A DNA stretch of 64,000 bases from Halomonas sp. (GTDB lineage Bacteria > Pseudomonadota > Gammaproteobacteria > Pseudomonadales > Halomonadaceae): positions 1-64,000 of the forward strand of contig NZ_JAFWFN010000010.1 in assembly GCF_017515565.1 (NCBI RefSeq), read 5' to 3'. This document shows, one piece after another, positions 1 to 64,000 of this stretch. Every line of letters begins with the position of its first letter. The stretch's first letter is position 1. The position numbers were made by a program, and so were the translations under genes. Below the pieces are notes generated by a model. The model had not been told where the DNA came from and searched no databases. It was given only the letters and a program-made list of their open reading frames with translations.

Positions 1-122
1 CAATATGTGGTACCTTTTGCGGCTATTTTCTACGTCTGCAACACAAGACGAATTTAAGATGACCGTATGTATACCGCTGAACGCGGAATATGTTCCATCA
101 CATTTGCGAGGAAATCTCGATC

Positions 123-410
123 ATGGCGCTTGAAGACTCTCATGTGCGCCGGGCCGCGCACTTGGCCCGACTCGCCGTTAGCGATGACCAAGCCAGTGGC
201 TTTGTGGACGACCTAAGCCGCATCCTGGAGATGGTCGATCAACTGCAAAGCGTTGATACAGAAGGTGTTGTACCGCTTGCACACCCACTGGATGCCACCC
301 AGCGCCTGCGTGCCGACGAGGTAACGGAAACCAATCAGCGCGATAACTTCCAGCGCTGCGCCCCCGCGGTGGAAGAAGGCCTCTACCTTGTACCGCGCGT
401 CGTGGAATAA
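123..410 (+). CDS. gatC: Glutamyl/aspartyl-tRNA amidotransferase subunit C
   Basis: Small subunit of the GatCAB amidotransferase, which converts Glu-tRNA(Gln) and/or Asp-tRNA(Asn) to Gln-/Asn-tRNA in the cytosol; GatC wraps around and stabilises GatA. The 95 residues are normal for the family, and the N-terminal helix (HVRRAAHLARLAV) and central ILEMVDQL are typical. An upstream in-frame ATG at 90 exists, but the ATG at 123 has a GAGGAAA ribosome site at a fair distance and gives the usual GatC N-terminus. It is first in a gatC-gatA-gatB cluster, with 94 bp before gatA. The 122 bases upstream hold no gene and presumably the promoter, but I could not pick one out with confidence. Identification is firm. 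Confidence 0.93.
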   Translation: MALEDSHVRRAAHLARLAVSDDQASGFVDDLSRILEMVDQLQSVDTEGVVPLAHPLDATQRLRADEVTETNQRDNFQRCAPAVEEGLYLVPRVVE

Positions 411-504
411 ATAGTGGAATGAGTGGAATAACCCGCCCGCGCATTCAGCGCCGCGGTTCTTCCTTCCGCCTCTCCTTTTCGCCCCCGAACGGAGTTTCCG
501 GGTC

Positions 505-1965
505 ATGCATGATAAAACCGTTACCCAACTGGCCGCTGCACTTAAAAGCGGTGAGTTTTCCAGCCGCGAGCTTACCTCGCACTTTTTACAGCGCATTGAG
601 CAAGCCGATGGCACGCTCAATAGCTTTATTACTGTGACCGCTGAGCAAGCGCTCAATCAGGCCGATGTTGCCGACCAAGCACGCGCAGCGGGCAACGCCG
701 GAACGCTGGCGGGCATCCCCCTGGCACTGAAAGATATTTTCTGTACCCACGGAGTGAAAACCAGCTGCGGCTCAAAAATGCTCGATAACTTTATCGCGCC
801 CTATGATGCCACCGTGGTAGAAAAACTCAGCGCGGCTGGCACCATCAGCCTGGGCAAAACCAATATGGATGAGTTCGCCATGGGCTCATCCAATGAAAAC
901 AGCTACTTCGGCGCGGTAAAAAACCCCTGGGATCTCTCAGCGGTTCCTGGCGGAAGCTCCGGAGGCAGCGCAGCCGCCGTCGCGGCAGGCCTAGTACCTG
1001 CCGCCATGGGCACCGATACCGGCGGTTCTATTCGCCAGCCCGCGGCATTTTGCGGCATCACAGGCTTGAAACCTACCTACGGACGCGTCTCCCGTTACGG
1101 TATCATCGCCTACGCCTCAAGCCTTGACCAAGCAGGCCCTATGGCGCGCAGCGCTGAAGATTGCGCCCATTTGCTCAATGTGATTGCCGGGCACGATGTG
1201 CGCGACTCCACTAGCGTTGCCCGCGGCGTCCCTGACTACACAGAGACCCTCAATGCACCGCTGTCAGGACTTAAAATCGGCTTACCGAAAGAGTATTTTG
1301 GCGACGGCCTTGACCCTGAGGTTGAGAAAGCCGTCCGCGAAGCGGTGAAGGTCTATGAATCGTTAGGTGCTACGGTGAGAGAAGTTAGCTTGCCGCACAC
1401 CCATTATGCGATTCCAGCTTACTACGTCATTGCTCCGGCCGAAGCGTCTTCGAACCTATCTCGCTACGACGGTGTGCGCTTTGGCCACCGCTGCGATGCG
1501 CCGGCTGACTTGATTGACCTTTACACCCGCTCGCGGGCTGAGGGTTTTGGTGAAGAAGTTAAACGCCGCATTCTGATCGGTACCCACACGCTGTCCGAAG
1601 GCTTTTTTGATGCTTACTACACTAAAGCACAAAAAGTACGCCGCCTGATTCGCCAGGATTTCTTAGACGCTTTTGAAGATGTGGACGTACTGATGGGGCC
1701 AGCCTCACCTACGCCTGCTTTTGATCTTGGCGCTAAAAAAGACCCTGTATCAATGTACTTGCAAGATATCTACACCATTGCCGTAAACCTTGCAGGCATT
1801 CCAGGCATTAGCGTACCGGCTGGCTTTGCTGGTGGGCGTCCTATCGGCCTACAAATTCTGGGCACCCACTTTGCCGAGGCGCAGCTGCTTAACGTGGCAC
1901 ATCAGTTTCAGCAAGCCACCGATTGGCACTTAAAACTTCCTGCTTTTGCCGAGGAGAACGCCTAA
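505..1965 (+). CDS. gatA: Glutamyl/aspartyl-tRNA amidotransferase subunit A (amidase)
   Basis: Glutaminase subunit of GatCAB: it hydrolyses glutamine and feeds ammonia to GatB. At 486 residues it is full length. The amidase-signature fold is evident from LKD (K76), PGGSSGGS (cis-Ser S151) and GTDTGGS (S175). The K76-S151-S175 spacing is that of the Ser-cisSer-Lys triad of characterised GatA enzymes. The ATG at 505 follows a GGAG ribosome site at 491. The stop overlaps the gatB start by one base (TAATG), so the two are probably translationally coupled. A GatCAB operon normally implies that the cell lacks GlnRS, AsnRS or both, or uses a dual route; those genes are not in this window. Confidence 0.97.
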
Positions 1966-3419
1966 TGCAATGGGAAACGGTGACTGGGCTTGAAGTCCAC
2001 GTTCAGCTTGCAACGCGCTCAAAGATATTCTCCGGCGCCTCCACTGCCTTTGGCGCAGAGCCAAACACACAGGCCTGCGCCGTTGATTTAGGCTTGCCAG
2101 GCGTCTTGCCGGTACTTAACGAGCAGGCCGTCGCCATGGCGGTGCAGTTCGGTCTTGCGGTTCATGCCGACATTCCCGAAGTGTCAGTGTTTGACCGCAA
2201 AAACTATTTTTATCCGGATTTGCCTAAAGGTTACCAAACCAGCCAGATGTATCATCCGATTGTGGGTGCCGGTGAAGTTGAGATAACCCTGGATGACGGC
2301 ACTACTAAACGTATTCGCATCCACCACGCTCACCTTGAGGAAGACGCAGGCAAGTCGCTGCATGAAGACTTCCACGGCATGACCGGCATTGACTTAAACC
2401 GAGCAGGCACACCGCTGCTGGAAATAGTCTCTGAGCCAGACATGCGCAACGCGAAAGAAGCCGCGGCGTATCTCAAAGCGATCCACTCCATCGTCACCTA
2501 TCTGGGCATTTCCGACGGCAACATGGCCGAAGGCTCGATGCGCTGCGACGTTAACGTGTCAGTGCGCCCAAAAGGCCAGGAAGCCTTTGGCACCCGTGCG
2601 GAAATTAAAAACGTCAACTCGTTTCGTTTTGTCGAGCGGGCCATCGCTTTTGAAGTTGAGCGTCAAATCGAGCTGATCGAAGATGGCGGTAAGGTGGTAC
2701 AGGAAACCCGCTTGTTTGACCCCGAACGCGATGAAACTCGCAGCATGCGCACCAAAGAAGAGGCTAACGACTACCGCTACTTCCCCTGCCCGGATCTACT
2801 CCCAGTGGTGTTGGATCAGGCGTACCTTGAGCACCTGCGCAGCCAACTGCCCGAGCTACCCGCTGACAAACGGGCGCGCTTTCAAGCAGCGCTTGGCTTA
2901 TCCGCCTACGACGCGAGCGTACTCTCTGCCAGCCGTGAAATGGCCGAGTTTTTTGAGGAAGTACACCGAGTATGCGGCGATGCCAAACAAGCCGCCAACT
3001 GGGTGCAAGGCGAGCTTGCAGGCGCGCTAAACCGCGAAAACTTAAGCATTACTAACAGCCCGGTTTCTGCGCGCCAGCTAGGCGAACTGATCAGCCGCGT
3101 ACTGGACGACACCATTAGTGGCAAGGCCGCCAAAGATGTCTTCCAAGCGCTGTGGAATGGCCAGGGTGAGTCTGCCGATGAGGTCATTGAAACCAAAGGC
3201 CTTAAGCAGGTGACTGACAGCGGGGCCATTGAAGCGATGATCGACCAAGTGATCGCTGAAAGCCCGGCCCAAGTGGCCCAATACCGCGATTCCGAACCTG
3301 AAAAACGCGGCAAGATGATTGGCTACTTTGTGGGGCAGGTGATGAAAGCCTCTCGGGGCACCGCTAACCCACAGCAGGTAAACGGCTTGCTCAAAGAGAA
3401 ACTGGATGCGCTGTTGTAA
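1965..3419 (+). CDS. gatB: Glutamyl/aspartyl-tRNA amidotransferase subunit B
   Basis: The kinase/transamidase subunit: it activates the misacylated glutamate or aspartate with ATP and transfers ammonia delivered from GatA. Its 484 residues match the family. The conserved blocks [16 protein letters not shown] (77-92) and [17 protein letters not shown] (143-159, the GatB signature region) are intact, and the C-terminal YqeY-like tRNA-binding tail is present (ending [13 protein letters not shown]). The reading frame is open further upstream, but the ATG at 1965 has a GAGGAG ribosome site 8 bases before it and forms a TAATG junction with gatA. It is the last gene of the operon; a strong terminator follows at 3477. 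Confidence 0.97.
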
Positions 3420-3476
3420 AAAACCTAATGCAGCGGTCTAAATGATCCTTAGCATTGACTATATTGTATTGAACGC

Positions 3477-3503
3477 AGCGGCTGCCTTGGCAGCCGCTTT
3501 TTT
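3477..3503 (+). terminator. Intrinsic terminator after gatB
   Basis: A perfect 10-base inverted repeat (AGCGGCTGCC / GGCAGCCGCT, minimal loop) is followed by TTTTTT. It ends the gatCAB transcript. There is no matching T-run on the other strand, so it is one-directional. Confidence 0.88.
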
Positions 3504-3509
3504 ATATCG

Positions 3510-4004
3510 CTATAACAACTCGCCAGGCTGAGTAAAACGGATTAATCGCGCGCAGCCTGCGGCCCACACGTCAGCGTCCAGCTCCGCGATTGCCGCAGTA
3601 GCAAACCCGACCCCTTGGCTAGCGACCCCTTCTACTAAAAGCCCCGTCAAATCGCCCACTAGCGGCATATGACTGACCAACATAGTCGCTTCACCTTCAG
3701 GCTGACTCAGCAGCCAATCACTCACGGCAGCAGGTGAATCATCCGGCGTAATAAAGTCCAAGGTGTTTAGCGGCGTGCCTAAGGCATCGCTAAAGCGCTG
3801 AGCCGTTTGCTGGGCACGTACAAAGGGGCTTGCATACAGTATGGGTAGCGGTAATTCGCCCTGCTCAATTCGCAATGCCAACCAGCGCGCCATGCTATCA
3901 GCTTCTTGTTGGCCACGGGGCGTAAGCAACCGAGCGTGATCAGGAAAGCCAGGGGCGGCTTCCCCATGACGCATAATCAGCAGCCGGTGCGCTCCGCTAC
4001 TCAT
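3510..4004 (-). CDS. sixA: Phosphohistidine phosphatase SixA
   Basis: Histidine-phosphatase (phosphoglycerate-mutase superfamily) enzyme that dephosphorylates phosphohistidine proteins; in E. coli SixA acts on the nitrogen phosphotransferase protein NPr. The RHGE motif with the nucleophile H13 is at 12-15, and the second active-site histidine is H112 in the VSHMP motif. At 164 residues it is typical. An earlier in-frame ATG would add 26 residues lying wholly inside gpsA. The ATG at 4004 gives the family N-terminus and overlaps the gpsA end by 8 bases (ATGAGTAG), which suggests coupling. It is the last gene of the htpG-gpsA-sixA run and meets gatB tail to tail. SixA versus a generic histidine phosphatase is judged from size and motif. 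Confidence 0.85.
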
Positions 4005-5064
4005 GCCAGCCTCCACTGTTGCGGTGCGCCTGCTGAACAGCCTCACGGGGTAAGATAAACTCAACGTCGCTGCTTTGCTCACCCATCATCAGCGTTCCCG
4101 CCATCTCCTGAGCAGGTACTCCCTCGAACAGCACGCGGTTTAACCCCTCAGCCAGCGGCATGTAAACGCCCATTTCGCGAGCCTTTTCACACACCAGCTT
4201 AACCGTATTCACGCCCTCTGCGACTTGCCCAAGCGCCGAGACAGCGTCTTCTAGGCTGCGCCCTTCCCCCATAGCAAAGCCCACTCGGTAGTTACGGGAT
4301 AAGTTGGACGAACAGGTAACAATTAAATCCCCCACCCCTGCTAAGCCCAAAAACGTCATGGGGTTAGCTCCCTGGGCGACCGCAAAGCGACTCATTTCAG
4401 CCAGAGCACGAGTCATCAGCATACTACGGGTGTTTTCACCCATGCCGAGCGCTGCCGCCATACCAGCGGCAATGGCGTAAATATTTTTAAGCGCGCCGCC
4501 CAGCTCAACACCGTGGCGGTCATTACTGGCGTACACGCGGAAATAGCCACAGCCTAGTGCTTGCTGCACGCGTGTGCGGGTAAGCGCGTCAGCACTGGCA
4601 ATCACCGTGGCGGTTAGCTGCTTATCGGCTATTTCAGATGCCAAATTAGGCCCGGCAATCACGCCAATATGCGTAAAGCCAGTCTCTTGCTCCAGCACTT
4701 GGCTCATCAGTAAAAAGCTATCTTGCTCAATACCCTTGGTGGTGCTGACCAAAATTTGCGTAGACGTCAGCCAAGGCTTTGCGGCCTGCACCACGCTACG
4801 AAATGCCTTTGAGGGTATCGCAATCAATACCAGTTCGGCACCTTCAAGCACGGCCTGCATATCCGTGGACGCTTGTACCACCGGGTTAATGGCGTAGTGC
4901 GGCAAATAGCGCCCGTTGCGATGCTCTTGGTTAATTTGCGTTACCAGCGCCTCATCACGCATCCACTGGCGCACATTAGCGCCGTTATCGGCAGCAATGC
5001 TGGCCAGCGCAGTCCCAAAGCTGCCGCCGCCCAGTACCGCGACATTGATCTGCTGTTCAGCCAT
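3997..5064 (-). CDS. gpsA: Glycerol-3-phosphate dehydrogenase [NAD(P)+]
   Basis: Reduces dihydroxyacetone phosphate to sn-glycerol-3-phosphate, the backbone for phospholipids, in the cytosol. Its 355 residues are slightly longer than the E. coli enzyme. The Rossmann motif GGGSFGTA is at 12-19, STTKG contains K110, GPN follows at 139, and the catalytic lysine K193 lies in GGALKN. The ATG at 5064 is preferred over an upstream one because AGGATA sits at ribosome-site distance and LGGGSFG then falls where expected. It lies between htpG (about 100 bp upstream, with a hairpin between) and sixA (overlapping downstream). Confidence 0.95.
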
Positions 5065-5116
5065 AACGATATCCTGGTAGTTGTTCACTCGTATGCGGCA
5101 TACCTTACCAAACTAA

Positions 5117-5145
5117 ACGGCCCGCTTGGGTTTCAAGCGGGCCGT
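5117..5145 (-). terminator. Hairpin terminator between htpG and gpsA
   Basis: A perfect 12-base inverted repeat (ACGGCCCGCTTG / CAAGCGGGCCGT, 5-base loop) lies just after the htpG stop. Reading on the minus strand, only a weak T-tail follows (TTTAGTTTGG), so it may end only part of the transcripts and leave some read-through into gpsA. Confidence 0.7.
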
Positions 5146-5163
5146 GGCAGCGTTAGCTGTTCA

Positions 5164-7068
5164 TTAAGCGGTTAATACACTGTTGAGTCGCTTAACGTAA
5201 GCAGCCGGGTCATCTAGCTGGCCACCTTCAGCGATAATGGCCTGGTCCAGCAAAATGTGGGCTAACTGGCCGAACAGGTCACCGTCGGCATTTTCCAAAC
5301 GCGCCACCAGGGCATGCTCAGGGTTCAATTCTAAAATAGGTTTTACTTCCGGCATTTTTTGGCCAGCGGCTTCCATAATGCGGCGCATCTGGTAGCCCAT
5401 TTCATGCTCCGGCAGTACGACGCAGGCCGGTGAGTCCGTTAAGCGATGGGTAATTTTCACGTCCTGTACGCCGTCGCTTAGCGCCTCTTTAACGCGTTTC
5501 ACCAAGTCTTCTTTCGCTTTGGCGGTCTCTTCCTGCGCTTTTTTCTCGGCCTCGTCTTCCACATCGCCAAGGTCTAGCTCACCTTTTGCCACATCAGCAA
5601 AGGATTTACCGTCAAACTCAGTAAGGTGGCTCATCAACCATTCGTCAACACGGTCAGAGAGGAGCAGTACTTCAATACCTTTCTTACGGAAAATCTCCAA
5701 GTGTGGACTGTTTTTTGCCGCATTAAAGCTGTCCGCCACCACGTAGTAGATCTTCTTCTGGCCTTCCTTCATGCGCTCAACATAATCTGCCAAGGCGTGC
5801 TCTTGGGCAGCAGAGTCTGTATGGGTAGAAGCAAAGCGCAGTAGACCGGCAATTTTTTCACGGTTAGCGAAATCTTCACCCGGCCCCTCTTTCAGCACGC
5901 TACCAAAGGTATTCCAGAACGTCTGGTACTGCTCGCTGTCTTTGGACAGTTTTTTGAGCATATCCAAGCCGCGCTTAGTCAATGCACCCTTAATTTTATC
6001 AACCTTGGGATCTTGCTGAAGCAGCTCGCGGGATACATTCAGCGATAGATCGCGGGTATCCAGCACGCCTTTAATAAAGCGCAGGTAAAGCGGCAAGAAC
6101 TGTTCGGCATCGTCCATAATAAACACGCGCTGAACGTAGAGCTTGACCCCACGAGCGCCATCACGCTCGAACATATCAAACGGCGCACGACCAGGCACGT
6201 AGAGCAGGCTTGTGTATTCAAGCTTGCCCTCAACCTTGTTGTGGCTCCAGGTTAGCGGGTCGCTGAAGTCATGAGCAACGTGCTTGTAAAACGCTTTATA
6301 TTCGTCGTCGGACACCTCGCTCTTCGGGCGTGCCCAAAGCGCGGTGGCTTCGTTGACGGTTTCCCAGGTAGTCACTTCACTACCTTCTATCTCGTTGCCT
6401 TCGTCGTCTTTTGCCGTTTCAGTTTTCGGCATGCGCACGGGCACTTCGATGTGATCTGAATACTTACGCACTAAGCTTTGCAGGCGGTAGTCGTCTGCAA
6501 ACTCTTTAGCATCCTCTTTAAGATGCAGAGTAATTTCTGTGCCATGAATCTCACGCTCAATATCGGCAACCGTGAACTCACCCTCGCCTTTGGAGCGCCA
6601 CTCAACCCCTTCAGAAGCTGCAGTGCCCGCTTTGCGGGTACGTACCGATACTTCATCAGCGACGATAAATCCTGAGTAAAAGCCCACGCCAAACTGGCCA
6701 ATTAACTTGGCGTCTTTTTGCTGCTCACCGGAAAGCTGCTTAAGGAACTCGGCCGTGCCTGAACGGGCAATGGTACCCAGGTTAGCAATCACGTCTTCAC
6801 GATTCATACCAATGCCGTTGTCGCGCAAGGTAATGGTGTTAGCGACGCTATCGTGCTCAATTTCAATACGCAGCTCACTGTCACCTTCGTAAAGCGCATC
6901 GTTGTCTAGCGCGGCGTAACGCAATTTATCGCAGGCGTCGGCGGCGTTAGAAATAAGCTCGCGTAAGAAAATCTCCCGGTTGGAGTACAGGGAGTGAATC
7001 ATCAAGTTTAGGAGCTGCTTAACTTCCGTTTGAAAGCCAAGAGTTTCTTCGTGGGTCGCAGTAGTCAT
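5164..7068 (-). CDS. htpG: Chaperone HtpG (Hsp90)
   Basis: Cytosolic ATP-dependent Hsp90 chaperone. The 634 residues match the family, with an N-terminal GHKL ATPase ([10 protein letters not shown] near 36-45 with catalytic E37; [15 protein letters not shown]), a middle domain, and a C-terminal dimerisation domain. An ATG 15 bases upstream is possible, but the ATG at 7068 has a GAGGG ribosome site nearby and gives the usual start ([13 protein letters not shown]). The upstream gap is short, and I saw no convincing sigma-32 heat-shock promoter in it. Confidence 0.97.
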
Positions 7069-7167
7069 GCGCTTAGCCCTCATTGTTCACGTTTTACTGA
7101 ATGCTTCCGCTACAGAAAGCGGAAGCGAAAAAGATGTGAACTCAATATGGGGTTAGGCAGCGCGATT

Positions 7168-7515
7168 TCAAGAAGCTGAATGCGGAGAAGCATAAGTATC
7201 GACGCTGTCGTACTTCCAAGCACGGTAGTCGGCAAGGCGCTGATCGATGCGATTTAACAACCAACCTACAATTATTACATCGTCGACCAGGCCAATAATC
7301 AGCAGAAAATCGGGAATGAGGTCGAAGGGCATGATCAAATAGGCCAGGGCAAACGCCATCATGCCAAATGCAGACCAAGGTACCGGACGAAAATCACCGC
7401 GCACTACGTCGCGGGTCATCGGCACAAATGTCTTTAATGCACGACCGATGCGTTTTACTGCCCATACGCGGGTTTTAAGTCGACGTAATAACCACCAAGT
7501 GGATAATGGGGTCAT
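7168..7515 (-). CDS. DUF1232 (YkvA-like) small membrane protein
   Basis: A 115-residue protein with the DUF1232/YkvA signature: a hydrophobic stretch containing YLIMPFDLIPDFLLIIGLVDD (about 59-79), where the P-x-D-x-I-P-D and DD pattern is the conserved core. The basic N-terminal half (LLRRLKTRVWAVKRIGR) suggests it sits in the inner membrane with its N-terminus in the cytosol. The family's function is not established. It lies upstream of htpG on the same strand and is divergent from slt. The start is supported by AGAGGA upstream. Confidence 0.8.
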   Translation of the reverse strand: MTPLSTWWLLRRLKTRVWAVKRIGRALKTFVPMTRDVVRGDFRPVPWSAFGMMAFALAYLIMPFDLIPDFLLIIGLVDDVIIVGWLLNRIDQRLADYRAWKYDSVDTYASPHSAS

Positions 7516-7615
7516 CGCAATTGAATCCTCTAAGTGTCACGATTGTCAGAACACTGTTTACGCTTTAAGTTCACTATAGCGGCTGTTAGCCCGCTAGCCA
7601 GCAAGAGGACGTGCC

Positions 7616-9565
7616 ATGCAGGCTTCGCCATTTCGTTCCACCCTTCGCAGCCTCTGTGCGGCTGTGTTGGTAGGGTTACCGGTTGTTTCTTGGGCAGCCT
7701 CCGACGCAGCTATGCGCGATGCACTTGAGGCAGCGCGTCAGCAGCAGTGGCAGCAGGTTGATGAGCGCGCGATTGAGGGGCATATTCTTAGTGGCTACGT
7801 TGAGTATCACCGCTTACGTGGCCAGTTGCCGAATGTTTCGTCTAGCCAAATACAGCGCTTTATAGACCAGCATGCCGACTCTCCCTTATCCGAGTGGATG
7901 CTTGGTCAAGCCATCGCCAAGTACGGCCACGCAGGCCGCTTTGGCGACTTGCTGGCAGTCGCTGATGGCGAGCCCGCAGGCACCGCCCGCCAGTGCTATT
8001 ACTATACTGCCCTGCTGGACAGAGAGCCTCAGCAGGCTAGAGAAGCAGGTCTTGCGCTTTGGCGGGTAGGCAGCTCACAGCCTGATGCCTGTAACGCCCT
8101 ATTTAGCCGCCTAAGATCAGATGGAACGATTAATGCTACGGCTATTTGGGAGCGCAAAATGCTTGCGTGGCAAGCGGGCGAAGAGCGTTTAAGTAGTTAT
8201 CTAGGCGGGCTTCTAAGCGGCCAATGGCAAACGGCCCGCGATACGGTTGAGTCTGTCAGCAATAACTCCCGTGCACTCACCTCAGCACCCACCTGCCTTG
8301 GCCCTGAATGTGCCGCCACATCCGCCTTCTACAAAGCCGCCATGCAGCGCTACACGCGGGAAAACACCCCCGCTGCCTTTACTGCTTGGCAGGAGATCGG
8401 GCCACGTTTGAGCTTAGCAGCCGCCGACCGACAGCCGATTGAAGAAGAGTTAGCTTTTTATGCCTTAGTACGCGATGTGCCAGGCACCCTAAGTTGGGTA
8501 GACAGTGTATTACCCAGCCTGGAAAGTGAGCGCGTACTGGAACTTCGGGTTCGCCGGGCCCTGGCCGAGCGTCAATGGACAGAGGTTATGCATTGGATTG
8601 CAGAAATGCCCGCCAGCCAGCAAGAGAGAAGCCGCTGGCAGTATTGGCTGGCTCGGGCCAACCATCAGCTCGGCAACCACGATGCTGCCGAAGCACGCTA
8701 TCGCCAAGCGGCCACTGACCGCAGCTTTTACGGCTTTGCCGCTGCCGAACGGCTCAATCAGCCTTATCAGCTCAACTTAGAGCGCAATCATTTTGATGAG
8801 GCGTCCAGAGAGCTAACGGCACAGCTGCCCGCCGTACAGCGTACCGAGGCGTTACTGCGTATTGGTGAAGAGGGGCTTGCAAACAGTGAGTGGCTACACG
8901 CTGTGCGCAATGGCTCTCTTCAGCAGGCGCGTGCCCTTGCTGACTACGCCGCACACCAGCAGTGGCATGCGCGCTTAGTGCAAACCACCATTGCTGCTGA
9001 GATGTGGGATGCCCTCGACTGGCGCTTCCCCCCCGCTTATCACGACAGCTTTATGCACTGGGGGCGCTTAACCGGCGTCGACCCTTACCTATTAATGGCC
9101 ATTACCCGTCGTGAAAGCGCCTATAACCCTGTTGCTCTTTCGCCAGCGGGTGCACGCGGCCTAATGCAGCTAATGCCAGGCACAGCAAGCCAGGTCAGCC
9201 GCCAGTTAGGTCTTAACGACCCAGGCCCCTATGGCGTACTGGATCCAGAACTCAATATCCGCTTGGGCAGCACCTATCTACGCGACAAAATTGAGCGCTA
9301 TCAAGGCAACCGTCTAGCCGCTGCAGCTGCCTACAATGCAGGCCCAGGGCGGGTAGACCAGTGGCTGGGTAGCGGTGTGGAGTCATTTGATTTGTTCGTA
9401 GAGAGTATCCCATTCCGGGAAACCCGCGATTATGTTCAAGCAGTCCTTAGCTACCGCGTTATTTTCGAAAGCTTAGCCAACGGCGGGAATAGCGACGGCG
9501 TGTCTCTGCTCAGTGAGAATGAGCAGGCCGTACACTATGACCGAGCCCTCCTCGTTCGCCGCTAA
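7616..9565 (+). CDS. slt: Soluble lytic murein transglycosylase (Slt70 family)
   Basis: Periplasmic muramidase that cleaves the MurNAc-GlcNAc bond of peptidoglycan with formation of 1,6-anhydroMurNAc. It is 649 residues long. A signal peptide spans about 1-27 (ending VVSWA), and a long alpha-helical superhelical region spans about 30-450. The C-terminal catalytic domain has RRESAYNP with catalytic E500, GLMQLMP and AAYNAGPGR. This layout and length are those of E. coli Slt70. The start at 7616 has AGAGGA before it. It is divergent from the DUF1232 gene and convergent with the LysE-type gene. Confidence 0.94.
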   Translation: MQASPFRSTLRSLCAAVLVGLPVVSWAASDAAMRDALEAARQQQWQQVDERAIEGHILSGYVEYHRLRGQLPNVSSSQIQRFIDQHADSPLSEWMLGQAIAKYGHAGRFGDLLAVADGEPAGTARQCYYYTALLDREPQQAREAGLALWRVGSSQPDACNALFSRLRSDGTINATAIWERKMLAWQAGEERLSSYLGGLLSGQWQTARDTVESVSNNSRALTSAPTCLGPECAATSAFYKAAMQRYTRENTPAAFTAWQEIGPRLSLAAADRQPIEEELAFYALVRDVPGTLSWVDSVLPSLESERVLELRVRRALAERQWTEVMHWIAEMPASQQERSRWQYWLARANHQLGNHDAAEARYRQAATDRSFYGFAAAERLNQPYQLNLERNHFDEASRELTAQLPAVQRTEALLRIGEEGLANSEWLHAVRNGSLQQARALADYAAHQQWHARLVQTTIAAEMWDALDWRFPPAYHDSFMHWGRLTGVDPYLLMAITRRESAYNPVALSPAGARGLMQLMPGTASQVSRQLGLNDPGPYGVLDPELNIRLGSTYLRDKIERYQGNRLAAAAAYNAGPGRVDQWLGSGVESFDLFVESIPFRETRDYVQAVLSYRVIFESLANGGNSDGVSLLSENEQAVHYDRALLVRR

Positions 9566-9593
9566 TCACTTAACGGACTTAATTGCTTGAGCT

Positions 9594-9616
9594 AGCGCCC
9601 GGTTATACCGGGCGCT
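9594..9616. other. GC-rich hairpin between slt and lysE-like gene
   Basis: The inverted repeat AGCGCCCGG / CCGGGCGCT with a short TTATA-containing loop lies 28 bases after the slt stop and overlaps the end of the convergent exporter gene. There is no T-run on either side, so it is at best a weak or factor-assisted terminator. Confidence 0.45.
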
Positions 9617-10259
9617 GCTCTAGGGCTAAACGCACACCAAACATTATCAACACAGCCCCAGTGGCTGCATTTAATGTTTGCGCAAAACGGGCGCTGGCCA
9701 GCCATCTACTTGCCCCACCCACCATTAGCACAACGCTAATTTGCCAAATATTGGCAATCACAAAGTGAACACCGGCTAGCCATAGCGACTTTAGTAAAGC
9801 GGGGTCTGTTGGCGCGATAAACTGTGGCAAAAAAGCCATATAGAACACGACCGTTTTGGGGTTAAGTACATTAGAGAGCAACCCCTCTTTAACCGGTTGC
9901 CAGAAAGGTACTGGCGATGCGGATTGCAAAACACTTTGGACAGGCAACGCGGTGCCTCGGCGAGCCGTCAGCAGGCTAGCCACCCCAAGCCAAATCAAGT
10001 AAGCCGCCCCGGCAAGCTTAAGCAGATGAAAAGCCCATGCTGACTGCAGCAGAATTAAAGAGATACCCAGCGCTGAAATAGTGGCATGCACAAATAGCCC
10101 ACAACAAATAGCGATGCTCGTTACCACGCCGTCTCGAACGCCACCGCGAGCGGTATTACGTATTACCAGCAGAGTATCCACTCCAGGACTTATTGAAAGC
10201 AGCGTAATCGCAATCAAAAAAGAAATAAATTGCCCATCTATAAGGGTGATTTGCACCAT
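9603..10259 (-). CDS. LysE/RhtB-family amino-acid exporter
   Basis: Inner-membrane exporter of the LysE family, which expels amino acids or related small metabolites. It has 218 residues with about six hydrophobic segments (roughly 10-30, 42-62, 68-88, 115-135, 150-175, 185-205). The family mark is SISPGVDTLLVIRNTARGG near 22-40, with the conserved Pro-Gly in the first loop. The substrate cannot be told from sequence. A GTG one codon earlier (10262) is possible; neither start has a strong ribosome site. It is convergent with slt and divergent from the cold-shock gene. Confidence 0.85.
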   Translation of the reverse strand: MVQITLIDGQFISFLIAITLLSISPGVDTLLVIRNTARGGVRDGVVTSIAICCGLFVHATISALGISLILLQSAWAFHLLKLAGAAYLIWLGVASLLTARRGTALPVQSVLQSASPVPFWQPVKEGLLSNVLNPKTVVFYMAFLPQFIAPTDPALLKSLWLAGVHFVIANIWQISVVLMVGGASRWLASARFAQTLNAATGAVLIMFGVRLALEQRPV

Positions 10260-10337
10260 CACATAAACTCAAAAGGTTATAAAGCGTTGCTCATTCGTCG
10301 CTGGACGCGCTGTTTTTTTGCTTCTAAAGTGATTTTG

Positions 10338-10362
10338 GCGAGCACGCAATATCAGTGCTCGC
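10338..10362 (+). promoter_or_regulatory. Hairpin in the cold-shock gene leader
   Basis: A perfect 8-base inverted repeat (GCGAGCAC / GTGCTCGC, 9-base loop) ends 31 bases before the cold-shock start codon. Its placement in the probable 5' UTR is like the structured leaders of cold-shock genes, where folding affects stability and translation. The role here is inference. Confidence 0.45.
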
Positions 10363-10393
10363 TACATCACTAAGCATGTTAAGGATATGAACA

Positions 10394-10597
10394 ATGGCAA
10401 CTGGCACTGTCAAGTGGTTCAACGACACCAAAGGTTATGGCTTCATCTCTCCTGATGACGGGGGCGACGATCTATTCGCACACTTTTCTGAAATCCAAGC
10501 AGAAGGTTTTAAGACCCTACCGGATGGTCAAAAGGTTAGCTTTGACGTCACCCAGGGTAAAAAAGGCCTTCAGGCATCAAACATCCGCCTAGCCTAG
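10394..10597 (+). CDS. Cold-shock protein (CspA family)
   Basis: A 67-residue single cold-shock domain protein that binds single-stranded RNA/DNA and acts as an RNA chaperone. RNP1 is KGYGFIS (13-19) and RNP2 is LFAHF (27-31); TGTVKWFN at 3-10 is the standard start. The ribosome site AAGGA precedes the ATG. It is monocistronic, with a 130-base upstream gap that includes a hairpin, and a strong terminator about 90 bases after the stop. Whether it is cold-inducible or constitutive cannot be told. Confidence 0.96.
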
Positions 10598-10687
10598 CCT
10601 AGCCATTAACGATTGGCTAAGGCAGAGTGACCGACGACTACACGGCGGTTTAAAAGCAGTCAAAACAGCGCCGACTACGAATATCCC

Positions 10688-10713
10688 AAAGGCCCGCAGT
10701 GCGGGCCTTTTTT
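10688..10713 (+). terminator. Intrinsic terminator after cold-shock gene
   Basis: The stem AAAGGCCCGC / GCGGGCCTTT with a 3-base loop is followed by further Ts (T-run 10708-10713). It also lies just beyond the end of the convergent lipoprotein gene and may serve that strand weakly. Confidence 0.87.
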
Positions 10714-10737
10714 GTGGGCAGATTCACGCCTGAGGGC

Positions 10738-11577
10738 TTATTGAGTGGCGTTTAAGCTCTCAAGCTCTGCCTCTGTATCGTCAGCGTTTTCTTCTGTGTC
10801 GGCTTCTTCTGTGCCATCTTCCTGATTATTAGCCGCCTCTGAGCTATCCATTTCGGAACTGTAAGGTTCTAAGCCATCGATACCTGCACCATTGGCACGT
10901 TCTCGTTCAATCTCTTCAAACTGCTCGTTTAAGCGCTGCTGAGCTTCTTCAAAACGACGCTCAGTATCTTCGATTAGCGCATCAACATCGGTGGCTTCCA
11001 GGTCATCCTCTAAACGAGGGCTCTCTGGCAAACTGCTCTCCGTTTCCCAGCTTGAGGAAAAGTCTTCACTCTCCATCGGCTCCAGGGCAGTGGACTGCTG
11101 CTCTACTTCCTGGAACTGTTGATCTAATCGGCGCTGGGCCTCTTCAAAACGGCGCTCTGTTTCGGCAATAACATCATCGACATCTGAACGTGTTGTTTCC
11201 CCAGGCATTGCGCTTGCTTCATCTAACGCATCTTCTGGGTCTGCAGCTAAGGTGTCTTCTCCGGCCTGTATCTCTTCAGCGCCTTGGGGCTGCTCTTCAT
11301 CCAACTCATCTTCACCTTCAGCGCGTAACGCTTCGGCCTGCTCAAGCTCTTCAGCGGCTTGACGCGCTTCTGCTTCATCCTCAATTTCTTCAGGATCGGG
11401 CATTTCAGCGGCATTCTCTGCTGCTGCAGGCGCATCTTCCTGTTGAACCACCTCATCATCTGATACGGACGATGCACTCTCTTCAGGGGCGACAGTAGGC
11501 TCTTCCTGGCTATCACCACAGGCACTTAGCAGCAGTGCTAGGGCAGCAAGCGCAGGTATCCATAAACGATTTACCAT
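10738..11577 (-). CDS. Acidic repeat lipoprotein of unknown function
   Basis: I do not recognise a named family. The 279-residue protein starts with a lipoprotein signal (hydrophobic 5-18, lipobox LSAC with C20), so it is probably membrane-anchored outside the cytoplasm. The rest is extremely rich in Glu, Asp, Ala and Ser, as expected for surface-exposed proteins of halophiles. Two copies of a roughly 30-residue helical unit occur at 132-161 and 197-226; both contain TERRFEEAQ followed by RL, QF and E-rich residues, and they are probably coiled-coil. It follows yegS on the same strand (66 bp apart) and ends at the cold-shock terminator. Confidence 0.75.
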   Translation of the reverse strand: MVNRLWIPALAALALLLSACGDSQEEPTVAPEESASSVSDDEVVQQEDAPAAAENAAEMPDPEEIEDEAEARQAAEELEQAEALRAEGEDELDEEQPQGAEEIQAGEDTLAADPEDALDEASAMPGETTRSDVDDVIAETERRFEEAQRRLDQQFQEVEQQSTALEPMESEDFSSSWETESSLPESPRLEDDLEATDVDALIEDTERRFEEAQQRLNEQFEEIERERANGAGIDGLEPYSSEMDSSEAANNQEDGTEEADTEENADDTEAELESLNATQ

Positions 11578-11643
11578 CGAACCATTCTCCTCAGGTGGCT
11601 ATATTTTAAATATTGTAGCAGCCGCTAAAAATAGCAGCCGCCT

Positions 11644-12603
11644 TTAGCATCGGTCATTCGCTACCAATAGCGGGCACTCATCAGGCAGCAGCACCTTCAA
11701 TGCCAGTGGCACAATCTCCATGCAGAATCGGTCATAATGCCGCGCTTCCCCATCCAGCGTTAACGGCCAGGGAGGGTCATCCTGTTGGGTGGTCACCGTT
11801 AGCTGGCTGACGGTGAAGTAGCTCACATAGCGACCTTCTTTAGGGAACTGCTGCAACTCGCTGATTAACGTTGGCAGCTCTAAAACAGAGGTAAAATCCT
11901 TAACCACCAGCACATCTAAGCGGCCGTCATCCAACTTAGCGCTGGGCGCTAATACTTGCCCTCCACCCGACTGGCGCCCGTTACCTAGTGCTAATAGCAA
12001 TAATTCAGCACTGCGCTCCTCATCGCCCCAGTACAGCGTGCCGCGATAGCTTCGGTGCCGCCATGCCTTTAATGCGCCCATCAGCGAATAAGCCCCCCCA
12101 CCCAGCATGCGCTTTAGCGTTTTGGGGGTGGATGAGGTAATTTCAGCCCCGAAGCCACCCGTCGTCATGTTGACATAGTAGCTGGTGAAGTCCTCGCCTT
12201 TCGCTTCTGCGGTCACGCGCACCACGTCAATGGGCGACGCTGATAGGGTCAAAGCCGCGGCTAATGCAGGCCCTGGTTCCAGTGGCAGCCCAACAGATGT
12301 AGCGAAATCGTTGGCGCTGCCAAGGGGCACAATACCCATTGCAGGACGCTGATCATGCGCTAGCTGCATCAAGCCATTAACCACTTCGCTGACAGTACCA
12401 TCGCCGCCGCAGGCAACCACACAGGTTGCCCCTAACTCAACCGCTTGAGCAGCAAATGTAGCCGCGTCACCCCCCTCCCAGGTTGAACGAACGATAATAT
12501 GCTTCCCTGCTTCTCTTTGCTCTTCAACGGCTTCGCGAAGTTCCGGATTACCGGCAGACTTACCGTTAATAATGAGTAAATAACGTTGCTGTGAATCGTC
12601 CAC
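11644..12603 (-). CDS. yegS: YegS-like lipid kinase (diacylglycerol kinase catalytic domain)
   Basis: ATP-dependent kinase of the DAGK catalytic family; E. coli YegS phosphorylates phosphatidylglycerol in vitro. It has 319 residues. The nucleotide loop GGDGT is at 66-70, followed by EVVNGL and PLGSANDFA (93-101), which is the standard YegS/DagK pattern. The C-terminal beta-rich domain ends with LTLDGE, typical of the family. It is soluble or membrane-associated with no transmembrane segment. It sits between pepN upstream (about 40 bp) and the acidic lipoprotein gene, all on the minus strand. The in vivo lipid substrate is unknown. Confidence 0.88.
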   Translation of the reverse strand: MDDSQQRYLLIINGKSAGNPELREAVEEQREAGKHIIVRSTWEGGDAATFAAQAVELGATCVVACGGDGTVSEVVNGLMQLAHDQRPAMGIVPLGSANDFATSVGLPLEPGPALAAALTLSASPIDVVRVTAEAKGEDFTSYYVNMTTGGFGAEITSSTPKTLKRMLGGGAYSLMGALKAWRHRSYRGTLYWGDEERSAELLLLALGNGRQSGGGQVLAPSAKLDDGRLDVLVVKDFTSVLELPTLISELQQFPKEGRYVSYFTVSQLTVTTQQDDPPWPLTLDGEARHYDRFCMEIVPLALKVLLPDECPLLVANDRC

Positions 12604-12642
12604 CTAGGTATTCCCTTTCCATGGTTAATTCGCTAGCGCCTA

Positions 12643-15273
12643 TCAGGCCAGCGCTTTCTCGACCACCTCAAACACATTCGATGATAGCGGCTCGCGCTTA
12701 ATGCGCTCAAGCTGCTCACGCATCAACTGTTGGCGCACTTCATCAAAGCGCTGCCAGCGAGTTAGCGGCGTAATCAGTCGCGCGGCTATTTCAGGATTTA
12801 TCCGGTTAAGCTCAATAACCACATCAGCCAGCAACGCATAGCCTTTGCCATCTAAGCGATGGAAATTGACTCTATTCTGAGCAAAGGCCCCTACCAGCGC
12901 ACGCACCTTATTGGGATTTTTAATTGAAAACGCCGGGTGCTGCATTAAATACTCGACTCGTTCCAGGACATCTGGCTGCGGCCGCGATACTTGAATCGTG
13001 AACCATTGATCCATGACAAGCGGATCGTGCGCCCACTTCTGTCCAAATGCTTTCAGCGCTGGTGAGGCAAGGTCATCGCGGTCGCTATGCACCAGCAGTG
13101 TTAACGCGTGACGCACATCGGTCATATTATGATCCGCAGCAAATTGCGCCTCACACAGTGCCAGCCCCTGCTCATCTTCGATCGACATTAAATACGTAAG
13201 CGCTACGTTTTTAAGGCTCCGCTGAGCAATTTGCTCTGGCGACGGGGCGTAACGTTCTTCACTTACGTTGTCATTGTAGATAGTAAGAAATTCATCGCGT
13301 AGCGCCATCGCTAGCGATTGGCGCACAAACTCTCGGGCAGCGTGAATCGCATCAACATCAATAATAGGCTGCTGCTCAGCAATATATGCCTCTGAGGGCA
13401 GTGTCAGCATTTCAGCCAGCACGGCTTTATCGCTCACTTGCCCGGTTAATAACGTTCTAAACGCTTCAACGACACGTCCATCCATGACTTTTTCGACGCC
13501 GTTACGATGGGCGGCAATTAGATCATCCAGCGCCAGCATAGCCAAACGCTGCCCAGCATCCCAGCGGTTAAAACCATCGCTATCGTGGGTAAGTAGGAAG
13601 GCTAAGTCTTCACGGGAGTAAGGAAAGTGCAGCTTTACGGGTGCCGAAAAATCGCGCAACAATGAAGGCACCGGCGCTTCTGCTACATCGGTAAATACAA
13701 ATGTTTGCTCGTCTTCACGCAGGTGAATAACTGCGTCTTTACCTAGCTTTTCGCCTTCCAGGGTCAGCGTAAGGTCTTGCCCTGACTTGGTACCTACTAA
13801 GCCCATCCGCACAGGAATATGCAGCGGCAGCTTATCAAGCTGGCCAGGGGTTGAAGGCGTGCGCTGTCGTAGCGTGAGGTGATACTCACCATGGGCATAG
13901 TCATACTCGCCACGAGCATCAATTTCCGGCGTGCCTGCCTGAGCGTACCAACGCATAAACTGGCCTAAATCAGCGCCGGAGACTTCCGCCATGCAGCCGA
14001 CGAAATCTTCAATAGTGACCGCTTGGCCGTCGAAGCGCTCAAAATAGAGATCAGAGCCGCGACGGAACTCTTCCCAACCCAGTAGGTTACGCAACATTCG
14101 CACCACTTCTGCACCCTTTTCATAAATCGTCAGGGTGTAGAAGTTGGTGATTTCAATGAAGTGGTCGGGGCGGATCGGGTGCGCCGTTGGCCCAGCGTCT
14201 TCAGCAAACTGCGCTGTGCGGAAAAAAGACACGTCTTGAATGCGTTTAACCGGTGCAGAATTGGTATCTGCTGAGAAGCATTGGTCGCGAAAAACCGTAA
14301 AACCTTCTTTCAATGACAGCTGGAACCAGTCTCGACACGTTACCCGATTACCCGACCAGTTATGAAAATATTCATGGGCAACAATACCCTCAACATTTTG
14401 ATAAGCTGAATCTGTTGCAGTGTTTGGGTGTGTAAGCACCGCCGCGGAGTTAAAGATGTTAAGCCCTTTGTTCTCCATGGCACCCATGTTGAAGTCGTTC
14501 ACTGCCACAATCATAAATAAATCTAGATCGTATTCACGACCATAGGTCTGTTCATCCCAGCTCATGGCACGCTTAAGCGATGCCATGGCATGTTCGGTTT
14601 TGTCGAGATTATCCTGCTCTACCCAAAGCTGGAGCGTTACGTCACGCCCACTCATGGTCGTAATATGGTCTTCAACTTTACGCAGGTCACCGGCTACCAG
14701 CGCAAATAAATAGCACGGTTTAGGGTGCGGGTCTTCCCAGGTCACAAAGTGACGGCCGCCATCCACTGTACCTTTATCAACGGGATTGCCGTTGGCTAAA
14801 AGCACTGGCTCGCTCGTAGCGTCACCAATCACGGTGACCTTAAAGGTCGCCATCACATCGGGACGGTCAGGGTAGAAAGTAATCCGCCGAAAGCCCTCTG
14901 CTTCGCATTGGGTGCAGTACATGCCATTGGACTGGTAGAGCCCTTCTAACGCGGTGTTACTGCTAGGCGCAATTTCCACTTCGCTTTCCAAGCTAAACGA
15001 TGCGGGTACGCCTTCAATACGCAGCGTGTCGGTATCACGCTGGTAATCTGTATCAGTGAGAGGTTTGCCATCAATGGCGAGCTTAACTAGCGTCAGGTGT
15101 TCGCCATTTAGCACCAGAGGAGCATCAACACTTGCCTCAGCGTGGCGCTCAATCATTAATCGCGCTTTAACGCGAGTCGCGGTGGGGTCAAGATCAAACG
15201 TCAGCTCGGTATGGGTAACGTGGTAGGCGGGCGGCTGATAGTCGCTTAAGTAAACCGGCTGCGGATCAGACAT
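12643..15273 (-). CDS. pepN: Aminopeptidase N (M1 family)
   Basis: Zinc aminopeptidase that removes N-terminal residues from peptides in the cytosol. The 876 residues are close to E. coli PepN (870). The substrate-anchoring GAMEN motif is at 264-268. The zinc site is H300-E301-x-x-H304 with E323 as third ligand, each shifted by three from the E. coli enzyme. The remaining length covers the beta and helical C-terminal domains. It starts 80 bp after the yajQ stop on the same strand. Confidence 0.97.
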   Translation of the reverse strand: MSDPQPVYLSDYQPPAYHVTHTELTFDLDPTATRVKARLMIERHAEASVDAPLVLNGEHLTLVKLAIDGKPLTDTDYQRDTDTLRIEGVPASFSLESEVEIAPSSNTALEGLYQSNGMYCTQCEAEGFRRITFYPDRPDVMATFKVTVIGDATSEPVLLANGNPVDKGTVDGGRHFVTWEDPHPKPCYLFALVAGDLRKVEDHITTMSGRDVTLQLWVEQDNLDKTEHAMASLKRAMSWDEQTYGREYDLDLFMIVAVNDFNMGAMENKGLNIFNSAAVLTHPNTATDSAYQNVEGIVAHEYFHNWSGNRVTCRDWFQLSLKEGFTVFRDQCFSADTNSAPVKRIQDVSFFRTAQFAEDAGPTAHPIRPDHFIEITNFYTLTIYEKGAEVVRMLRNLLGWEEFRRGSDLYFERFDGQAVTIEDFVGCMAEVSGADLGQFMRWYAQAGTPEIDARGEYDYAHGEYHLTLRQRTPSTPGQLDKLPLHIPVRMGLVGTKSGQDLTLTLEGEKLGKDAVIHLREDEQTFVFTDVAEAPVPSLLRDFSAPVKLHFPYSREDLAFLLTHDSDGFNRWDAGQRLAMLALDDLIAAHRNGVEKVMDGRVVEAFRTLLTGQVSDKAVLAEMLTLPSEAYIAEQQPIIDVDAIHAAREFVRQSLAMALRDEFLTIYNDNVSEERYAPSPEQIAQRSLKNVALTYLMSIEDEQGLALCEAQFAADHNMTDVRHALTLLVHSDRDDLASPALKAFGQKWAHDPLVMDQWFTIQVSRPQPDVLERVEYLMQHPAFSIKNPNKVRALVGAFAQNRVNFHRLDGKGYALLADVVIELNRINPEIAARLITPLTRWQRFDEVRQQLMREQLERIKREPLSSNVFEVVEKALA

Positions 15274-15353
15274 AGTGCGTGACTCCTGTAAGCTTTTAAG
15301 TGTGTGGATAGCGCCGCATCGGGCGCTATCGCATCAAATGAGTAGCGCGCAGA

Positions 15354-15839
15354 TTAATCGCGGAAGTTATCAAACTGCAGCGGCAACTCAGGACCTTCTT
15401 CGCCACGCAGCAGCGCCATCACGTTTTGCAAATCGTCGCGCTTTTTACCCGTCACACGTACTTTTTCGCCCTGGATCTGAGCCTGTACTTTTAATTTGCT
15501 AGCTTTGATGCGCTTCACCACATCTTTGGCTTCTGCCGGATCAAGCCCTTGCTTAAGCACCACTTCCTGGCGTGCTTTAACGCCCGAAAGCAGCGCGTCC
15601 TGGATATCCATGCAACGGGCGTCAATACCACGGGCAATCAAGCGGTTGCGCAGCACTTCAATCATCTGCTTGAGCTGAAAGTCGACTTCTGCTTCTAGCT
15701 GAACTTTTTCACCTTCCAGAGCAAAGCTTGCATCGACCCCTTTAAAATCAAAACGGGTTTGAACTTCGCGATTTGCTTGGTCAACGGCGTTAGATGCTTC
15801 GTGCTGATCAAATTCGGACACAATATCAAATGAGGGCAT
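15354..15839 (-). CDS. yajQ: YajQ-family nucleotide-binding protein
   Basis: A 161-residue protein matching YajQ along its full length (MPSFDIVSEFD start; DFKGVDASF; GEKVRVTGKKRDDLQ; LPLQFDNFRD end). YajQ has two ferredoxin-like domains and binds nucleotides; members in Xanthomonas and Pseudomonas bind cyclic di-GMP and act with transcription regulators. Binding in this organism is inference. It lies upstream of pepN and is divergent from cobO, with a roughly 210-base gap in which I see no further gene. Confidence 0.93.
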   Translation of the reverse strand: MPSFDIVSEFDQHEASNAVDQANREVQTRFDFKGVDASFALEGEKVQLEAEVDFQLKQMIEVLRNRLIARGIDARCMDIQDALLSGVKARQEVVLKQGLDPAEAKDVVKRIKASKLKVQAQIQGEKVRVTGKKRDDLQNVMALLRGEEGPELPLQFDNFRD

Positions 15840-16050
15840 GGCGTAATTCCTGACAAGACATGACCCACTATTCTAGAGCAGCAAGCCCCTGCCCGGCCAA
15901 TCCTCTTACTAAACAGCGAGATTTTTAGTTAGGTAGGCACCTCTCCAAGCAGTAATAAATTTTATACAAACCTTATGCAAAATGGTGTTAATTCTTTAAA
16001 GATCGCTTACCCTAATCAACGTCAAGATAACCAAGTACCCAGGAGCCACC

Positions 16051-16650
16051 ATGAGTGATCGCGATACACGCCACAAGGCGTCCATGGAAAAACTGAAAGC
16101 CCGCGTCGATGAAAAAGTGGCCAATGCCACTGAGCAGCGTGGGCTGCTGCTGGTAAATACTGGCAACGGTAAAGGCAAAACAACGGCCGCCTGGGGCACC
16201 GTTACTCGAGCGCTAGGGTACGGCTATAAAGTAGGTGTTGTGCAGTTCATTAAAGGCCAATGGGAGTGCGGTGAGCGCAACCGTTTGGAGGAAGACCCGA
16301 ATTTAAGCGTTGAAATTATGGCCACTGGCTTTACCTGGGATACCCAAAACCGAGAGGCCGACACCCAGGCTTGCCAAGCCGTATGGCAAGAGGCCGAGAA
16401 AATGCTCGCCGACCCTGACACCTACTTAGTCGTGCTAGATGAAATTACCTACATGCTGAAGTTTGGATATTTAGATATTGCCACCGTTAAGCAGGCGCTC
16501 ATCAATCGCCCTGGGGAGCAAACTGTGATTATGACCGGGCGTAATGCCCACCGTGATCTGGTGGCCATGGCAGACACAGTAACCGAAATGCAGGAAGTGC
16601 GTCATGCCTTCAATAACGGCCTACAGGCGCGCCGCGGCATCGATTTCTAA
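16051..16650 (+). CDS. cobO: Cob(I)yrinic acid a,c-diamide adenosyltransferase
   Basis: Transfers the 5'-deoxyadenosyl group of ATP to reduced corrinoids to make adenosylcobalamin precursors (BtuR/CobO/CobP family). It has 199 residues with P-loop GNGKGKTT at 38-45, QFIKGQW and VLDEITY motifs, ending RRGIDF as is usual. An AGGAGCCACC ribosome site precedes the ATG. It stands alone, not in a cobalamin cluster, and no cobalamin riboswitch boxes are visible upstream, so it fits salvage. It shares a bidirectional terminator with purA. Confidence 0.94.
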   Translation: MSDRDTRHKASMEKLKARVDEKVANATEQRGLLLVNTGNGKGKTTAAWGTVTRALGYGYKVGVVQFIKGQWECGERNRLEEDPNLSVEIMATGFTWDTQNREADTQACQAVWQEAEKMLADPDTYLVVLDEITYMLKFGYLDIATVKQALINRPGEQTVIMTGRNAHRDLVAMADTVTEMQEVRHAFNNGLQARRGIDF

Positions 16651-16663
16651 CGTTCTGTGCCGC

Positions 16664-16704
16664 TAAAAAACAAGGGAGGGGCGATTAGATCGCCCCTCCC
16701 TTTT
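16664..16704. terminator. Bidirectional terminator between cobO and purA
   Basis: A perfect 14-base inverted repeat (AAGGGAGGGGCGAT / ATCGCCCCTCCCTT, loop TAG) has TTTT on the cobO side and, read on the minus strand, TTGTTTTTT on the purA side. It serves both converging transcripts. Confidence 0.93.
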
Positions 16705-16758
16705 GCTTACGCAGCTTCACGCTACTTATTATTTATACTGCTAAATCACAACATATGC

Positions 16759-19247
<2,489 letters not shown>

Positions 19248-19344
19248 GTGAACAATCCTGCGAGACGATGAAGGCCCTTCTACCCAGCCCCTCTGCTACG
19301 CGTTTGATGCGCATCCAGAAGAGCATTAGTGAAACGAGGGCCAC

Positions 19345-19367
19345 AAAAAAACCGGGCGACGCCCGGT
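19345..19367 (-). terminator. Intrinsic terminator after hflC
   Basis: Read on the minus strand, the stem ACCGGGC / GCCCGGT with a 3-base loop is followed by six to seven Ts. It sits 80 bases past the hflC stop and about 100 before hisZ, so hisZ-purA probably has its own promoter. Confidence 0.85.
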
Positions 19368-19399
19368 CAATAAAGCCTATCACGTTTGTGCGCCAGATG

Positions 19400-19434
19400 A
19401 ACCCCAGCAGGTATGCATCATGCCTGCTGGGGTT
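19400..19434 (-). other. Long hairpin just after hflC
   Basis: A 12-base perfect arm (AACCCCAGCAGG / CCTGCTGGGGTT) around an 11-base loop begins 13 bases beyond the hflC stop. No T-run follows. It could stabilise the 3' end of the hflKC message ahead of the true terminator at 19345-19367. Confidence 0.6.
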
Positions 19435-19446
19435 GCGGCAGCAAAC

Positions 19447-20331
19447 TTACTCGCCGTTGCTGGGTGCAGCGCTGCGCAGGTAGCGGAAGAAATCGCTATC
19501 TGGCTCAAGCACCAGCAGGTTGTTATCGCCTGCGAAGCTTTCACGATAAGCGTTCAAGCTACGCCAGAAAGCGAAGAACTCCTGATCCTGGCTATACGCC
19601 TGAGAGAAGATCCCGGCTGCTTCGGCATCACCCTCACCACGCAGCGTTTCAGAACGCTCGTTAGCTTGGGCTAGCAGTACCTGACGACGGCGATCCGCGT
19701 TAGCGCGAATCCGCTCGGCCTCTTCTTGACCCTGAGCACGCCACTCACGAGCTTCACGCTCACGCTCAGAACGCATCCGCTCAAATACCGCAGCCGAAAC
19801 ATCTTGTGGGAGGTCAATACGCTTGATACGAATATCACGAATCGCCACACCCAGCTCTTCACGCATTAGCTCGTCAAGCTCAGATGTTGGCCCAGTCATC
19901 AGGTCATCACGGCGTTCTGCAATGATTTCCTGCAAGTTAAGTCGACCAAACTCGTTACGTAGGCTCTCGTCGACACGAGGCTGAATCAGGCGAATAGCCA
20001 TCAACTCATCGCCCGCAGTCGCTTCGTAGTAACGTGTCGGGTTGATTACCTGCCACTTAACAAAGGAATCAACAATTACAGCTTTCTGCTCAAGGGTCAG
20101 GTAACGACTTGTGTCGGTATCCAACGTAAGCAGGCGGGTGTCAAATTTACGGATTGTTTGTGCAATCGGTATTTTTGTGTGCAGACCCGGCTGAATATTC
20201 TCTTCAATAACCTCACCAAAACGGAGCTTAACAGCACGTTCGGTTTCATCCACCACATACAGGCTGTTACTGGCCAACCATGCCACGGCGGCAAGGCCAC
20301 CTACGATTAGCAGGGATCGATTATTAATCAT
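19447..20331 (-). CDS. hflC: Protease modulator HflC
   Basis: SPFH/band-7 membrane protein that forms the HflKC complex around the FtsH protease in the inner membrane and restrains its activity on membrane proteins. It has 294 residues. One N-terminal membrane segment (about 5-24) is followed by VVDETERAVKLRFGEV, the SPFH start, and a long charged helix. It directly follows hflK (TAA immediately before ATG), so the pair is a single unit. Identification is firm from pairing and sequence. Confidence 0.95.
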   Translation of the reverse strand: MINNRSLLIVGGLAAVAWLASNSLYVVDETERAVKLRFGEVIEENIQPGLHTKIPIAQTIRKFDTRLLTLDTDTSRYLTLEQKAVIVDSFVKWQVINPTRYYEATAGDELMAIRLIQPRVDESLRNEFGRLNLQEIIAERRDDLMTGPTSELDELMREELGVAIRDIRIKRIDLPQDVSAAVFERMRSEREREAREWRAQGQEEAERIRANADRRRQVLLAQANERSETLRGEGDAEAAGIFSQAYSQDQEFFAFWRSLNAYRESFAGDNNLLVLEPDSDFFRYLRSAAPSNGE

Positions 20332-21606
20332 TTAGCGGCCCTCCCTGCGAATGGAGCTATTACCTGAGGACGATGAACTACCTTGACCACTGCGCAGAGA
20401 ATCTAAAACACGCGGATCAATCGCCTCACTGCTATTACTGTTGCTGTTACTACTGCTAGCGCTACCGCCACTTGAGCCGCCTCTCATTTGATCTAAGGGC
20501 AGATACATCAACGGTGCATTTTCGCTAATATCTAGCAAGACCTTAGGTGTATTACCGAAGACCTCTTCAACAGCATCCAGGTACATACGCTCGCGCATAA
20601 TAGCGGGCGAATTACGATACTCGGTTAACAGCGCATTAAAGCGGTTAGCCTGACCTCGTGCTTCAGCCACTACCGACTCGCGATAACCCTGCCCCTGCTC
20701 TACCACACGCTGCGCCTGACCCTGTGCAGCTGGAATAATAGCGTTGGCATACGCCATACCTTCGTTAATCGTACGCTGACGATCTTCACGAGCACGGATA
20801 ACGTCATCAAATGCATCGATAACCGGCTCGGGCGCTGAGGTTGACTCAATGTTGATGGTTTGTAGACGAATGCCTGCCCCATAGGCGTCTAGGTAAGACT
20901 GTAAGCGGCTTGCCACCGAGCTACCTAGAATTTCACGACCGGAGGTCAAAATCTCAATCATGTCGGTGCCACCCACTACGTGACGCAACGCCGAATCGAG
21001 CGCGTTCTCGATAGAGAGCCCTGGGTCTCGAACGTTAAGTACGAAATCACGCGGATTCGCCACTTGGTACTGAGCAGATATTTCCACTTCGACGATGTTT
21101 TCATCGCGGGTAAGCATTGACTGGGTTTGCGATACTGAACGCACCCGCGTCACGTTTACCATGCGCACATCATCAATAAGCGGCGGGTTCCACTGCAAGC
21201 CAGGGTCGACAATGCCCTGGTATTCACCAAAACGTAGCACGACACCGCGCTCAGACTGGTCAACCAGATAGAAACCTGACGCGGCCCAGATAGCCAAGGC
21301 AACGATAACCAGCAGACCAGGTAGGGCCAAGGAGTTGCGGGGTTTACCGCCATCTCCTTTACCACTCCCTTTACCACCGCCACCTTTTTTGCCACCGCCC
21401 AACATACCGTTAAGCTTGTCTTGGAATTTCTTCAGCGCTTCGTCAAGGTCGGGAGGCCCTTGGTTATTGCCGCCGTTGTTACCTCCGTTGTTGCCACCAT
21501 TATTACCGCCGTTGCCACCACGATCACCGCCGCTGTTACTACCGCGTCGGCCACCGCTGCTCCAGGGGTCGTGCTGGTTACCACCACCAGGCTCGTTCCA
21601 GGCCAT
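20332..21606 (-). CDS. hflK: FtsH protease activity modulator HflK
   Basis: Partner of HflC in the membrane SPFH complex that cages FtsH. At 424 residues, it has a long Gly/Asn-rich N-terminal tail (1-90) with a tandem GGNN unit repeated between about 32 and 49 and a second Gly/Lys-rich patch (70-90). A single membrane span (about 94-113) and the SPFH domain (FYLVDQSERGVVLRFGEY) follow, and the C-terminal tail is Ser-rich. Such low-complexity tails are normal in HflK. The underlying DNA at about 21462-21515 is a 12-base tandem repeat and could vary in length between strains. Confidence 0.95.
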   Translation of the reverse strand: MAWNEPGGGNQHDPWSSGGRRGSNSGGDRGGNGGNNGGNNGGNNGGNNQGPPDLDEALKKFQDKLNGMLGGGKKGGGGKGSGKGDGGKPRNSLALPGLLVIVALAIWAASGFYLVDQSERGVVLRFGEYQGIVDPGLQWNPPLIDDVRMVNVTRVRSVSQTQSMLTRDENIVEVEISAQYQVANPRDFVLNVRDPGLSIENALDSALRHVVGGTDMIEILTSGREILGSSVASRLQSYLDAYGAGIRLQTINIESTSAPEPVIDAFDDVIRAREDRQRTINEGMAYANAIIPAAQGQAQRVVEQGQGYRESVVAEARGQANRFNALLTEYRNSPAIMRERMYLDAVEEVFGNTPKVLLDISENAPLMYLPLDQMRGGSSGGSASSSNSNSNSSEAIDPRVLDSLRSGQGSSSSSGNSSIRREGR

Positions 21607-21721
21607 ACTTCGTCTCCACTAAGGTGTTCACCTGCACGCGGCCTTGCTCAGAAAGGGCCGTCGTGCTTTTTAATATTATTGCTGTATCAATCTTGTACCA
21701 TCTTTCTACAAACAAGTAGAT

Positions 21722-21761
21722 AAAAACTGATAGTGGAAGTGTTGCTAATGCCCACTATCAG
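21722..21761 (-). terminator. Intrinsic terminator between hflX and hflK
   Basis: Read on the minus strand, arms CTGATAGTGG / CCACTATCAG enclose a 14-base loop and are followed by TTTTTA. It would end the hfq-hflX transcript before hflKC, so hflKC likely also has a separate promoter in the 115 bases upstream of hflK. Confidence 0.78.
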
Positions 21762-21770
21762 CGTCAAAAG

Positions 21771-23081
21771 CTACCATTCATCAGTTTCGCGCAGCGCTTG
21801 CGGTAAATAGGTATTAGCGCGCTCGCCTAGCTGGGCCATTAACTGATTAAAGTCTCGCCTTGGCAAACGTACATCTAATACTGAGTGTCCCTGCTCGTCA
21901 AAAGACTCTTCACGCACAGCGTTTAGCTCATGCAGGCCCGCTCTTAATTTGCCCTGCTCAGGCGAGAGCGTCAGCGAAAAGCCGATAACATCATTTGCCA
22001 GGCGCTCAGTTAGCGCTTCATGTAACAACTCTAACCCTTGACCTTGCTGAGCAGACAGCCAAACAACTTCAGGCGAACCGTGGCCATCTCGCTCGATGCG
22101 CGGCGCACTGTCCAACCTATCAATTTTATTCATGACCTTAAGAATAGGCACACTGTCGGCGCCTATTTCTTCTAGAACGCGATTCACTTGCTCAACGTTC
22201 AAGTCTCTGTCTGGGTCAGCCGCATCAATCACATGCACCAGCAGCGATGCTTCTGCAGCCTCCTGCAAGGTGGCACGAAACGCCTCGACCAACTTGTGAG
22301 GAAGATGACGAATAAAGCCGACCGTATCAGCCAACACAACAGGGCCAACATCTTCAATTTCAAGGCGCCTAAGCGTTGGATCAAGCGTCGCGAAGAGTTG
22401 GTCAGCCGCGTATACCTCAGCATTTGTCAACGCATTAAACAGCGTTGACTTACCCGCGTTGGTATAGCCTACCAGCGATACACTGTGGATTTCTGCCCGA
22501 GAGCGAGCGCGGCGGTTCTGCTCACGCTGGCTGCGCACTTTATCCAGTCGCTTATGAATCGATTTAATGCGAACACGCAATAAGCGGCGGTCAGTTTCAA
22601 GCTGAGTTTCACCAGGGCCACGGAGGCCAATGCCGCCTTTCTGGCGCTCAAGGTGAGTCCACCCGCGAATTAGGCGCGTAGACATGTATTCAAGTTGGGC
22701 AAGCTCTACTTGCAGTTTGCCTTCATGAGTTCTTGCCCGCTGCGCAAAGATATCAAGTATCAAGCCAGTACGGTCAAGCACACGACACTTAAGCTCACGC
22801 TCAAGGTTGCGCTCTTGGGAAGGTTTTAACGTGTGGTTGAAGATCACCAGTTCGGCTTCGTGAGCAGCGAGCATTGCTCGCAGCTCCTCCAACTTACCTG
22901 TCCCTATAAACGTGCGGGAGTCAGGACGCTGACGACTAGCTGTGAGCAATGTCGCGGGCTCTGCACCAGCAGAGCGCACGAGTTCCAAGAACTCACCCGG
23001 GTCTTCACGTGCTTGTTCATCATGGAAGTCAACGTGAACAAGTACTGCCGTTTCACCGGCATCTGGGCGTTCAAAAAACAA
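21771..23081 (-). CDS. hflX: GTPase HflX
   Basis: Ribosome-associated GTPase that rescues or splits stalled ribosomes, notably after heat stress. It has 436 residues. The N-terminal HflX domain contains the glycine-rich loop GGIGLRGPGETQLETDRR (149-166). In the G domain, G1 is GYTNAGKST (205-213), G3 is DTVGF (252-256), and NKID follows. The likely start is TTG at 23081 (giving MFFERPDAGET), chosen because GAGG lies six bases upstream and no ATG fits. It follows hfq by about 36 bases and is followed by a terminator. Confidence 0.93.
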   Translation of the reverse strand: MFFERPDAGETAVLVHVDFHDEQAREDPGEFLELVRSAGAEPATLLTASRQRPDSRTFIGTGKLEELRAMLAAHEAELVIFNHTLKPSQERNLERELKCRVLDRTGLILDIFAQRARTHEGKLQVELAQLEYMSTRLIRGWTHLERQKGGIGLRGPGETQLETDRRLLRVRIKSIHKRLDKVRSQREQNRRARSRAEIHSVSLVGYTNAGKSTLFNALTNAEVYAADQLFATLDPTLRRLEIEDVGPVVLADTVGFIRHLPHKLVEAFRATLQEAAEASLLVHVIDAADPDRDLNVEQVNRVLEEIGADSVPILKVMNKIDRLDSAPRIERDGHGSPEVVWLSAQQGQGLELLHEALTERLANDVIGFSLTLSPEQGKLRAGLHELNAVREESFDEQGHSVLDVRLPRRDFNQLMAQLGERANTYLPQALRETDEW

Positions 23082-23117
23082 TCAATACCTCATAGACTCT
23101 CTTGCTATCCAGCGGGC

Positions 23118-23366
23118 TTAGATTTCCGCGTCAGGCGCGGCTGGATCTTGTGCTGGCAAGCGCACATTGCGCGAGGGCACTACCGTAGAAATAGCGTGTT
23201 TATAAACCATCTGACTGACGGTATTACGCAACAAGATGACAAACTGGTCAAACGATTCAATCTGGCCTTGCAGCTTAATGCCGTTTACCAGGAAGATAGA
23301 GACCGGAATGCGCTCCTTGCGCAAAATATTCAGGTACGGGTCTTGAAGGGACTGCCCTTTGGACAT
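23118..23366 (-). CDS. hfq: RNA chaperone Hfq
   Basis: Hexameric Sm-like protein that brings small regulatory RNAs and their target mRNAs together. Its 82 residues are shorter than E. coli Hfq, lacking most of the disordered tail, as is common outside enterics. Proximal-face residues Q8, Q41, F42, K56 and H57 are all present, with the Sm2 motif YKHAIST at 55-61. The acidic tail (AAPDAEI) resembles the autoregulatory acidic tip seen in other Hfq proteins. It lies in the conserved miaA-hfq-hflX order, about 140 bases after miaA. Confidence 0.97.
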
Positions 23367-23503
23367 GTTGCTCTCCCTAAAACTGTCGTTGGGGTTGGTT
23401 ATTAATGGCGTGCCCTACTGGTGCTACGCCGCAATCTTGTTGCCCGAAAGGCCTGGTCAACCGGCCACTCGAAAACACTTGCTTACGAACTGACTATCTT
23501 ACG

Positions 23504-24460
23504 CTAAGGACTGCTTTCACGCACGAATTTCAGCACCTTATCCAAAGCGTCTGGCTGCTGCGAATCTACCCACGTAAGCGATGGCCAGCTTCTTAACCAA
23601 GTTAACTGTCGCTTAGCAAGCTGGCGGGTGGCAATAATTCCGCGCTCTAACAACGCTGCTCGGTCATACTCGTCGTCTAGATATTCCCACACCTGTCGAT
23701 AGCCCACGCTTTTCATGGCGGGCAAATTAAGATGAAGCTCACTACGCTTTTTGAGGGCGGCAACCTCATCTATCAAGCCTTCCTCCAACATTATTTTAAA
23801 ACGTCGGGCAATTCGGTTGTGTAAAACAGAGCGGTCATTAGGCGCTAAGGCTATCGACAGCACCCGCCAAGGAAAGGTTTCAGGCTCCTGCTCCGCCCAT
23901 AGTGCACTCATTGGCCTACCGCTGGCGTAGTACACCTCTAAGGCACGCATTAAGCGCTGCGGGTCATTGGGATGTATGCGCACAGCCGAAGCGGGATCCA
24001 CTTCCATAAGCGAGCGGTGCAGCCCTTCAAGCCCCTCTGCTTGGCGCTGAACCTCTAAGCGCTGACGAATGGCAGCATCGGCGGCGGGTAAATTAGCCAC
24101 TCCTTCAACCAAACATTTGTAGTAAAGCATAGTACCGCCTACCAGAAGGGGAACCTTACCTGCCGCGCTAATTTGCCGCATCTCTTGCAGCGCATCTTCA
24201 CGGAAATCCGCCGCGGAGTAGGGCTGGGCGGGGTCACGAATATCAATTAAACGGTGCGGCGCCCGGGCAAGTTCTGCGGCACTGGGTTTCGCACTGCCAA
24301 TATCCATACCCCGATACACCATGGCTGAATCGACGCTGATTATTTCATGCCCTAATTTTTCATGTAACGCGATGGCGGTATCTGTTTTTCCTGCCGCCGT
24401 TGGCCCCATTAAAAAAATAGCCAAGGGGCGTGTATCCGCCATTAGCTCGCAGCCCTCCAT
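23504..24460 (-). CDS. miaA: tRNA dimethylallyltransferase
   Basis: Adds the dimethylallyl group to N6 of A37 in tRNAs reading codons that start with U (first step to ms2i6A). Its 318 residues match the family. The P-loop GPTAAGKT is at 19-26, followed by [12 protein letters not shown] and the [17 protein letters not shown] segment. The start is uncertain between the ATG at 24460 (AGGA upstream) and the ATG at 24442 (GGAGGG upstream); both give plausible ends. It begins 20 bases after the mutL stop and is followed by hfq. Confidence 0.95.
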
Positions 24461-24479
24461 TTACATATCATCCTTTTTT

Positions 24480-26393
24480 TCATTGACCGCGCAGAAACAG
24501 TCGATCGAGCGCTTTCATGCTCATTTGCGTCCAGGTCGGGCGACCATGATTACACTGGTCACTGCGCTCTGTACGCTCCATATCGCGGAGTAACGCGTTC
24601 ATTTCATCAACGGTTAACCGCCGGTTGGCACGCACGCTGCCATGGCAAGCCATGGTCGAAAGCAGCTCGTGGATGCGTGCTTCCACTTGGTGAGTTCGGC
24701 CAAATCGCGAAAGCTCTTCAAGCATTTCACGCACCAGCGCTTCAGGGTCCGCCTGAGCCAGCAGCGCCGGAAGTTGCCGCACTAGCAAGGTTTCAGGCCC
24801 GGCTATGTCTAGCTCAACGCCTAGCTGGATAATGGCATCGCGCTCGCTCTCTGCGGTGGCCACTTCCGTGCGGCTTGCAGCCAGAGAAACCGGCACTAGC
24901 AACGGCTGGGCATCAACCCCCTTGGCTGCCGCCAGCTGGTTTTTCATGCGCTCATAAACAATTCGTTCATGAGCAGCATGCATATCCACTAACACTAGGC
25001 CTTTGGCGTTTTGCGCCAAAATATACACGCCATGCAACTGGCCTAGCGCGAACCCTAGCGGGGGCGCCGCGGTGGCGTCGTATTCAGGCATGCTTAACGG
25101 CGCTTCTCGTACTTCATTGACCTTTACTGGATTAGCACTTGGGCCACTTGGCTGTGGTGTTAATAGGGTCTCTTCGTGGCCGGGGTGCAGTGCTTGATAG
25201 CCTTGCATAAAGCGGCGCACCCGCTCGGCACCGGGATGGCGCTCAGGGCTTTCTGCCAGCGGCATGCCCTGCTGCTGCCAGCGCGGCGCAGAGAGCTGAT
25301 TTCCCGACTCACCCGGCGCTTCACCAGCAACAGCAATACTCTGCTCGGAGCTTGGCGGGCGTTGAGCATCACCCTGCTGCTCATCATCCGGTTTAGAAGC
25401 AGCCAGGCAGTGGTGCAGGCTAGAGTAAAGAAAGTCGTGCACCATACGACCATCGCGAAAGCGTACTTCATGCTTGGTGGGGTGCACATTGACATCCACC
25501 ACATCTGGATCAAGCTCAAGGTAAAGCACAAATACGGGATGGCGACCGTTAAATAACACATCGCGGTAGGCTTGGCGCACCGCATGCGCCACCAAACGGT
25601 CACGCACCACACGGCCATTTACAAAGAAATACTGCTGATCCGCCTGGGAGCGGGAGTGCGTCGGCAGGCCTACCCAGCCGCTTAATCGCAGCCCCCCCGC
25701 TTCGCGCTCGATATAGCGGGCGTGTTCGATAAAGCTTTTGCCCAGCAGCGAGGCAATGCGCCGTTCACGAGCGGCAGGCGTAACGCCCGGCGGCAGTTGG
25801 TGAACCACCTTCTGGTTATGACGCAGCACCCAGGCAATATCGTAACGGGACAATGCTTGGCGCCGAAAAGCCTCCTCAACGTGGGCAAATTCGGTTTTCT
25901 CAGTTCGCAAAAATTTGCGCCGCGCTGGCGTATTAAAAAACAGGTCGCGCACGGCGACGCTGGTACCGCGGGGATGAGGGGCAGGCGTCACCCGTGCGTC
26001 CATACCACGCCCCTCAGCCACAACACGCCAGCCTTGGCGCGGGTCATCCTCGGCATTCGAGACTAACTCTAGCCGCGATACCGAACTGATCGAGGCCAAT
26101 GCCTCTCCACGAAAGCCCAGCGAGCTGACGCCTTCTAGATCCTCAAGGCTGGTGATTTTGCTCGTGGCGTGACGCGCCAACGCTAACGGCAGGTCCTGCT
26201 CACCAATACCGATACCGTCATCGCGCACCTTGATCAGCCGAGCTCCGCCCTGCTCAATCTCCACCTCAATGCGCTGACTACCCGCATCAATTGCATTCTC
26301 AATCAGCTCTTTGGTCACCGATGACGGGCGTTCAACGACCTCACCCGCGGCTATTTGGTTAGCCAAACGGGGGTCAAGCACATGAATACGCAT
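24480..26393 (-). CDS. mutL: DNA mismatch repair protein MutL
   Basis: Couples MutS mismatch recognition to strand incision. It is 637 residues from the ATG at 26393. The N-terminal GHKL ATPase has [13 protein letters not shown], catalytic E29 and N33. A variable linker spans about 330-430. The C-terminal dimerisation domain contains [12 protein letters not shown] at 470-481. That matches the D-[QM]-H-A-x2-E-x4-E metal site of endonuclease-active MutL, as in Pseudomonas, and unlike MutH-dependent E. coli MutL. A TTG 24 bases upstream (26417) has a better ribosome site (GAGG, six bases away) and could be the true start, adding eight residues. It overlaps nothing; the amiB stop is 47 bases upstream. 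Confidence 0.95.
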
Positions 26394-26439
26394 TGGCGTA
26401 GCAATCAATTCAGTCAACCGGCACCTCAGAAACTCATCA

Positions 26440-27912
26440 TCATGAACTAGGAATGCGTAGCACTTGGCCAACACGAATCACATCGCCATTCAGGTCGTTG
26501 GCCTGCCGGAGCTGATTAACGGGCACACCATGGCGAATTGCAATCGCCGATAACGTATCCCCCGACTGGATTCGATACTCATTACCACTCGGGCGGCGAT
26601 GGTTGTCACGCTGCCAGGCCAATAGGCTTGCCGGAGGCGGGTTGCGCTCGAAATGCTCACGCATGCCCTTAAAGATAGCAGTGGATAGCCCCTGCTGATG
26701 TACTGGGTCGCGAAGGCGTCGCTCTTCGTCGGGATTAGAAATAAATCCAACCTCGATCAGCAAAGAGGGGATATCCGGCGATTTAAGCACCATAAACCCC
26801 GCCTGCTCCACTCGAGACTTATGCAAACGATTAACGCGCCCTAATTGCTCTAGCACCTGCCCCCCAATGGAGAGCGAGTCGTTTAATGTAGCGGTCATGG
26901 TGAGGTCAAGCAGCACTCCACGCAGTACCTGATCTTTATCGCGCAGGGAAAGATTGCCATCAACACCGCCAATTAAATCTGCGCGGTTTTCGCTATCGGC
27001 CAACCACTGGGCAGTTTCTGACGATGCGCCCCGCTGAGAAAGCGCATACACCGAGCTACCCTGGGGGCGTGGGCTGGTAAAGGCATCAGCATGAATAGAG
27101 ACAAAAAAGTCGGCCTTCTGATCCCTGGCAAGCTGAGTGCGCTGACGAAGCCCTAAATAGTAATCACCATCGCGAATCAACACCGCTTTAAAGCCACTGG
27201 CACTATTGATCTCTGCCGCTAAGCGCCGCGATATCTCCAGCACAACATCTTTTTCTCGGGTGCCTGCAGGGCCAATCGCGCCTGGGTCTTCACCACCGTG
27301 CCCTGGATCAATGGCAATAATAATATCGCGCTGCGGATGTGCCTGGGCTGGCTGAACTTCTGCTGGACGCTGCTCAGCGGGCGGCGCTGCTTGGCTGACT
27401 GGCACCTGCGCATCCGACTGTACATTAGCGCGCTGGGCCATTATCTCTTGATCACGGATCATCGCCTCAATAGGGTCAATGGGATTTTCTACCGCACTCT
27501 CACCCGGGTACTCAAGGTCGACCACCAAACGATGGCCGTACTGATCATTAGGGGGAAGCGTAAAATGGCGCGGCGATATTTCACGGTTAAGCTCCAACAC
27601 AACCCGCAGGCCACCGCCGTCTCGGGTTCCAGTGCGGACAGCATCAATAGCGCTGCCGTCCAGAGGCAGTGTGGAGGCGTCAGTGTCCATCCGGCTCTCG
27701 TCAAGATCGATCACCAGGCGCGCAGGGTTATCCAGCGAGAAAACATTGGCAGTGGCCGCCGCAGAAAGATCAAACACCAGGCGCGCGTGATCAGGGGCTG
27801 ACCATAGCCGCATACTTTCAACCGTTGCCGCTTGTAACGATGAAACGCTCGCTGTAAGGGCTAAACACCCGGCTACGAATATGCGAGCCAGGTGCTTTAG
27901 CGTGCCGTTCAT
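26440..27912 (-). CDS. amiB: N-acetylmuramoyl-L-alanine amidase (AmiB/AmiC type) with LysM
   Basis: Periplasmic zinc amidase that cleaves peptide stems from murein and helps daughter cells separate. It has 490 residues: signal peptide (1-28, ending SSLQA), AMIN domain for septal targeting (about 30-133), Gln/Pro/Ala-rich linker (about 160-195), Amidase_3 domain with zinc ligands H205, E220 and H274 and catalytic E387 ([10 protein letters not shown]), and a C-terminal LysM (446-488). The ATG at 27912 overlaps the tsaE stop in an ATGA junction; an ATG two codons earlier is also possible. The order tsaE-amiB-mutL-miaA-hfq is conserved in many gammaproteobacteria. Confidence 0.94.
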
Positions 27913-28406
27913 ATCCATTGAGTCACACCATGCTCCTGTTGCATGTCATCTGCTTGCTTGGCAAGGGCTTCCACAACGCTCTCACCGAAGGTAGTGCCTG
28001 CCGTCAACAGCGCCAGCCGTCCTACGCCTGCAACGCTAAGCTCAATGCGTAAATCTGCCGCAGGCAACCAACCTTCACCGCGGCTTGGCCACTCGATAAG
28101 ACAGAGCGCGTCGTCGGCCAGCACATCTCGACCACCAATAAACTCAAGCTCTTCAGGGTCAGAGAGTCGGTATAAATCCAGGTGGTAAATACGCTGATCG
28201 GCTAGCTCGTAAGGCTCAACCAGGGTGTAGGTTGGGCTTTTCACCGCCCCTTGATAGCCGTAAGCCCTCAACACCCCTCGTGTTAATGTGGTTTTTCCAG
28301 CACCTAAGTCGCCCTCTAAATAAACACGCCCGTGGCCTTTTAGCGCCAGCCCCAGCGCCTCTCCGAAGGCAACGTGGGTCACTTCATCTTTCAATTGCAC
28401 TTGCAT
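27909..28406 (-). CDS. tsaE: tRNA threonylcarbamoyladenosine synthesis ATPase TsaE
   Basis: Small ATPase that works with TsaB-TsaD to make the t6A modification at A37 of ANN-decoding tRNAs. It has 165 residues, with Walker A GDLGAGKTT at 32-40, followed by SPTYTLVEPY and LDLYRL, the family pattern. The ATG at 28406 is preferred (AAGG upstream). A GTG five codons earlier overlaps the nnrD stop as GTGA and cannot be excluded. It is translationally linked to amiB downstream (ATGA). Confidence 0.94.
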   Translation of the reverse strand: MQVQLKDEVTHVAFGEALGLALKGHGRVYLEGDLGAGKTTLTRGVLRAYGYQGAVKSPTYTLVEPYELADQRIYHLDLYRLSDPEELEFIGGRDVLADDALCLIEWPSRGEGWLPAADLRIELSVAGVGRLALLTAGTTFGESVVEALAKQADDMQQEHGVTQWI

Positions 28407-28417
28407 GTTGGACGCCT

Positions 28418-29911
28418 TCACGGGTTGATTAACGCTCGTGCATAGGATGCCAGATCACTCGCTAGCAGGCCACGCTCACCCTCTGCTTTTGCAGCTTCGT
28501 CTCCTGCCAAGGCATGGGTCATCACTCCCAACCATGCGGCTTGCTCACTACTACTGCACTGGGCCACCAACGTGCCTAGAATGCCACTCAGCACATCGCC
28601 CATGCCACCGCTGGCCATGCCGGGATTACCGTAAGGGCACACGACTAGGCCAGTTGGCCCAGCCACTAAGCTACCCGCGCCTTTTAATATAACAACGCCA
28701 CCCCGTGCGCGTTGAAGCGCCTGCGCTGCTGCGGGGCGGTCTGACTGAACATCTGCCACCGTGCAACCCAGCAGCCGCGCGGCTTCGCCAGGGTGAGGGG
28801 TTAAGACCCAGTCATCGCGACGCAGATCCGGCCAATGACTGGCCAGCAAGTTAAGCGCGTCGGCATCGACAACAAGCGGTGACTGTGACTGGAGAGCGCA
28901 TTGTAGCACCGCCTGACCCCACGCCCCCTGCCCCAACCCTGGACCTACCACCACGACATCGGCCTGCGCAGGCAGTTCACTGGCCTCCGCGGCGCCGCGA
29001 ACAGCATGAGCCATCACTTCCGGGCAACGCACTAAACTCGCCGTTATATGATCAGGAGAGGTTGCCAAACTGACTTTACCGGCGCCTAAACGCGCCGCCG
29101 CCTGGGCAGCAAGCAAGGCCGCTCCTCCAAACCCTGGTGCGCCACCCATCACCAACACATGCCCCAGGCTACCCTTATGACTAGTTCGAGAACGCGGTGT
29201 AAACGTTTCCTGCAGCAGCGAGTCGTCTAACCGCCAAGCAGTCGGTGGAATGTCAAAAAACACCTGGGCCTTCACTCCTAACGGGCGGAAATCGATCTCG
29301 CCGGTGTAGGCAGGGGCGTCGCCAGTGTGTAAGCCGATTTTGTCGCCAATAAACGTAACCGTGCAGGACGCCTCAACCGCCAGCCCCAGCACGGCCCCGC
29401 TATCGGCAGCGATGCCCGATGGAATATCTAACGCCAGCACCGGCTGGTGGGCAGCATTAATCGCCAAAATAGCGCGGCGCATATCCCCTTCCACATCTCC
29501 AGCGAGCCCAGTACCAAGAAGCGCATCAACAATGACTTCGCCTACCAGTGCGGTAGCCGCCTGCCACTCCTCGCAGCCCACGCCTGCAGCAGTCGCAAGT
29601 TCTGCCGCCCGGGCGGCATCCTGTTTTAATTCGTGCAGAGGCTTAAGAGTAATGCGCTGCACTTTTAACCCCGCCTGCATCGCCAGGGCCGCTAGCACGT
29701 GGCCATCGCCACCATTATTACCACTGCCACACAGTACCGTTACGCTGCGCGCCTGGGGCCAGCGAGAACGAAAACTGTGCCATGCACTAGAGGCAGCCCG
29801 CTGCATCAGGGCAAAGCTTTCAATTCCCCCTGCAATCGTCCGGCGATCGAGTTCACGCACTTGAGCCGCTTTATAAAGGGGGCGTAGCGAGGAAGTACTT
29901 AACGTGGGCAC
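28418..29911 (-). CDS. nnrD: Bifunctional NAD(P)HX epimerase / dehydratase
   Basis: Metabolite-repair enzyme that converts damaged hydrated NADH/NADPH back to the active forms. In its 497 residues two domains are fused. The N-terminal epimerase (YjeF_N, NnrE) has GNNGGDG at 64-70 and LDIPSG. The C-terminal ADP/ATP-dependent dehydratase (NnrD, carbohydrate-kinase-like) has VLTPHPGEAARLLG and MASGGMGDVLSG. It is first in the run to tsaE, and it is divergent from queG with about 140 bases between; I see no gene there. Confidence 0.94.
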   Translation of the reverse strand: MPTLSTSSLRPLYKAAQVRELDRRTIAGGIESFALMQRAASSAWHSFRSRWPQARSVTVLCGSGNNGGDGHVLAALAMQAGLKVQRITLKPLHELKQDAARAAELATAAGVGCEEWQAATALVGEVIVDALLGTGLAGDVEGDMRRAILAINAAHQPVLALDIPSGIAADSGAVLGLAVEASCTVTFIGDKIGLHTGDAPAYTGEIDFRPLGVKAQVFFDIPPTAWRLDDSLLQETFTPRSRTSHKGSLGHVLVMGGAPGFGGAALLAAQAAARLGAGKVSLATSPDHITASLVRCPEVMAHAVRGAAEASELPAQADVVVVGPGLGQGAWGQAVLQCALQSQSPLVVDADALNLLASHWPDLRRDDWVLTPHPGEAARLLGCTVADVQSDRPAAAQALQRARGGVVILKGAGSLVAGPTGLVVCPYGNPGMASGGMGDVLSGILGTLVAQCSSSEQAAWLGVMTHALAGDEAAKAEGERGLLASDLASYARALINP

Positions 29912-30050
29912 GATCTCTCCTTAATCTGGTAACGGGGCTAGCCGATTAACGGCAATATCACAGTGTTACGGCGTCGATGTTTCGTCGACATTTTGCGATG
30001 GCAACTAATGCGGTAGCATAGCGCGCTTAACGCGCCAACGTTGACTTACC

Positions 30051-31163
30051 ATGCCAAGCTCCACCACCTTTTCATTATCTAGTAATGAGCTGCTGCGTCT
30101 TGCCAACCTAATCAAAACCTGGGGACGAGAACTCGGTTTTCAGCAGGTAGGCATTACCGATACCCAGCTTGCCGCCCACGAAGCCCATCTTAATAGCTGG
30201 CTTGAGCAGGGCTATCATGGCGAAATGGGCTTCATGCAAAAGCATGGCACTAAACGCACGCGCCCAGAAGAGTTAGAGCCAGGCACCCGCCGCGTGGTCA
30301 GCGTACGTATGGATTACCTGCCTGCTGAAGTTGAAAGCGCCAAGGTGCTTGGCCAACCTCAGCGAGCCTATGTCTCCCGCTACGCCCTTGGCCGCGATTA
30401 TCACAAATTAATGCGTAAACGCTTAGCCCAATTGGCAAAAAAAATCGAGCAGGAGGTCGGTGACTTCGGCTACCGGGCGTTTGTGGACTCAGCGCCAGTC
30501 ATGGAGCGTGCATTAGCACAAAAGGCCGGACTCGGTTGGTTTGGCAAAAATGCCATGTTGCTCAACCCTAAAGCTGGCTCGCTATTTTTTTTAGGTGAGC
30601 TCTACACCGACCTGCCGCTACCAGTAGACGAACCGTTTGAACACGAACACTGCGGGAGCTGCAGCGCTTGCCGCACGGCTTGCCCAACGGGCGCCATCGT
30701 TGACGATAAAGTGGTCGACTCGCGCAAGTGTATTTCCTACCTCACTATCGAGCTACACGGCGCGATCCCACTTGAGTTTCGCCGCGCCATGGGCAACCGC
30801 GTTTACGGCTGCGACGACTGCCAGCTGGTCTGCCCCTTTACTCGCTTTACCCGAATCACCCAGGAGGCTGACTTTGCGCCACGCCACGACCTGGACCGTG
30901 CTGACCTGTTAAGCCTCTTTGCTTGGGGCGAAGAGGAGTTTCTAGACAAAACGGCGGGCAGCCCCATCAGACGCATTGGATATGAGCGTTGGCTACGCAA
31001 TATCGCCGTTGGCCTAGGCAACGCACCCTGGAGCGAGGCCGTGGAAGCCGCCCTGTGGGCGCGCAGGGCCTACCCAAGCGAACTCGTGCGCGAGCACGTT
31101 ACCTGGGCGCTTGATGAACAGCGTCTCAAGCGTCATGCGCGCATTACCAGTGACGCCTCTTAA
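30051..31163 (+). CDS. queG: Epoxyqueuosine reductase
   Basis: Last step of queuosine synthesis in tRNA: cobalamin- and iron-sulfur-dependent reduction of epoxyqueuosine. It has 370 residues. An N-terminal corrinoid-binding domain includes the conserved FVDSAPVMERALAQKAGLGW stretch. Two [4Fe-4S] cysteine groups follow, C201/C204/C207/C211 (CxxCxxCxxxCP) and C254/C257/C261 (CDDCQLVC), then HEAT-like C-terminal helices. Its B12 requirement agrees with the salvage gene cobO at 16 kb. It runs convergent with orn, with a gap of only five bases. Confidence 0.95.
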   Translation: MPSSTTFSLSSNELLRLANLIKTWGRELGFQQVGITDTQLAAHEAHLNSWLEQGYHGEMGFMQKHGTKRTRPEELEPGTRRVVSVRMDYLPAEVESAKVLGQPQRAYVSRYALGRDYHKLMRKRLAQLAKKIEQEVGDFGYRAFVDSAPVMERALAQKAGLGWFGKNAMLLNPKAGSLFFLGELYTDLPLPVDEPFEHEHCGSCSACRTACPTGAIVDDKVVDSRKCISYLTIELHGAIPLEFRRAMGNRVYGCDDCQLVCPFTRFTRITQEADFAPRHDLDRADLLSLFAWGEEEFLDKTAGSPIRRIGYERWLRNIAVGLGNAPWSEAVEAALWARRAYPSELVREHVTWALDEQRLKRHARITSDAS

Positions 31164-31168
31164 CCGCT

Positions 31169-31762
31169 TTACTCTTCTTCATCTGTCTCAGAGTCAAGGC
31201 GTAAAAATGTACTGCGGTAGTGGGCCAGCTCAGCAATCGACTCTTTAATATCGTCCATGGCCAAATGCACGTTGCACTTTTTAAAGCCTGCCAGGGCACC
31301 AGGATTCCAACGCTTCGCCAGTTCTTTCAAAGTCGACACGTCGAGATTGCGATAATGGAAAAAATTGAGCAGCGCAGGCATTTCTCGCTCTAAAAAGCGC
31401 CGATCTTGGTGAATACTGTTACCACACATGGGCGACGAACCCGCCACTGCGTACTGCTGCAAAAACGCTAGGGTTTGCTGCTCGGCTTCGGCTGTTTCCA
31501 CCTGGCTTGCTTTAACACGAGCGACTAAGCCCGACTCGCCGTGGGTTTTCTGGTTCCAGTCATCCATTTGCGCCAGCAGGCTCTCAGGCTGTTTCACCGC
31601 AATCACCGGCCCTTCCGCCACCACGTTTAAATCCGCATCGGTAATTAGCGTCGCCACCTCGATGATGCGCTCTTTGTTAGGGTCCAGGCCGGTCATTTCC
31701 AAATCAATCCACACCAATAAATCATCACGCGGTGTGACACTGTCAGCAAGTTGCTTGCTCAT
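31169..31762 (-). CDS. orn: Oligoribonuclease
   Basis: 3'-5' exonuclease that finishes RNA decay by degrading di- to short oligoribonucleotides, including pGpG from c-di-GMP breakdown. Its 197 residues are slightly longer than E. coli (181). DEDDh residues D20 and E22 lie in [20 protein letters not shown] is present, and the [10 protein letters not shown] block supplies the later His/Asp. The ATG at 31762 is chosen because AAGGA lies nine bases upstream; for the ATG three codons earlier the same site would touch the start codon. It is divergent from rsgA. Confidence 0.95.
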
Positions 31763-31908
31763 TACATTCATTCCTTGGCCGGTATCGCCACTCGATAAGG
31801 CGATTTGAGTAAAAGTGTCGCTTATATTGTCGTCACCAGCACCCTATACAGGACAGCCGAGTGCCCAGGTGGGTACAATGCCCCTATTGTACCGAGCATC
31901 GGGTGGTC

Positions 31909-32928
31909 ATGAGCAAACGTAAATTAAGTCGCCAGCAGCAGTGGCGAGTCGATAAAGTCCAGGCGGAACGTGCCCAGCGCGCAGAAAAGCGCGATGTAAA
32001 GGACGCAGAGAAACTCGCCGCCGGCGAATACGGTGCCGAACAGCCGGGCCGGGTAATGGCACACTTTGGCCGCACGCTAGAAGTGCGCGATGCCGACGGC
32101 ACGCCCATTCGCTGTCATCTGCGCGCCAATTTAGATGGCTTAGTGACCGGTGACCGAGTGATTTGGCGAGCAGGCCAGGATGGCTCTGGCGTGGTGGTGG
32201 CACGAGAAGAGCGCGACAGCGTGCTTAAGCGCCCAGATCCCCGCGGCCAGCTTAAACCCGTGGCAGCTAATATCGACCAGTTGCTGATCGTATTTGCCGT
32301 TGAGCCAGCCCCCCATCCCAATCTAATTGATCGCTACTTGGTCGCTGCCGAGGCGACGGGTATTGCGCCAGTGCTAGTACTTAACAAAACCGACCTACTG
32401 CCTGAAGATGGCGGTGAGCTAGGTAAGCTGTTAGAGCGCTATCGCAACCTAGGCTACCCAGTGGTGCGAACCACTATTGCCAGCGATGCAGGCCTTGAAG
32501 CGCTGCGCCAGCAGCTGGAAGGGCGTACGTCGGTATTTGTTGGGCAAAGCGGTGTCGGCAAGTCATCGCTTATTGACCTTCTGCTTCCCGACGAAACCCT
32601 GCGCATCGGCGCGCTGTCTGAAGACTCGCGTAAAGGCACGCACACCACCACCACGGCCAGGCTCTATGCCATGCGCAGTGATGAGGTGAGCAACGGTGAG
32701 CTAATCGACTCCCCTGGCATTCGTGAATTTGGGTTGATTCATCTTAATGAGCAAGAAGTCACCGACGGGTTTATTGAATTTCATCCGTATATTGGCCGCT
32801 GCCGCTTCCGTGATTGCCGCCACCGAAATGAGCCGGGTTGCGCTTTACTTGAAGCCGTTGAGGCAGGCAAGATTCATCCAGAACGCTTTGCCAGCTACCG
32901 ACGTATTCTCGATAGTCTGAACGCTTAA
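31909..32928 (+). CDS. rsgA: Small ribosomal subunit biogenesis GTPase RsgA
   Basis: Circularly permuted GTPase that checks late maturation of the 30S subunit. It has 339 residues: N-terminal OB fold, G4 motif NKTD before G1 GQSGVGKSS (212-220), then G3 DSPGIREFG. The C-terminal zinc site is C298, C303, H305 and C311. The ATG at 31909 gives the family N-terminus MSKRKLSRQQQWRV. A GTG-started longer frame upstream is rejected for lack of homology. The neighbouring orn gene is a frequent partner in related genomes. Confidence 0.96.
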   Translation: MSKRKLSRQQQWRVDKVQAERAQRAEKRDVKDAEKLAAGEYGAEQPGRVMAHFGRTLEVRDADGTPIRCHLRANLDGLVTGDRVIWRAGQDGSGVVVAREERDSVLKRPDPRGQLKPVAANIDQLLIVFAVEPAPHPNLIDRYLVAAEATGIAPVLVLNKTDLLPEDGGELGKLLERYRNLGYPVVRTTIASDAGLEALRQQLEGRTSVFVGQSGVGKSSLIDLLLPDETLRIGALSEDSRKGTHTTTTARLYAMRSDEVSNGELIDSPGIREFGLIHLNEQEVTDGFIEFHPYIGRCRFRDCRHRNEPGCALLEAVEAGKIHPERFASYRRILDSLNA

Positions 32929-32992
32929 ATCTAACGCTTAGCACTATTGCCTTAAATTTTACTGCCTTAAGTTCAAGGACAGGGAGCCGTAC

Positions 32993-33835
32993 ATGAGCAC
33001 CGTCAGTCACTCATCGGAAACCAATGTACTGCCGTTAATTGTTGAGCCAGAGCAACTGCACGAGCATCTGGGTGATGAACAACTATTGATCATCGACGTA
33101 CCGGCGAACGGCGATAGCTATCGCCAGGGCCACGTGCCCGGTGCTATTTACCTAGATTTTCGCTATCTGATGCGCGGCGAAGGGCCGGTACCCAACGATG
33201 TGCCCAGCACTGAGTTTCTTTCGCAATTGTTTAGCGCCCTGGGGCTCACCCGTGACACCCACATAGTAGCCTACGATGATGAAGGCGGTGGCTGGGCGGC
33301 ACGTTTGCTGTGGACGCTAGAGCTGATTGGCCACACCCGCTACTCCTATTTAAATGGCGGTATCCACGCTTGGCGAGACGCCGGCTTAAAAGAGAGCACT
33401 GAGTCAGCCGCCCCCACGCCAAGCGACTACCACGCCGAGATGCTTAATCCGCACGCGCTTATCACCCGCGATGAAATCAAACAGAAGCTGGATGATAAAC
33501 AGTTCGCGGTGTGGGATGCTCGCTCCAAAGCGGAGTACGACGGAGAGAAAGGTAATAACAAGCACCTTGGTCATATTCCGGGCGCGGTAAATATGGACTG
33601 GGTCCACGCCATGGACCACAACCGCGCGCTGCGTATTCGCGATTACGCCGAGCTGATCACCGAGTTACAGGCCATGGGGCTGACACCCGATATGGAAGTT
33701 GCTACCCACTGCCAGAGCCACCACCGCAGTAGCTTTACGTGGCTGGTGGGTAAGGCGCTAGGCTTCAACATTCGCGGCTACGCAGGCTCCTGGGGTGAAT
33801 GGGGCAACCGCGACGACACACCGATTGAGAAGTGA
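32993..33835 (+). CDS. rhdA: Thiosulfate sulfurtransferase (rhodanese, RhdA type)
   Basis: Tandem-domain rhodanese that moves sulfane sulfur, classically from thiosulfate to cyanide or other thiophiles. It has 280 residues: an inactive N-terminal rhodanese domain (about 12-135) and an active C-terminal domain with catalytic C240 in CQSHHRS, close to the CQTHHRS loop of Azotobacter/Pseudomonas RhdA. Placement directly before psd repeats the Pseudomonas order. A short ribosome site (CAGGGAG) precedes the ATG. It overlaps nothing; psd begins 10 bases downstream. Confidence 0.9.
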
Positions 33836-33845
33836 AGATAATACT

Positions 33846-34679
33846 GTGACATTTTCCCAAAAAGCCTTTTCGCTACTCCAATACCCATTGCCCCACCACG
33901 CGCTTTCGCGCCTGACCGGCAGGTTCGCCCAGTGCGATAACCTCTGGGTAAAAGACCCCCTGATTAAGGCGTTTATTAAACGCTTTAAAGTGGACATGAG
34001 CCAAGCGCTGGAGCCAGACCCTACAGCCTACGCTACCTTTAACGACTTTTTTACCCGCGCGTTAAAGGCAGATGCCCGCCCACTGGGCGACGGCCTGTTA
34101 AGCCCAGCCGATGGCACGCTTTCCCAGTACGGCCGCTTAACCGCAGGCCAACTGGTTCAGGCTAAAGGCCACACCTTCTCTGCACAAACCCTGCTAGGCG
34201 GCGACAGCGCGCTGGCGGAGGAGTTTATGGGCGGGAGCTTTGCCACCGTTTATCTCTCACCTAGCGACTACCACCGAGTGCATATGCCGGTCACCGGGAC
34301 GTTGAGGGAGATGATCTACGTGCCGGGGCGGCTTTTTTCAGTGAATCAAGCAACGGCCAACTACGTGCCAGGCTTGTTTGCCCGTAACGAGCGCTTGGTA
34401 TGTATTTTTGATACCGAAAATGGCCCCATGGCCATGGTGCTGGTTGGCGCGATGATTGTCGCCGCTATTGAAACCGTTTGGTCGGGCCAAGTAACACCGC
34501 TTTCTGGTCACCCCCAGCGCATGCAGTTTGGGCAGCCTATTGTGCTGGAAAAAGGCGCTGAAATGGGCCGATTCAAGCTCGGCTCTACCGTCGTTATGTG
34601 CTTTGCCAAACCAATCAACTTTGACAACAACCCGCTCGGCGCCAAGGTAGAAATGGGGCAACGCCTGGGGTCACCTTAA
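33846..34679 (+). CDS. psd: Phosphatidylserine decarboxylase proenzyme
   Basis: Makes phosphatidylethanolamine from phosphatidylserine at the inner membrane. It is 277 residues starting at a GTG (33846). A longer frame running back into rhdA is not credible, since family similarity starts at FSLLQYPLP. The self-cleavage site LGST (245-248) is intact; cleavage before S247 gives the small subunit with its pyruvoyl cofactor. The [13 protein letters not shown] block and NLFARNER-like segment are typical. It is convergent with epmA, with only three bases between stops. Confidence 0.95.
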
Positions 34680-34682
34680 CGG

Positions 34683-35663
34683 CTAACAGTTAGGCGTTGA
34701 AAACGCGAGCACGTCTTCCAGGCGTGCTTTGCCCATTGCCAGTTGAATCAAACGGTCAATCCCCAGCGCCACACCCGCGCTTTCTGGCATACCGCGCTCA
34801 AGTGCGGCCAGCAGGCGCTCATCCACATCCACTTCCGGCAAGCCCAGTCGACGCCGCTCAGCGTTATCTTCTTCAAATCGCTGGCGCTGCTCTTCAGCAT
34901 CAATCAGTTCATCATAACCATTTGCCAGCTCAACACCGTTTAGGTAAAGCTCAAAACGGGAGGCGACCCACTCGCCGTCGGCATCCTGATGGCGGCGCGC
35001 CAGCGCCGCTTGGCTAGCCGGGTAATCCAGCACAACACTTAGCTCCTGTTGGCCTAGCTGCGGCTCAATCACCATGCTCATCAACAGATCCAGGCAGGTA
35101 TCACGCCCCTCTTTTGCTAGCGTTTGAGCGGACATATGGCCACGCTCTGCAGCCAACGTCCGCAAGGTCTCTAGCGAGGTAGTAAATGGATCAACTGCTA
35201 AGTAAGTATGAAACAGCTCCCGATAGCGATAATGCACCACCGGACCTGCAAAGCTTGGCAGCACATTGGCAACCAGCGTGGTGGTCTCATCAATCAGCTG
35301 CGCCAGCGTAAATGCAGGGCGGTACCACTCCAGCATGGTAAATTCGATATTATGCCGCGCACCCACCTCCCCATTACGGAAGCTCTTGGCAAGCTGAAAG
35401 ATTGGCCCACTTCCTGCCGCAAGAAGGCGCTTCATATGAAACTCTGGAGAGGTTTGCAGCCACAGCTTGCGCTGGCCCTTATCGGTGCGCGCTAACGTAG
35501 AAAGCGACGCTAAGTGCACATCTGTGCTGCCCCCGTGCCCTAATACCGGCGTCTCCACTTCCAGCACGCCTCGCTGGGCAAAAAAAGCCCGCACAATGGC
35601 TATTAAGCGAGCACGCTCGTACAGCGTTTCAATCGTCGCAGTTGGCTGCCAGTTAGCTCTCAT
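34683..35663 (-). CDS. epmA: EF-P--(R)-beta-lysine ligase
   Basis: LysRS-like enzyme (PoxA/GenX) that attaches (R)-beta-lysine to a lysine of elongation factor P. Its 326 residues are nearly the length of the E. coli protein (325). Class II synthetase motifs are visible: RGVLEVETP, SPEFHMKRLLAAGSGPIFQ, EFTMLEWYRP, and GVALGIDRL at the C-end. There is no anticodon-binding domain, which separates it from LysRS. The GGAGGA site is eight bases before the ATG. It lies downstream of its substrate gene efp, and epmB is divergent nearby. Confidence 0.96.
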   Translation of the reverse strand: MRANWQPTATIETLYERARLIAIVRAFFAQRGVLEVETPVLGHGGSTDVHLASLSTLARTDKGQRKLWLQTSPEFHMKRLLAAGSGPIFQLAKSFRNGEVGARHNIEFTMLEWYRPAFTLAQLIDETTTLVANVLPSFAGPVVHYRYRELFHTYLAVDPFTTSLETLRTLAAERGHMSAQTLAKEGRDTCLDLLMSMVIEPQLGQQELSVVLDYPASQAALARRHQDADGEWVASRFELYLNGVELANGYDELIDAEEQRQRFEEDNAERRRLGLPEVDVDERLLAALERGMPESAGVALGIDRLIQLAMGKARLEDVLAFSTPNC

Positions 35664-35684
35664 TTAAGTATCCTCCAACGTAAT

Positions 35685-35711
35685 AAAGCCACGCGTGCTT
35701 CGCGTGGCTTT
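35685..35711 (-). terminator. Hairpin between efp and epmA
   Basis: Arms AAAGCCACGCG / CGCGTGGCTTT lie between the two minus-strand genes. The T-tail past the stem is short, so it may only attenuate efp transcription into epmA, which would give the highly needed EF-P more message than its modifier. Confidence 0.6.
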
Positions 35712-35762
35712 ATAAAACAGATGCTTTCCCGGCTAACTGACCGCCGTGCCCTAAAGCGGCGT

Positions 35763-36329
35763 TTATGCCCGAGACACGTAATCACCAGAACGCGTGTCAA
35801 TCTTCAATACTTCACCCTGGTTAATAAATAGGGGGACACGAACCACAGCACCAGATGAAAGCGTCGCAGGCTTAGAGCCGCCTTGCGCCGTATCACCTTT
35901 TAAACCGGGGTCAGTCTCAACGACTTCTAGTTCAATGAAGTTAGGCGGCGTAACGGAAATCGCTTTGTCATTCCACAGCGTAATCGTGTAAGGCACCTGC
36001 TCTTTGAGCCATTTTTCAGTATCGCCCAAGGCTTTCTTTTCCACGGCGTACTGCTCAAAGGAACCGTCGGTCTTCATGAAGTGCCACATGTCACCGTCGG
36101 TGTAGAGGTACTCCATCTCCAAATCCATGACGTCAGCGCCTTCCAGCGAATCACCAGATTTGAAAGTCTTCTCACCGACACGTCCAGTCATCAGGTTACG
36201 CAACTTAACGCGGTTAAAGGCTTGGCCTTTGCCCGGCTTGACCAGTTCGTTCTCAACGATCGAACAGGGGTCGCCGTCGAGCATTACTTTTAAACCGCCC
36301 TTGAATTCATTGGTAGAATAGTTCGCCAT
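35763..36329 (-). CDS. efp: Elongation factor P
   Basis: tRNA-shaped translation factor that relieves stalling at polyproline motifs. It has 188 residues, in three beta-barrel domains. The modified lysine K34 is present in VKPGKGQAF, which agrees with beta-lysylation by the EpmA and EpmB encoded on either side. The C-terminal signature [14 protein letters not shown] is intact. The gap of about 150 bases to epmB holds both promoters; no other feature stands out. Confidence 0.97.
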
Positions 36330-36480
36330 AAATGTCTCTCAATTATCCATGTCAGTTATTTGTTTCAGTATGTGGTGCGCGACGCCATACTTTGCCGCCA
36401 TTGGCCTGGTGATATACCAGTAGCGTTGTAAATGGCGTCGTTAAATAAGTGCGCGCATGATAACCCGAAGGAGGGCTTTT

Positions 36481-37503
36481 TTGCAGGAGAACATCATTAT
36501 CGCCGCTAAGCAGATGCCTGCCCAGGTATCTCTTTCATGGCAGCAGCAGCTTTCCCAAGCGATCCGCGACCCAAATGCGCTTTGCAAACGCCTTGGCTTG
36601 ACCAGCCAGTGGCTGCCCGGCGCGTCTGCTGGACACACGCTGTTTGATATCTGCGTCCCTGAAGCATACCTGGCACGTATCGAGCCAAATAACCCGGCAG
36701 ACCCACTGCTGCGCCAAGTGCTGCCTGTTAGCGATGAAACCCTAACGCCCCAGGGCTACGTATTAGACCCGCTGGAGGAGGCCGAACACCGGCCAGTCAA
36801 AGGGCTTATTCACAAATACGCTAGCCGCGTGCTACTTATTGCAAGCCCTAACTGTGCAATCAACTGCCGCTACTGCTTCAGGCGTCACTTCCCTTATAGC
36901 GATAATTCACCCTCCAGGGCCCAGTGGCAGGAAGCGCTGGATTACTTACGCGCAGATACCTCAATCCATGAAGCAATCCTGTCTGGCGGTGACCCGCTGG
37001 CCGCCAGCGATCGTCAACTGGCATGGCTAGTTGCACAACTCGAAAGCATCCCACACCTAAAACGGCTGCGCATCCATACACGCCTACCGGTGGTGATCCC
37101 CGACCGGGTTGATGATGCCCTGCTTGGCTGGCTTGCGGCGACGCGCTTGCAAAGGGTGGTGGTACTGCATATTAACCACGCCAATGAAATTGACCAACCC
37201 GTGGTCGATGCTTGCGCACGCCTAAAACACGCAGGCGTGACGCTGCTTAACCAAAGCGTTCTACTACGAGGCGTTAACGACAGCGTCGCTGCTCTGGCCG
37301 CCCTTTCTGAGCATCTTTTCGAGGCAGGTATTCTGCCTTACTACCTGCACGTCTTAGACCCGGTGCAGGGCGCTGCGCACTTTGATGTGCCGGACAGCGA
37401 AGCGCGGGAGCTGGTTGCTTATCTTCGCGATCATCTTCCCGGGTTTTTAATGCCCCGCCTGGTGCGTGAAATTCCAGGTAAGGAAAGTAAAACGCCGCTG
37501 TAA
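36481..37503 (+). CDS. epmB: EF-P beta-lysylation protein: lysine 2,3-aminomutase
   Basis: Radical SAM, PLP-dependent aminomutase (YjeK) that makes (R)-beta-lysine for EF-P. It has 340 residues from a TTG at 36481. Cluster cysteines C125, C129 and C132 form CxxxCxxC (CAINCRYCF), followed by RHFPY, SGGDPL and the HANEID/LNQSVLLRGVND blocks, ending in KTPL as in E. coli. The TTG is preferred because AAGGAGGG lies six bases upstream. The ATG at 36457 has no site before it; the ATG at 36514 would trim the N-terminus. EpmC, the hydroxylase, is not in this window. Confidence 0.93.
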   Translation: MQENIIIAAKQMPAQVSLSWQQQLSQAIRDPNALCKRLGLTSQWLPGASAGHTLFDICVPEAYLARIEPNNPADPLLRQVLPVSDETLTPQGYVLDPLEEAEHRPVKGLIHKYASRVLLIASPNCAINCRYCFRRHFPYSDNSPSRAQWQEALDYLRADTSIHEAILSGGDPLAASDRQLAWLVAQLESIPHLKRLRIHTRLPVVIPDRVDDALLGWLAATRLQRVVVLHINHANEIDQPVVDACARLKHAGVTLLNQSVLLRGVNDSVAALAALSEHLFEAGILPYYLHVLDPVQGAAHFDVPDSEARELVAYLRDHLPGFLMPRLVREIPGKESKTPL

Positions 37504-37571
37504 AACCCTCATCCTGGCAAAGCCACGCTAAATGCGATGGCAAGTCTGATGCAGGCACAAAATTGCCTCAC

Positions 37572-37593
37572 AAAAGCGCAATGGGCTTTTTTT
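37572..37593 (+). terminator. Probable terminator after epmB
   Basis: A six-base stem AAAAGC / GCTTTT with a 7-base loop runs into a T7 tract (37587-37593). The stem is weak, but the position, about 70 bases past epmB and ahead of the guanidine operon promoter, fits. Confidence 0.55.
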
Positions 37594-37687
37594 ATGCACA
37601 GAGAAAGGGCATTCAATGACCTGCAGATACTTTAGCAATTACCGAAATCGCACAATAAACAACTAAAAACAAACGTATTTTCTGGAA

Positions 37688-37704
37688 CGGGCTAACATTT
37701 TGCT
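37688..37704 (+). promoter_or_regulatory. Candidate sigma-54 promoter of the guanidine operon
   Basis: GGC and TTGCT are placed so that GG (37690-37691) and GC (37702-37703) are exactly ten bases apart, the -24/-12 spacing of sigma-54 promoters; the bases between GGC and TTGC match the consensus poorly. A start near 37715 would put the whole riboswitch into the transcript. Sigma-54 control would suit a nitrogen-acquisition operon. The match is partial, so this is only a candidate. Confidence 0.3.
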
Positions 37705-37770
37705 TCGTTATCAATGTAACGCACGGGGTATCGGCGGCTTACGCTGCCACACAATTTAGCTTCCAATAGA

Positions 37771-37884
37771 TCGCTAGGGTTCCGACACCGTCAATTTACT
37801 ACCCCTGACAGGTGTGGCTGGTCCGAGAGCAATCGACCTAACGCGAAGGCGCGAGGTTACACGGCGGGACAAAAGCCCGGGAGG
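37771..37884 (+). promoter_or_regulatory. Guanidine-I riboswitch (ykkC leader)
   Basis: All conserved blocks of the guanidine-I aptamer occur in order: CTAGGGTTCCG (37774-37784), a P2 hairpin (ACACC 37785-37789 with GGTGT 37811-37815, extended by GTCA/TGAC), CTGGTCCGAGAG (37818-37829), a P3 hairpin (ACCT/AGGT and CGC/GCG, 37836-37857), then ACACGGCGGGACAAAAGCCC (37859-37878) and GGGAG. The class binds free guanidinium and turns genes on. It stands 58 bases before the binding-protein start. The expression platform is not obvious. A stretch at 37909-37928 is complementary in patches to the aptamer 3' side, and CCCTAGC (37922-37928) pairs fully with GCTAGGG (37773-37779). The Shine-Dalgarno GGAGG follows at 37933, and no U-tract terminator is visible, so translational control is my guess. 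Confidence 0.95.
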
Positions 37885-37942
37885 ATAAGGCACAGTGATG
37901 CGCCGATGCCCCCGAGTTTTCCCCTAGCCGCTGGAGGCTTTT

Positions 37943-39046
37943 ATGATTCGTGCCACGTTTATTTCCCTAAGCCATATACCCTCAAAAAAGCTGCCCATTG
38001 CTCCACTGTCTGCCGCGATGGTGATAGCCGCACTTGCCTCTCCTCTCTCTGTTAGCTCTGCCCAGGCCCAGGAACGCGACGAGTTCAGCGTCTGCTGGTC
38101 GATTTATGCGGGCTGGATGCCCTGGGCCTATGCCGATGTTGAAGGCATAGTCGATAAATGGGCCGACGAGTACGGTATCAGCATTGATGTGGTGCAGGTA
38201 AACGACTACGTCGAGTCAATCAATCAGTTCACCTCTGGCAACGTTGACGGCTGCGCCATGACCAACATGGATGCGCTGACTATTCCGGCCGCCAGCGGCG
38301 TCGACTCCACCGCATTAATCGTTGGCGATTACTCCAACGGCAATGACGGCATTGTCATGAAGAGTAGTGACGACCTTGCCGATATCGAGGGCAGCAAAGT
38401 TAATCTGGTTCAGTTCAGCGTATCGCACTACTTACTCGCTCGCGCGCTTGAGAGCGTCGGTCTAACCGAACGCGACATCGAAACCATTAACACCGCCGAT
38501 GCGGATATTGTTGGACTCTTCACCAGCGAATCAACTGAAGCCGTGACTACCTGGAACCCACAGCTCAGTGCCATCACCGAGATGCCTAACGCAAATGTGG
38601 TCTACACCTCGGCGGAGATTCCCGGTGAAATTCTTGATTTGATGGTCGTCAATACCCAAACCCTCTCCGATAACCCTGAACTTGGTCACGCCCTGGTGGG
38701 CGCGTGGTATGAGGTCATGGAGCTTATGGCCAATAACGACGAGAGCGCACTAACGCTGATGGCTGATGCGGCGGGTACAGATTTAGAGGGTTATCAGAAC
38801 CAATTGGCGGCTACCTACCTATATACCGACCCTGCTGAAGCTATTGAACTAATGGAAAGCCCCAACTTGCTAGATACCATGCAACGGGTCGCCGAGTTTA
38901 GTTTCACCCACGGCCTACTTGGCGATATGGCACCCAATGCAGGTGTCGTCGGCATTGAAACGCCTAGCGGCGTGTTTGGTGATGAGAGCAATGTGCAGCT
39001 GCGCTTCGACCCAAGCTTTACCCAAGCTTACCTCGACGCTCAGTAA
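37943..39046 (+). CDS. Guanidine-operon ABC transporter substrate-binding protein
   Basis: Periplasmic binding protein of the nitrate/taurine (NMT1/TauA-like) type found next to 'urea carboxylase' genes. It has 367 residues: signal peptide about 1-42 (ending AQA), then VCWSIYAGWMPWAYAD, which begins the ligand-binding lobes; the aromatic-rich WSIYAGWMPW stretch is typical of this subfamily. GGAGG at 37933 serves the ATG. It is first in the operon behind the guanidine-I riboswitch. The substrate is inferred to be guanidine or a guanidine-like cation from that context, not from the sequence. A stable hairpin follows the gene. Confidence 0.88.
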   Translation: MIRATFISLSHIPSKKLPIAPLSAAMVIAALASPLSVSSAQAQERDEFSVCWSIYAGWMPWAYADVEGIVDKWADEYGISIDVVQVNDYVESINQFTSGNVDGCAMTNMDALTIPAASGVDSTALIVGDYSNGNDGIVMKSSDDLADIEGSKVNLVQFSVSHYLLARALESVGLTERDIETINTADADIVGLFTSESTEAVTTWNPQLSAITEMPNANVVYTSAEIPGEILDLMVVNTQTLSDNPELGHALVGAWYEVMELMANNDESALTLMADAAGTDLEGYQNQLAATYLYTDPAEAIELMESPNLLDTMQRVAEFSFTHGLLGDMAPNAGVVGIETPSGVFGDESNVQLRFDPSFTQAYLDAQ

Positions 39047-39071
39047 CGGGTTCCTCCTACATCAGCGCGAT

Positions 39072-39093
39072 GGGAGTGGTGCCTGCCACTCCC
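39072..39093 (+). other. Hairpin between binding-protein and permease genes
   Basis: The 8-base perfect stem GGGAGTGG / CCACTCCC with a 6-base loop is followed by a pyrimidine-rich but not T-only stretch. Such hairpins commonly protect or partly terminate the message so that binding protein is made in excess over the membrane components. Confidence 0.6.
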
Positions 39094-39121
39094 TCTGCTC
39101 TCATCTTCTGTGGATACCGCC

Positions 39122-39949
39122 ATGAAGCGACTTATTAACCTTACGCCCTCGCGGGGCGGCCGTTGGCTGTTAGGCCTGCTGCCTTTTTTGCTACTGGCGA
39201 TGCTGTATATGAGCCTCTCCAACGCAAGGCTGGCGGAAAACCCTAACGACCGTTTGTTGCCGACGCCCTCGACCATGGCAAGTACTTTTTACCACTTAGC
39301 CACTGCCGAGAACGTCCGCACCGGGCAAATTGTGCTGTGGACAGACACCTTCGCCAGCCTGGAACGAATTGTGATTGGTGTGGGTATTAGTGCATTGATT
39401 GGTTTAGTGGTGGGCATCTTAAACGGCGGATTGCCTATTGTCCGCGCCAAGCTCTCGCCGCTGGTGACGGTCGCCTCGCTGATTCCCCCCATGGCGATAC
39501 TGCCGATTCTATTTATCGCCTTTGGTACCGGCGAAGCCGCCAAAATTGCCCTGATTGTGATTGGAGTAACGCCGTTTCTTATTCGTGACCTGCAAGGCCA
39601 CGCCCTGCGGCTCCCCGATGAACAGCTGATCAAAGCACAAACCCTAGGCGCCAGCTCCTGGCAGGTGCTGTTAAGGGTGCTACTGCCACAATTAACGCCA
39701 CGACTATTAAACGCCACTCGTTTGGCATTGGGCACTGCCTGGCTTTTTTTAATCGCCGCCGAAGCCATCGCGGCGCAGGAAGGGCTTGGCTACCGCATTT
39801 TTCTAGTGCGTCGTTATCTATCGATGGATGTGATCTTGCCCTATGTGGCCTGGATCACCCTGCTGGCGTTCCTGCTTGACCAACTGCTGGCCTGGGTATC
39901 ACGGCTAGCATTCCCCTGGTACCACGCAGGCGAAGGAGATAACTCATGA
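39122..39949 (+). CDS. Guanidine-operon ABC transporter permease
   Basis: Inner-membrane permease of the SsuC/TauC-like family with six or so transmembrane segments. It has 275 residues. The EAA loop that contacts the ATPase is KAQTLGASSWQVLLRVLLPQ (about 168-187), with the characteristic GA and LP spacing. The membrane segments include LLGLLPFLLLAMLYM, IVIGVGISALIGLVVGIL and SLIPPMAILPILFIAFG. The ATG at 39122 is preferred to a GTG four codons earlier; neither has a strong ribosome site. The end overlaps the ATPase start (ATGA). Confidence 0.9.
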   Translation: MKRLINLTPSRGGRWLLGLLPFLLLAMLYMSLSNARLAENPNDRLLPTPSTMASTFYHLATAENVRTGQIVLWTDTFASLERIVIGVGISALIGLVVGILNGGLPIVRAKLSPLVTVASLIPPMAILPILFIAFGTGEAAKIALIVIGVTPFLIRDLQGHALRLPDEQLIKAQTLGASSWQVLLRVLLPQLTPRLLNATRLALGTAWLFLIAAEAIAAQEGLGYRIFLVRRYLSMDVILPYVAWITLLAFLLDQLLAWVSRLAFPWYHAGEGDNS

Positions 39950-40740
39950 GTCTTCTAGCGGCCAAACGGTTAGAGAAGCACTACGGCAACCATGTAGTTC
40001 TTGAGAATCTTAATTTTAGCGTTGAGCCTGGGGAATTTGTCACTTTGGTGGGCGCCTCTGGCTGTGGCAAAACCACCTTTCTTAAAATGCTGCTGGGTAC
40101 CGAAGCCGTTTCTAAAGGCAGCTTAACGCTGGATGACAAGCCCATTCCCAATGAACCGGGCCCCGACCGCGGCGTGGTATTCCAGAAGTATTCGGTGTTT
40201 CCCCACCTCACGGTGTTAGGCAACGTAATGATCGCCGATGAGCTGAACAGCGCTAAACTGCTGGGCAAAAGCTTTGGTGCTGCCAAACGGCGCGCTATAG
40301 AAAAGGCCCGCGCTCGCATTGATGAGGTGGGCCTTAGTCATGCGCTTAACAAATACCCCCACGAGCTTTCCGGCGGTATGCAGCAGCGCTTAGCCATTGC
40401 CCAAGCGCTGATGATGCGGCCACGCATTTTACTGCTTGATGAGCCCTTCGGCGCCCTAGACCCCGGCATTCGTCAGGATATGCACGAATTAATCACCCGG
40501 CTATGGCAAGAGCAACAGCTAACCATCTTTATGATCACCCACGACCTTAAAGAAGCCTTTGAGCTGGGCACGCGACTGTGGGTATTCGATAAAACCCGCC
40601 ACGACCCTCAGGAACCGGAAGCGTTCGGCGCAACAATCACCTACGACCTGCCTATTTCAAAAGACCGCCCCTCAAAAGACTTACAAGAAGCGCTTTACCA
40701 AGGCGGCCTGCAAACCCACACCCAGGAGACGCTTTTATGA
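39946..40740 (+). CDS. Guanidine-operon ABC transporter ATPase
   Basis: Cytosolic nucleotide-binding subunit. In its 264 residues, Walker A is GASGCGKTT (36-44), the Q-loop glutamine is Q80, the signature is LSGGMQQR (141-148), Walker B is ILLLDEPF (161-168), and the switch histidine lies in MITHD. The D-loop reads GALDPG. It overlaps the permease upstream and the first DUF1989 gene downstream, both by ATGA, so translation of the three is coupled. It probably powers import of guanidine with the two preceding gene products. Confidence 0.92.
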   Translation: MSLLAAKRLEKHYGNHVVLENLNFSVEPGEFVTLVGASGCGKTTFLKMLLGTEAVSKGSLTLDDKPIPNEPGPDRGVVFQKYSVFPHLTVLGNVMIADELNSAKLLGKSFGAAKRRAIEKARARIDEVGLSHALNKYPHELSGGMQQRLAIAQALMMRPRILLLDEPFGALDPGIRQDMHELITRLWQEQQLTIFMITHDLKEAFELGTRLWVFDKTRHDPQEPEAFGATITYDLPISKDRPSKDLQEALYQGGLQTHTQETLL

Positions 40741-41468
40741 CGTTGATGAAAAGCGAAGCGCAATACACCACTCACTTACCTGGTGGGCATCACTGGTCGC
40801 TGCGCCTACGCCGGGGCACCACGCTCACCTTGATGGCTCAAGAAGCTGACAGCAACGTGGGGATGCTCTGCTACAACCCCGAAAACCTGCTGGAACGCTT
40901 AAACCTACCTGACACCTTAAAGTGTCAGCACACCTTTAAACTTACCCAGGGCCACTGCCTTTACTCGGATATGGGACGTATTTTTGCCTCCATCACTCAT
41001 GATGATCTGGGCTGGCACGACAGCGTTGGCGGCAATTTGATGCCCCAGCACCTGCTTAAAAAAGGCTGGCAGCCGGTCAGCTACCAGCAGGCTCACAACG
41101 ACTGGACGCGCACCGGCTTCGATGCCTTTTTAGTAGAGCTTGCCAAGTACGGCCTGGGCCGCCGGGATATAGCCGCCAACCTGAATCTTTTCTCCCGGGT
41201 AGAGAGCGACGATGAGGGCCAACTGCGCTACGTGAGCAGCCATTGCCAACCGGGCAATAGCGTCACGCTGCGCTTTGAGATGGACACGCTGGTGCTGCTG
41301 CACACCTGCCCCCACCCCCTCGACCCCAGCGCCGACTACCCCCGTCGTGGTGTCGACATCGCCCTCGGTACTGCAGAGCCGCCCAGCGAAGATGACCCTT
41401 GCTACCGCTCGCGGCCCGAAAATGCCCGCGGCTTTGCCAACAATCGCCTTTACCACCTCGGCCTATAA
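40737..41468 (+). CDS. DUF1989 protein, UAAP1-like (putative carboxyguanidine deiminase subunit)
   Basis: First of two DUF1989 genes ('urea amidolyase-associated proteins'). In organisms studied, the pair forms a carboxyguanidine deiminase (CgdAB) that turns carboxyguanidine into allophanate with release of ammonia. It has 243 residues. The family core is HDSVGG (94-99), AKYGLGRRDIAANLNLF (136-152), and TCPHPLDP (190-197). Compared with its downstream partner it lacks the cysteines at the matching positions (HDSVGGN instead of [13 protein letters not shown] instead of HSCRDNW), so it probably does not bind metal in the same way. It overlaps the ATPase gene (ATGA). Confidence 0.85.
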   Translation: MTLMKSEAQYTTHLPGGHHWSLRLRRGTTLTLMAQEADSNVGMLCYNPENLLERLNLPDTLKCQHTFKLTQGHCLYSDMGRIFASITHDDLGWHDSVGGNLMPQHLLKKGWQPVSYQQAHNDWTRTGFDAFLVELAKYGLGRRDIAANLNLFSRVESDDEGQLRYVSSHCQPGNSVTLRFEMDTLVLLHTCPHPLDPSADYPRRGVDIALGTAEPPSEDDPCYRSRPENARGFANNRLYHLGL

Positions 41469-41483
41469 GGGGGAACGAACATC

Positions 41484-42122
41484 ATGATTATTGAAAGCAC
41501 CCTACGCCCCGAAAACGCCATAAGCCGCACGACGGTTAACGCGGGCGATCACTACATTGGCACCGTCAAGCGCGGCCAAACCCTGCGTATTCTCGATTTA
41601 GAGGGTAATCAAGCCGCCGACACGCTGTTTTTCAGCGCCGACGATACCGCCGAGCGCTACAGCGCCATGGACACCGTGCGCGAACAAGGCGCGGTTTACC
41701 TCACCGCAGGCACGCCGCTTATATCCAGCGAAGGCCGCACCATGCTGACGATTACCGCTGACACCTGCGGCCGCCACGATACCCTGGGCGGCGCTTGCGC
41801 CAGCGAAAGCAACACCGTGCGCTACGACCTGGAAAAACGCCACATGCACTCCTGCCGAGACAACTGGATGCAGGCAATTGCCAACTATCCAGAGTTTGGA
41901 CTTACCAAGCGCGATATCACCCACAACATCAACTTCTTTATGAACGTGCCGGTTACCGCCGACGGCGGGCTAACCTTTGCAGACGGTATTTCCGCACCAG
42001 GTAAATACGTTGAGATGGTCGCCGAGATGGATGTGATCGTGCTGGTCTCCAACTGCCCCCAGCTCAACAACCCCTGCAACGGCTACAACCCAACGCCTAT
42101 CGAGTTGTTGGTTTGGGAATAA
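41484..42122 (+). CDS. DUF1989 protein, UAAP2-like (putative carboxyguanidine deiminase subunit)
   Basis: Second DUF1989 gene and probable metal-binding partner of the one before it. It has 212 residues with a dense set of possible ligands: C95, H98, C105 ([11 protein letters not shown]), H120, H122, C124 (RHMHSC), and C191/C198 near the C-terminus. [10 protein letters not shown] near 41-50 and [13 protein letters not shown] mark the family. GGGGGAA lies upstream of the ATG. The stop is followed at once by the guanidine-II element, where the tight gene packing of the operon breaks. Deiminase activity is inferred from characterised homologues and context. Confidence 0.87.
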
Positions 42123-42132
42123 GTGATTCGCC

Positions 42133-42177
42133 CTAGGGACGACCCTAGCAGGCCAAGCAACCCGCGGGACGACCCGC
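42133..42177 (+). promoter_or_regulatory. Guanidine-II (mini-ykkC) riboswitch inside the operon
   Basis: Two tandem hairpins carry identical ACGA loops closed by GGG/CCC: CTAGGG-ACGA-CCCTAG (42133-42148) and GCGGG-ACGA-CCCGC (42164-42177), with a 15-base linker. Paired stem-loops with ACGR tetraloops are the whole definition of the guanidine-II class; each loop binds guanidinium and the loops kiss through their CG. It sits between the second DUF1989 gene and the carboxylase start at 42198. GCCT (42176-42179), which shares two bases with the second stem, is complementary to AGGC (42188-42191), the weak ribosome site. Folding of the second hairpin would therefore free that site, as expected of an ON switch. 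Confidence 0.88.
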
Positions 42178-42197
42178 CTTTGTTTGCAGGCAGTGCC

Positions 42198-45100
42198 ATG
42201 TCCATCAATAAAACGTTTAGCAAAGTACTGATTGCCAATCGCGGTGCCATCGCAGCGCGCATTTTACGCACCCTCAAAGCGTTAGGTGTAGGCAGCGTGG
42301 TGGTTTACGCCGACGCTGACCGGGACGCTCCCTACGTTCACCAGGCCGATGAGGCCTATTCCCTAGGCGAAGGCTCGGCAAGTGATACCTACCTTAATAT
42401 CGACAAGCTGATCGCGATTGCCAAACAAAGCGGTGCCCAAGCTGTGCACCCCGGCTACGGCTTTCTGTCAGAGAACACCCGCTTTATTGAAGCCTGCGAT
42501 GCTGCGGGCCTTACCTTTCTGGGCCCCACCGCCGATCAGATTGAACAGTTTGGCCTAAAACACCAGGCCCGCGCCCTGGCCGAAAACGCCGGTGTGCCAC
42601 TGGTGCCCGGTTCCAAACTTCTCGAAAGCGTTAAAGAAGCCCTCACCAGCGCCGAGCAGATTGGCTACCCGGTCATGCTCAAATCCACCGCCGGTGGTGG
42701 TGGTATCGGTATGCAGGTGTGCCAAACTGCCGCCGAGCTAGAGCGTGCCTTTGATTCGGTGAAAGGCTTAGGTGAGCGCAACTTCGGCGACGGCGGCGTG
42801 TTTCTTGAAGCCTATATCGCTCGCGCCCGCCACTTGGAAGTACAGCTGTTTGGCGACGGCCAAGGCAGCGTGGTCGCCCTCGGTGAGCGCGACTGCTCCA
42901 CTCAGCGCCGCCACCAAAAAGTGCTTGAAGAGTGCCCGGCCCCCAACCTGCCTGAATCCGGTCGCCAGGCGCTGCACGCCACGGCGGTTCAGCTGGGTAA
43001 AGCGGTCAACTACCGCAGCGCCGGAACCGTCGAGTTTATTTACGATGCCGAGCGGGAAGCGTTCTATTTTTTAGAGGTCAATACCCGCCTCCAGGTCGAG
43101 CACGGCGTCACCGAGATGGTATATGGCGTCGATATTGTTGAGTGGATGGTTCGCCTGGGTGCAGGCGAACTGCCCGCCCTTGAGACACTCACCAACGGCC
43201 TCACTCCCCGCGGCCATGCCGTACAAGCGCGCCTCTACGCCGAAGATCCCGCCCACGACTTCCGCCCCAGCGCAGGCTTGCTGACGGAGGTCGATTTCCC
43301 CAAGGCTGACGGCCTACGCATCGACCATGCCATTGAAGCCGGGCTGGAAATATCAGCGCTGTTTGACCCTATGCTCGCCAAAGTGATTGTTCACGCCGAC
43401 AGCCGTGGCGCGGCTATCGAACAGCTAGCAGATACCCTGGATAATGCTAGCGTTTATGGTATTACCACCAACCGCACTTGGCTTGCCCATGCGCTGCGCG
43501 CAGAGCGTTTTCGTGATGCCGACCTGGACACTCACTGGCTGACCACCCTGGAGTGGGCACCGCCCGCCATTGAGGTGATCGCCCCCGGCACAATGACGAC
43601 AATTCAAGACTACCCCGGCCGCCAGGGCCACTGGGATGTGGGCGTGCCGCCGTCCGGGCCCTTTGATGACTGGTCGTTTCGTCTTGGCAATCGCTTACTG
43701 GATAACCCCGCCGATGCCGCAGGGCTTGAAATCACCCTAACCGGCCCGACGCTGCGTTTTCACCGCGCCACGCAAATTGTACTGGCGGGTGCCGAGCTTC
43801 CTGCAACGCTGGATGGCGAAGTGGTGGCTTTTTGGCAGGTCATTGATATTCCTGCGGGCGCTACCCTTAGCCTGGGCAAGGCCGCTGCGGGTGCTCGCGC
43901 TTATCTATTAGTGCGTGGCGGCATTGAGTGCCCGCACTATTTAGGCTCGCGCAGCACCTTCACCCTGGGACAGTTTGGCGGCCATGGCGGCCGTGCGCTT
44001 AGAAGCGGCGATATGCTCGATTTACCCGCGCTTGCCGCCACCTACCAAGCGCAGTTGGATGAGGCGTTAATACCTACCTTTGGTCATCAAGCCAGCGGCA
44101 AAACCTGGCAAGTGGCCGTGCTTTACGGCCCCCACGGCGCGCCAGACTTTTTTACCAATGACGATATCGAGCGCTTTTTTGACCACAAATGGGAAGTCCA
44201 CTACAACTCCAGCCGCACCGGCGTTCGGCTGATTGGGCCGCGTCCCGAGTGGGCCCGGGCCGACGGCGGCGAGGCGGGACTGCACCCCTCCAACATTCAC
44301 GATAACGCCTATGCCTTCGGCACTATCGACTTTACCGGCGATATGCCGGTGATTCTTGGCCCCGACGGCCCTTCGCTAGGTGGTTTTGTCTGCCCGGCCA
44401 CCGTGGTGCGCGCTGAGCGCTGGAAGCTTGGTCAACTCGCCGCGGGCGATAAAGTGCGCTTTGTGCCGGTCAGCCTTGCTACAGCCCGCAGCCTGGAAGA
44501 GCGCCAGCTCGCTCAGTTGGAGTCCCTGACCGCGAACCCTGTTGAAGATATTCAGCCAGAACGCGACACCCCAATCCTGCGCGATGTAGCCGCCGAACAG
44601 GCCGGTGAGCGCATCGTTTACCGCCGCGCCGGGGATGATTTCCTGCTGATTGAGTTTGGTGCGATGGAGCTGGATATCGCGCTGCGCTTCCGCGTTCACG
44701 CCTGGATGCTATGGTTACAGGAACACTCGCTGCCCGGCCTACGGGAACTAACCCCCGGCATTCGCTCGCTGCAGGTTCACTACGAACCGCTGGAGCTTAG
44801 CCTTGATGCTTTGCTAGCGCACCTTCACAAAGCTGAGCAGGCGCTGGTCGATGTGGAGTCGCTGGAAGTTGAGTCGCGAGTGGTGCATCTACCGCTCTCC
44901 TGGGACGACCCCGCCTGCCACGAAGCGATCGATAAATACCAACGCAGCGTGCGTCCGGATGCGCCCTGGTGCCCGAGCAACCTCGACTTTATTCGCCGCA
45001 TCAACGCCCTGGCAAGCGAACAGCAAGTGCGCGATATCGTCTTTGATGCCCGCTACCTGGTCATGGGTCTGGGAGACGTTTATCTGGGCGCCCCAGTGGC

Positions 45101-45812
45101 CACACCGCTAGATCCGCGCCAGCGCTTGGTCACCACCAAATACAACCCGGCCCGCACCTGGACCGCGGAAAACTCCGTGGGCATCGGCGGTGCCTATCTA
45201 TGCGTTTACGGCATGGAAGGCCCCGGCGGCTATCAGTTTGTTGGTCGCACGCTGCAAATGTGGAACCGCTACCGCACCACCCAGCACTTCGAGAACCCTT
45301 GGCTGCTGCGCTTTTTTGATCAGCTGCGCTTTTATCAAGTCAGCCACGACGAGCTGGAGCAAATTCGCCGCGACTTTCCCCACGGTCGTTTCGAGCTGCC
45401 CACCGAAACAGCCCACTTTCGTCTGGCGGACTACCAAGCCGACATCGACAAAAACGCCGATGCCATCGAAACCTTCCGCACCAAGCGCGAAGCCGCCTTC
45501 CAGGCAGAGATGGCCGCTTGGCGAGCCAATGGCCAGTTCACCTTTGAGGATCAAGCACCTAATAGCGCGGAAATCGAAACCTTAGGCGACGATGAAATCG
45601 GTATCGAAAGCCCGGTAACCGGCAGCCTTTGGAAACTGCTGGTCAAAGAAGGCGAGCATGTTAGCGCTGGTCAGCCGGTGGCGCTGGTCGAATCCATGAA
45701 AATGGAGGTAGATGTAACCGCTCACTGCGCGGGTCGCGTTGCCAGGCTTCCGATTAGCGAAGGGGCGTCAATGGGGCCTGGGCAGCCGCTGGTGGTGCTC
45801 ACCAGTGAGTAA
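42198..45812 (+). CDS. Biotin-dependent guanidine carboxylase (annotated in databases as urea carboxylase)
   Basis: Single-chain carboxylase of 1204 residues. The biotin carboxylase part (about 1-455) has VLIANRGAIAARILRTLK, HPGYGFLSEN, a glycine-rich ATP loop (GGGGIGM) and EVNTRLQVEHGVTE. The carboxyltransferase part is of the KipA/KipI (AHS2 then AHS1) type (about 470-1080), including SVGIGGAYLCVYGMEGPGG around 993-1011. The biotinyl domain at the end has K1168 in ESMKMEVD. It hydrolyses ATP to carboxylate its substrate. The two guanidine riboswitches and the DUF1989 pair point to guanidine rather than urea. The ATG at 42198 is chosen; a GTG at 42123 would translate through the riboswitch. 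The ribosome site is weak (CAGG), which suits riboswitch control. Confidence 0.93.
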   Translation: MSINKTFSKVLIANRGAIAARILRTLKALGVGSVVVYADADRDAPYVHQADEAYSLGEGSASDTYLNIDKLIAIAKQSGAQAVHPGYGFLSENTRFIEACDAAGLTFLGPTADQIEQFGLKHQARALAENAGVPLVPGSKLLESVKEALTSAEQIGYPVMLKSTAGGGGIGMQVCQTAAELERAFDSVKGLGERNFGDGGVFLEAYIARARHLEVQLFGDGQGSVVALGERDCSTQRRHQKVLEECPAPNLPESGRQALHATAVQLGKAVNYRSAGTVEFIYDAEREAFYFLEVNTRLQVEHGVTEMVYGVDIVEWMVRLGAGELPALETLTNGLTPRGHAVQARLYAEDPAHDFRPSAGLLTEVDFPKADGLRIDHAIEAGLEISALFDPMLAKVIVHADSRGAAIEQLADTLDNASVYGITTNRTWLAHALRAERFRDADLDTHWLTTLEWAPPAIEVIAPGTMTTIQDYPGRQGHWDVGVPPSGPFDDWSFRLGNRLLDNPADAAGLEITLTGPTLRFHRATQIVLAGAELPATLDGEVVAFWQVIDIPAGATLSLGKAAAGARAYLLVRGGIECPHYLGSRSTFTLGQFGGHGGRALRSGDMLDLPALAATYQAQLDEALIPTFGHQASGKTWQVAVLYGPHGAPDFFTNDDIERFFDHKWEVHYNSSRTGVRLIGPRPEWARADGGEAGLHPSNIHDNAYAFGTIDFTGDMPVILGPDGPSLGGFVCPATVVRAERWKLGQLAAGDKVRFVPVSLATARSLEERQLAQLESLTANPVEDIQPERDTPILRDVAAEQAGERIVYRRAGDDFLLIEFGAMELDIALRFRVHAWMLWLQEHSLPGLRELTPGIRSLQVHYEPLELSLDALLAHLHKAEQALVDVESLEVESRVVHLPLSWDDPACHEAIDKYQRSVRPDAPWCPSNLDFIRRINALASEQQVRDIVFDARYLVMGLGDVYLGAPVATPLDPRQRLVTTKYNPARTWTAENSVGIGGAYLCVYGMEGPGGYQFVGRTLQMWNRYRTTQHFENPWLLRFFDQLRFYQVSHDELEQIRRDFPHGRFELPTETAHFRLADYQADIDKNADAIETFRTKREAAFQAEMAAWRANGQFTFEDQAPNSAEIETLGDDEIGIESPVTGSLWKLLVKEGEHVSAGQPVALVESMKMEVDVTAHCAGRVARLPISEGASMGPGQPLVVLTSE

Positions 45813-45882
45813 AGAACCGATAAGCCAGCTCACAGCGTATTTTTCATCTTCGGTCACGGTCGATAACGATAGGAATTAAGTC

Positions 45883-47706
45883 ATGACACCACCTTTACCA
45901 CTCGACATCAAAAGCCTTCATACCGCCTACCAGCAGGGTGAACTCACCCCTGCAGCATTAATCGACCAGCTACTCGCACAAGCTGAAAGTCACGGTAAAG
46001 AGCCTGCTTGGATTACCCGCCTGAGTCGCGAGCAGTTGGCGAGCTATTTGAAACGTCTGGAAGGCGAGACGCCGGAAACCCTGCCGCTTTATGGTATTCC
46101 ATTTGCGATGAAGGACAATATTGACCTCGCAGGGATACCCACCACCGCAGGCAGCCCGGCCTATGCTTACACGCCCACGGAAAATGCTTTTGTAGTGCAG
46201 CAGTTGATCGATGCGGGCGCGATTCCCATGGGTAAAACCAACCTGGATCAGTTCGCGACCGGGTTAGTAGGCGAGCGGGCACTGGAAGTGTATGGTACGC
46301 CTGCTAATGCTTTTGACCCGACGCTGGTGCCAGGCGGCTCCAGCAGCGGCTCTGCTGTGGTCACTGCGGCCGGCATGGTCAGCTTTGCGCTGGGCACCGA
46401 TACCGCCGGCTCAGGCCGCGTGCCCGCCTGCTTTCACAACTTGTACGGGGTTAAACCCAGCCTGGGGCTGCTTAGCACCCGGGGCGTGGTTCCCGCCTGC
46501 GCCACTTTGGATACCATCAGCCTATTTGCGCTTACCGCTGACGATGGTGCCAAAGTGCTAAATGTTACCGCTGCCTACGATGACCAATGTGCCTGGTCGC
46601 GCCAACATGATTTTGCGGTACATGGCAAACGCTACAGCAAAGCACCCGCCGCGTTTCGATTTGGGGTGCCATTAGAATCCCAGTGGCAAACCGACGCGGC
46701 CTATACCCAAGGCATGCAACAAGCGATTGCGGAGCTGGAAGCCTTGGGGGGTGAAAAGGTCGAGCTGGACTGTTCGCCATTACTGGCGGCAGCGCGTTTA
46801 CTTTATGAAGGCCCCTGGGTGGCCGAACGCTACCATGTGATTCGTGAGCTGATGGAGAGCAACCCGGATGCGGTACACCCGGTGACTTTTCAAATCACCC
46901 AGGGTGGCGCAACGCCCTTGGCGGTAGACGCCTTCGATGCGCGCTATAAACTCGCCGAGTATAAGCGCCAGTCCGACGCACTAATCAGTCAGGTAGATGT
47001 GATGCTCACGCCTACCACGGTCACGCATCCGAGCAAGGCCGAGGTAGCGGCGGATCCTATTGGCGTTAACTCCCGCCTAGGCACCTGGACCAACTTTATG
47101 AACCTGCTCGACTACAGCGCCCTGGCCGTACCGGTGGGCTTTAGCGAGCGCGAACTGCCGGTGGGCGTTACGCTATTCGGACCAGTATTTGCAGACTTAA
47201 CGCTGCTCTCCCTTGCCCGTGCCCTGGAAGCACGCCTGATGCTGCCGCTAGGCGCGACCGGCATTCCACACCCGCCGTTAGCGGAACTCCTCGCGCATGC
47301 ACTGGATGGCAGCATGGAGCTGGTGGTATGCGGTGCGCACTTAAAAGGCCTGCCGCTAAACCACCAGTTAACTCAGCGGGGCGGTGTATTGGTGAGCACC
47401 ACCCACAGCGCCCCGCGTTATAAGCTATTTGCCCTGGCAGGCGGGCCGCCCAAACGCCCGGCAATGCTACGTGATGAGAACGGTCAAGCCATTGAGGTAG
47501 AAGTGTGGCGTCTGCCTATCGAGACCCTGGGTAGCTTCTTGGCGGGCATACCCGCCCCGCTTGGCTTAGGCCAGGTAGAGCTTGCCGACGGCAGCTGGAA
47601 GTGCGGTTTTATCTGCACCGCAGGGGCGCTGAACGAAGGCGGTGAAGCTGCGGACATTACTGAGTTTGGCGGCTGGAGGGGGTGGCTGGCGAACCAATCT
47701 GAGTGA
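45883..47706 (+). CDS. atzF: Allophanate hydrolase
   Basis: Cleaves allophanate to ammonia and carbon dioxide, the final step of the pathway. It has 607 residues. The N-terminal amidase-signature domain carries the triad K77, S153 (GGSSSGS) and S177 (GTDTAGS). The C-terminal domain of about 150 residues is the one that removes N-carboxylate in AtzF-type enzymes (FICTAGALNEGGEAADITEFGGWR at the end). AGGAA lies eight bases before the ATG. It is the last gene of the guanidine operon, 70 bases after the carboxylase, and is followed by a terminator. Confidence 0.95.
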   Translation: MTPPLPLDIKSLHTAYQQGELTPAALIDQLLAQAESHGKEPAWITRLSREQLASYLKRLEGETPETLPLYGIPFAMKDNIDLAGIPTTAGSPAYAYTPTENAFVVQQLIDAGAIPMGKTNLDQFATGLVGERALEVYGTPANAFDPTLVPGGSSSGSAVVTAAGMVSFALGTDTAGSGRVPACFHNLYGVKPSLGLLSTRGVVPACATLDTISLFALTADDGAKVLNVTAAYDDQCAWSRQHDFAVHGKRYSKAPAAFRFGVPLESQWQTDAAYTQGMQQAIAELEALGGEKVELDCSPLLAAARLLYEGPWVAERYHVIRELMESNPDAVHPVTFQITQGGATPLAVDAFDARYKLAEYKRQSDALISQVDVMLTPTTVTHPSKAEVAADPIGVNSRLGTWTNFMNLLDYSALAVPVGFSERELPVGVTLFGPVFADLTLLSLARALEARLMLPLGATGIPHPPLAELLAHALDGSMELVVCGAHLKGLPLNHQLTQRGGVLVSTTHSAPRYKLFALAGGPPKRPAMLRDENGQAIEVEVWRLPIETLGSFLAGIPAPLGLGQVELADGSWKCGFICTAGALNEGGEAADITEFGGWRGWLANQSE

Positions 47707-47715
47707 TGTTAAGAG

Positions 47716-47754
47716 AGGCCCAGATGCATGAGAGACATTGCGGATGGGCCTTTT
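47716..47754 (+). terminator. Terminator of the guanidine operon
   Basis: Arms AGGCCCA / TGGGCCT enclose an inner imperfect stem and are followed by TTTT. It lies 10 bases past the allophanate hydrolase stop. An A-run follows on the plus strand. Confidence 0.75.
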
Positions 47755-47801
47755 AAAAAAAACAGATGGTTAGGCTGCGTTTGACGACGGAAATTTGATG
47801 C

Positions 47802-48188
47802 TTATATTTTTCTAATCGGGCCTGGATATTGAGCCACCAGCTCATCCGCAGTAAGCAATAAAAACCCCTCAGCTTCTGCCTGGGCCACCAAAATTCGATC
47901 AAAGGGATCTTTGTGAATACTAGGTAAATGAGCAACGTTAAGTGTATGCAGTGAACTGATAGGGAGCTCTAAATAGCCATTATCCATCAACCCTCTTCGC
48001 AACAAGTGAGGATCCACGTGAAAATCATGGCGTTGCAGGCTGTTTTTGATCACCACCTCCCAGATGCTGGCAGCGCTAAAATAGAGTCTGTTGTTATCAT
48101 CGTTAATCAAAGATAACGCTTCAGCAGATAACTTCTCTGGCTCTAACGCCGCCCAGAGCAAAATATGTGTGTCCAGAAGCAGATTCAC
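47802..48188 (-). CDS. PIN-domain toxin (VapC family)
   Basis: Probable ribonuclease toxin of a type II toxin-antitoxin pair. It has 128 residues from a GTG at 48188. The PIN-domain acidic residues are D6 (NLLLDTHILLWA), E44 (SIWEVVIK), D97 (DPFDRIL) and D115 (TADE). The GTG is preferred because GGAGG lies five bases upstream and the protein then opens with the usual MNLLLDTH; an ATG four codons earlier overlaps the antitoxin stop. The RNA target cannot be predicted. Base composition looks more A/T-rich than its neighbours, in keeping with a mobile module. Confidence 0.9.
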   Translation of the reverse strand: MNLLLDTHILLWAALEPEKLSAEALSLINDDNNRLYFSAASIWEVVIKNSLQRHDFHVDPHLLRRGLMDNGYLELPISSLHTLNVAHLPSIHKDPFDRILVAQAEAEGFLLLTADELVAQYPGPIRKI

Positions 48189-48189
48189 G

Positions 48190-48429
48190 TCAGCCTCCAA
48201 ACATCTCGGCTATTTCTTTCTGCCCCATCCGATCAAAGTCATCAGGTACTTTAAACTGGCCTGCCAGGAAACCTAGTCGCTTCTGCTGACCAGGTGCAGG
48301 GCTGTCAATGGCCGTCACACGTGCCATCGGTTTACCTGCTTTGGCAATGATAAACCCCTCCCCCTCGGCAGCCCTTGCGACCAACTGCGACAAGCGCGTT
48401 TTAGCTTCATGAATATTGATAGCTTCCAT
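48190..48429 (-). CDS. Phd/YefM-family antitoxin
   Basis: A 79-residue partner of the PIN toxin. The N-terminal Phd/YefM DNA-binding fold is clear (INIHEAKTRLSQLVARAAEG, then IAKAGKPMARVTAI). The C-terminal 35 residues (FKVPDDFDRMGQKEIAEMFGG region) would wrap and block the toxin. Such antitoxins repress their own operon together with the toxin. The stop is two bases before the toxin GTG. The upstream gap to 48507 is short and should hold the promoter and operator. Confidence 0.9.
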   Translation of the reverse strand: MEAINIHEAKTRLSQLVARAAEGEGFIIAKAGKPMARVTAIDSPAPGQQKRLGFLAGQFKVPDDFDRMGQKEIAEMFGG

Positions 48430-48506
48430 CTGCCCTCCTAAAACACAACCTAGTTTACTGAGCTTAGTTTAGCCTAGATACACCTTTATTCAACTTGCCT
48501 TCCTTT

Positions 48507-49646
48507 TTAACCAAACCCCTCAAATCCGCTTTTATTACGCTTCCCCAGCGACCGATTAGCGGCCTTAAAACACACCCGCATCAATGGCATCAGTAGCCAT
48601 AGCAGCGGTATGAGCAGCCAGCGATAGAAAAAGCGGATAACGAACAACACCGGGAGTAGCACAATTAGCCAGATAAGAAATTGCCCGAGCCATGTGGGCC
48701 AGCCGAGCCATTGGGAAAGATTGGCACCCAGGGCACTGACTAGACTCGGATGACGAATGACCACATAGCCTGTGGTAGCCACCGCAGCCATCTTGGCCAT
48801 ACGCGGCAGCGTGGCGAACCGCCCTCCAGAGGCGACAATGCCTTGCCGCAGCCCTGCACGTACACCCTGGGCTTCAACGCTACCCACCCGGGCGGTGCGA
48901 GCAACGCGCCCAGCCTTTAACACCTTAACGGTGCTGGCCATGACGAGTATGTCAACGCCGGCCCAGCCAAGCTCGCTTGCGCCTATTGCCTCACCGCGCC
49001 GCCACTGGCTTTCTAAGTCGCGTAAACCACTGGTAAAGAAATCCCCCACACCCGACACTACCCGTTCGCCTTGCAGCCACTCCACGTTACCCTCGTCACC
49101 TACCACAAACTGGTTGAGCAGCCCGTGGCCGTTAGCCTCAAGTAACGCAATACCCATCTGGCCACGTCGATAAGGCGTTAATTCTGCCATCGCTGCCTCA
49201 GTATCATCCGCCTCAACCGATGACTCATCGCTCCACCAGCGGCTCACCTGCTGGTAGCGCTCGCCAACCCAGTGCTGGGCTCGCAGGGTAGCGATATCGT
49301 GATCACGGAAGTAGCTGATGGGCAGTACCGCATCCGCGCCAAAGCGCACGAGTACAGCCTGAAACTGAGGAGAAAGCCCATAATCAATTAGGGCGCTGCG
49401 CGCTATATCGCCGTGGCGTATAAGCGCCAGCGAAGCACTCATCCACAGCGCCTGATCGTTGGCGTAACTGAGAAACAGCGCATTGATCTCTGGTGATTCT
49501 TGTTCAAGCGTGGGCGCTAGCGCTGGAAGTGCTCGCTGCACTTCCAAGCGCACCAGACGGGAATCAAAAAGCTCATGAGAAGCCACGGCCGATAGCAGCC
49601 CTGCGATCAAAATCGCGGTTAACACGATAAGCTGCCAAGGCCGCAT
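48507..49646 (-). CDS. Membrane protein of unknown function
   Basis: I do not recognise this 379-residue protein. It has an N-terminal hydrophobic segment (about 5-22, LIVLTAILIAGLLSAVA), a soluble region with many Trp and acidic residues (about 25-225), a moderately hydrophobic stretch (VDILVMASTVKVL), a basic Arg/Gly/Ala part (about 240-280), and a strongly hydrophobic C-terminal block with two probable membrane spans (WLGQFLIWLIVLLPVLFVI; WLLIPLLWLLMPLM), ending in a basic tail. The soluble part is probably periplasmic. A GTG five codons upstream is possible. It starts 35 bases after leuA on the same strand and may be co-transcribed with it. Confidence 0.65.
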   Translation of the reverse strand: MRPWQLIVLTAILIAGLLSAVASHELFDSRLVRLEVQRALPALAPTLEQESPEINALFLSYANDQALWMSASLALIRHGDIARSALIDYGLSPQFQAVLVRFGADAVLPISYFRDHDIATLRAQHWVGERYQQVSRWWSDESSVEADDTEAAMAELTPYRRGQMGIALLEANGHGLLNQFVVGDEGNVEWLQGERVVSGVGDFFTSGLRDLESQWRRGEAIGASELGWAGVDILVMASTVKVLKAGRVARTARVGSVEAQGVRAGLRQGIVASGGRFATLPRMAKMAAVATTGYVVIRHPSLVSALGANLSQWLGWPTWLGQFLIWLIVLLPVLFVIRFFYRWLLIPLLWLLMPLMRVCFKAANRSLGKRNKSGFEGFG

Positions 49647-49681
49647 TATTAGCCACCCCACTTAACTGGCAATCGCTTTGA

Positions 49682-51388
49682 TCAACCCAATGTTTCCGCT
49701 GTCACGTTTGCCGCTGCAGGCTGGGTGGAGTGGTGACGGTTAATAGCACTAAGGACGCCTTTCATGGAAGCGCTGGTGATGCTCTCATCTGTGCCCACGC
49801 CAAACACTGCTTTGCCGTCGATACGCACTTCTACATAGGCAATGGCTTCGGCATCAGCGCCTTGGCCGCGGGAGTGCTCGTGGTAGTCGATAATCTCTAC
49901 ATCCTGCCCATTGGCCATCAGCGCTTTTATAAAGGCAGCGAGCGGTCCATTACCCTGCCCAGTTAACAGTTGGCGCTCACCCTCTTTCTCCACAACAGCC
50001 TCCAACATTACTTTGGGGCTATCGGGTTCAGAAGAGAGACGATGGCTCACTAGATTAAAGGGCGTGCGCTGCTCTAAATACTCGTCAGCAAAGGCTTGAT
50101 AGATCATCTGAGAGGTGATCTCTTTACTCGTACGTTCGGCCACTTCTTGCACCACCTGGCTGAACTCGATAGAGAGACGACGTGGCAACTCTATGCCGTG
50201 CTCCTGCTCCAGCAGATAAGAAACGCCGCCTTTACCTGATTGGCTGTTAACGCGAATCACCGCTTCGTAGCTACGGCCCACATCCAGCGGATCAATAGGC
50301 AGGTAAGGCACGTCCCATACCGCATCAGGATTAGCGCGGCGATCCGCCATGCCTTTTTTGATCGCATCCTGGTGGGAGCCAGAGAAAGCGGTAAATACCA
50401 AATCGCCCACATACGGATGACGCGGGTGCACCGGCAGTTGGTTGCAGTACTCCACCTCACGCATGATCGGGGTAATATTGGAGAAATCGAGCTGGGGGTG
50501 AACGCCCTGGGTGTACATATTCATCGCCAAGGTGACGATATCCACGTTGCCGGTACGCTCGCCGTTACCAAACAGCGTCCCTTCCACACGGTCAGCGCCC
50601 GCCATTAGCGTTAACTCTGCTGCCGCCACACCTGTACCACGATCATTATGGGGGTGAACGCTCACGATCAGCGTGTCGCGATTTTTCACATGGCGGCAAA
50701 ACCATTCAATTTGATCGGCGTAATTATTCGGCGTGGCCACCTCGACCGTCGCCGGTAGGTTAACAATCATCCGGTTATCAACACTCGGCGCATAGGTGTC
50801 CATCACCGCTTCAACGATCTCTACCGCAAAATCCATCTCAGTAGTGGTAAACAGCTCGGGTGAGTATTGGAACGTCCAGTTCGTCTCAGGATGATCTGCC
50901 ATCAAGTCACGAATTTGTGCCGTAGCATCCACCGCTATTTGCACGCACTCGTTTTTATCAACGTTAAAGACTACCCGGCGAAACATCGGATCAGTCGCGT
51001 TATAGACGTGAACAATCGCGTTTTTTGCGCCTTCTAAAGCCTCGAAAGTACGTTCAATCAGATGTGGGCGCGCCTGGGTCAGCACTTGGATCGTCACGTC
51101 GTCGGGAATCTTATCCTGCTCTATCAGCGAGCGCACAAAATCAAAGTCCGTTTGCGATGCCGAAGGAAAACCCACCTCAATCTGTTTAAAACCGACTTTG
51201 AGCAGCCTATCGAATAGGCGCTCCTTACGCTCTTGATCCATCGGATCAATCAGCGATTGATTGCCGTCACGCAAATCAACGCTGCACCAGATAGGCGCTG
51301 TTTCAATACGCTGGTTAGGCCACTGACGATCAGGCAGCTCTACGGCCACGAAGGGACGATATTTTTTTGAAGGCTCGGGCAGCATCAT
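49682..51388 (-). CDS. leuA: 2-isopropylmalate synthase
   Basis: First enzyme of leucine synthesis: condenses acetyl-CoA with 2-oxoisovalerate. It has 568 residues, the longer LeuA type common in Pseudomonas, Halomonas and actinobacteria. Catalytic DLRDGNQ (R40, D41), [10 protein letters not shown] with the metal-binding histidines, and a C-terminal regulatory LeuA dimer domain (leucine feedback) are present. AGGAG precedes the ATG at 51388 by seven bases. It lies 16 bases after the sodium-channel gene, so there is no space for a leucine leader peptide/attenuator directly in front of it. Confidence 0.95.
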
Positions 51389-51404
51389 GGCGGGGCTCCT
51401 AACG

Positions 51405-52250
51405 TCAGTCGGTTTTGGGTGTATCGGCACGCTGGGTAAGCGCGGCTTCCATACGGTTAAGCTGGCTGCGCAACTCTTTTACATCGGCACGCAATCCTTG
51501 CATTTCTGCAGCCTCCCCCTCGCCGCTTTCCAAGTCAATCAGCGCGCTCTCTTTTTGCATAACGTCCAGCACAATACCAATCATCATATTCAGGAAAATA
51601 AACGCATTGAGAAATATGAACGTCAGGAAGTAGATCCAGGCGTAGGGGTAGTATTCCATGGTGGGGTAAAGCACCGCGGTTGCCCAGCTCTCAAAGGTGG
51701 CTACCTGGAACAGCGTCAGCATAGCGAGGGCAATATTTCCCCACAGTTGCTCATCCACGTCGTGGAAGATAAAACTGCCGATGGCGGCGTAAATATAAAA
51801 AATAATAAACATCAGCAGCGCAACATAGCCCATGCGCGGAATCGACTTAACCAATGACACCAGCAATAGGCGAAGCTCTGGAATCATCGACACCAAGCGC
51901 AGCACCCTGAAGATTCTTAACAGGCGCGCTAGCAGCACCATCTCCGAATCATCCATGGGTATGAGGCTGGCGGTCACAATCAGGAAATCAAAAATATTCC
52001 AGCCCTTTTTAAAGAAGCTGATTAAGTTTTTCTCTGCCGCCATACGGATCAGCAGCTCAACCAAAAAGAACACCGTGACCGCGACATCTAAGTACATAAG
52101 CCACTGTTCAAACTGGCTCGCTTCATCATAGGTGCGCGCCCCTATCATCAGGGCCGACACGACGATAATGGCAATAACCACTGTTTCAAACAGCTTATTA
52201 CTGCGCAGCTGTTCGAAGCGGGCTTGCCAAGTAGTAAAGGATTCACTCAT
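51405..52250 (-). CDS. Voltage-gated sodium channel (NaChBac/NavBac family)
   Basis: Single-domain ion channel that works as a tetramer in the inner membrane. It has 281 residues: S1 about 20-38, S2 52-70, S3 82-98, and S4 106-127 with gating arginines R109, R112, R115 and R118 at three-residue steps. S5 is 138-163, the pore helix and selectivity filter TFESWAT is at 185-191, S6 is 203-231, and a C-terminal coiled coil spans about 250-272. The filter resembles TLESWAS of NaChBac, which supports sodium selectivity. A sodium channel fits life at high salt (roles in pH or motility are known for alkaliphiles). The ATG at 52250 was chosen over one 33 bases upstream. Confidence 0.9.
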
Positions 52251-52410
52251 GGAGCAGGGGTTCTCTAGGGGTGTAATCGGCACACTTTATACCAAATAAT
52301 TGGCCGTTCCACAGGTGTTGGTAGGTTTTGATTTCGGCGTATCCGCTAGTGGTCGATATCACTTTCCGGTAAGCTCCTCCCGATTTAACAGCCTGGTTTG
52401 AGGTGGATAT

Positions 52411-53238
52411 ATGTGGAGCCTGCTTAGGCTACCTGCCCTATCACTTACGGTGTTGGTGATAGCGGGTTGTTCAGACCCCAAAATAGACACAAGTTCAATG
52501 CCCGCTGCGGTAGTCTCTGTCGATAAAGTGCGCGAATCGCTGCCTGCCTATAAACGCAACGAGTTCGACCAAGCGCTGACCATCATCGCAATGTCGTCGT
52601 TTAGCGGGATCAATATCCTTAACCCCCACCGCATGAATGCCGCTGAAATTGCCGAAACCGCCAATGCTTACATGCACGGGTTAACGGGCGATGAAATTAT
52701 TGAGCGCGCCGACAAAATGTTGCGTGAACGACGGGCAAGAGAGCGCGATCAAGCACTACGAATGCTTAACCGCCTGGAAGAAAAAGAAGCCAATGTCGAA
52801 CAAGACCGTCAGCAACTTACCCAGGTGAGTATTGATCAGGCCGACTACTATCTCAGCACTAGCCCCTACGGCGCCCCGGAGCCTGTGATTGAACTCGCAG
52901 TGGCGAACGCGACTGAGCAGACACTCTCGCAGCTGATGTTGCGAGGCGAGCTATCAAGCCCAGAGCACGACACACCCTGGGTCGACGAGACGTTTTTGTA
53001 TGTTATTTCTGGCGGGTTAGCGCCGGGAGAAACCGGCCAATGGAGCCTCGCCCCAAACCGATTCGGCCCTTGGGGCGACCCTCAAATTCCTCAGGACGCA
53101 AGGTTAACGATCACGCTTGAAGGGGTAAGGGATAGTGAAGGCAACCCCCTCTGGAGCTCGCCGCCCCTAACGGAATCCGAGGCGGAGAGACTAGACGCAC
53201 TACGCAAAGACTTTGCGGGTATTCGCTTAGCTGATTAG
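52411..53238 (+). CDS. Lipoprotein of unknown function (DUF6694-like)
   Basis: A 275-residue protein with a lipoprotein signal (LTVLVIAGC, C20). The mature part opens with a roughly 70-residue helical region (MPAAVVSVDKVRESLPAYKR onward, including LTGDEII). Next comes a charged helix rich in Arg/Glu (about 95-125), probably coiled coil, and then a beta-rich C-terminal domain. The N-terminal region resembles small lipoproteins of the DUF6694 group, from memory and not verified. AGGTGGA precedes the ATG. Its last 12 bases overlap the end of serB on the other strand. Confidence 0.65.
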   Translation: MWSLLRLPALSLTVLVIAGCSDPKIDTSSMPAAVVSVDKVRESLPAYKRNEFDQALTIIAMSSFSGINILNPHRMNAAEIAETANAYMHGLTGDEIIERADKMLRERRARERDQALRMLNRLEEKEANVEQDRQQLTQVSIDQADYYLSTSPYGAPEPVIELAVANATEQTLSQLMLRGELSSPEHDTPWVDETFLYVISGGLAPGETGQWSLAPNRFGPWGDPQIPQDARLTITLEGVRDSEGNPLWSSPPLTESEAERLDALRKDFAGIRLAD

Positions 53239-54153
53239 ATCGCTGGCGCGGTAGCCCATGAGATAAAGCACCCCATCAATGCCTAGGGTAGAAATTGCCT
53301 GACGCGCCTGGGCACGCACGACGGGCTTGGCACGAAAGGCAATTCCCATGCCCGCTTTGGCTAGCATTTTCAGGTCATTGGCGCCATCGCCCACGGCAAT
53401 GGTTTGCGCAAGCGAAAAGCCTTCCCGCTGAGCGATCTGCTCTAGTAGCAGGGCTTTTCGCTCGGCGTCGACAATCGGCTCCAGCACTTCGCCGGTTACC
53501 TTACCGTTTACGATCAACAATTCGTTGGCATGAATCTCATCAAAGCCCAACCTTTCCTGAAGGTGGCGGACAAAGTAAGTAAAGCCCCCGGATAGAATCG
53601 CCGTGCGGTAGCCAAAGTGCTTTAAGTTTTTCATTAGCCGCTCGACGCCCTCCATCAGCGGCAGCTCAGCAGCGATCCCGGCTAGTACTGACTCGTCTAG
53701 CCCTTCGAGCTTGCTCATACGCTCGCGGAAGCTGGCTTGAAAATCCAGCTCGCCACGCATGGCCCGTTCGGTCACCTCGGCGACTTCATCGCCCACGCCG
53801 TGGCGGCGCGCTAGCTCATCAATGACTTCGGCCTTAATCAGGGTAGAGTCCATATCGAAGCAGACTAACCGTGGTTTAGCCAGATCACGGTGATCCTCTT
53901 GGATGACAATATCCACCCCCAGCGCTTCACCCAATGATAAGGCGGCTTTGCGCAATGCTTCCGTGTCTATCCGGTCACCGGAGAGGCGCTGCTCCACGCA
54001 GTCATGCGCTTCTCCCGGCAGCGATGCATCCGCCAATTGCGTGGTGACCCCTGCCTGCAAACCAAACTGCTCGACCAACTTAGCCACTTGCCGCTGCGCG
54101 TCCGCGGTGATCCGCGGCGCTAGTACGGTTAAAAGAACATCACCGCGTGCCAT
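53227..54153 (-). CDS. serB: Phosphoserine phosphatase
   Basis: Final step of serine synthesis. It has 308 residues: an N-terminal ACT-like regulatory region (about 1-85) and a HAD phosphatase domain with nucleophile D100 in DMDST (100-104), then SGGF, and GDGANDLKML. An ATG two to three bases before the parC stop region (spacing only 3 bases to parC) suggests it is transcribed with parC upstream. It is convergent with, and overlapping, the lipoprotein gene. Confidence 0.95.
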   Translation of the reverse strand: MARGDVLLTVLAPRITADAQRQVAKLVEQFGLQAGVTTQLADASLPGEAHDCVEQRLSGDRIDTEALRKAALSLGEALGVDIVIQEDHRDLAKPRLVCFDMDSTLIKAEVIDELARRHGVGDEVAEVTERAMRGELDFQASFRERMSKLEGLDESVLAGIAAELPLMEGVERLMKNLKHFGYRTAILSGGFTYFVRHLQERLGFDEIHANELLIVNGKVTGEVLEPIVDAERKALLLEQIAQREGFSLAQTIAVGDGANDLKMLAKAGMGIAFRAKPVVRAQARQAISTLGIDGVLYLMGYRASDLIS

Positions 54154-54156
54154 CTA

Positions 54157-56409
54157 CTACTCCCCTGCTTCTAAACGGTCTACTTTTTGGAAACCCCGCG
54201 GCAGCTTGCTGCCTCGCCTACCCCGCTCGCCGCGATAATACGCGAGATCGTCGGCTTTCAGCGTCAACTTGCGCTTACCCGCATGGATAATCAGCTCTTT
54301 ATCATCCGCCACAACGGTAATATCGCGTACAAACTCCTCACGCCGTGCGGCACGGGGGCCAGGTATATCGAGCATTTTATTACCCTTGCCTTTAGACATC
54401 TCGGGCAATTGATCCAACGGGAACAGCAGCAACCGGCCTTCGTTAGAAACGGAGGCAACCCATAATTCGTTGCCAGCAGGCACTTCTATTGGTGCCATAA
54501 CGCTGCACCCTTTGGGCAGGCTAAGCACCGCTTTACCGGCTTTGTTTTTGCCGGTTAGCGTATCGAGCCGCGCCACAAACCCATAGCCACCGTCGGTGGC
54601 AAGCACAAAGCACTGCTCGGGCGGTGCGAACATCAGACCAGCCATTTTCGCTCCAGCCGCCACATTAGCACGACCCGTCACCGGCTCGCCCTGGCCCCGT
54701 GCGCTGGGCAGGTTATGCGCCGACAGCGTATAAGCACGCCCGGTGTCATCCAGCAGCACCAGTGGCTGGTTAGTTTTGCCACGGGCCGCCAGTTGGAAGC
54801 TATCCCCCGCTTTGTAGGAGAGCCCTTCGGGGTCGATATCGTGGCCTTTCGCTGCGCGAATCCAGCCCTTGTCCGAGAGCACGACGGTAATCGGGTCAGC
54901 ACCCATAAGTTCGACTTCAGAAAGTGCCTTGGACTCAGCACGCTCCACCAGCGGTGAGCGACGGTCGTCGCCGTGCTCTTTGCCCGCCGCGCGAATCTCT
55001 TTTTCAATTAACGTGGTGAGTTTGGCTTCGCTGCCCAGTAGGCCCTGTAGATACTTGCGCTCTTTTTCCAGTTCGTCCTGCTCGCCGCGGATTTTCATCT
55101 CTTCGAGTTTGGCAAGATGCCGCAGGCGCAACTCTAAAATAGCTTCAGCCTGACGCTCAGAGAGACTAAAAGCAGCCATCAGCGAGGCTTTCGGGTCGTC
55201 CTCCTCGCGAATAATGCGGATGACTTCGTCAAGATCTAGATAGGCAATCAGCAGGCCTTCCAGGATATGCAGCCGGTCTTCGACCTTGCCCAAGCGGTGC
55301 TCTAATCGTCGACGCACCGTGCTCCGCCGGAACTGTAACCACTCGCCTAGCATTTCAGGCAGCGGCATTACCCGTGGGCGGCCGTCAAGCCCGATGACGT
55401 TCATGTTCACCCGCACGTTCTTTTCCAGATCCGTGGTGGCAAACAGGTGCGCCATGAGCGACTCCACATCGACTCGGCTAGAGCGTGGCTCAATCACTAG
55501 GCGGGTAGGCTCTTCGTGGGTCGACTCATCGCGCAGATCGGCTACCATGGGCAGCTTTTTGGCCTGCATTTGCGCGGCAATCTGTTCAAGCACTTTGGCG
55601 CCGCTGACCTGGTAAGGCACAGCGGTAATCACAATATTCGCCTCTTCGCGCACATAGCGAGCACGCAGTTTGACGGAGCCTCGCCCGGATTCGTAGAGCT
55701 TTCTTAAGTCCGCAGGCGGGGTAATGATTTCTGCATCCGTTGGGAAATCCGGTGCAGGGACGAACTCCATTAAATCAGCGGTGGTGGCGTTGGGGTTGCG
55801 CAACAGATGACAGGTCGCTTCGACAACTTCCGTCACGTTATGGGGCGGTATGTCCGTTGCCATACCCACGGCGATGCCGGTGCCGCCATTCAATAACACA
55901 TGGGGTAATCGGGCCGGCAAGACGACGGGCTCTTGCATGGTGCCGTCGAAGTTTGGCGCCCACTCCACAGTGCCTTGGCCTAGTTCGCTAAGGAGTACTT
56001 CAGCAAACTTGGAAAGCTTGGCCTCGGTGTAGCGCATAGCGGCAAACGATTTGGGATCATCCGGGCTACCCCAGTTACCCTGGCCATCTACCAGCGGATA
56101 GCGGTAGCTAAACGACTGAGCCATAAGCACCATGGCTTCGTAACAGGCGCTGTCACCGTGGGGGTGAAATTTACCCAATACGTCACCGACGGTACGCGCC
56201 GATTTTTTGTACTTGGCATTGGCGTGCAGCGCTAGCTCGCGCATGGCATAAATAATTCGCCGCTGCACAGGCTTCATGCCATCGCCAATGTTGGGCAGGG
56301 CCCGGTCTAAAATGACGTACATCGAGTAGTCGAGGTACGCTTTTTCGGTGTAGTCGCGCAGAGAGAGTCGTTCGACGTCGCCCTCCGCTACTTGAATATC
56401 CATGGTCAT
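54157..56409 (-). CDS. parC: DNA topoisomerase IV subunit A
   Basis: Breakage-reunion subunit that decatenates daughter chromosomes with ParE. Its 750 residues match the family. The catalytic tyrosine is Y127 ([15 protein letters not shown]. coli Y120). The quinolone-determining positions are S87 and E91 ([12 protein letters not shown]), the wild-type residues. The C-terminal pinwheel domain is present. It starts six bases after parE, with GAGG upstream of the ATG at 56409 (a second ATG two codons later is possible). It shares an operon with parE and probably serB. Confidence 0.97.
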
Positions 56410-56415
56410 CGGGGG

Positions 56416-58389
<1,974 letters not shown>

Positions 58390-58523
58390 CTAAATGCGCG
58401 ACTGACAAAAGGGCACAGGATAGCGGAAAAGCAAAAAGCTGTATATCTAGCCATGCTTATTGCAGGCAACGTGATATAGGGTATCCCCCTCGACGGGGGG
58501 AGCGGAGCGCCTTACTGGCTCGC

Positions 58524-60242
58524 TTACTCCTGCTCCGCTGCCCAAAACGCCTCAATTAGCCCGCGGCTAGAGGCATCCATGCGGGATAGATCACCTTCGC
58601 CATCGATGATCGCCTGGGTGTCAGTGGCAATTTGCTTGCCGAGCTCTACGCCCCATTGATCAAACGGATTGATATCCCATATCACCGCCTGCACAAATAC
58701 TTTGTGCTCGTAAAGCGCAATCAGCGCACCCAGGGTCGCTGGCGTTAGCTTATCCAGCAACACTGTAGAAGAGGGCTGATTGCCCCGATAGCGTTTGTGC
58801 TCCGGGCGGGGGCCATCATCTTCCAAGGCATCATCCCCAAGCATAAGCACCCGGGACTGAGCAAAGCAGTTCGCCAGGGCCAACCGGTGTTGGGCTTTTA
58901 AATGGCGGCGGGTATCCGGGTCTTCCACCTCATCGTAGCGTTTCAGCGGGGCAATAAAATCGCACACCACCGGCTGAGTGCCTTGGTGAAGCAACTGATA
59001 AAACGCGTGCTGCGCGTTGGGGCCAAGCTGCCCCCACAGTACCGGGCATGTCGAGTAGTTCACCGCCTTGCCCTGACTGGTGACTGACTTGCCGTTGGAC
59101 TCCATTTCCAGCTGTTCAAGATAGGCAGCAAAGTACTCTAGCCGCCCATCATACGGCAGAATCGAATGGGCGCGAATATCCAGAAAGTTTACGTTCCAAA
59201 TACCTGCCAAGCCCAACAGCACCGGCAGATTGTCTTCCATCGGCGCATGGCGAAAATGGGTATCCATTGCATGGGCGCCTGCCAGCAGTTCGCGGAAGTT
59301 CTCCATGCCGACCACCAGCGCAATGGGCAGGCCAATGGTGCCCCATAGCGAGTAGCGTCCTCCCACCCACTCCCAGAACATCAGCTGGTGATCTGACGCA
59401 ATCCCCCACTCGCTCATTTTATCGGGGCTAGCGGAAACTCCAATGAAGTGTTGGCGAATGACCAGTTCAGCGCTAACGGGGTTAGCGTGGGTGCGGGTTT
59501 GCAGGCTGCCATCAAGCACATCGCCATGATTGGAAAGCCGCCCTAGCAACCAATCTCGGGCAGTGTTGGCATTGGAAAGCGTGTCGATGGTGGTGAACGA
59601 CTTAGACGAGAGCACAAAAATAGTCGTTTCTGGATTAAAGCGACTTAAATAATCCGCCAGTTGGGAGCCATCCATGGTGGAGGCAAAATGCACCTCTACC
59701 GGGTGGATATCCTTCGGGCGATAATCTGTCAGGGCATGGGTGACCATTAGCGGCCCTAAATCCGAGCCACCCACCCCCAGGTTCACCACATGACGGATCG
59801 GCTTACCAGTAGCACCGCGCCACTGACCCGCGTGGAGCCGTTGCACTAAGCGCTCCATCTGGGCAAGGCTTTCGTGCACGTCGCTGACCACGTTATGGCC
59901 TTCCACATTGAGCACGGCATCGGCAGGTAGCCGAAGAGCAGTGTGGAGCGCCGGACGGTTTTCGCTTACGTTGACCCGCTTGCCGCTCAACAGGGCATCT
60001 ATTGCCCCTGGCACGCCTGCTTCATGGGCTAGCGCCAACAGGTGCTCTAGGGTGTCGTCGTCCCAACGCTGTTTGGAAAGATCCAGGGTAAGCCCCGCCA
60101 CTTGACGCGTAAAGTTGGTCCAGCGGCTGGCATCGTCGCCAAATAGATTTTTCAAATGAACACGTTGCAGTGACTGAGCATGCTGCGTGAGCGTTTGCCA
60201 AGCGGGTAGCGTATCTGGGGTTGCGCGTGTTGCTGATGCCAT
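58524..60242 (-). CDS. pgi: Glucose-6-phosphate isomerase
   Basis: Interconverts glucose-6-phosphate and fructose-6-phosphate. It has 572 residues, a little longer than E. coli Pgi. The family signatures are intact: NLGVGGSDLGPLM, VLSSKSFTTIDT, GGRYSLWGTIGL, and the C-terminal GVELGKQIA. AGGAG lies upstream of the ATG. About 210 bases separate it from parE downstream, containing a short GC hairpin (CCCCC/GGGGG near 58485-58500) and a possible parE promoter, but no gene. It is divergent from cmoA. Confidence 0.96.
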   Translation of the reverse strand: MASATRATPDTLPAWQTLTQHAQSLQRVHLKNLFGDDASRWTNFTRQVAGLTLDLSKQRWDDDTLEHLLALAHEAGVPGAIDALLSGKRVNVSENRPALHTALRLPADAVLNVEGHNVVSDVHESLAQMERLVQRLHAGQWRGATGKPIRHVVNLGVGGSDLGPLMVTHALTDYRPKDIHPVEVHFASTMDGSQLADYLSRFNPETTIFVLSSKSFTTIDTLSNANTARDWLLGRLSNHGDVLDGSLQTRTHANPVSAELVIRQHFIGVSASPDKMSEWGIASDHQLMFWEWVGGRYSLWGTIGLPIALVVGMENFRELLAGAHAMDTHFRHAPMEDNLPVLLGLAGIWNVNFLDIRAHSILPYDGRLEYFAAYLEQLEMESNGKSVTSQGKAVNYSTCPVLWGQLGPNAQHAFYQLLHQGTQPVVCDFIAPLKRYDEVEDPDTRRHLKAQHRLALANCFAQSRVLMLGDDALEDDGPRPEHKRYRGNQPSSTVLLDKLTPATLGALIALYEHKVFVQAVIWDINPFDQWGVELGKQIATDTQAIIDGEGDLSRMDASSRGLIEAFWAAEQE

Positions 60243-60356
60243 GTGCCCTCTCCTGTGGCGTCATTCCATGTGGCAGGAATCTGTGATGGGCAGGTCTGTT
60301 CTGGTTAACCAAGGCCGCGTAAACTACGCAGCCTCATTAACAAACCTGGCTAGCCC

Positions 60357-61100
60357 ATGAGTGATGCATCTTACCGCGACGCTATCTTTTCAACACCCCT
60401 TGATAAGGTGGCAAGGTTCTCCTTCGACGAACAGGTGGTCGCGTGCTTCCCTGATATGATTCGCCGTTCGGTGCCCGGCTATGGGCAAATCCTTGGCATG
60501 TTAAGCTTAATTGCCCAGCGCCACCTGCGCCATGGCGCCCATGTCTATGACCTCGGCTGCTCATTGGGGGCGTCGGGGTTGGCGCTGGCGGGCGCGCTGC
60601 CTGCCGATGCGTTTCGTTACACCGGGGTAGACCTTTCACCTGCCATGGCCGCTAGGGCCAAGCAAACGTTTCAAGAAGAGTGCCCTGATCACGCCATGCA
60701 GGTGGAAGAAGCCGACATACGCACGCTTGAGTATGCGCCTTCCGGCATGATCATTCTCAACTTTACGCTGCAGTTTCTCCCCCCCGCCGACCGCGATGCA
60801 CTGTTAAAACGGCTTTACGATGCCCTTGAGCCCGGCGGCGTGCTGATTTTGTCGGAAAAAACCATCGATGCCGACGAGCGGGATAACGCCTGGCGGGTTG
60901 AGCGCTACCACGACTTCAAACGCGCCAACGGCTACAGCGATATGGAAATCAGCCAAAAACGCACCGCGCTGGAAAACGTACTGATCCCTGACACCTTAGA
61001 TGCCCTGCATGGCCGCTTAGCCCAGGCGGGCTTTCCCCGCTCAATGACCTGGTTCCAGTACCTGAACTTCACCTCGCTAATTGCCTTTAAGGAGGGGTGA
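60357..61100 (+). CDS. cmoA: Carboxy-S-adenosyl-L-methionine synthase
   Basis: Makes carboxy-SAM from SAM and prephenate; CmoB then uses it to modify uridine 34 in tRNAs (cmo5U). It has 247 residues with a Rossmann methyltransferase fold: VYDLGCSLGASGLAL (63-77), GVDLSPAMA, and ILNFTLQFL. The start DAIFSTPLDKVARFSFDEQV is diagnostic for CmoA. Its stop lies one base before the GTG of cmoB, whose ribosome site AAGGAGG sits inside the cmoA end, so the two were evolved to be coupled. Confidence 0.96.
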   Translation: MSDASYRDAIFSTPLDKVARFSFDEQVVACFPDMIRRSVPGYGQILGMLSLIAQRHLRHGAHVYDLGCSLGASGLALAGALPADAFRYTGVDLSPAMAARAKQTFQEECPDHAMQVEEADIRTLEYAPSGMIILNFTLQFLPPADRDALLKRLYDALEPGGVLILSEKTIDADERDNAWRVERYHDFKRANGYSDMEISQKRTALENVLIPDTLDALHGRLAQAGFPRSMTWFQYLNFTSLIAFKEG

Positions 61101-61101
61101 C

Positions 61102-62125
61102 GTGCCGCTACTGCCCGACGACCATCGCGTGCTCTATCAAGCATTTTTAGACCAAGCAACACAAGATGCTACGTTAACCCCGTGGCTAGCCAAGCTGCCC
61201 GAGCAGCTCGCCAATGGGCTAGATCACCAGCGCCACGGTGACCTTTCGGCCTGGGAAAAAGCCGTCGCTAAACTGCCCACTCTGCCAGCCGAGCGCCACG
61301 TCGATCTAACCAGCGATACGCTGACGGTCGACGTGGCCCTGACTGATAGCCAGCAGCGACAGTGCTTTAACCTACTGCGCAAGCTCGCCCCCTGGCGTAA
61401 AGGCCCCTTTCGGCTTGGTGGTATTGATATCGACACCGAGTGGCGATCAGACTGGAAGTGGCAACGCGTCGCCCCACACCTCGCCCCCTTAGTACCGCAA
61501 GGTACTGGATGTGGGCGGCGGCAGCGGCTACCACGCGTGGCGCATGGCCGGTGAGGGAGCGGCATTTGTGCTGGTCATTGATCCTTCACCGCGCTTTTAT
61601 TGGCAGTTTCAGGCCGTGCGCCACTTCGTTGGCGATGCCGATGGCGGGCGCACCCAATTTCTGCCGGTGGGCATAGAAGACGTACCGGAAAAGCTGGGCT
61701 TTTTTGATACGGTATTTTCCATGGGTGTGCTCTACCACCGCCCCTCGCCCCTTGAGCACTTACAACAGCTGAAAGATGCGCTCGCCCCCGGCGGCGAACT
61801 GGTGCTAGAGACGCTGGTGGTGGAAGGCGATGAACAAACGGTGTTTGTGCCCGGAGAGCGCTACGCCGCAATGCCCAATGTCTATTTTCTACCCTCTTCA
61901 CCAGCACTATGCCACTGGCTAGGCCGTTGCGGCTTTACCAACGTGCGGGTGGTCGATGAAGCGGTGACAACCCTCGACGAACAGCGTTCAACGGCGTGGA
62001 TGACCTACCAGTCACTGGCAGACTTCCTCGACCCCAACGACCGTACGCGCACCATTGAAGGCTATCCCGCCCCACGGCGAGCGGTGATTTTGGCGAATAG
62101 GCCGGGGCTACCCGCTGAAACATAA
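61102..62125 (+). pseudogene. cmoB: tRNA U34 carboxymethyltransferase, frameshifted
   Basis: CmoB transfers the carboxymethyl group of carboxy-SAM to 5-hydroxyuridine 34 of tRNA. The gene is present over its full length but in two frames. The first runs from GTG 61102 through the conserved WRKGPFRLGGIDIDTEWRSD and WKWQRVAPHLAPL; the second resumes at about 61496 with [17 protein letters not shown] and continues to the family C-terminus ([17 protein letters not shown]). The switch lies between 61493 and 61498. Restoring two bases (GG) between GTA and CCGC would read L-V-G-R-K-V-L-D, matching the length of the E. coli sequence there (L-T-G-R-T-I-L-D). So a two-base loss is likelier than a one-base gain. 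The break is at the SAM-binding loop, so no active enzyme is expected unless the shift is a sequencing error or is bypassed. Everything else is well conserved, which points to an error or a very recent mutation. Confidence 0.9.
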
Positions 62126-62126
62126 C

Positions 62127-62801
62127 CTAGCGCCTCAAAATCACCAGCCAGCGCCCTAGGTTCATCACGCTGGCAAGCGATGCAGCAACGTAGGTAAATG
62201 CACAAGCGGTGAGTACGTGGCGGGCGCCGGGCATATCGTAGGGGGGGACGTACTCTTTGAGCAGAGGCAGTGCGCGGTTAAAACTGGCATCAAACTCCAC
62301 AGGTAGCGTCACCAGATGAACGAGCGCGGCGGTGCCAAAACTGATCACGGCCATGGCGATGACCACGGCCAACCCACCTGGCAGCCGGGTAAGTACAAAC
62401 AGAAAGGGTGCCGCCATCATCAAAATAGCCCCTAACTTTTCAGCCTTTTGGGCCACATGCACTAAACGGCTGCGTGCCAACAGTGGCGTGTAGCCTTCAT
62501 GATGCTGGATGGCATGCCCCACTTCATGAGCAGCCACGGTGACGGCGGTAAGCGAGCGGCCATCGTAATTATCAGGGGAAAGGCGCATGCAGCGAGTTTC
62601 CGGGTCGTAGTGGTCGCCATACTCAGCGCGCTCAACTTTGACGCCTTCTACCCCTAAACGGCGTAATAGGTGGTCGGCTAGCTCCGCCCCGGTGCCAGGA
62701 TAATCGTCACGACCGCGGGTGTGGCGCTTGAGCACCCACTTCGCCCACAGGTTGGGCAGCACAAAAACCGCTAGCGCCAGCGCAATTAATACTATAAACA
62801 T
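62127..62801 (-). CDS. Zinc metallopeptidase, YugP type
   Basis: Membrane-bound putative zinc peptidase (Zn_peptidase_2 family). It is 224 residues from the ATG at 62801. A short N-terminal membrane segment (1-16) is followed by HEVGHAIQHHEGY with the zinc motif at 92-96, then two or three further membrane segments (about 120-140, 142-165 and 195-215). The upstream in-frame extension of 38 residues is polar and not family-like, so it is rejected. The substrate is unknown. It is convergent with cmoB, with a single base between stops. Confidence 0.87.
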   Translation of the reverse strand: MFIVLIALALAVFVLPNLWAKWVLKRHTRGRDDYPGTGAELADHLLRRLGVEGVKVERAEYGDHYDPETRCMRLSPDNYDGRSLTAVTVAAHEVGHAIQHHEGYTPLLARSRLVHVAQKAEKLGAILMMAAPFLFVLTRLPGGLAVVIAMAVISFGTAALVHLVTLPVEFDASFNRALPLLKEYVPPYDMPGARHVLTACAFTYVAASLASVMNLGRWLVILRR

Positions 62802-62936
62802 AGAAGCACCGAGCCTAAAAACGCCGCGAACATGATATTCACCACTGATGAAAGGTCTAACTAAATGACCCGTTAATAGGCATTTAGTTTTATCACGTTC
62901 GCTGCAGCAGTGCATATGGCAGAGCTGGTTTGTCGT

Positions 62937-63992
62937 TCAATCCGGGTCGTTTCGGTGTGCTTCGACATCCCGCTGCACTGCCTGCAGCCCCCTGGCAGAA
63001 ATATCGCCTTGGGCGTAGGCGTGCTCGGCAATCAAAACACTGTCTGCCGCGAGCACCAATTCACACTCGGTATCAACCAACTCATCCCGCAAACGTTGAA
63101 TAGCCTCTTCACGTTTAGGGTCTTTATCGACCCGTCGAATATAGATCGCTTTAATCCGCCCTGGGTAGGCCTTGACGACCTCGGTATAGACCTCAGGGTC
63201 GTGCTGGCCGCTGTCGCCAATTAAGATACACGGCATATCGCTATAGAGCGTCAACATACGATCGATAAGATCGCGCTTGTGGGCTTCCGCCCGCCGCGGC
63301 CATGGCTTGCGTAACGATATTCCCCACTCGCGCAGAAAGAGAATAGGGCCAACAGGGATGCGGTTAAGCTGGAAGAAGGTTTCCAGCATTTCATAAATAG
63401 CCCAAGGCCCTCTGGAAACATACAGAATAGGCCGCTCGGCCTTTTCGCTTTTACCGCGATACAGCGCTTGATAAAGTGCGGCAACGCCAGGAAACGCCGT
63501 GCGTCGGTGGGGTTTACGCACAAATAAGCGGTAAAGCATTTTGAGCTTTTCTGCCACACCAGTGAACATAACCGTATCGTCGATATCGCTAATGACGAGC
63601 AGGTCAGCCTCAGGCGGTGGCACGTAAACCTCCACGCTGGTGCGAATGGGCGCCTGTCCCTTGGCATGCACCAATATATCCGCGCGGTGCCAGGAAACAT
63701 CCACCGGCAGGGTGGAACTGATAGGCAAATGCGCGTCAAAATAGCCGTCGCGATCGGTTGTCATGCATAGCTGATTGTCGCCCACACGGATCTCAATCTG
63801 AGCATCAGGTAAACCACGCCGAAAGATACGCCGGGCCACATCTGCTGTGTCCCGCAGCATTCCTCGGCGAGGTATCGCACGACCCAGGGCCGCCTGACGA
63901 AATACCCGACCCATGACAAAGATCTCTTGCTGAGAACCGTAACCACGATAAGGATGCACAACCATCCCACCACGGCCACTGTCCCGCTTCAT
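62937..63992 (-). CDS. App1-family phosphatidate phosphatase (DUF2183), start possibly outside window
   Basis: HAD-type phosphatase related to yeast App1, which dephosphorylates phosphatidic acid. It is 351 residues from the ATG at 63992. A beta-rich N-terminal part (about 62-125) precedes the catalytic DIDDT (136-140, the D-x-D-x-T phosphatase motif), with VSRGPWAIY and ILIGDSGQHDPEVY completing the active site. The frame remains open to the window edge, so a start beyond 64000 cannot be excluded. Function in bacteria is inferred from the fungal relative. Confidence 0.83.
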   Translation of the reverse strand: MKRDSGRGGMVVHPYRGYGSQQEIFVMGRVFRQAALGRAIPRRGMLRDTADVARRIFRRGLPDAQIEIRVGDNQLCMTTDRDGYFDAHLPISSTLPVDVSWHRADILVHAKGQAPIRTSVEVYVPPPEADLLVISDIDDTVMFTGVAEKLKMLYRLFVRKPHRRTAFPGVAALYQALYRGKSEKAERPILYVSRGPWAIYEMLETFFQLNRIPVGPILFLREWGISLRKPWPRRAEAHKRDLIDRMLTLYSDMPCILIGDSGQHDPEVYTEVVKAYPGRIKAIYIRRVDKDPKREEAIQRLRDELVDTECELVLAADSVLIAEHAYAQGDISARGLQAVQRDVEAHRNDPD

Positions 63993-64000
63993 GGGCTTTG

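Follow-up and report, generated by a model that had tools for sequence, protein, structure and literature searches.

A guanidine-nitrogen operon of Halomonas sp. with two guanidine riboswitch classes and a predicted NtrC/sigma-54-type promoter

The window analyzed here, a 64,000-nucleotide (64 kb) stretch of Halomonas sp. DNA, carries an operon that we read, with fair confidence, as one for the assimilation of guanidine nitrogen, of the already published guanidine carboxylase type and governed by three ON controls acting one after another. Two of these are guanidine riboswitches of unrelated classes, with guanidine-I at the operon head and guanidine-II directly before the carboxylase gene gca, while the other is a promoter, predicted upstream of both, that would respond to nitrogen shortage. 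The genes and RNA elements of the operon are as follows:

37763..37885, + strand: guanidine-I riboswitch aptamer (cmscan, RF00442)
37871..37920, + strand: intrinsic terminator hairpin and U run (sequence pattern, folding)
37943..39046, + strand: periplasmic binding protein of an ABC importer (NCBIfam TIGR03427, 494.9 bits)
39110..39949, + strand: ABC importer permease, from the listed ORF start (best models TauC/SsuC-type, under their cut-offs)
39946..40740, + strand: ABC importer ATPase (NtrCD/TauB-type models, under their cut-offs)
40737..41468, + strand: cgdA, carboxyguanidine deiminase subunit, UAAP1 (TIGR03425, 296.6 bits; Pfam DUF1989)
41484..42122, + strand: cgdB, carboxyguanidine deiminase subunit, UAAP2 (TIGR03424, 334.4 bits; Pfam DUF1989)
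42131..42177, + strand: guanidine-II riboswitch, two ACGA-loop hairpins (cmscan, RF01068; covariation)
42198..45812, + strand: gca, guanidine carboxylase, 1204 aa, ATG at 42198 (TIGR02712, 1800 bits)
45883..47706, + strand: atzF, allophanate hydrolase (TIGR02713, 729.7 bits)

Exactly two Rfam matches above the gathering thresholds were found by cmscan in the whole window. RF00442 was matched end to end (model positions 1-107) with 81.3 bits against a cut-off of 63 (E 6.6e-13), and RF01068, also end to end (1-48), with 43.0 bits against a cut-off of 32 (E 3.2e-05), the latter 8 nt 3' of the cgdB stop and 20 nt 5' of the gca start. A looser scan of 36000-48500 added a single match, gut-2, below threshold, and each family was matched once across the entire assembly (3.76 Mb, 86 contigs, 97.6% complete). 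An initial annotation had placed both aptamers to within 8 nt of these matches and had proposed that two unrelated classes share one collinear operon. This is borne out by the Rfam matches, that to RF01068 being significant, and by their retention in relatives.

According to the profile models, the guanidine carboxylase operon set of carboxylase, CgdA/B, allophanate hydrolase and importer is complete. The gene order (binding protein, permease, ATPase, UAAP1/CgdA, UAAP2/CgdB, carboxylase, allophanate hydrolase) is that implied by the initial annotation, and gca and atzF are separated by 70 nt. The specificity position of the carboxylase is Asp711 (IDFTGD), aligned to the Asn at 1330 of chain 5i8i. 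As a 2025 review (PMC12186494), in the part available to us, gives Asp in place of Asn at this position as the mark of a guanidine carboxylase, Asp711 is, judged by alignment, the guanidine-carboxylase residue.

The initial annotation knew of no such combination of classes within one transcript, yet the layout is already in the literature. Two-class guanidine operons are known, and the locus is a further example of them; the cited sources were consulted in part. Sinn et al. 2025 (PMC12508155), from whom the name cgdA is taken, describe in Vreelandella boliviensis LC1 a similar operon with guanidine-I at the head, an ABC importer, cgdA/B, guanidine-II before gca, and atzF, and propose control of transcription and translation, as we do here. 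The difference is that mgdH and mgdL lie between gca and atzF in that operon, while neither protein was found in our genome in a search run without a positive control. Their binding and proteome data indicate that both RNAs bind guanidine, with apparent KDs of 44 and 93 µM for the two riboswitches, and that the operon proteins are strongly induced. Guanidine-II binds guanidine and methylguanidine with KDs of 93 and 83 µM, respectively, while guanidine-I ignores methylguanidine. The suggestion in the initial annotation that guanidine is imported and tested for before the enzyme is built thus gains no direct support, as the two guanidine KDs in V. boliviensis differ by a factor of about two and guanidine-II does not favor guanidine over methylguanidine. 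Sinn et al. point to the double reading of a single ligand as a matter for later work. The review (PMC12186494) reports the layout in the enterobacteria Raoultella, Erwinia and Klebsiella. By its description, through which alone we compared these loci, they differ from ours in host group but likewise have guanidine-I with importer and carboxyguanidine deaminase genes, and guanidine-II with carboxylase and allophanate hydrolase genes directly downstream. Our literature search listed no match on translational coupling of a carboxylase with a guanidine riboswitch, and its matches for two riboswitches with one ligand in one operon were off this point. As most subscription papers lie outside the search, these negatives should be considered weak evidence of absence.

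The two classes are kept together in relatives. Guanidine-II lies 4.2-4.7 kb 3' of guanidine-I in 50 of the 53 family genomes with guanidine-I, and its stems covary (score 0.523 vs 0.155 in shuffles), such that the ACGA hairpins are not lost in close relatives. Three genomes have guanidine-I with no guanidine-II match. In G250, the two are on different contigs, guanidine-I at 566 nt from a contig end and guanidine-II at 167 nt inside its contig; in G139, two ACGA hairpins can be read by eye before gca but are unreported by cmscan at gathering; and in G017, the gca motif was not seen within 8 kb. Guanidine-I is upstream in 37 of the 38 named loci with guanidine-II before gca, the remaining locus having merely 233 nt of upstream DNA present. 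Of 14 named loci put through cmscan, it should be noted, four have a pattern-found guanidine-II scoring under the Rfam cut-off. The cgdB-gca gap is at least 70 nt wherever guanidine-II is present (38/38), while in 16 of 17 loci where it is absent the gap is at most 20 nt, the genes overlapping or nearly so.

At the operon head, guanidine-I most likely acts by preventing an intrinsic terminator. The 5' arm of the terminator, AAAAGCCCGGGAGG (37871-37884), is common to the aptamer, and the 3' arm, CCCCCGAGUUUU, corresponds to 37909-37920, with the U run at 37917-37920; judged by sequence and folding, terminator and aptamer are mutually exclusive. A like pattern, with the terminator sharing the 3' strand of the aptamer, recurs in 22 of the 28 family loci that could be read.

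Guanidine-II, in turn, most likely permits gca translation, and plausibly gates gca alone. A candidate for masking of the ribosome-binding site was read from the sequence:

42176..42191, + strand: candidate masking pairing of GCCU (42176-42179) with AGGC of the ribosome-binding site (42188-42191)

This pairing overlaps the second guanidine-II hairpin by two bases. In computed folding of the window, ligand-free masking of the site is not evident, as its accessibility was near-identical across unconstrained, bound-like and weakened-P2 folds, and, once P2 was forbidden, the ribosome site was chiefly taken up in a local hairpin. By eye, the masking bases vary across genera, and an alternative pairing of CCUGC in the P2 5' arm with GCAGG can be seen in many Vreelandella/Halomonas loci, mismatched in this genome. 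Two other candidates in this region were rejected. The second hairpin followed by CTTTGTTT (42164-42177 and onward) is a pattern-scan site with a broken U run, and as terminator-like sites in the region (9) do not exceed those in shuffles (11.2), it should not be considered an intrinsic terminator. An in-frame GTG at 42123, after the cgdB stop, by which ribosomes might read across guanidine-II into gca, is open in the window and in L061, L063 and L064. It is missing from the candidates listed for L062, L066, L109 and L117, and was put down to chance.

Upstream of guanidine-I, pattern matches suggest that the operon appears to start from a nitrogen-starvation (NtrC/sigma-54-type) promoter. NtrC dimer sites follow the consensus TGCAC-N7-GTGCA; for sigma-54, TGGCAC-N5-TTGCW with a GG-N10-GC core was used.

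37564..37580, + strand: predicted NtrC-like dimer site 1, TGCAC-N7-GTGCA type, 3/10 mismatches (pattern)
37595..37611, + strand: predicted NtrC-like dimer site 2, 1/10 mismatches (pattern)
37689..37704, + strand: sigma-54-like -24/-12 element, GG-N10-GC kept, 8/11 consensus positions (pattern)

Site 2 starts 14 nt after site 1, and the pair is the sole + strand array with at most 4/20 mismatches in the 64 kb, a score reached by two of 2000 dinucleotide shuffles, which should be read in light of the spacers having been picked following a screen. The sigma-54-like element is weak in this genome and stronger in relatives, being in register with 25 of 29 family loci scoring at least 8; an out-of-register match (9/11) occurs at 37538-37553. 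In 21 held-out loci from other orders, the element was in register in 14 (0.1 in shuffles) and paired NtrC-like sites were found in 13 (0.55 in shuffles). The element is missing in 10 of 45 order loci and in all four named Campylobacterota loci printed, and its distance from the NtrC-like sites varies outside the family. Both RpoN and NtrC are encoded in the genome, over curated cut-offs, and no + strand sigma-70 promoter match was seen in 37450-37763 by pattern scan.

CgdA and CgdB belong to what we take to be COG3665 (DUF1989). A regulon survey of Proteobacteria (PMC12316311) predicts, in the part consulted, sigma-54 control for 102 genes of COG3665, with urea carboxylase as the name given to 59%, in line with the promoter predicted here; 'guanidine' is absent from its text as searched, and we saw nothing there linking it to guanidine riboswitches. 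Among the literature matches listed, which mostly leave subscription journals uncovered, none ties guanidine riboswitches to NtrC, RpoN or sigma-54. The searched text of PMC12508155 has 'promoter' once (the T7 promoter) and NtrC nowhere, and the ammonium-grown control of its proteome, as described there, cannot separate nitrogen control from the absence of guanidine.

We thus consider three serial checks, for nitrogen hunger, guanidine and guanidine again, to be likely. The predicted promoter (around 37564-37704) would fire when nitrogen is short. Guanidine-bound guanidine-I would then hold the strand AAAAGCCCGGGAG out of the intrinsic terminator, such that RNA polymerase would continue into the importer genes and cgdAB. 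Past the cgdB stop, the guanidine-bound hairpins of guanidine-II would expose the gca ribosome-binding site, so that the large ATP-dependent carboxylase would be made solely while the ligand is in the cell.

Other readings should be weighed against this one. That guanidine-II mainly broadens the ligand range, with methylguanidine as a nitrogen source also raising gca, is unlikely. The V. boliviensis binding preferences point this way, as does the occurrence of mgdH in 12 of 38 guanidine-II loci and in none of 25 loci without guanidine-II. However, the class as a whole is relaxed in its binding, as seen in a methylguanidine-bound structure (PMC5486947), and, with guanidine-I at the head, methylguanidine by itself would be unable to open the operon. 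As mgdH was not found in the DNA fetched for 26 of the 38 guanidine-II loci, methylguanidine genes were rejected as the main reason for guanidine-II, and the lack of detected mgdH/mgdL in this genome also counts against this reading.

A little less probable still is that guanidine-II, gca and atzF are transcribed on their own, from a promoter within cgdB, the riboswitches then not sharing one transcript. Two weak 7/11 sigma-54-like matches lie in cgdB (41966 and 42028), and the review (PMC12186494), where consulted, presents the enterobacterial genes as two sets with two switches. Nonetheless, a pattern scan of the sequence revealed no + strand sigma-70-like or terminator-like site, and thus no sign of a transcript end, within 41484-42130; the genes are tightly spaced, and cgdB and gca overlap or nearly so in operons without guanidine-II. 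We give least credence, and very little, to guanidine-II being a leftover without effect in an operon controlled by guanidine-I alone. The folding, the masking bases differing between genera and the sub-threshold scores noted above would fit a leftover, but hardly the retention of guanidine-II across the family with strong covariation.

Returning to the serial arrangement, we favor, with some reserve, its extension across Gammaproteobacteria as a three-step gate, in which an NtrC/sigma-54 promoter is followed by guanidine-I in elongation and guanidine-II at gca translation, the latter replacing tight cgdB-gca coupling, while exporter genes remain ungated. SMR exporter loci of the same family share the guanidine-II class but have a single switch and serve export rather than catabolism; at the 10 such family loci read (two SMR by Pfam), with guanidine-II alone, the promoter signals of this operon were not found. 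If the gate holds, both RNA switches would be subordinate to nitrogen control, guanidine-II would read guanidine and methylguanidine again at gca translation, and exporter genes with guanidine-II alone would serve detoxification in any nitrogen state. The promoter evidence would thus place a first check, of nitrogen status, before either RNA switch acts, and it points to a division between guanidine use, which may be nitrogen-gated, and guanidine export, which may proceed without that gate.

Exactly two Rfam families scored above cut-off in a scan of the whole window, and each has there its sole match in this genome (one guanidine-I and one guanidine-II match in the assembly):

37763-37885, + strand: guanidine-I riboswitch, 81.3 bits
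42131-42177, + strand: guanidine-II riboswitch, 43.0 bits

The initial annotation had placed two guanidine riboswitch classes in one operon, and these scores bear it out. Between the two aptamers are encoded an ABC importer and the proteins UAAP1/CgdA and UAAP2/CgdB, both DUF1989 proteins according to Pfam, while a 1204-residue carboxylase (gca) and then an allophanate hydrolase (atzF) follow 3' of guanidine-II. Carboxylase residue Asp711 aligns with Asn at chain position 1330 of the solved urea amidolyase 5i8i; according to a review (PMC12186494), guanidine carboxylases are recognizable by Asp at this specificity position and urea carboxylases by Asn. Gene content together with Asp711 thus identifies a guanidine carboxylase operon. 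Located 3' of the operon is a gene for a PIN-domain protein, by appearance a VapC-like toxin (47802-48200, - strand; PF01850, 48.6 bits).

The combination had also been thought unreported, and here the annotation has to be corrected, as Sinn et al. (2025, PMC12508155) published the same layout for V. boliviensis, with guanidine-I heading the operon and guanidine-II before gca, and cite Nelson et al. 2017 for it in several other bacteria. In that paper, the V. boliviensis guanidine-I binds only guanidine (KD 44 uM), guanidine-II binds guanidine and methylguanidine (KDs 93 and 83 uM, respectively), and the operon proteins are strongly induced on guanidine. The aptamers are positioned alike in the window, where, unlike in V. 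boliviensis, mgdH and mgdL are missing and gca and atzF are 70 nt apart; neither gene found a match in the window or in the genome, the genome searches having been run without a positive control. Among the 38 guanidine-II loci considered below, 12 carry mgdH. By eye, a block of genes between mgdL and atzF in L061 (Vreelandella glaciei), about 1.9-7.9 kb past the gca end, resembles an ABC importer of the oligopeptide type plus a regulator of the GntR type. The riboswitch pair in the window is therefore real but already known as an arrangement, and is in itself of modest interest.

The pair is conserved in relatives. In a sample of 275 Halomonadaceae genomes, guanidine-I was found in 53 and guanidine-II in 95, and in 50 of the 53 guanidine-II lies 4196-4705 nt downstream of guanidine-I on the same strand; of the three exceptions, one is split by a contig break, one has hairpins visible by eye only and one has no gca nearby. 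Across 293 genomes of the order (match threshold E <= 0.001, with some matches short of the Rfam cut-off), guanidine-I was matched in 77; of these, 47 have guanidine-II on the same strand no more than 12 kb away, and the pair is present in 18 of the 25 guanidine-I-bearing families. Three of these genomes also belong to the family sample. A search via the carboxylase gave 65 named loci, 63 of which were used (two were matched by 60 residues only). Guanidine-II precedes gca in 38 of these (37 by hairpin pattern, L067 by cmscan), including Sulfurimonas, Sulfurospirillum and Comamonadaceae; when 14 were submitted to cmscan, 10 scored above cut-off and L079, L081, L086 and L094 did not. Guanidine-I lies upstream in 37 of the 38, the exception (L109) having only 233 nt of upstream DNA, and eight named loci have guanidine-I upstream and no guanidine-II. 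An alignment of 38 guanidine-II rows (the window and 37 others, 33 distinct) contains 96.1% standard pairs, two-sided changes in 8 of 11 pairs and a covariation score of 0.523, as compared with 0.155 in shuffles and at most 0.197 in slid controls. As judged from sequence, co-occurrence of the two classes is greater than chance.

In the order sample the distance between the aptamers clusters mainly around 3.0 kb and around 4.2-4.5 kb, suggesting that importer genes differ between the operons. Three Burkholderiales loci (L082, L098, L107) have three guanidine riboswitches in line: besides guanidine-I heading the operon and guanidine-II ahead of gca, another guanidine-I follows gca or atzF and precedes a further gene for an ABC-type binding protein; L081, also from Burkholderiales, shows this layout by pattern, its guanidine-II not being above the Rfam cut-off. 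Ten solitary guanidine-II loci (L033-L037, L039, L040, L042, L050, L052) all precede genes of 105-109 residues that resemble SMR exporters (both of the two tested are PF00893). Because the window genome has only one guanidine-II, it seems to have no riboswitch-controlled SMR-type exporter.

At the operon head, the conserved 3' strand of the guanidine-I aptamer (37871-37884) doubles as the 5' arm of a terminator-type hairpin; the hairpin ends in CCCCCGAGUUUU (37909-37920), leaving 22 nt to the first start codon. A similar shared-strand hairpin was found in 22 of 28 readable family loci (29 tried). This design fits the scheme given in PMC12186494, where riboswitches of this class turn transcription on, and guanidine-I would accordingly be expected to act as a transcription-ON switch. 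The leader from the predicted start to guanidine-I (37715-37775) holds a stretch, ACGGGGTATCGGC...GCTGCC, that is possibly a hairpin and looks strongly conserved in the Vreelandella/Halomonas loci compared.

The first guanidine-II hairpin starts 8 nt past the cgdB stop, and 20 nt separate the end of the second from the gca start (gca, 42198-45812). A candidate GCCU/AGGC pairing overlaps the second hairpin by two bases and could cover the gca ribosome site, resembling an overlap that Huang et al. suggested (PMC5486947); computed folds of the window did not show this masking as the ligand-free state. That guanidine-II would gate gca translation is inferred from the known behaviour of the class and from its position, not from folding. 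Spacing was compared in 55 named loci with cgdB upstream, distances being measured to the point where the tblastn match begins. In the 17 loci without guanidine-II the genes overlap or lie close (16 at <=20 nt, one at 49), while in the 38 with guanidine-II the distance is at least 70 nt, three loci near 880 nt probably holding another gene between. As the element needs room, the larger gap is no proof of its function; the spacing nonetheless shows tight coupling as the alternative to guanidine-II. Between cgdB and guanidine-II, L062, L074 and L120 have a sequence in common, GGATGGGTTCACAGCGTTTTCGCG..., that the other Vreelandella loci lack (gaps of 247 nt in L062 and 196 nt in L074).

A sigma-54-type GG-N10-GC element is found repeatedly upstream of guanidine-I. 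For the order, we took 50 of 89 guanidine-I matches by score and variety, none from Halomonadaceae; 45 had readable upstream DNA, and 35 of these score at least 9 of 11, with 27 of 36 matches 60-99 nt before the aptamer core (shuffles, mean 1.01 and maximum 4 loci; reverse strand, 2 loci). Within the family, 25 of 29 loci (taken from 53) score at least 8 in register, versus 0.77 in shuffles. The window element is weak, and a stronger match (9 of 11) lies out of register at 37538:

37689-37704, + strand: sigma-54-like element, 8 of 11, weak

Counting against a promoter reading, the element is missing in 10 of the 45 order loci, in all four named Campylobacterota loci listed and in L105, L067 and L071. 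RpoN and NtrC are both encoded in the window genome. COG3665 is presumably the DUF1989 family of CgdA and CgdB. When spacers between TGCAC and GTGCA half-sites were screened, lengths of 7 (one orientation) and 14 (the opposite one) were enriched; given the NtrC consensus and the glnA layout, this is the pattern expected of two NtrC dimers spaced by about 31 bp. In 53 of 94 loci, versus 2.8% of shuffles, there is a two-site array with no more than 6 mismatches in 20. The window array has 4 mismatches of 20 and its centres lie at about -143 and -112 relative to the predicted start; most family loci agree with this position, and other families vary. It is the only + strand array of its kind in the 64 kb (its palindrome accounts for the - strand one), and of 2000 dinucleotide-shuffled versions of the 330 nt, 2 reach its score. 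In ten SMR-exporter guanidine-II control loci, every array has 7 or more mismatches and sigma-54 scores do not exceed 8. In a sigma-54 regulon survey (PMC12316311), such control is predicted for 102 COG3665 genes, 59% of them named urea carboxylase, and guanidine is unmentioned in the portion of its text searched.

As the spacers had been picked from the data, criteria were fixed and then applied to 28 held-out guanidine-I loci from other orders of Gammaproteobacteria, of which 7 were dropped for unreadable upstream DNA. Among the 21 scored, the sigma-54 element is in register in 14 (shuffles, 0.1 on average) and the NtrC-like array present in 13 (0.55), the distance between them varying. Predicted nitrogen control above both riboswitches thereby has replicated support from sequence. 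Literature searches did not find this promoter layer, or the coupling-or-riboswitch pattern, in print; both putative features are additions to the published picture, and the replicated promoter evidence somewhat raises the interest of an otherwise known riboswitch pair.
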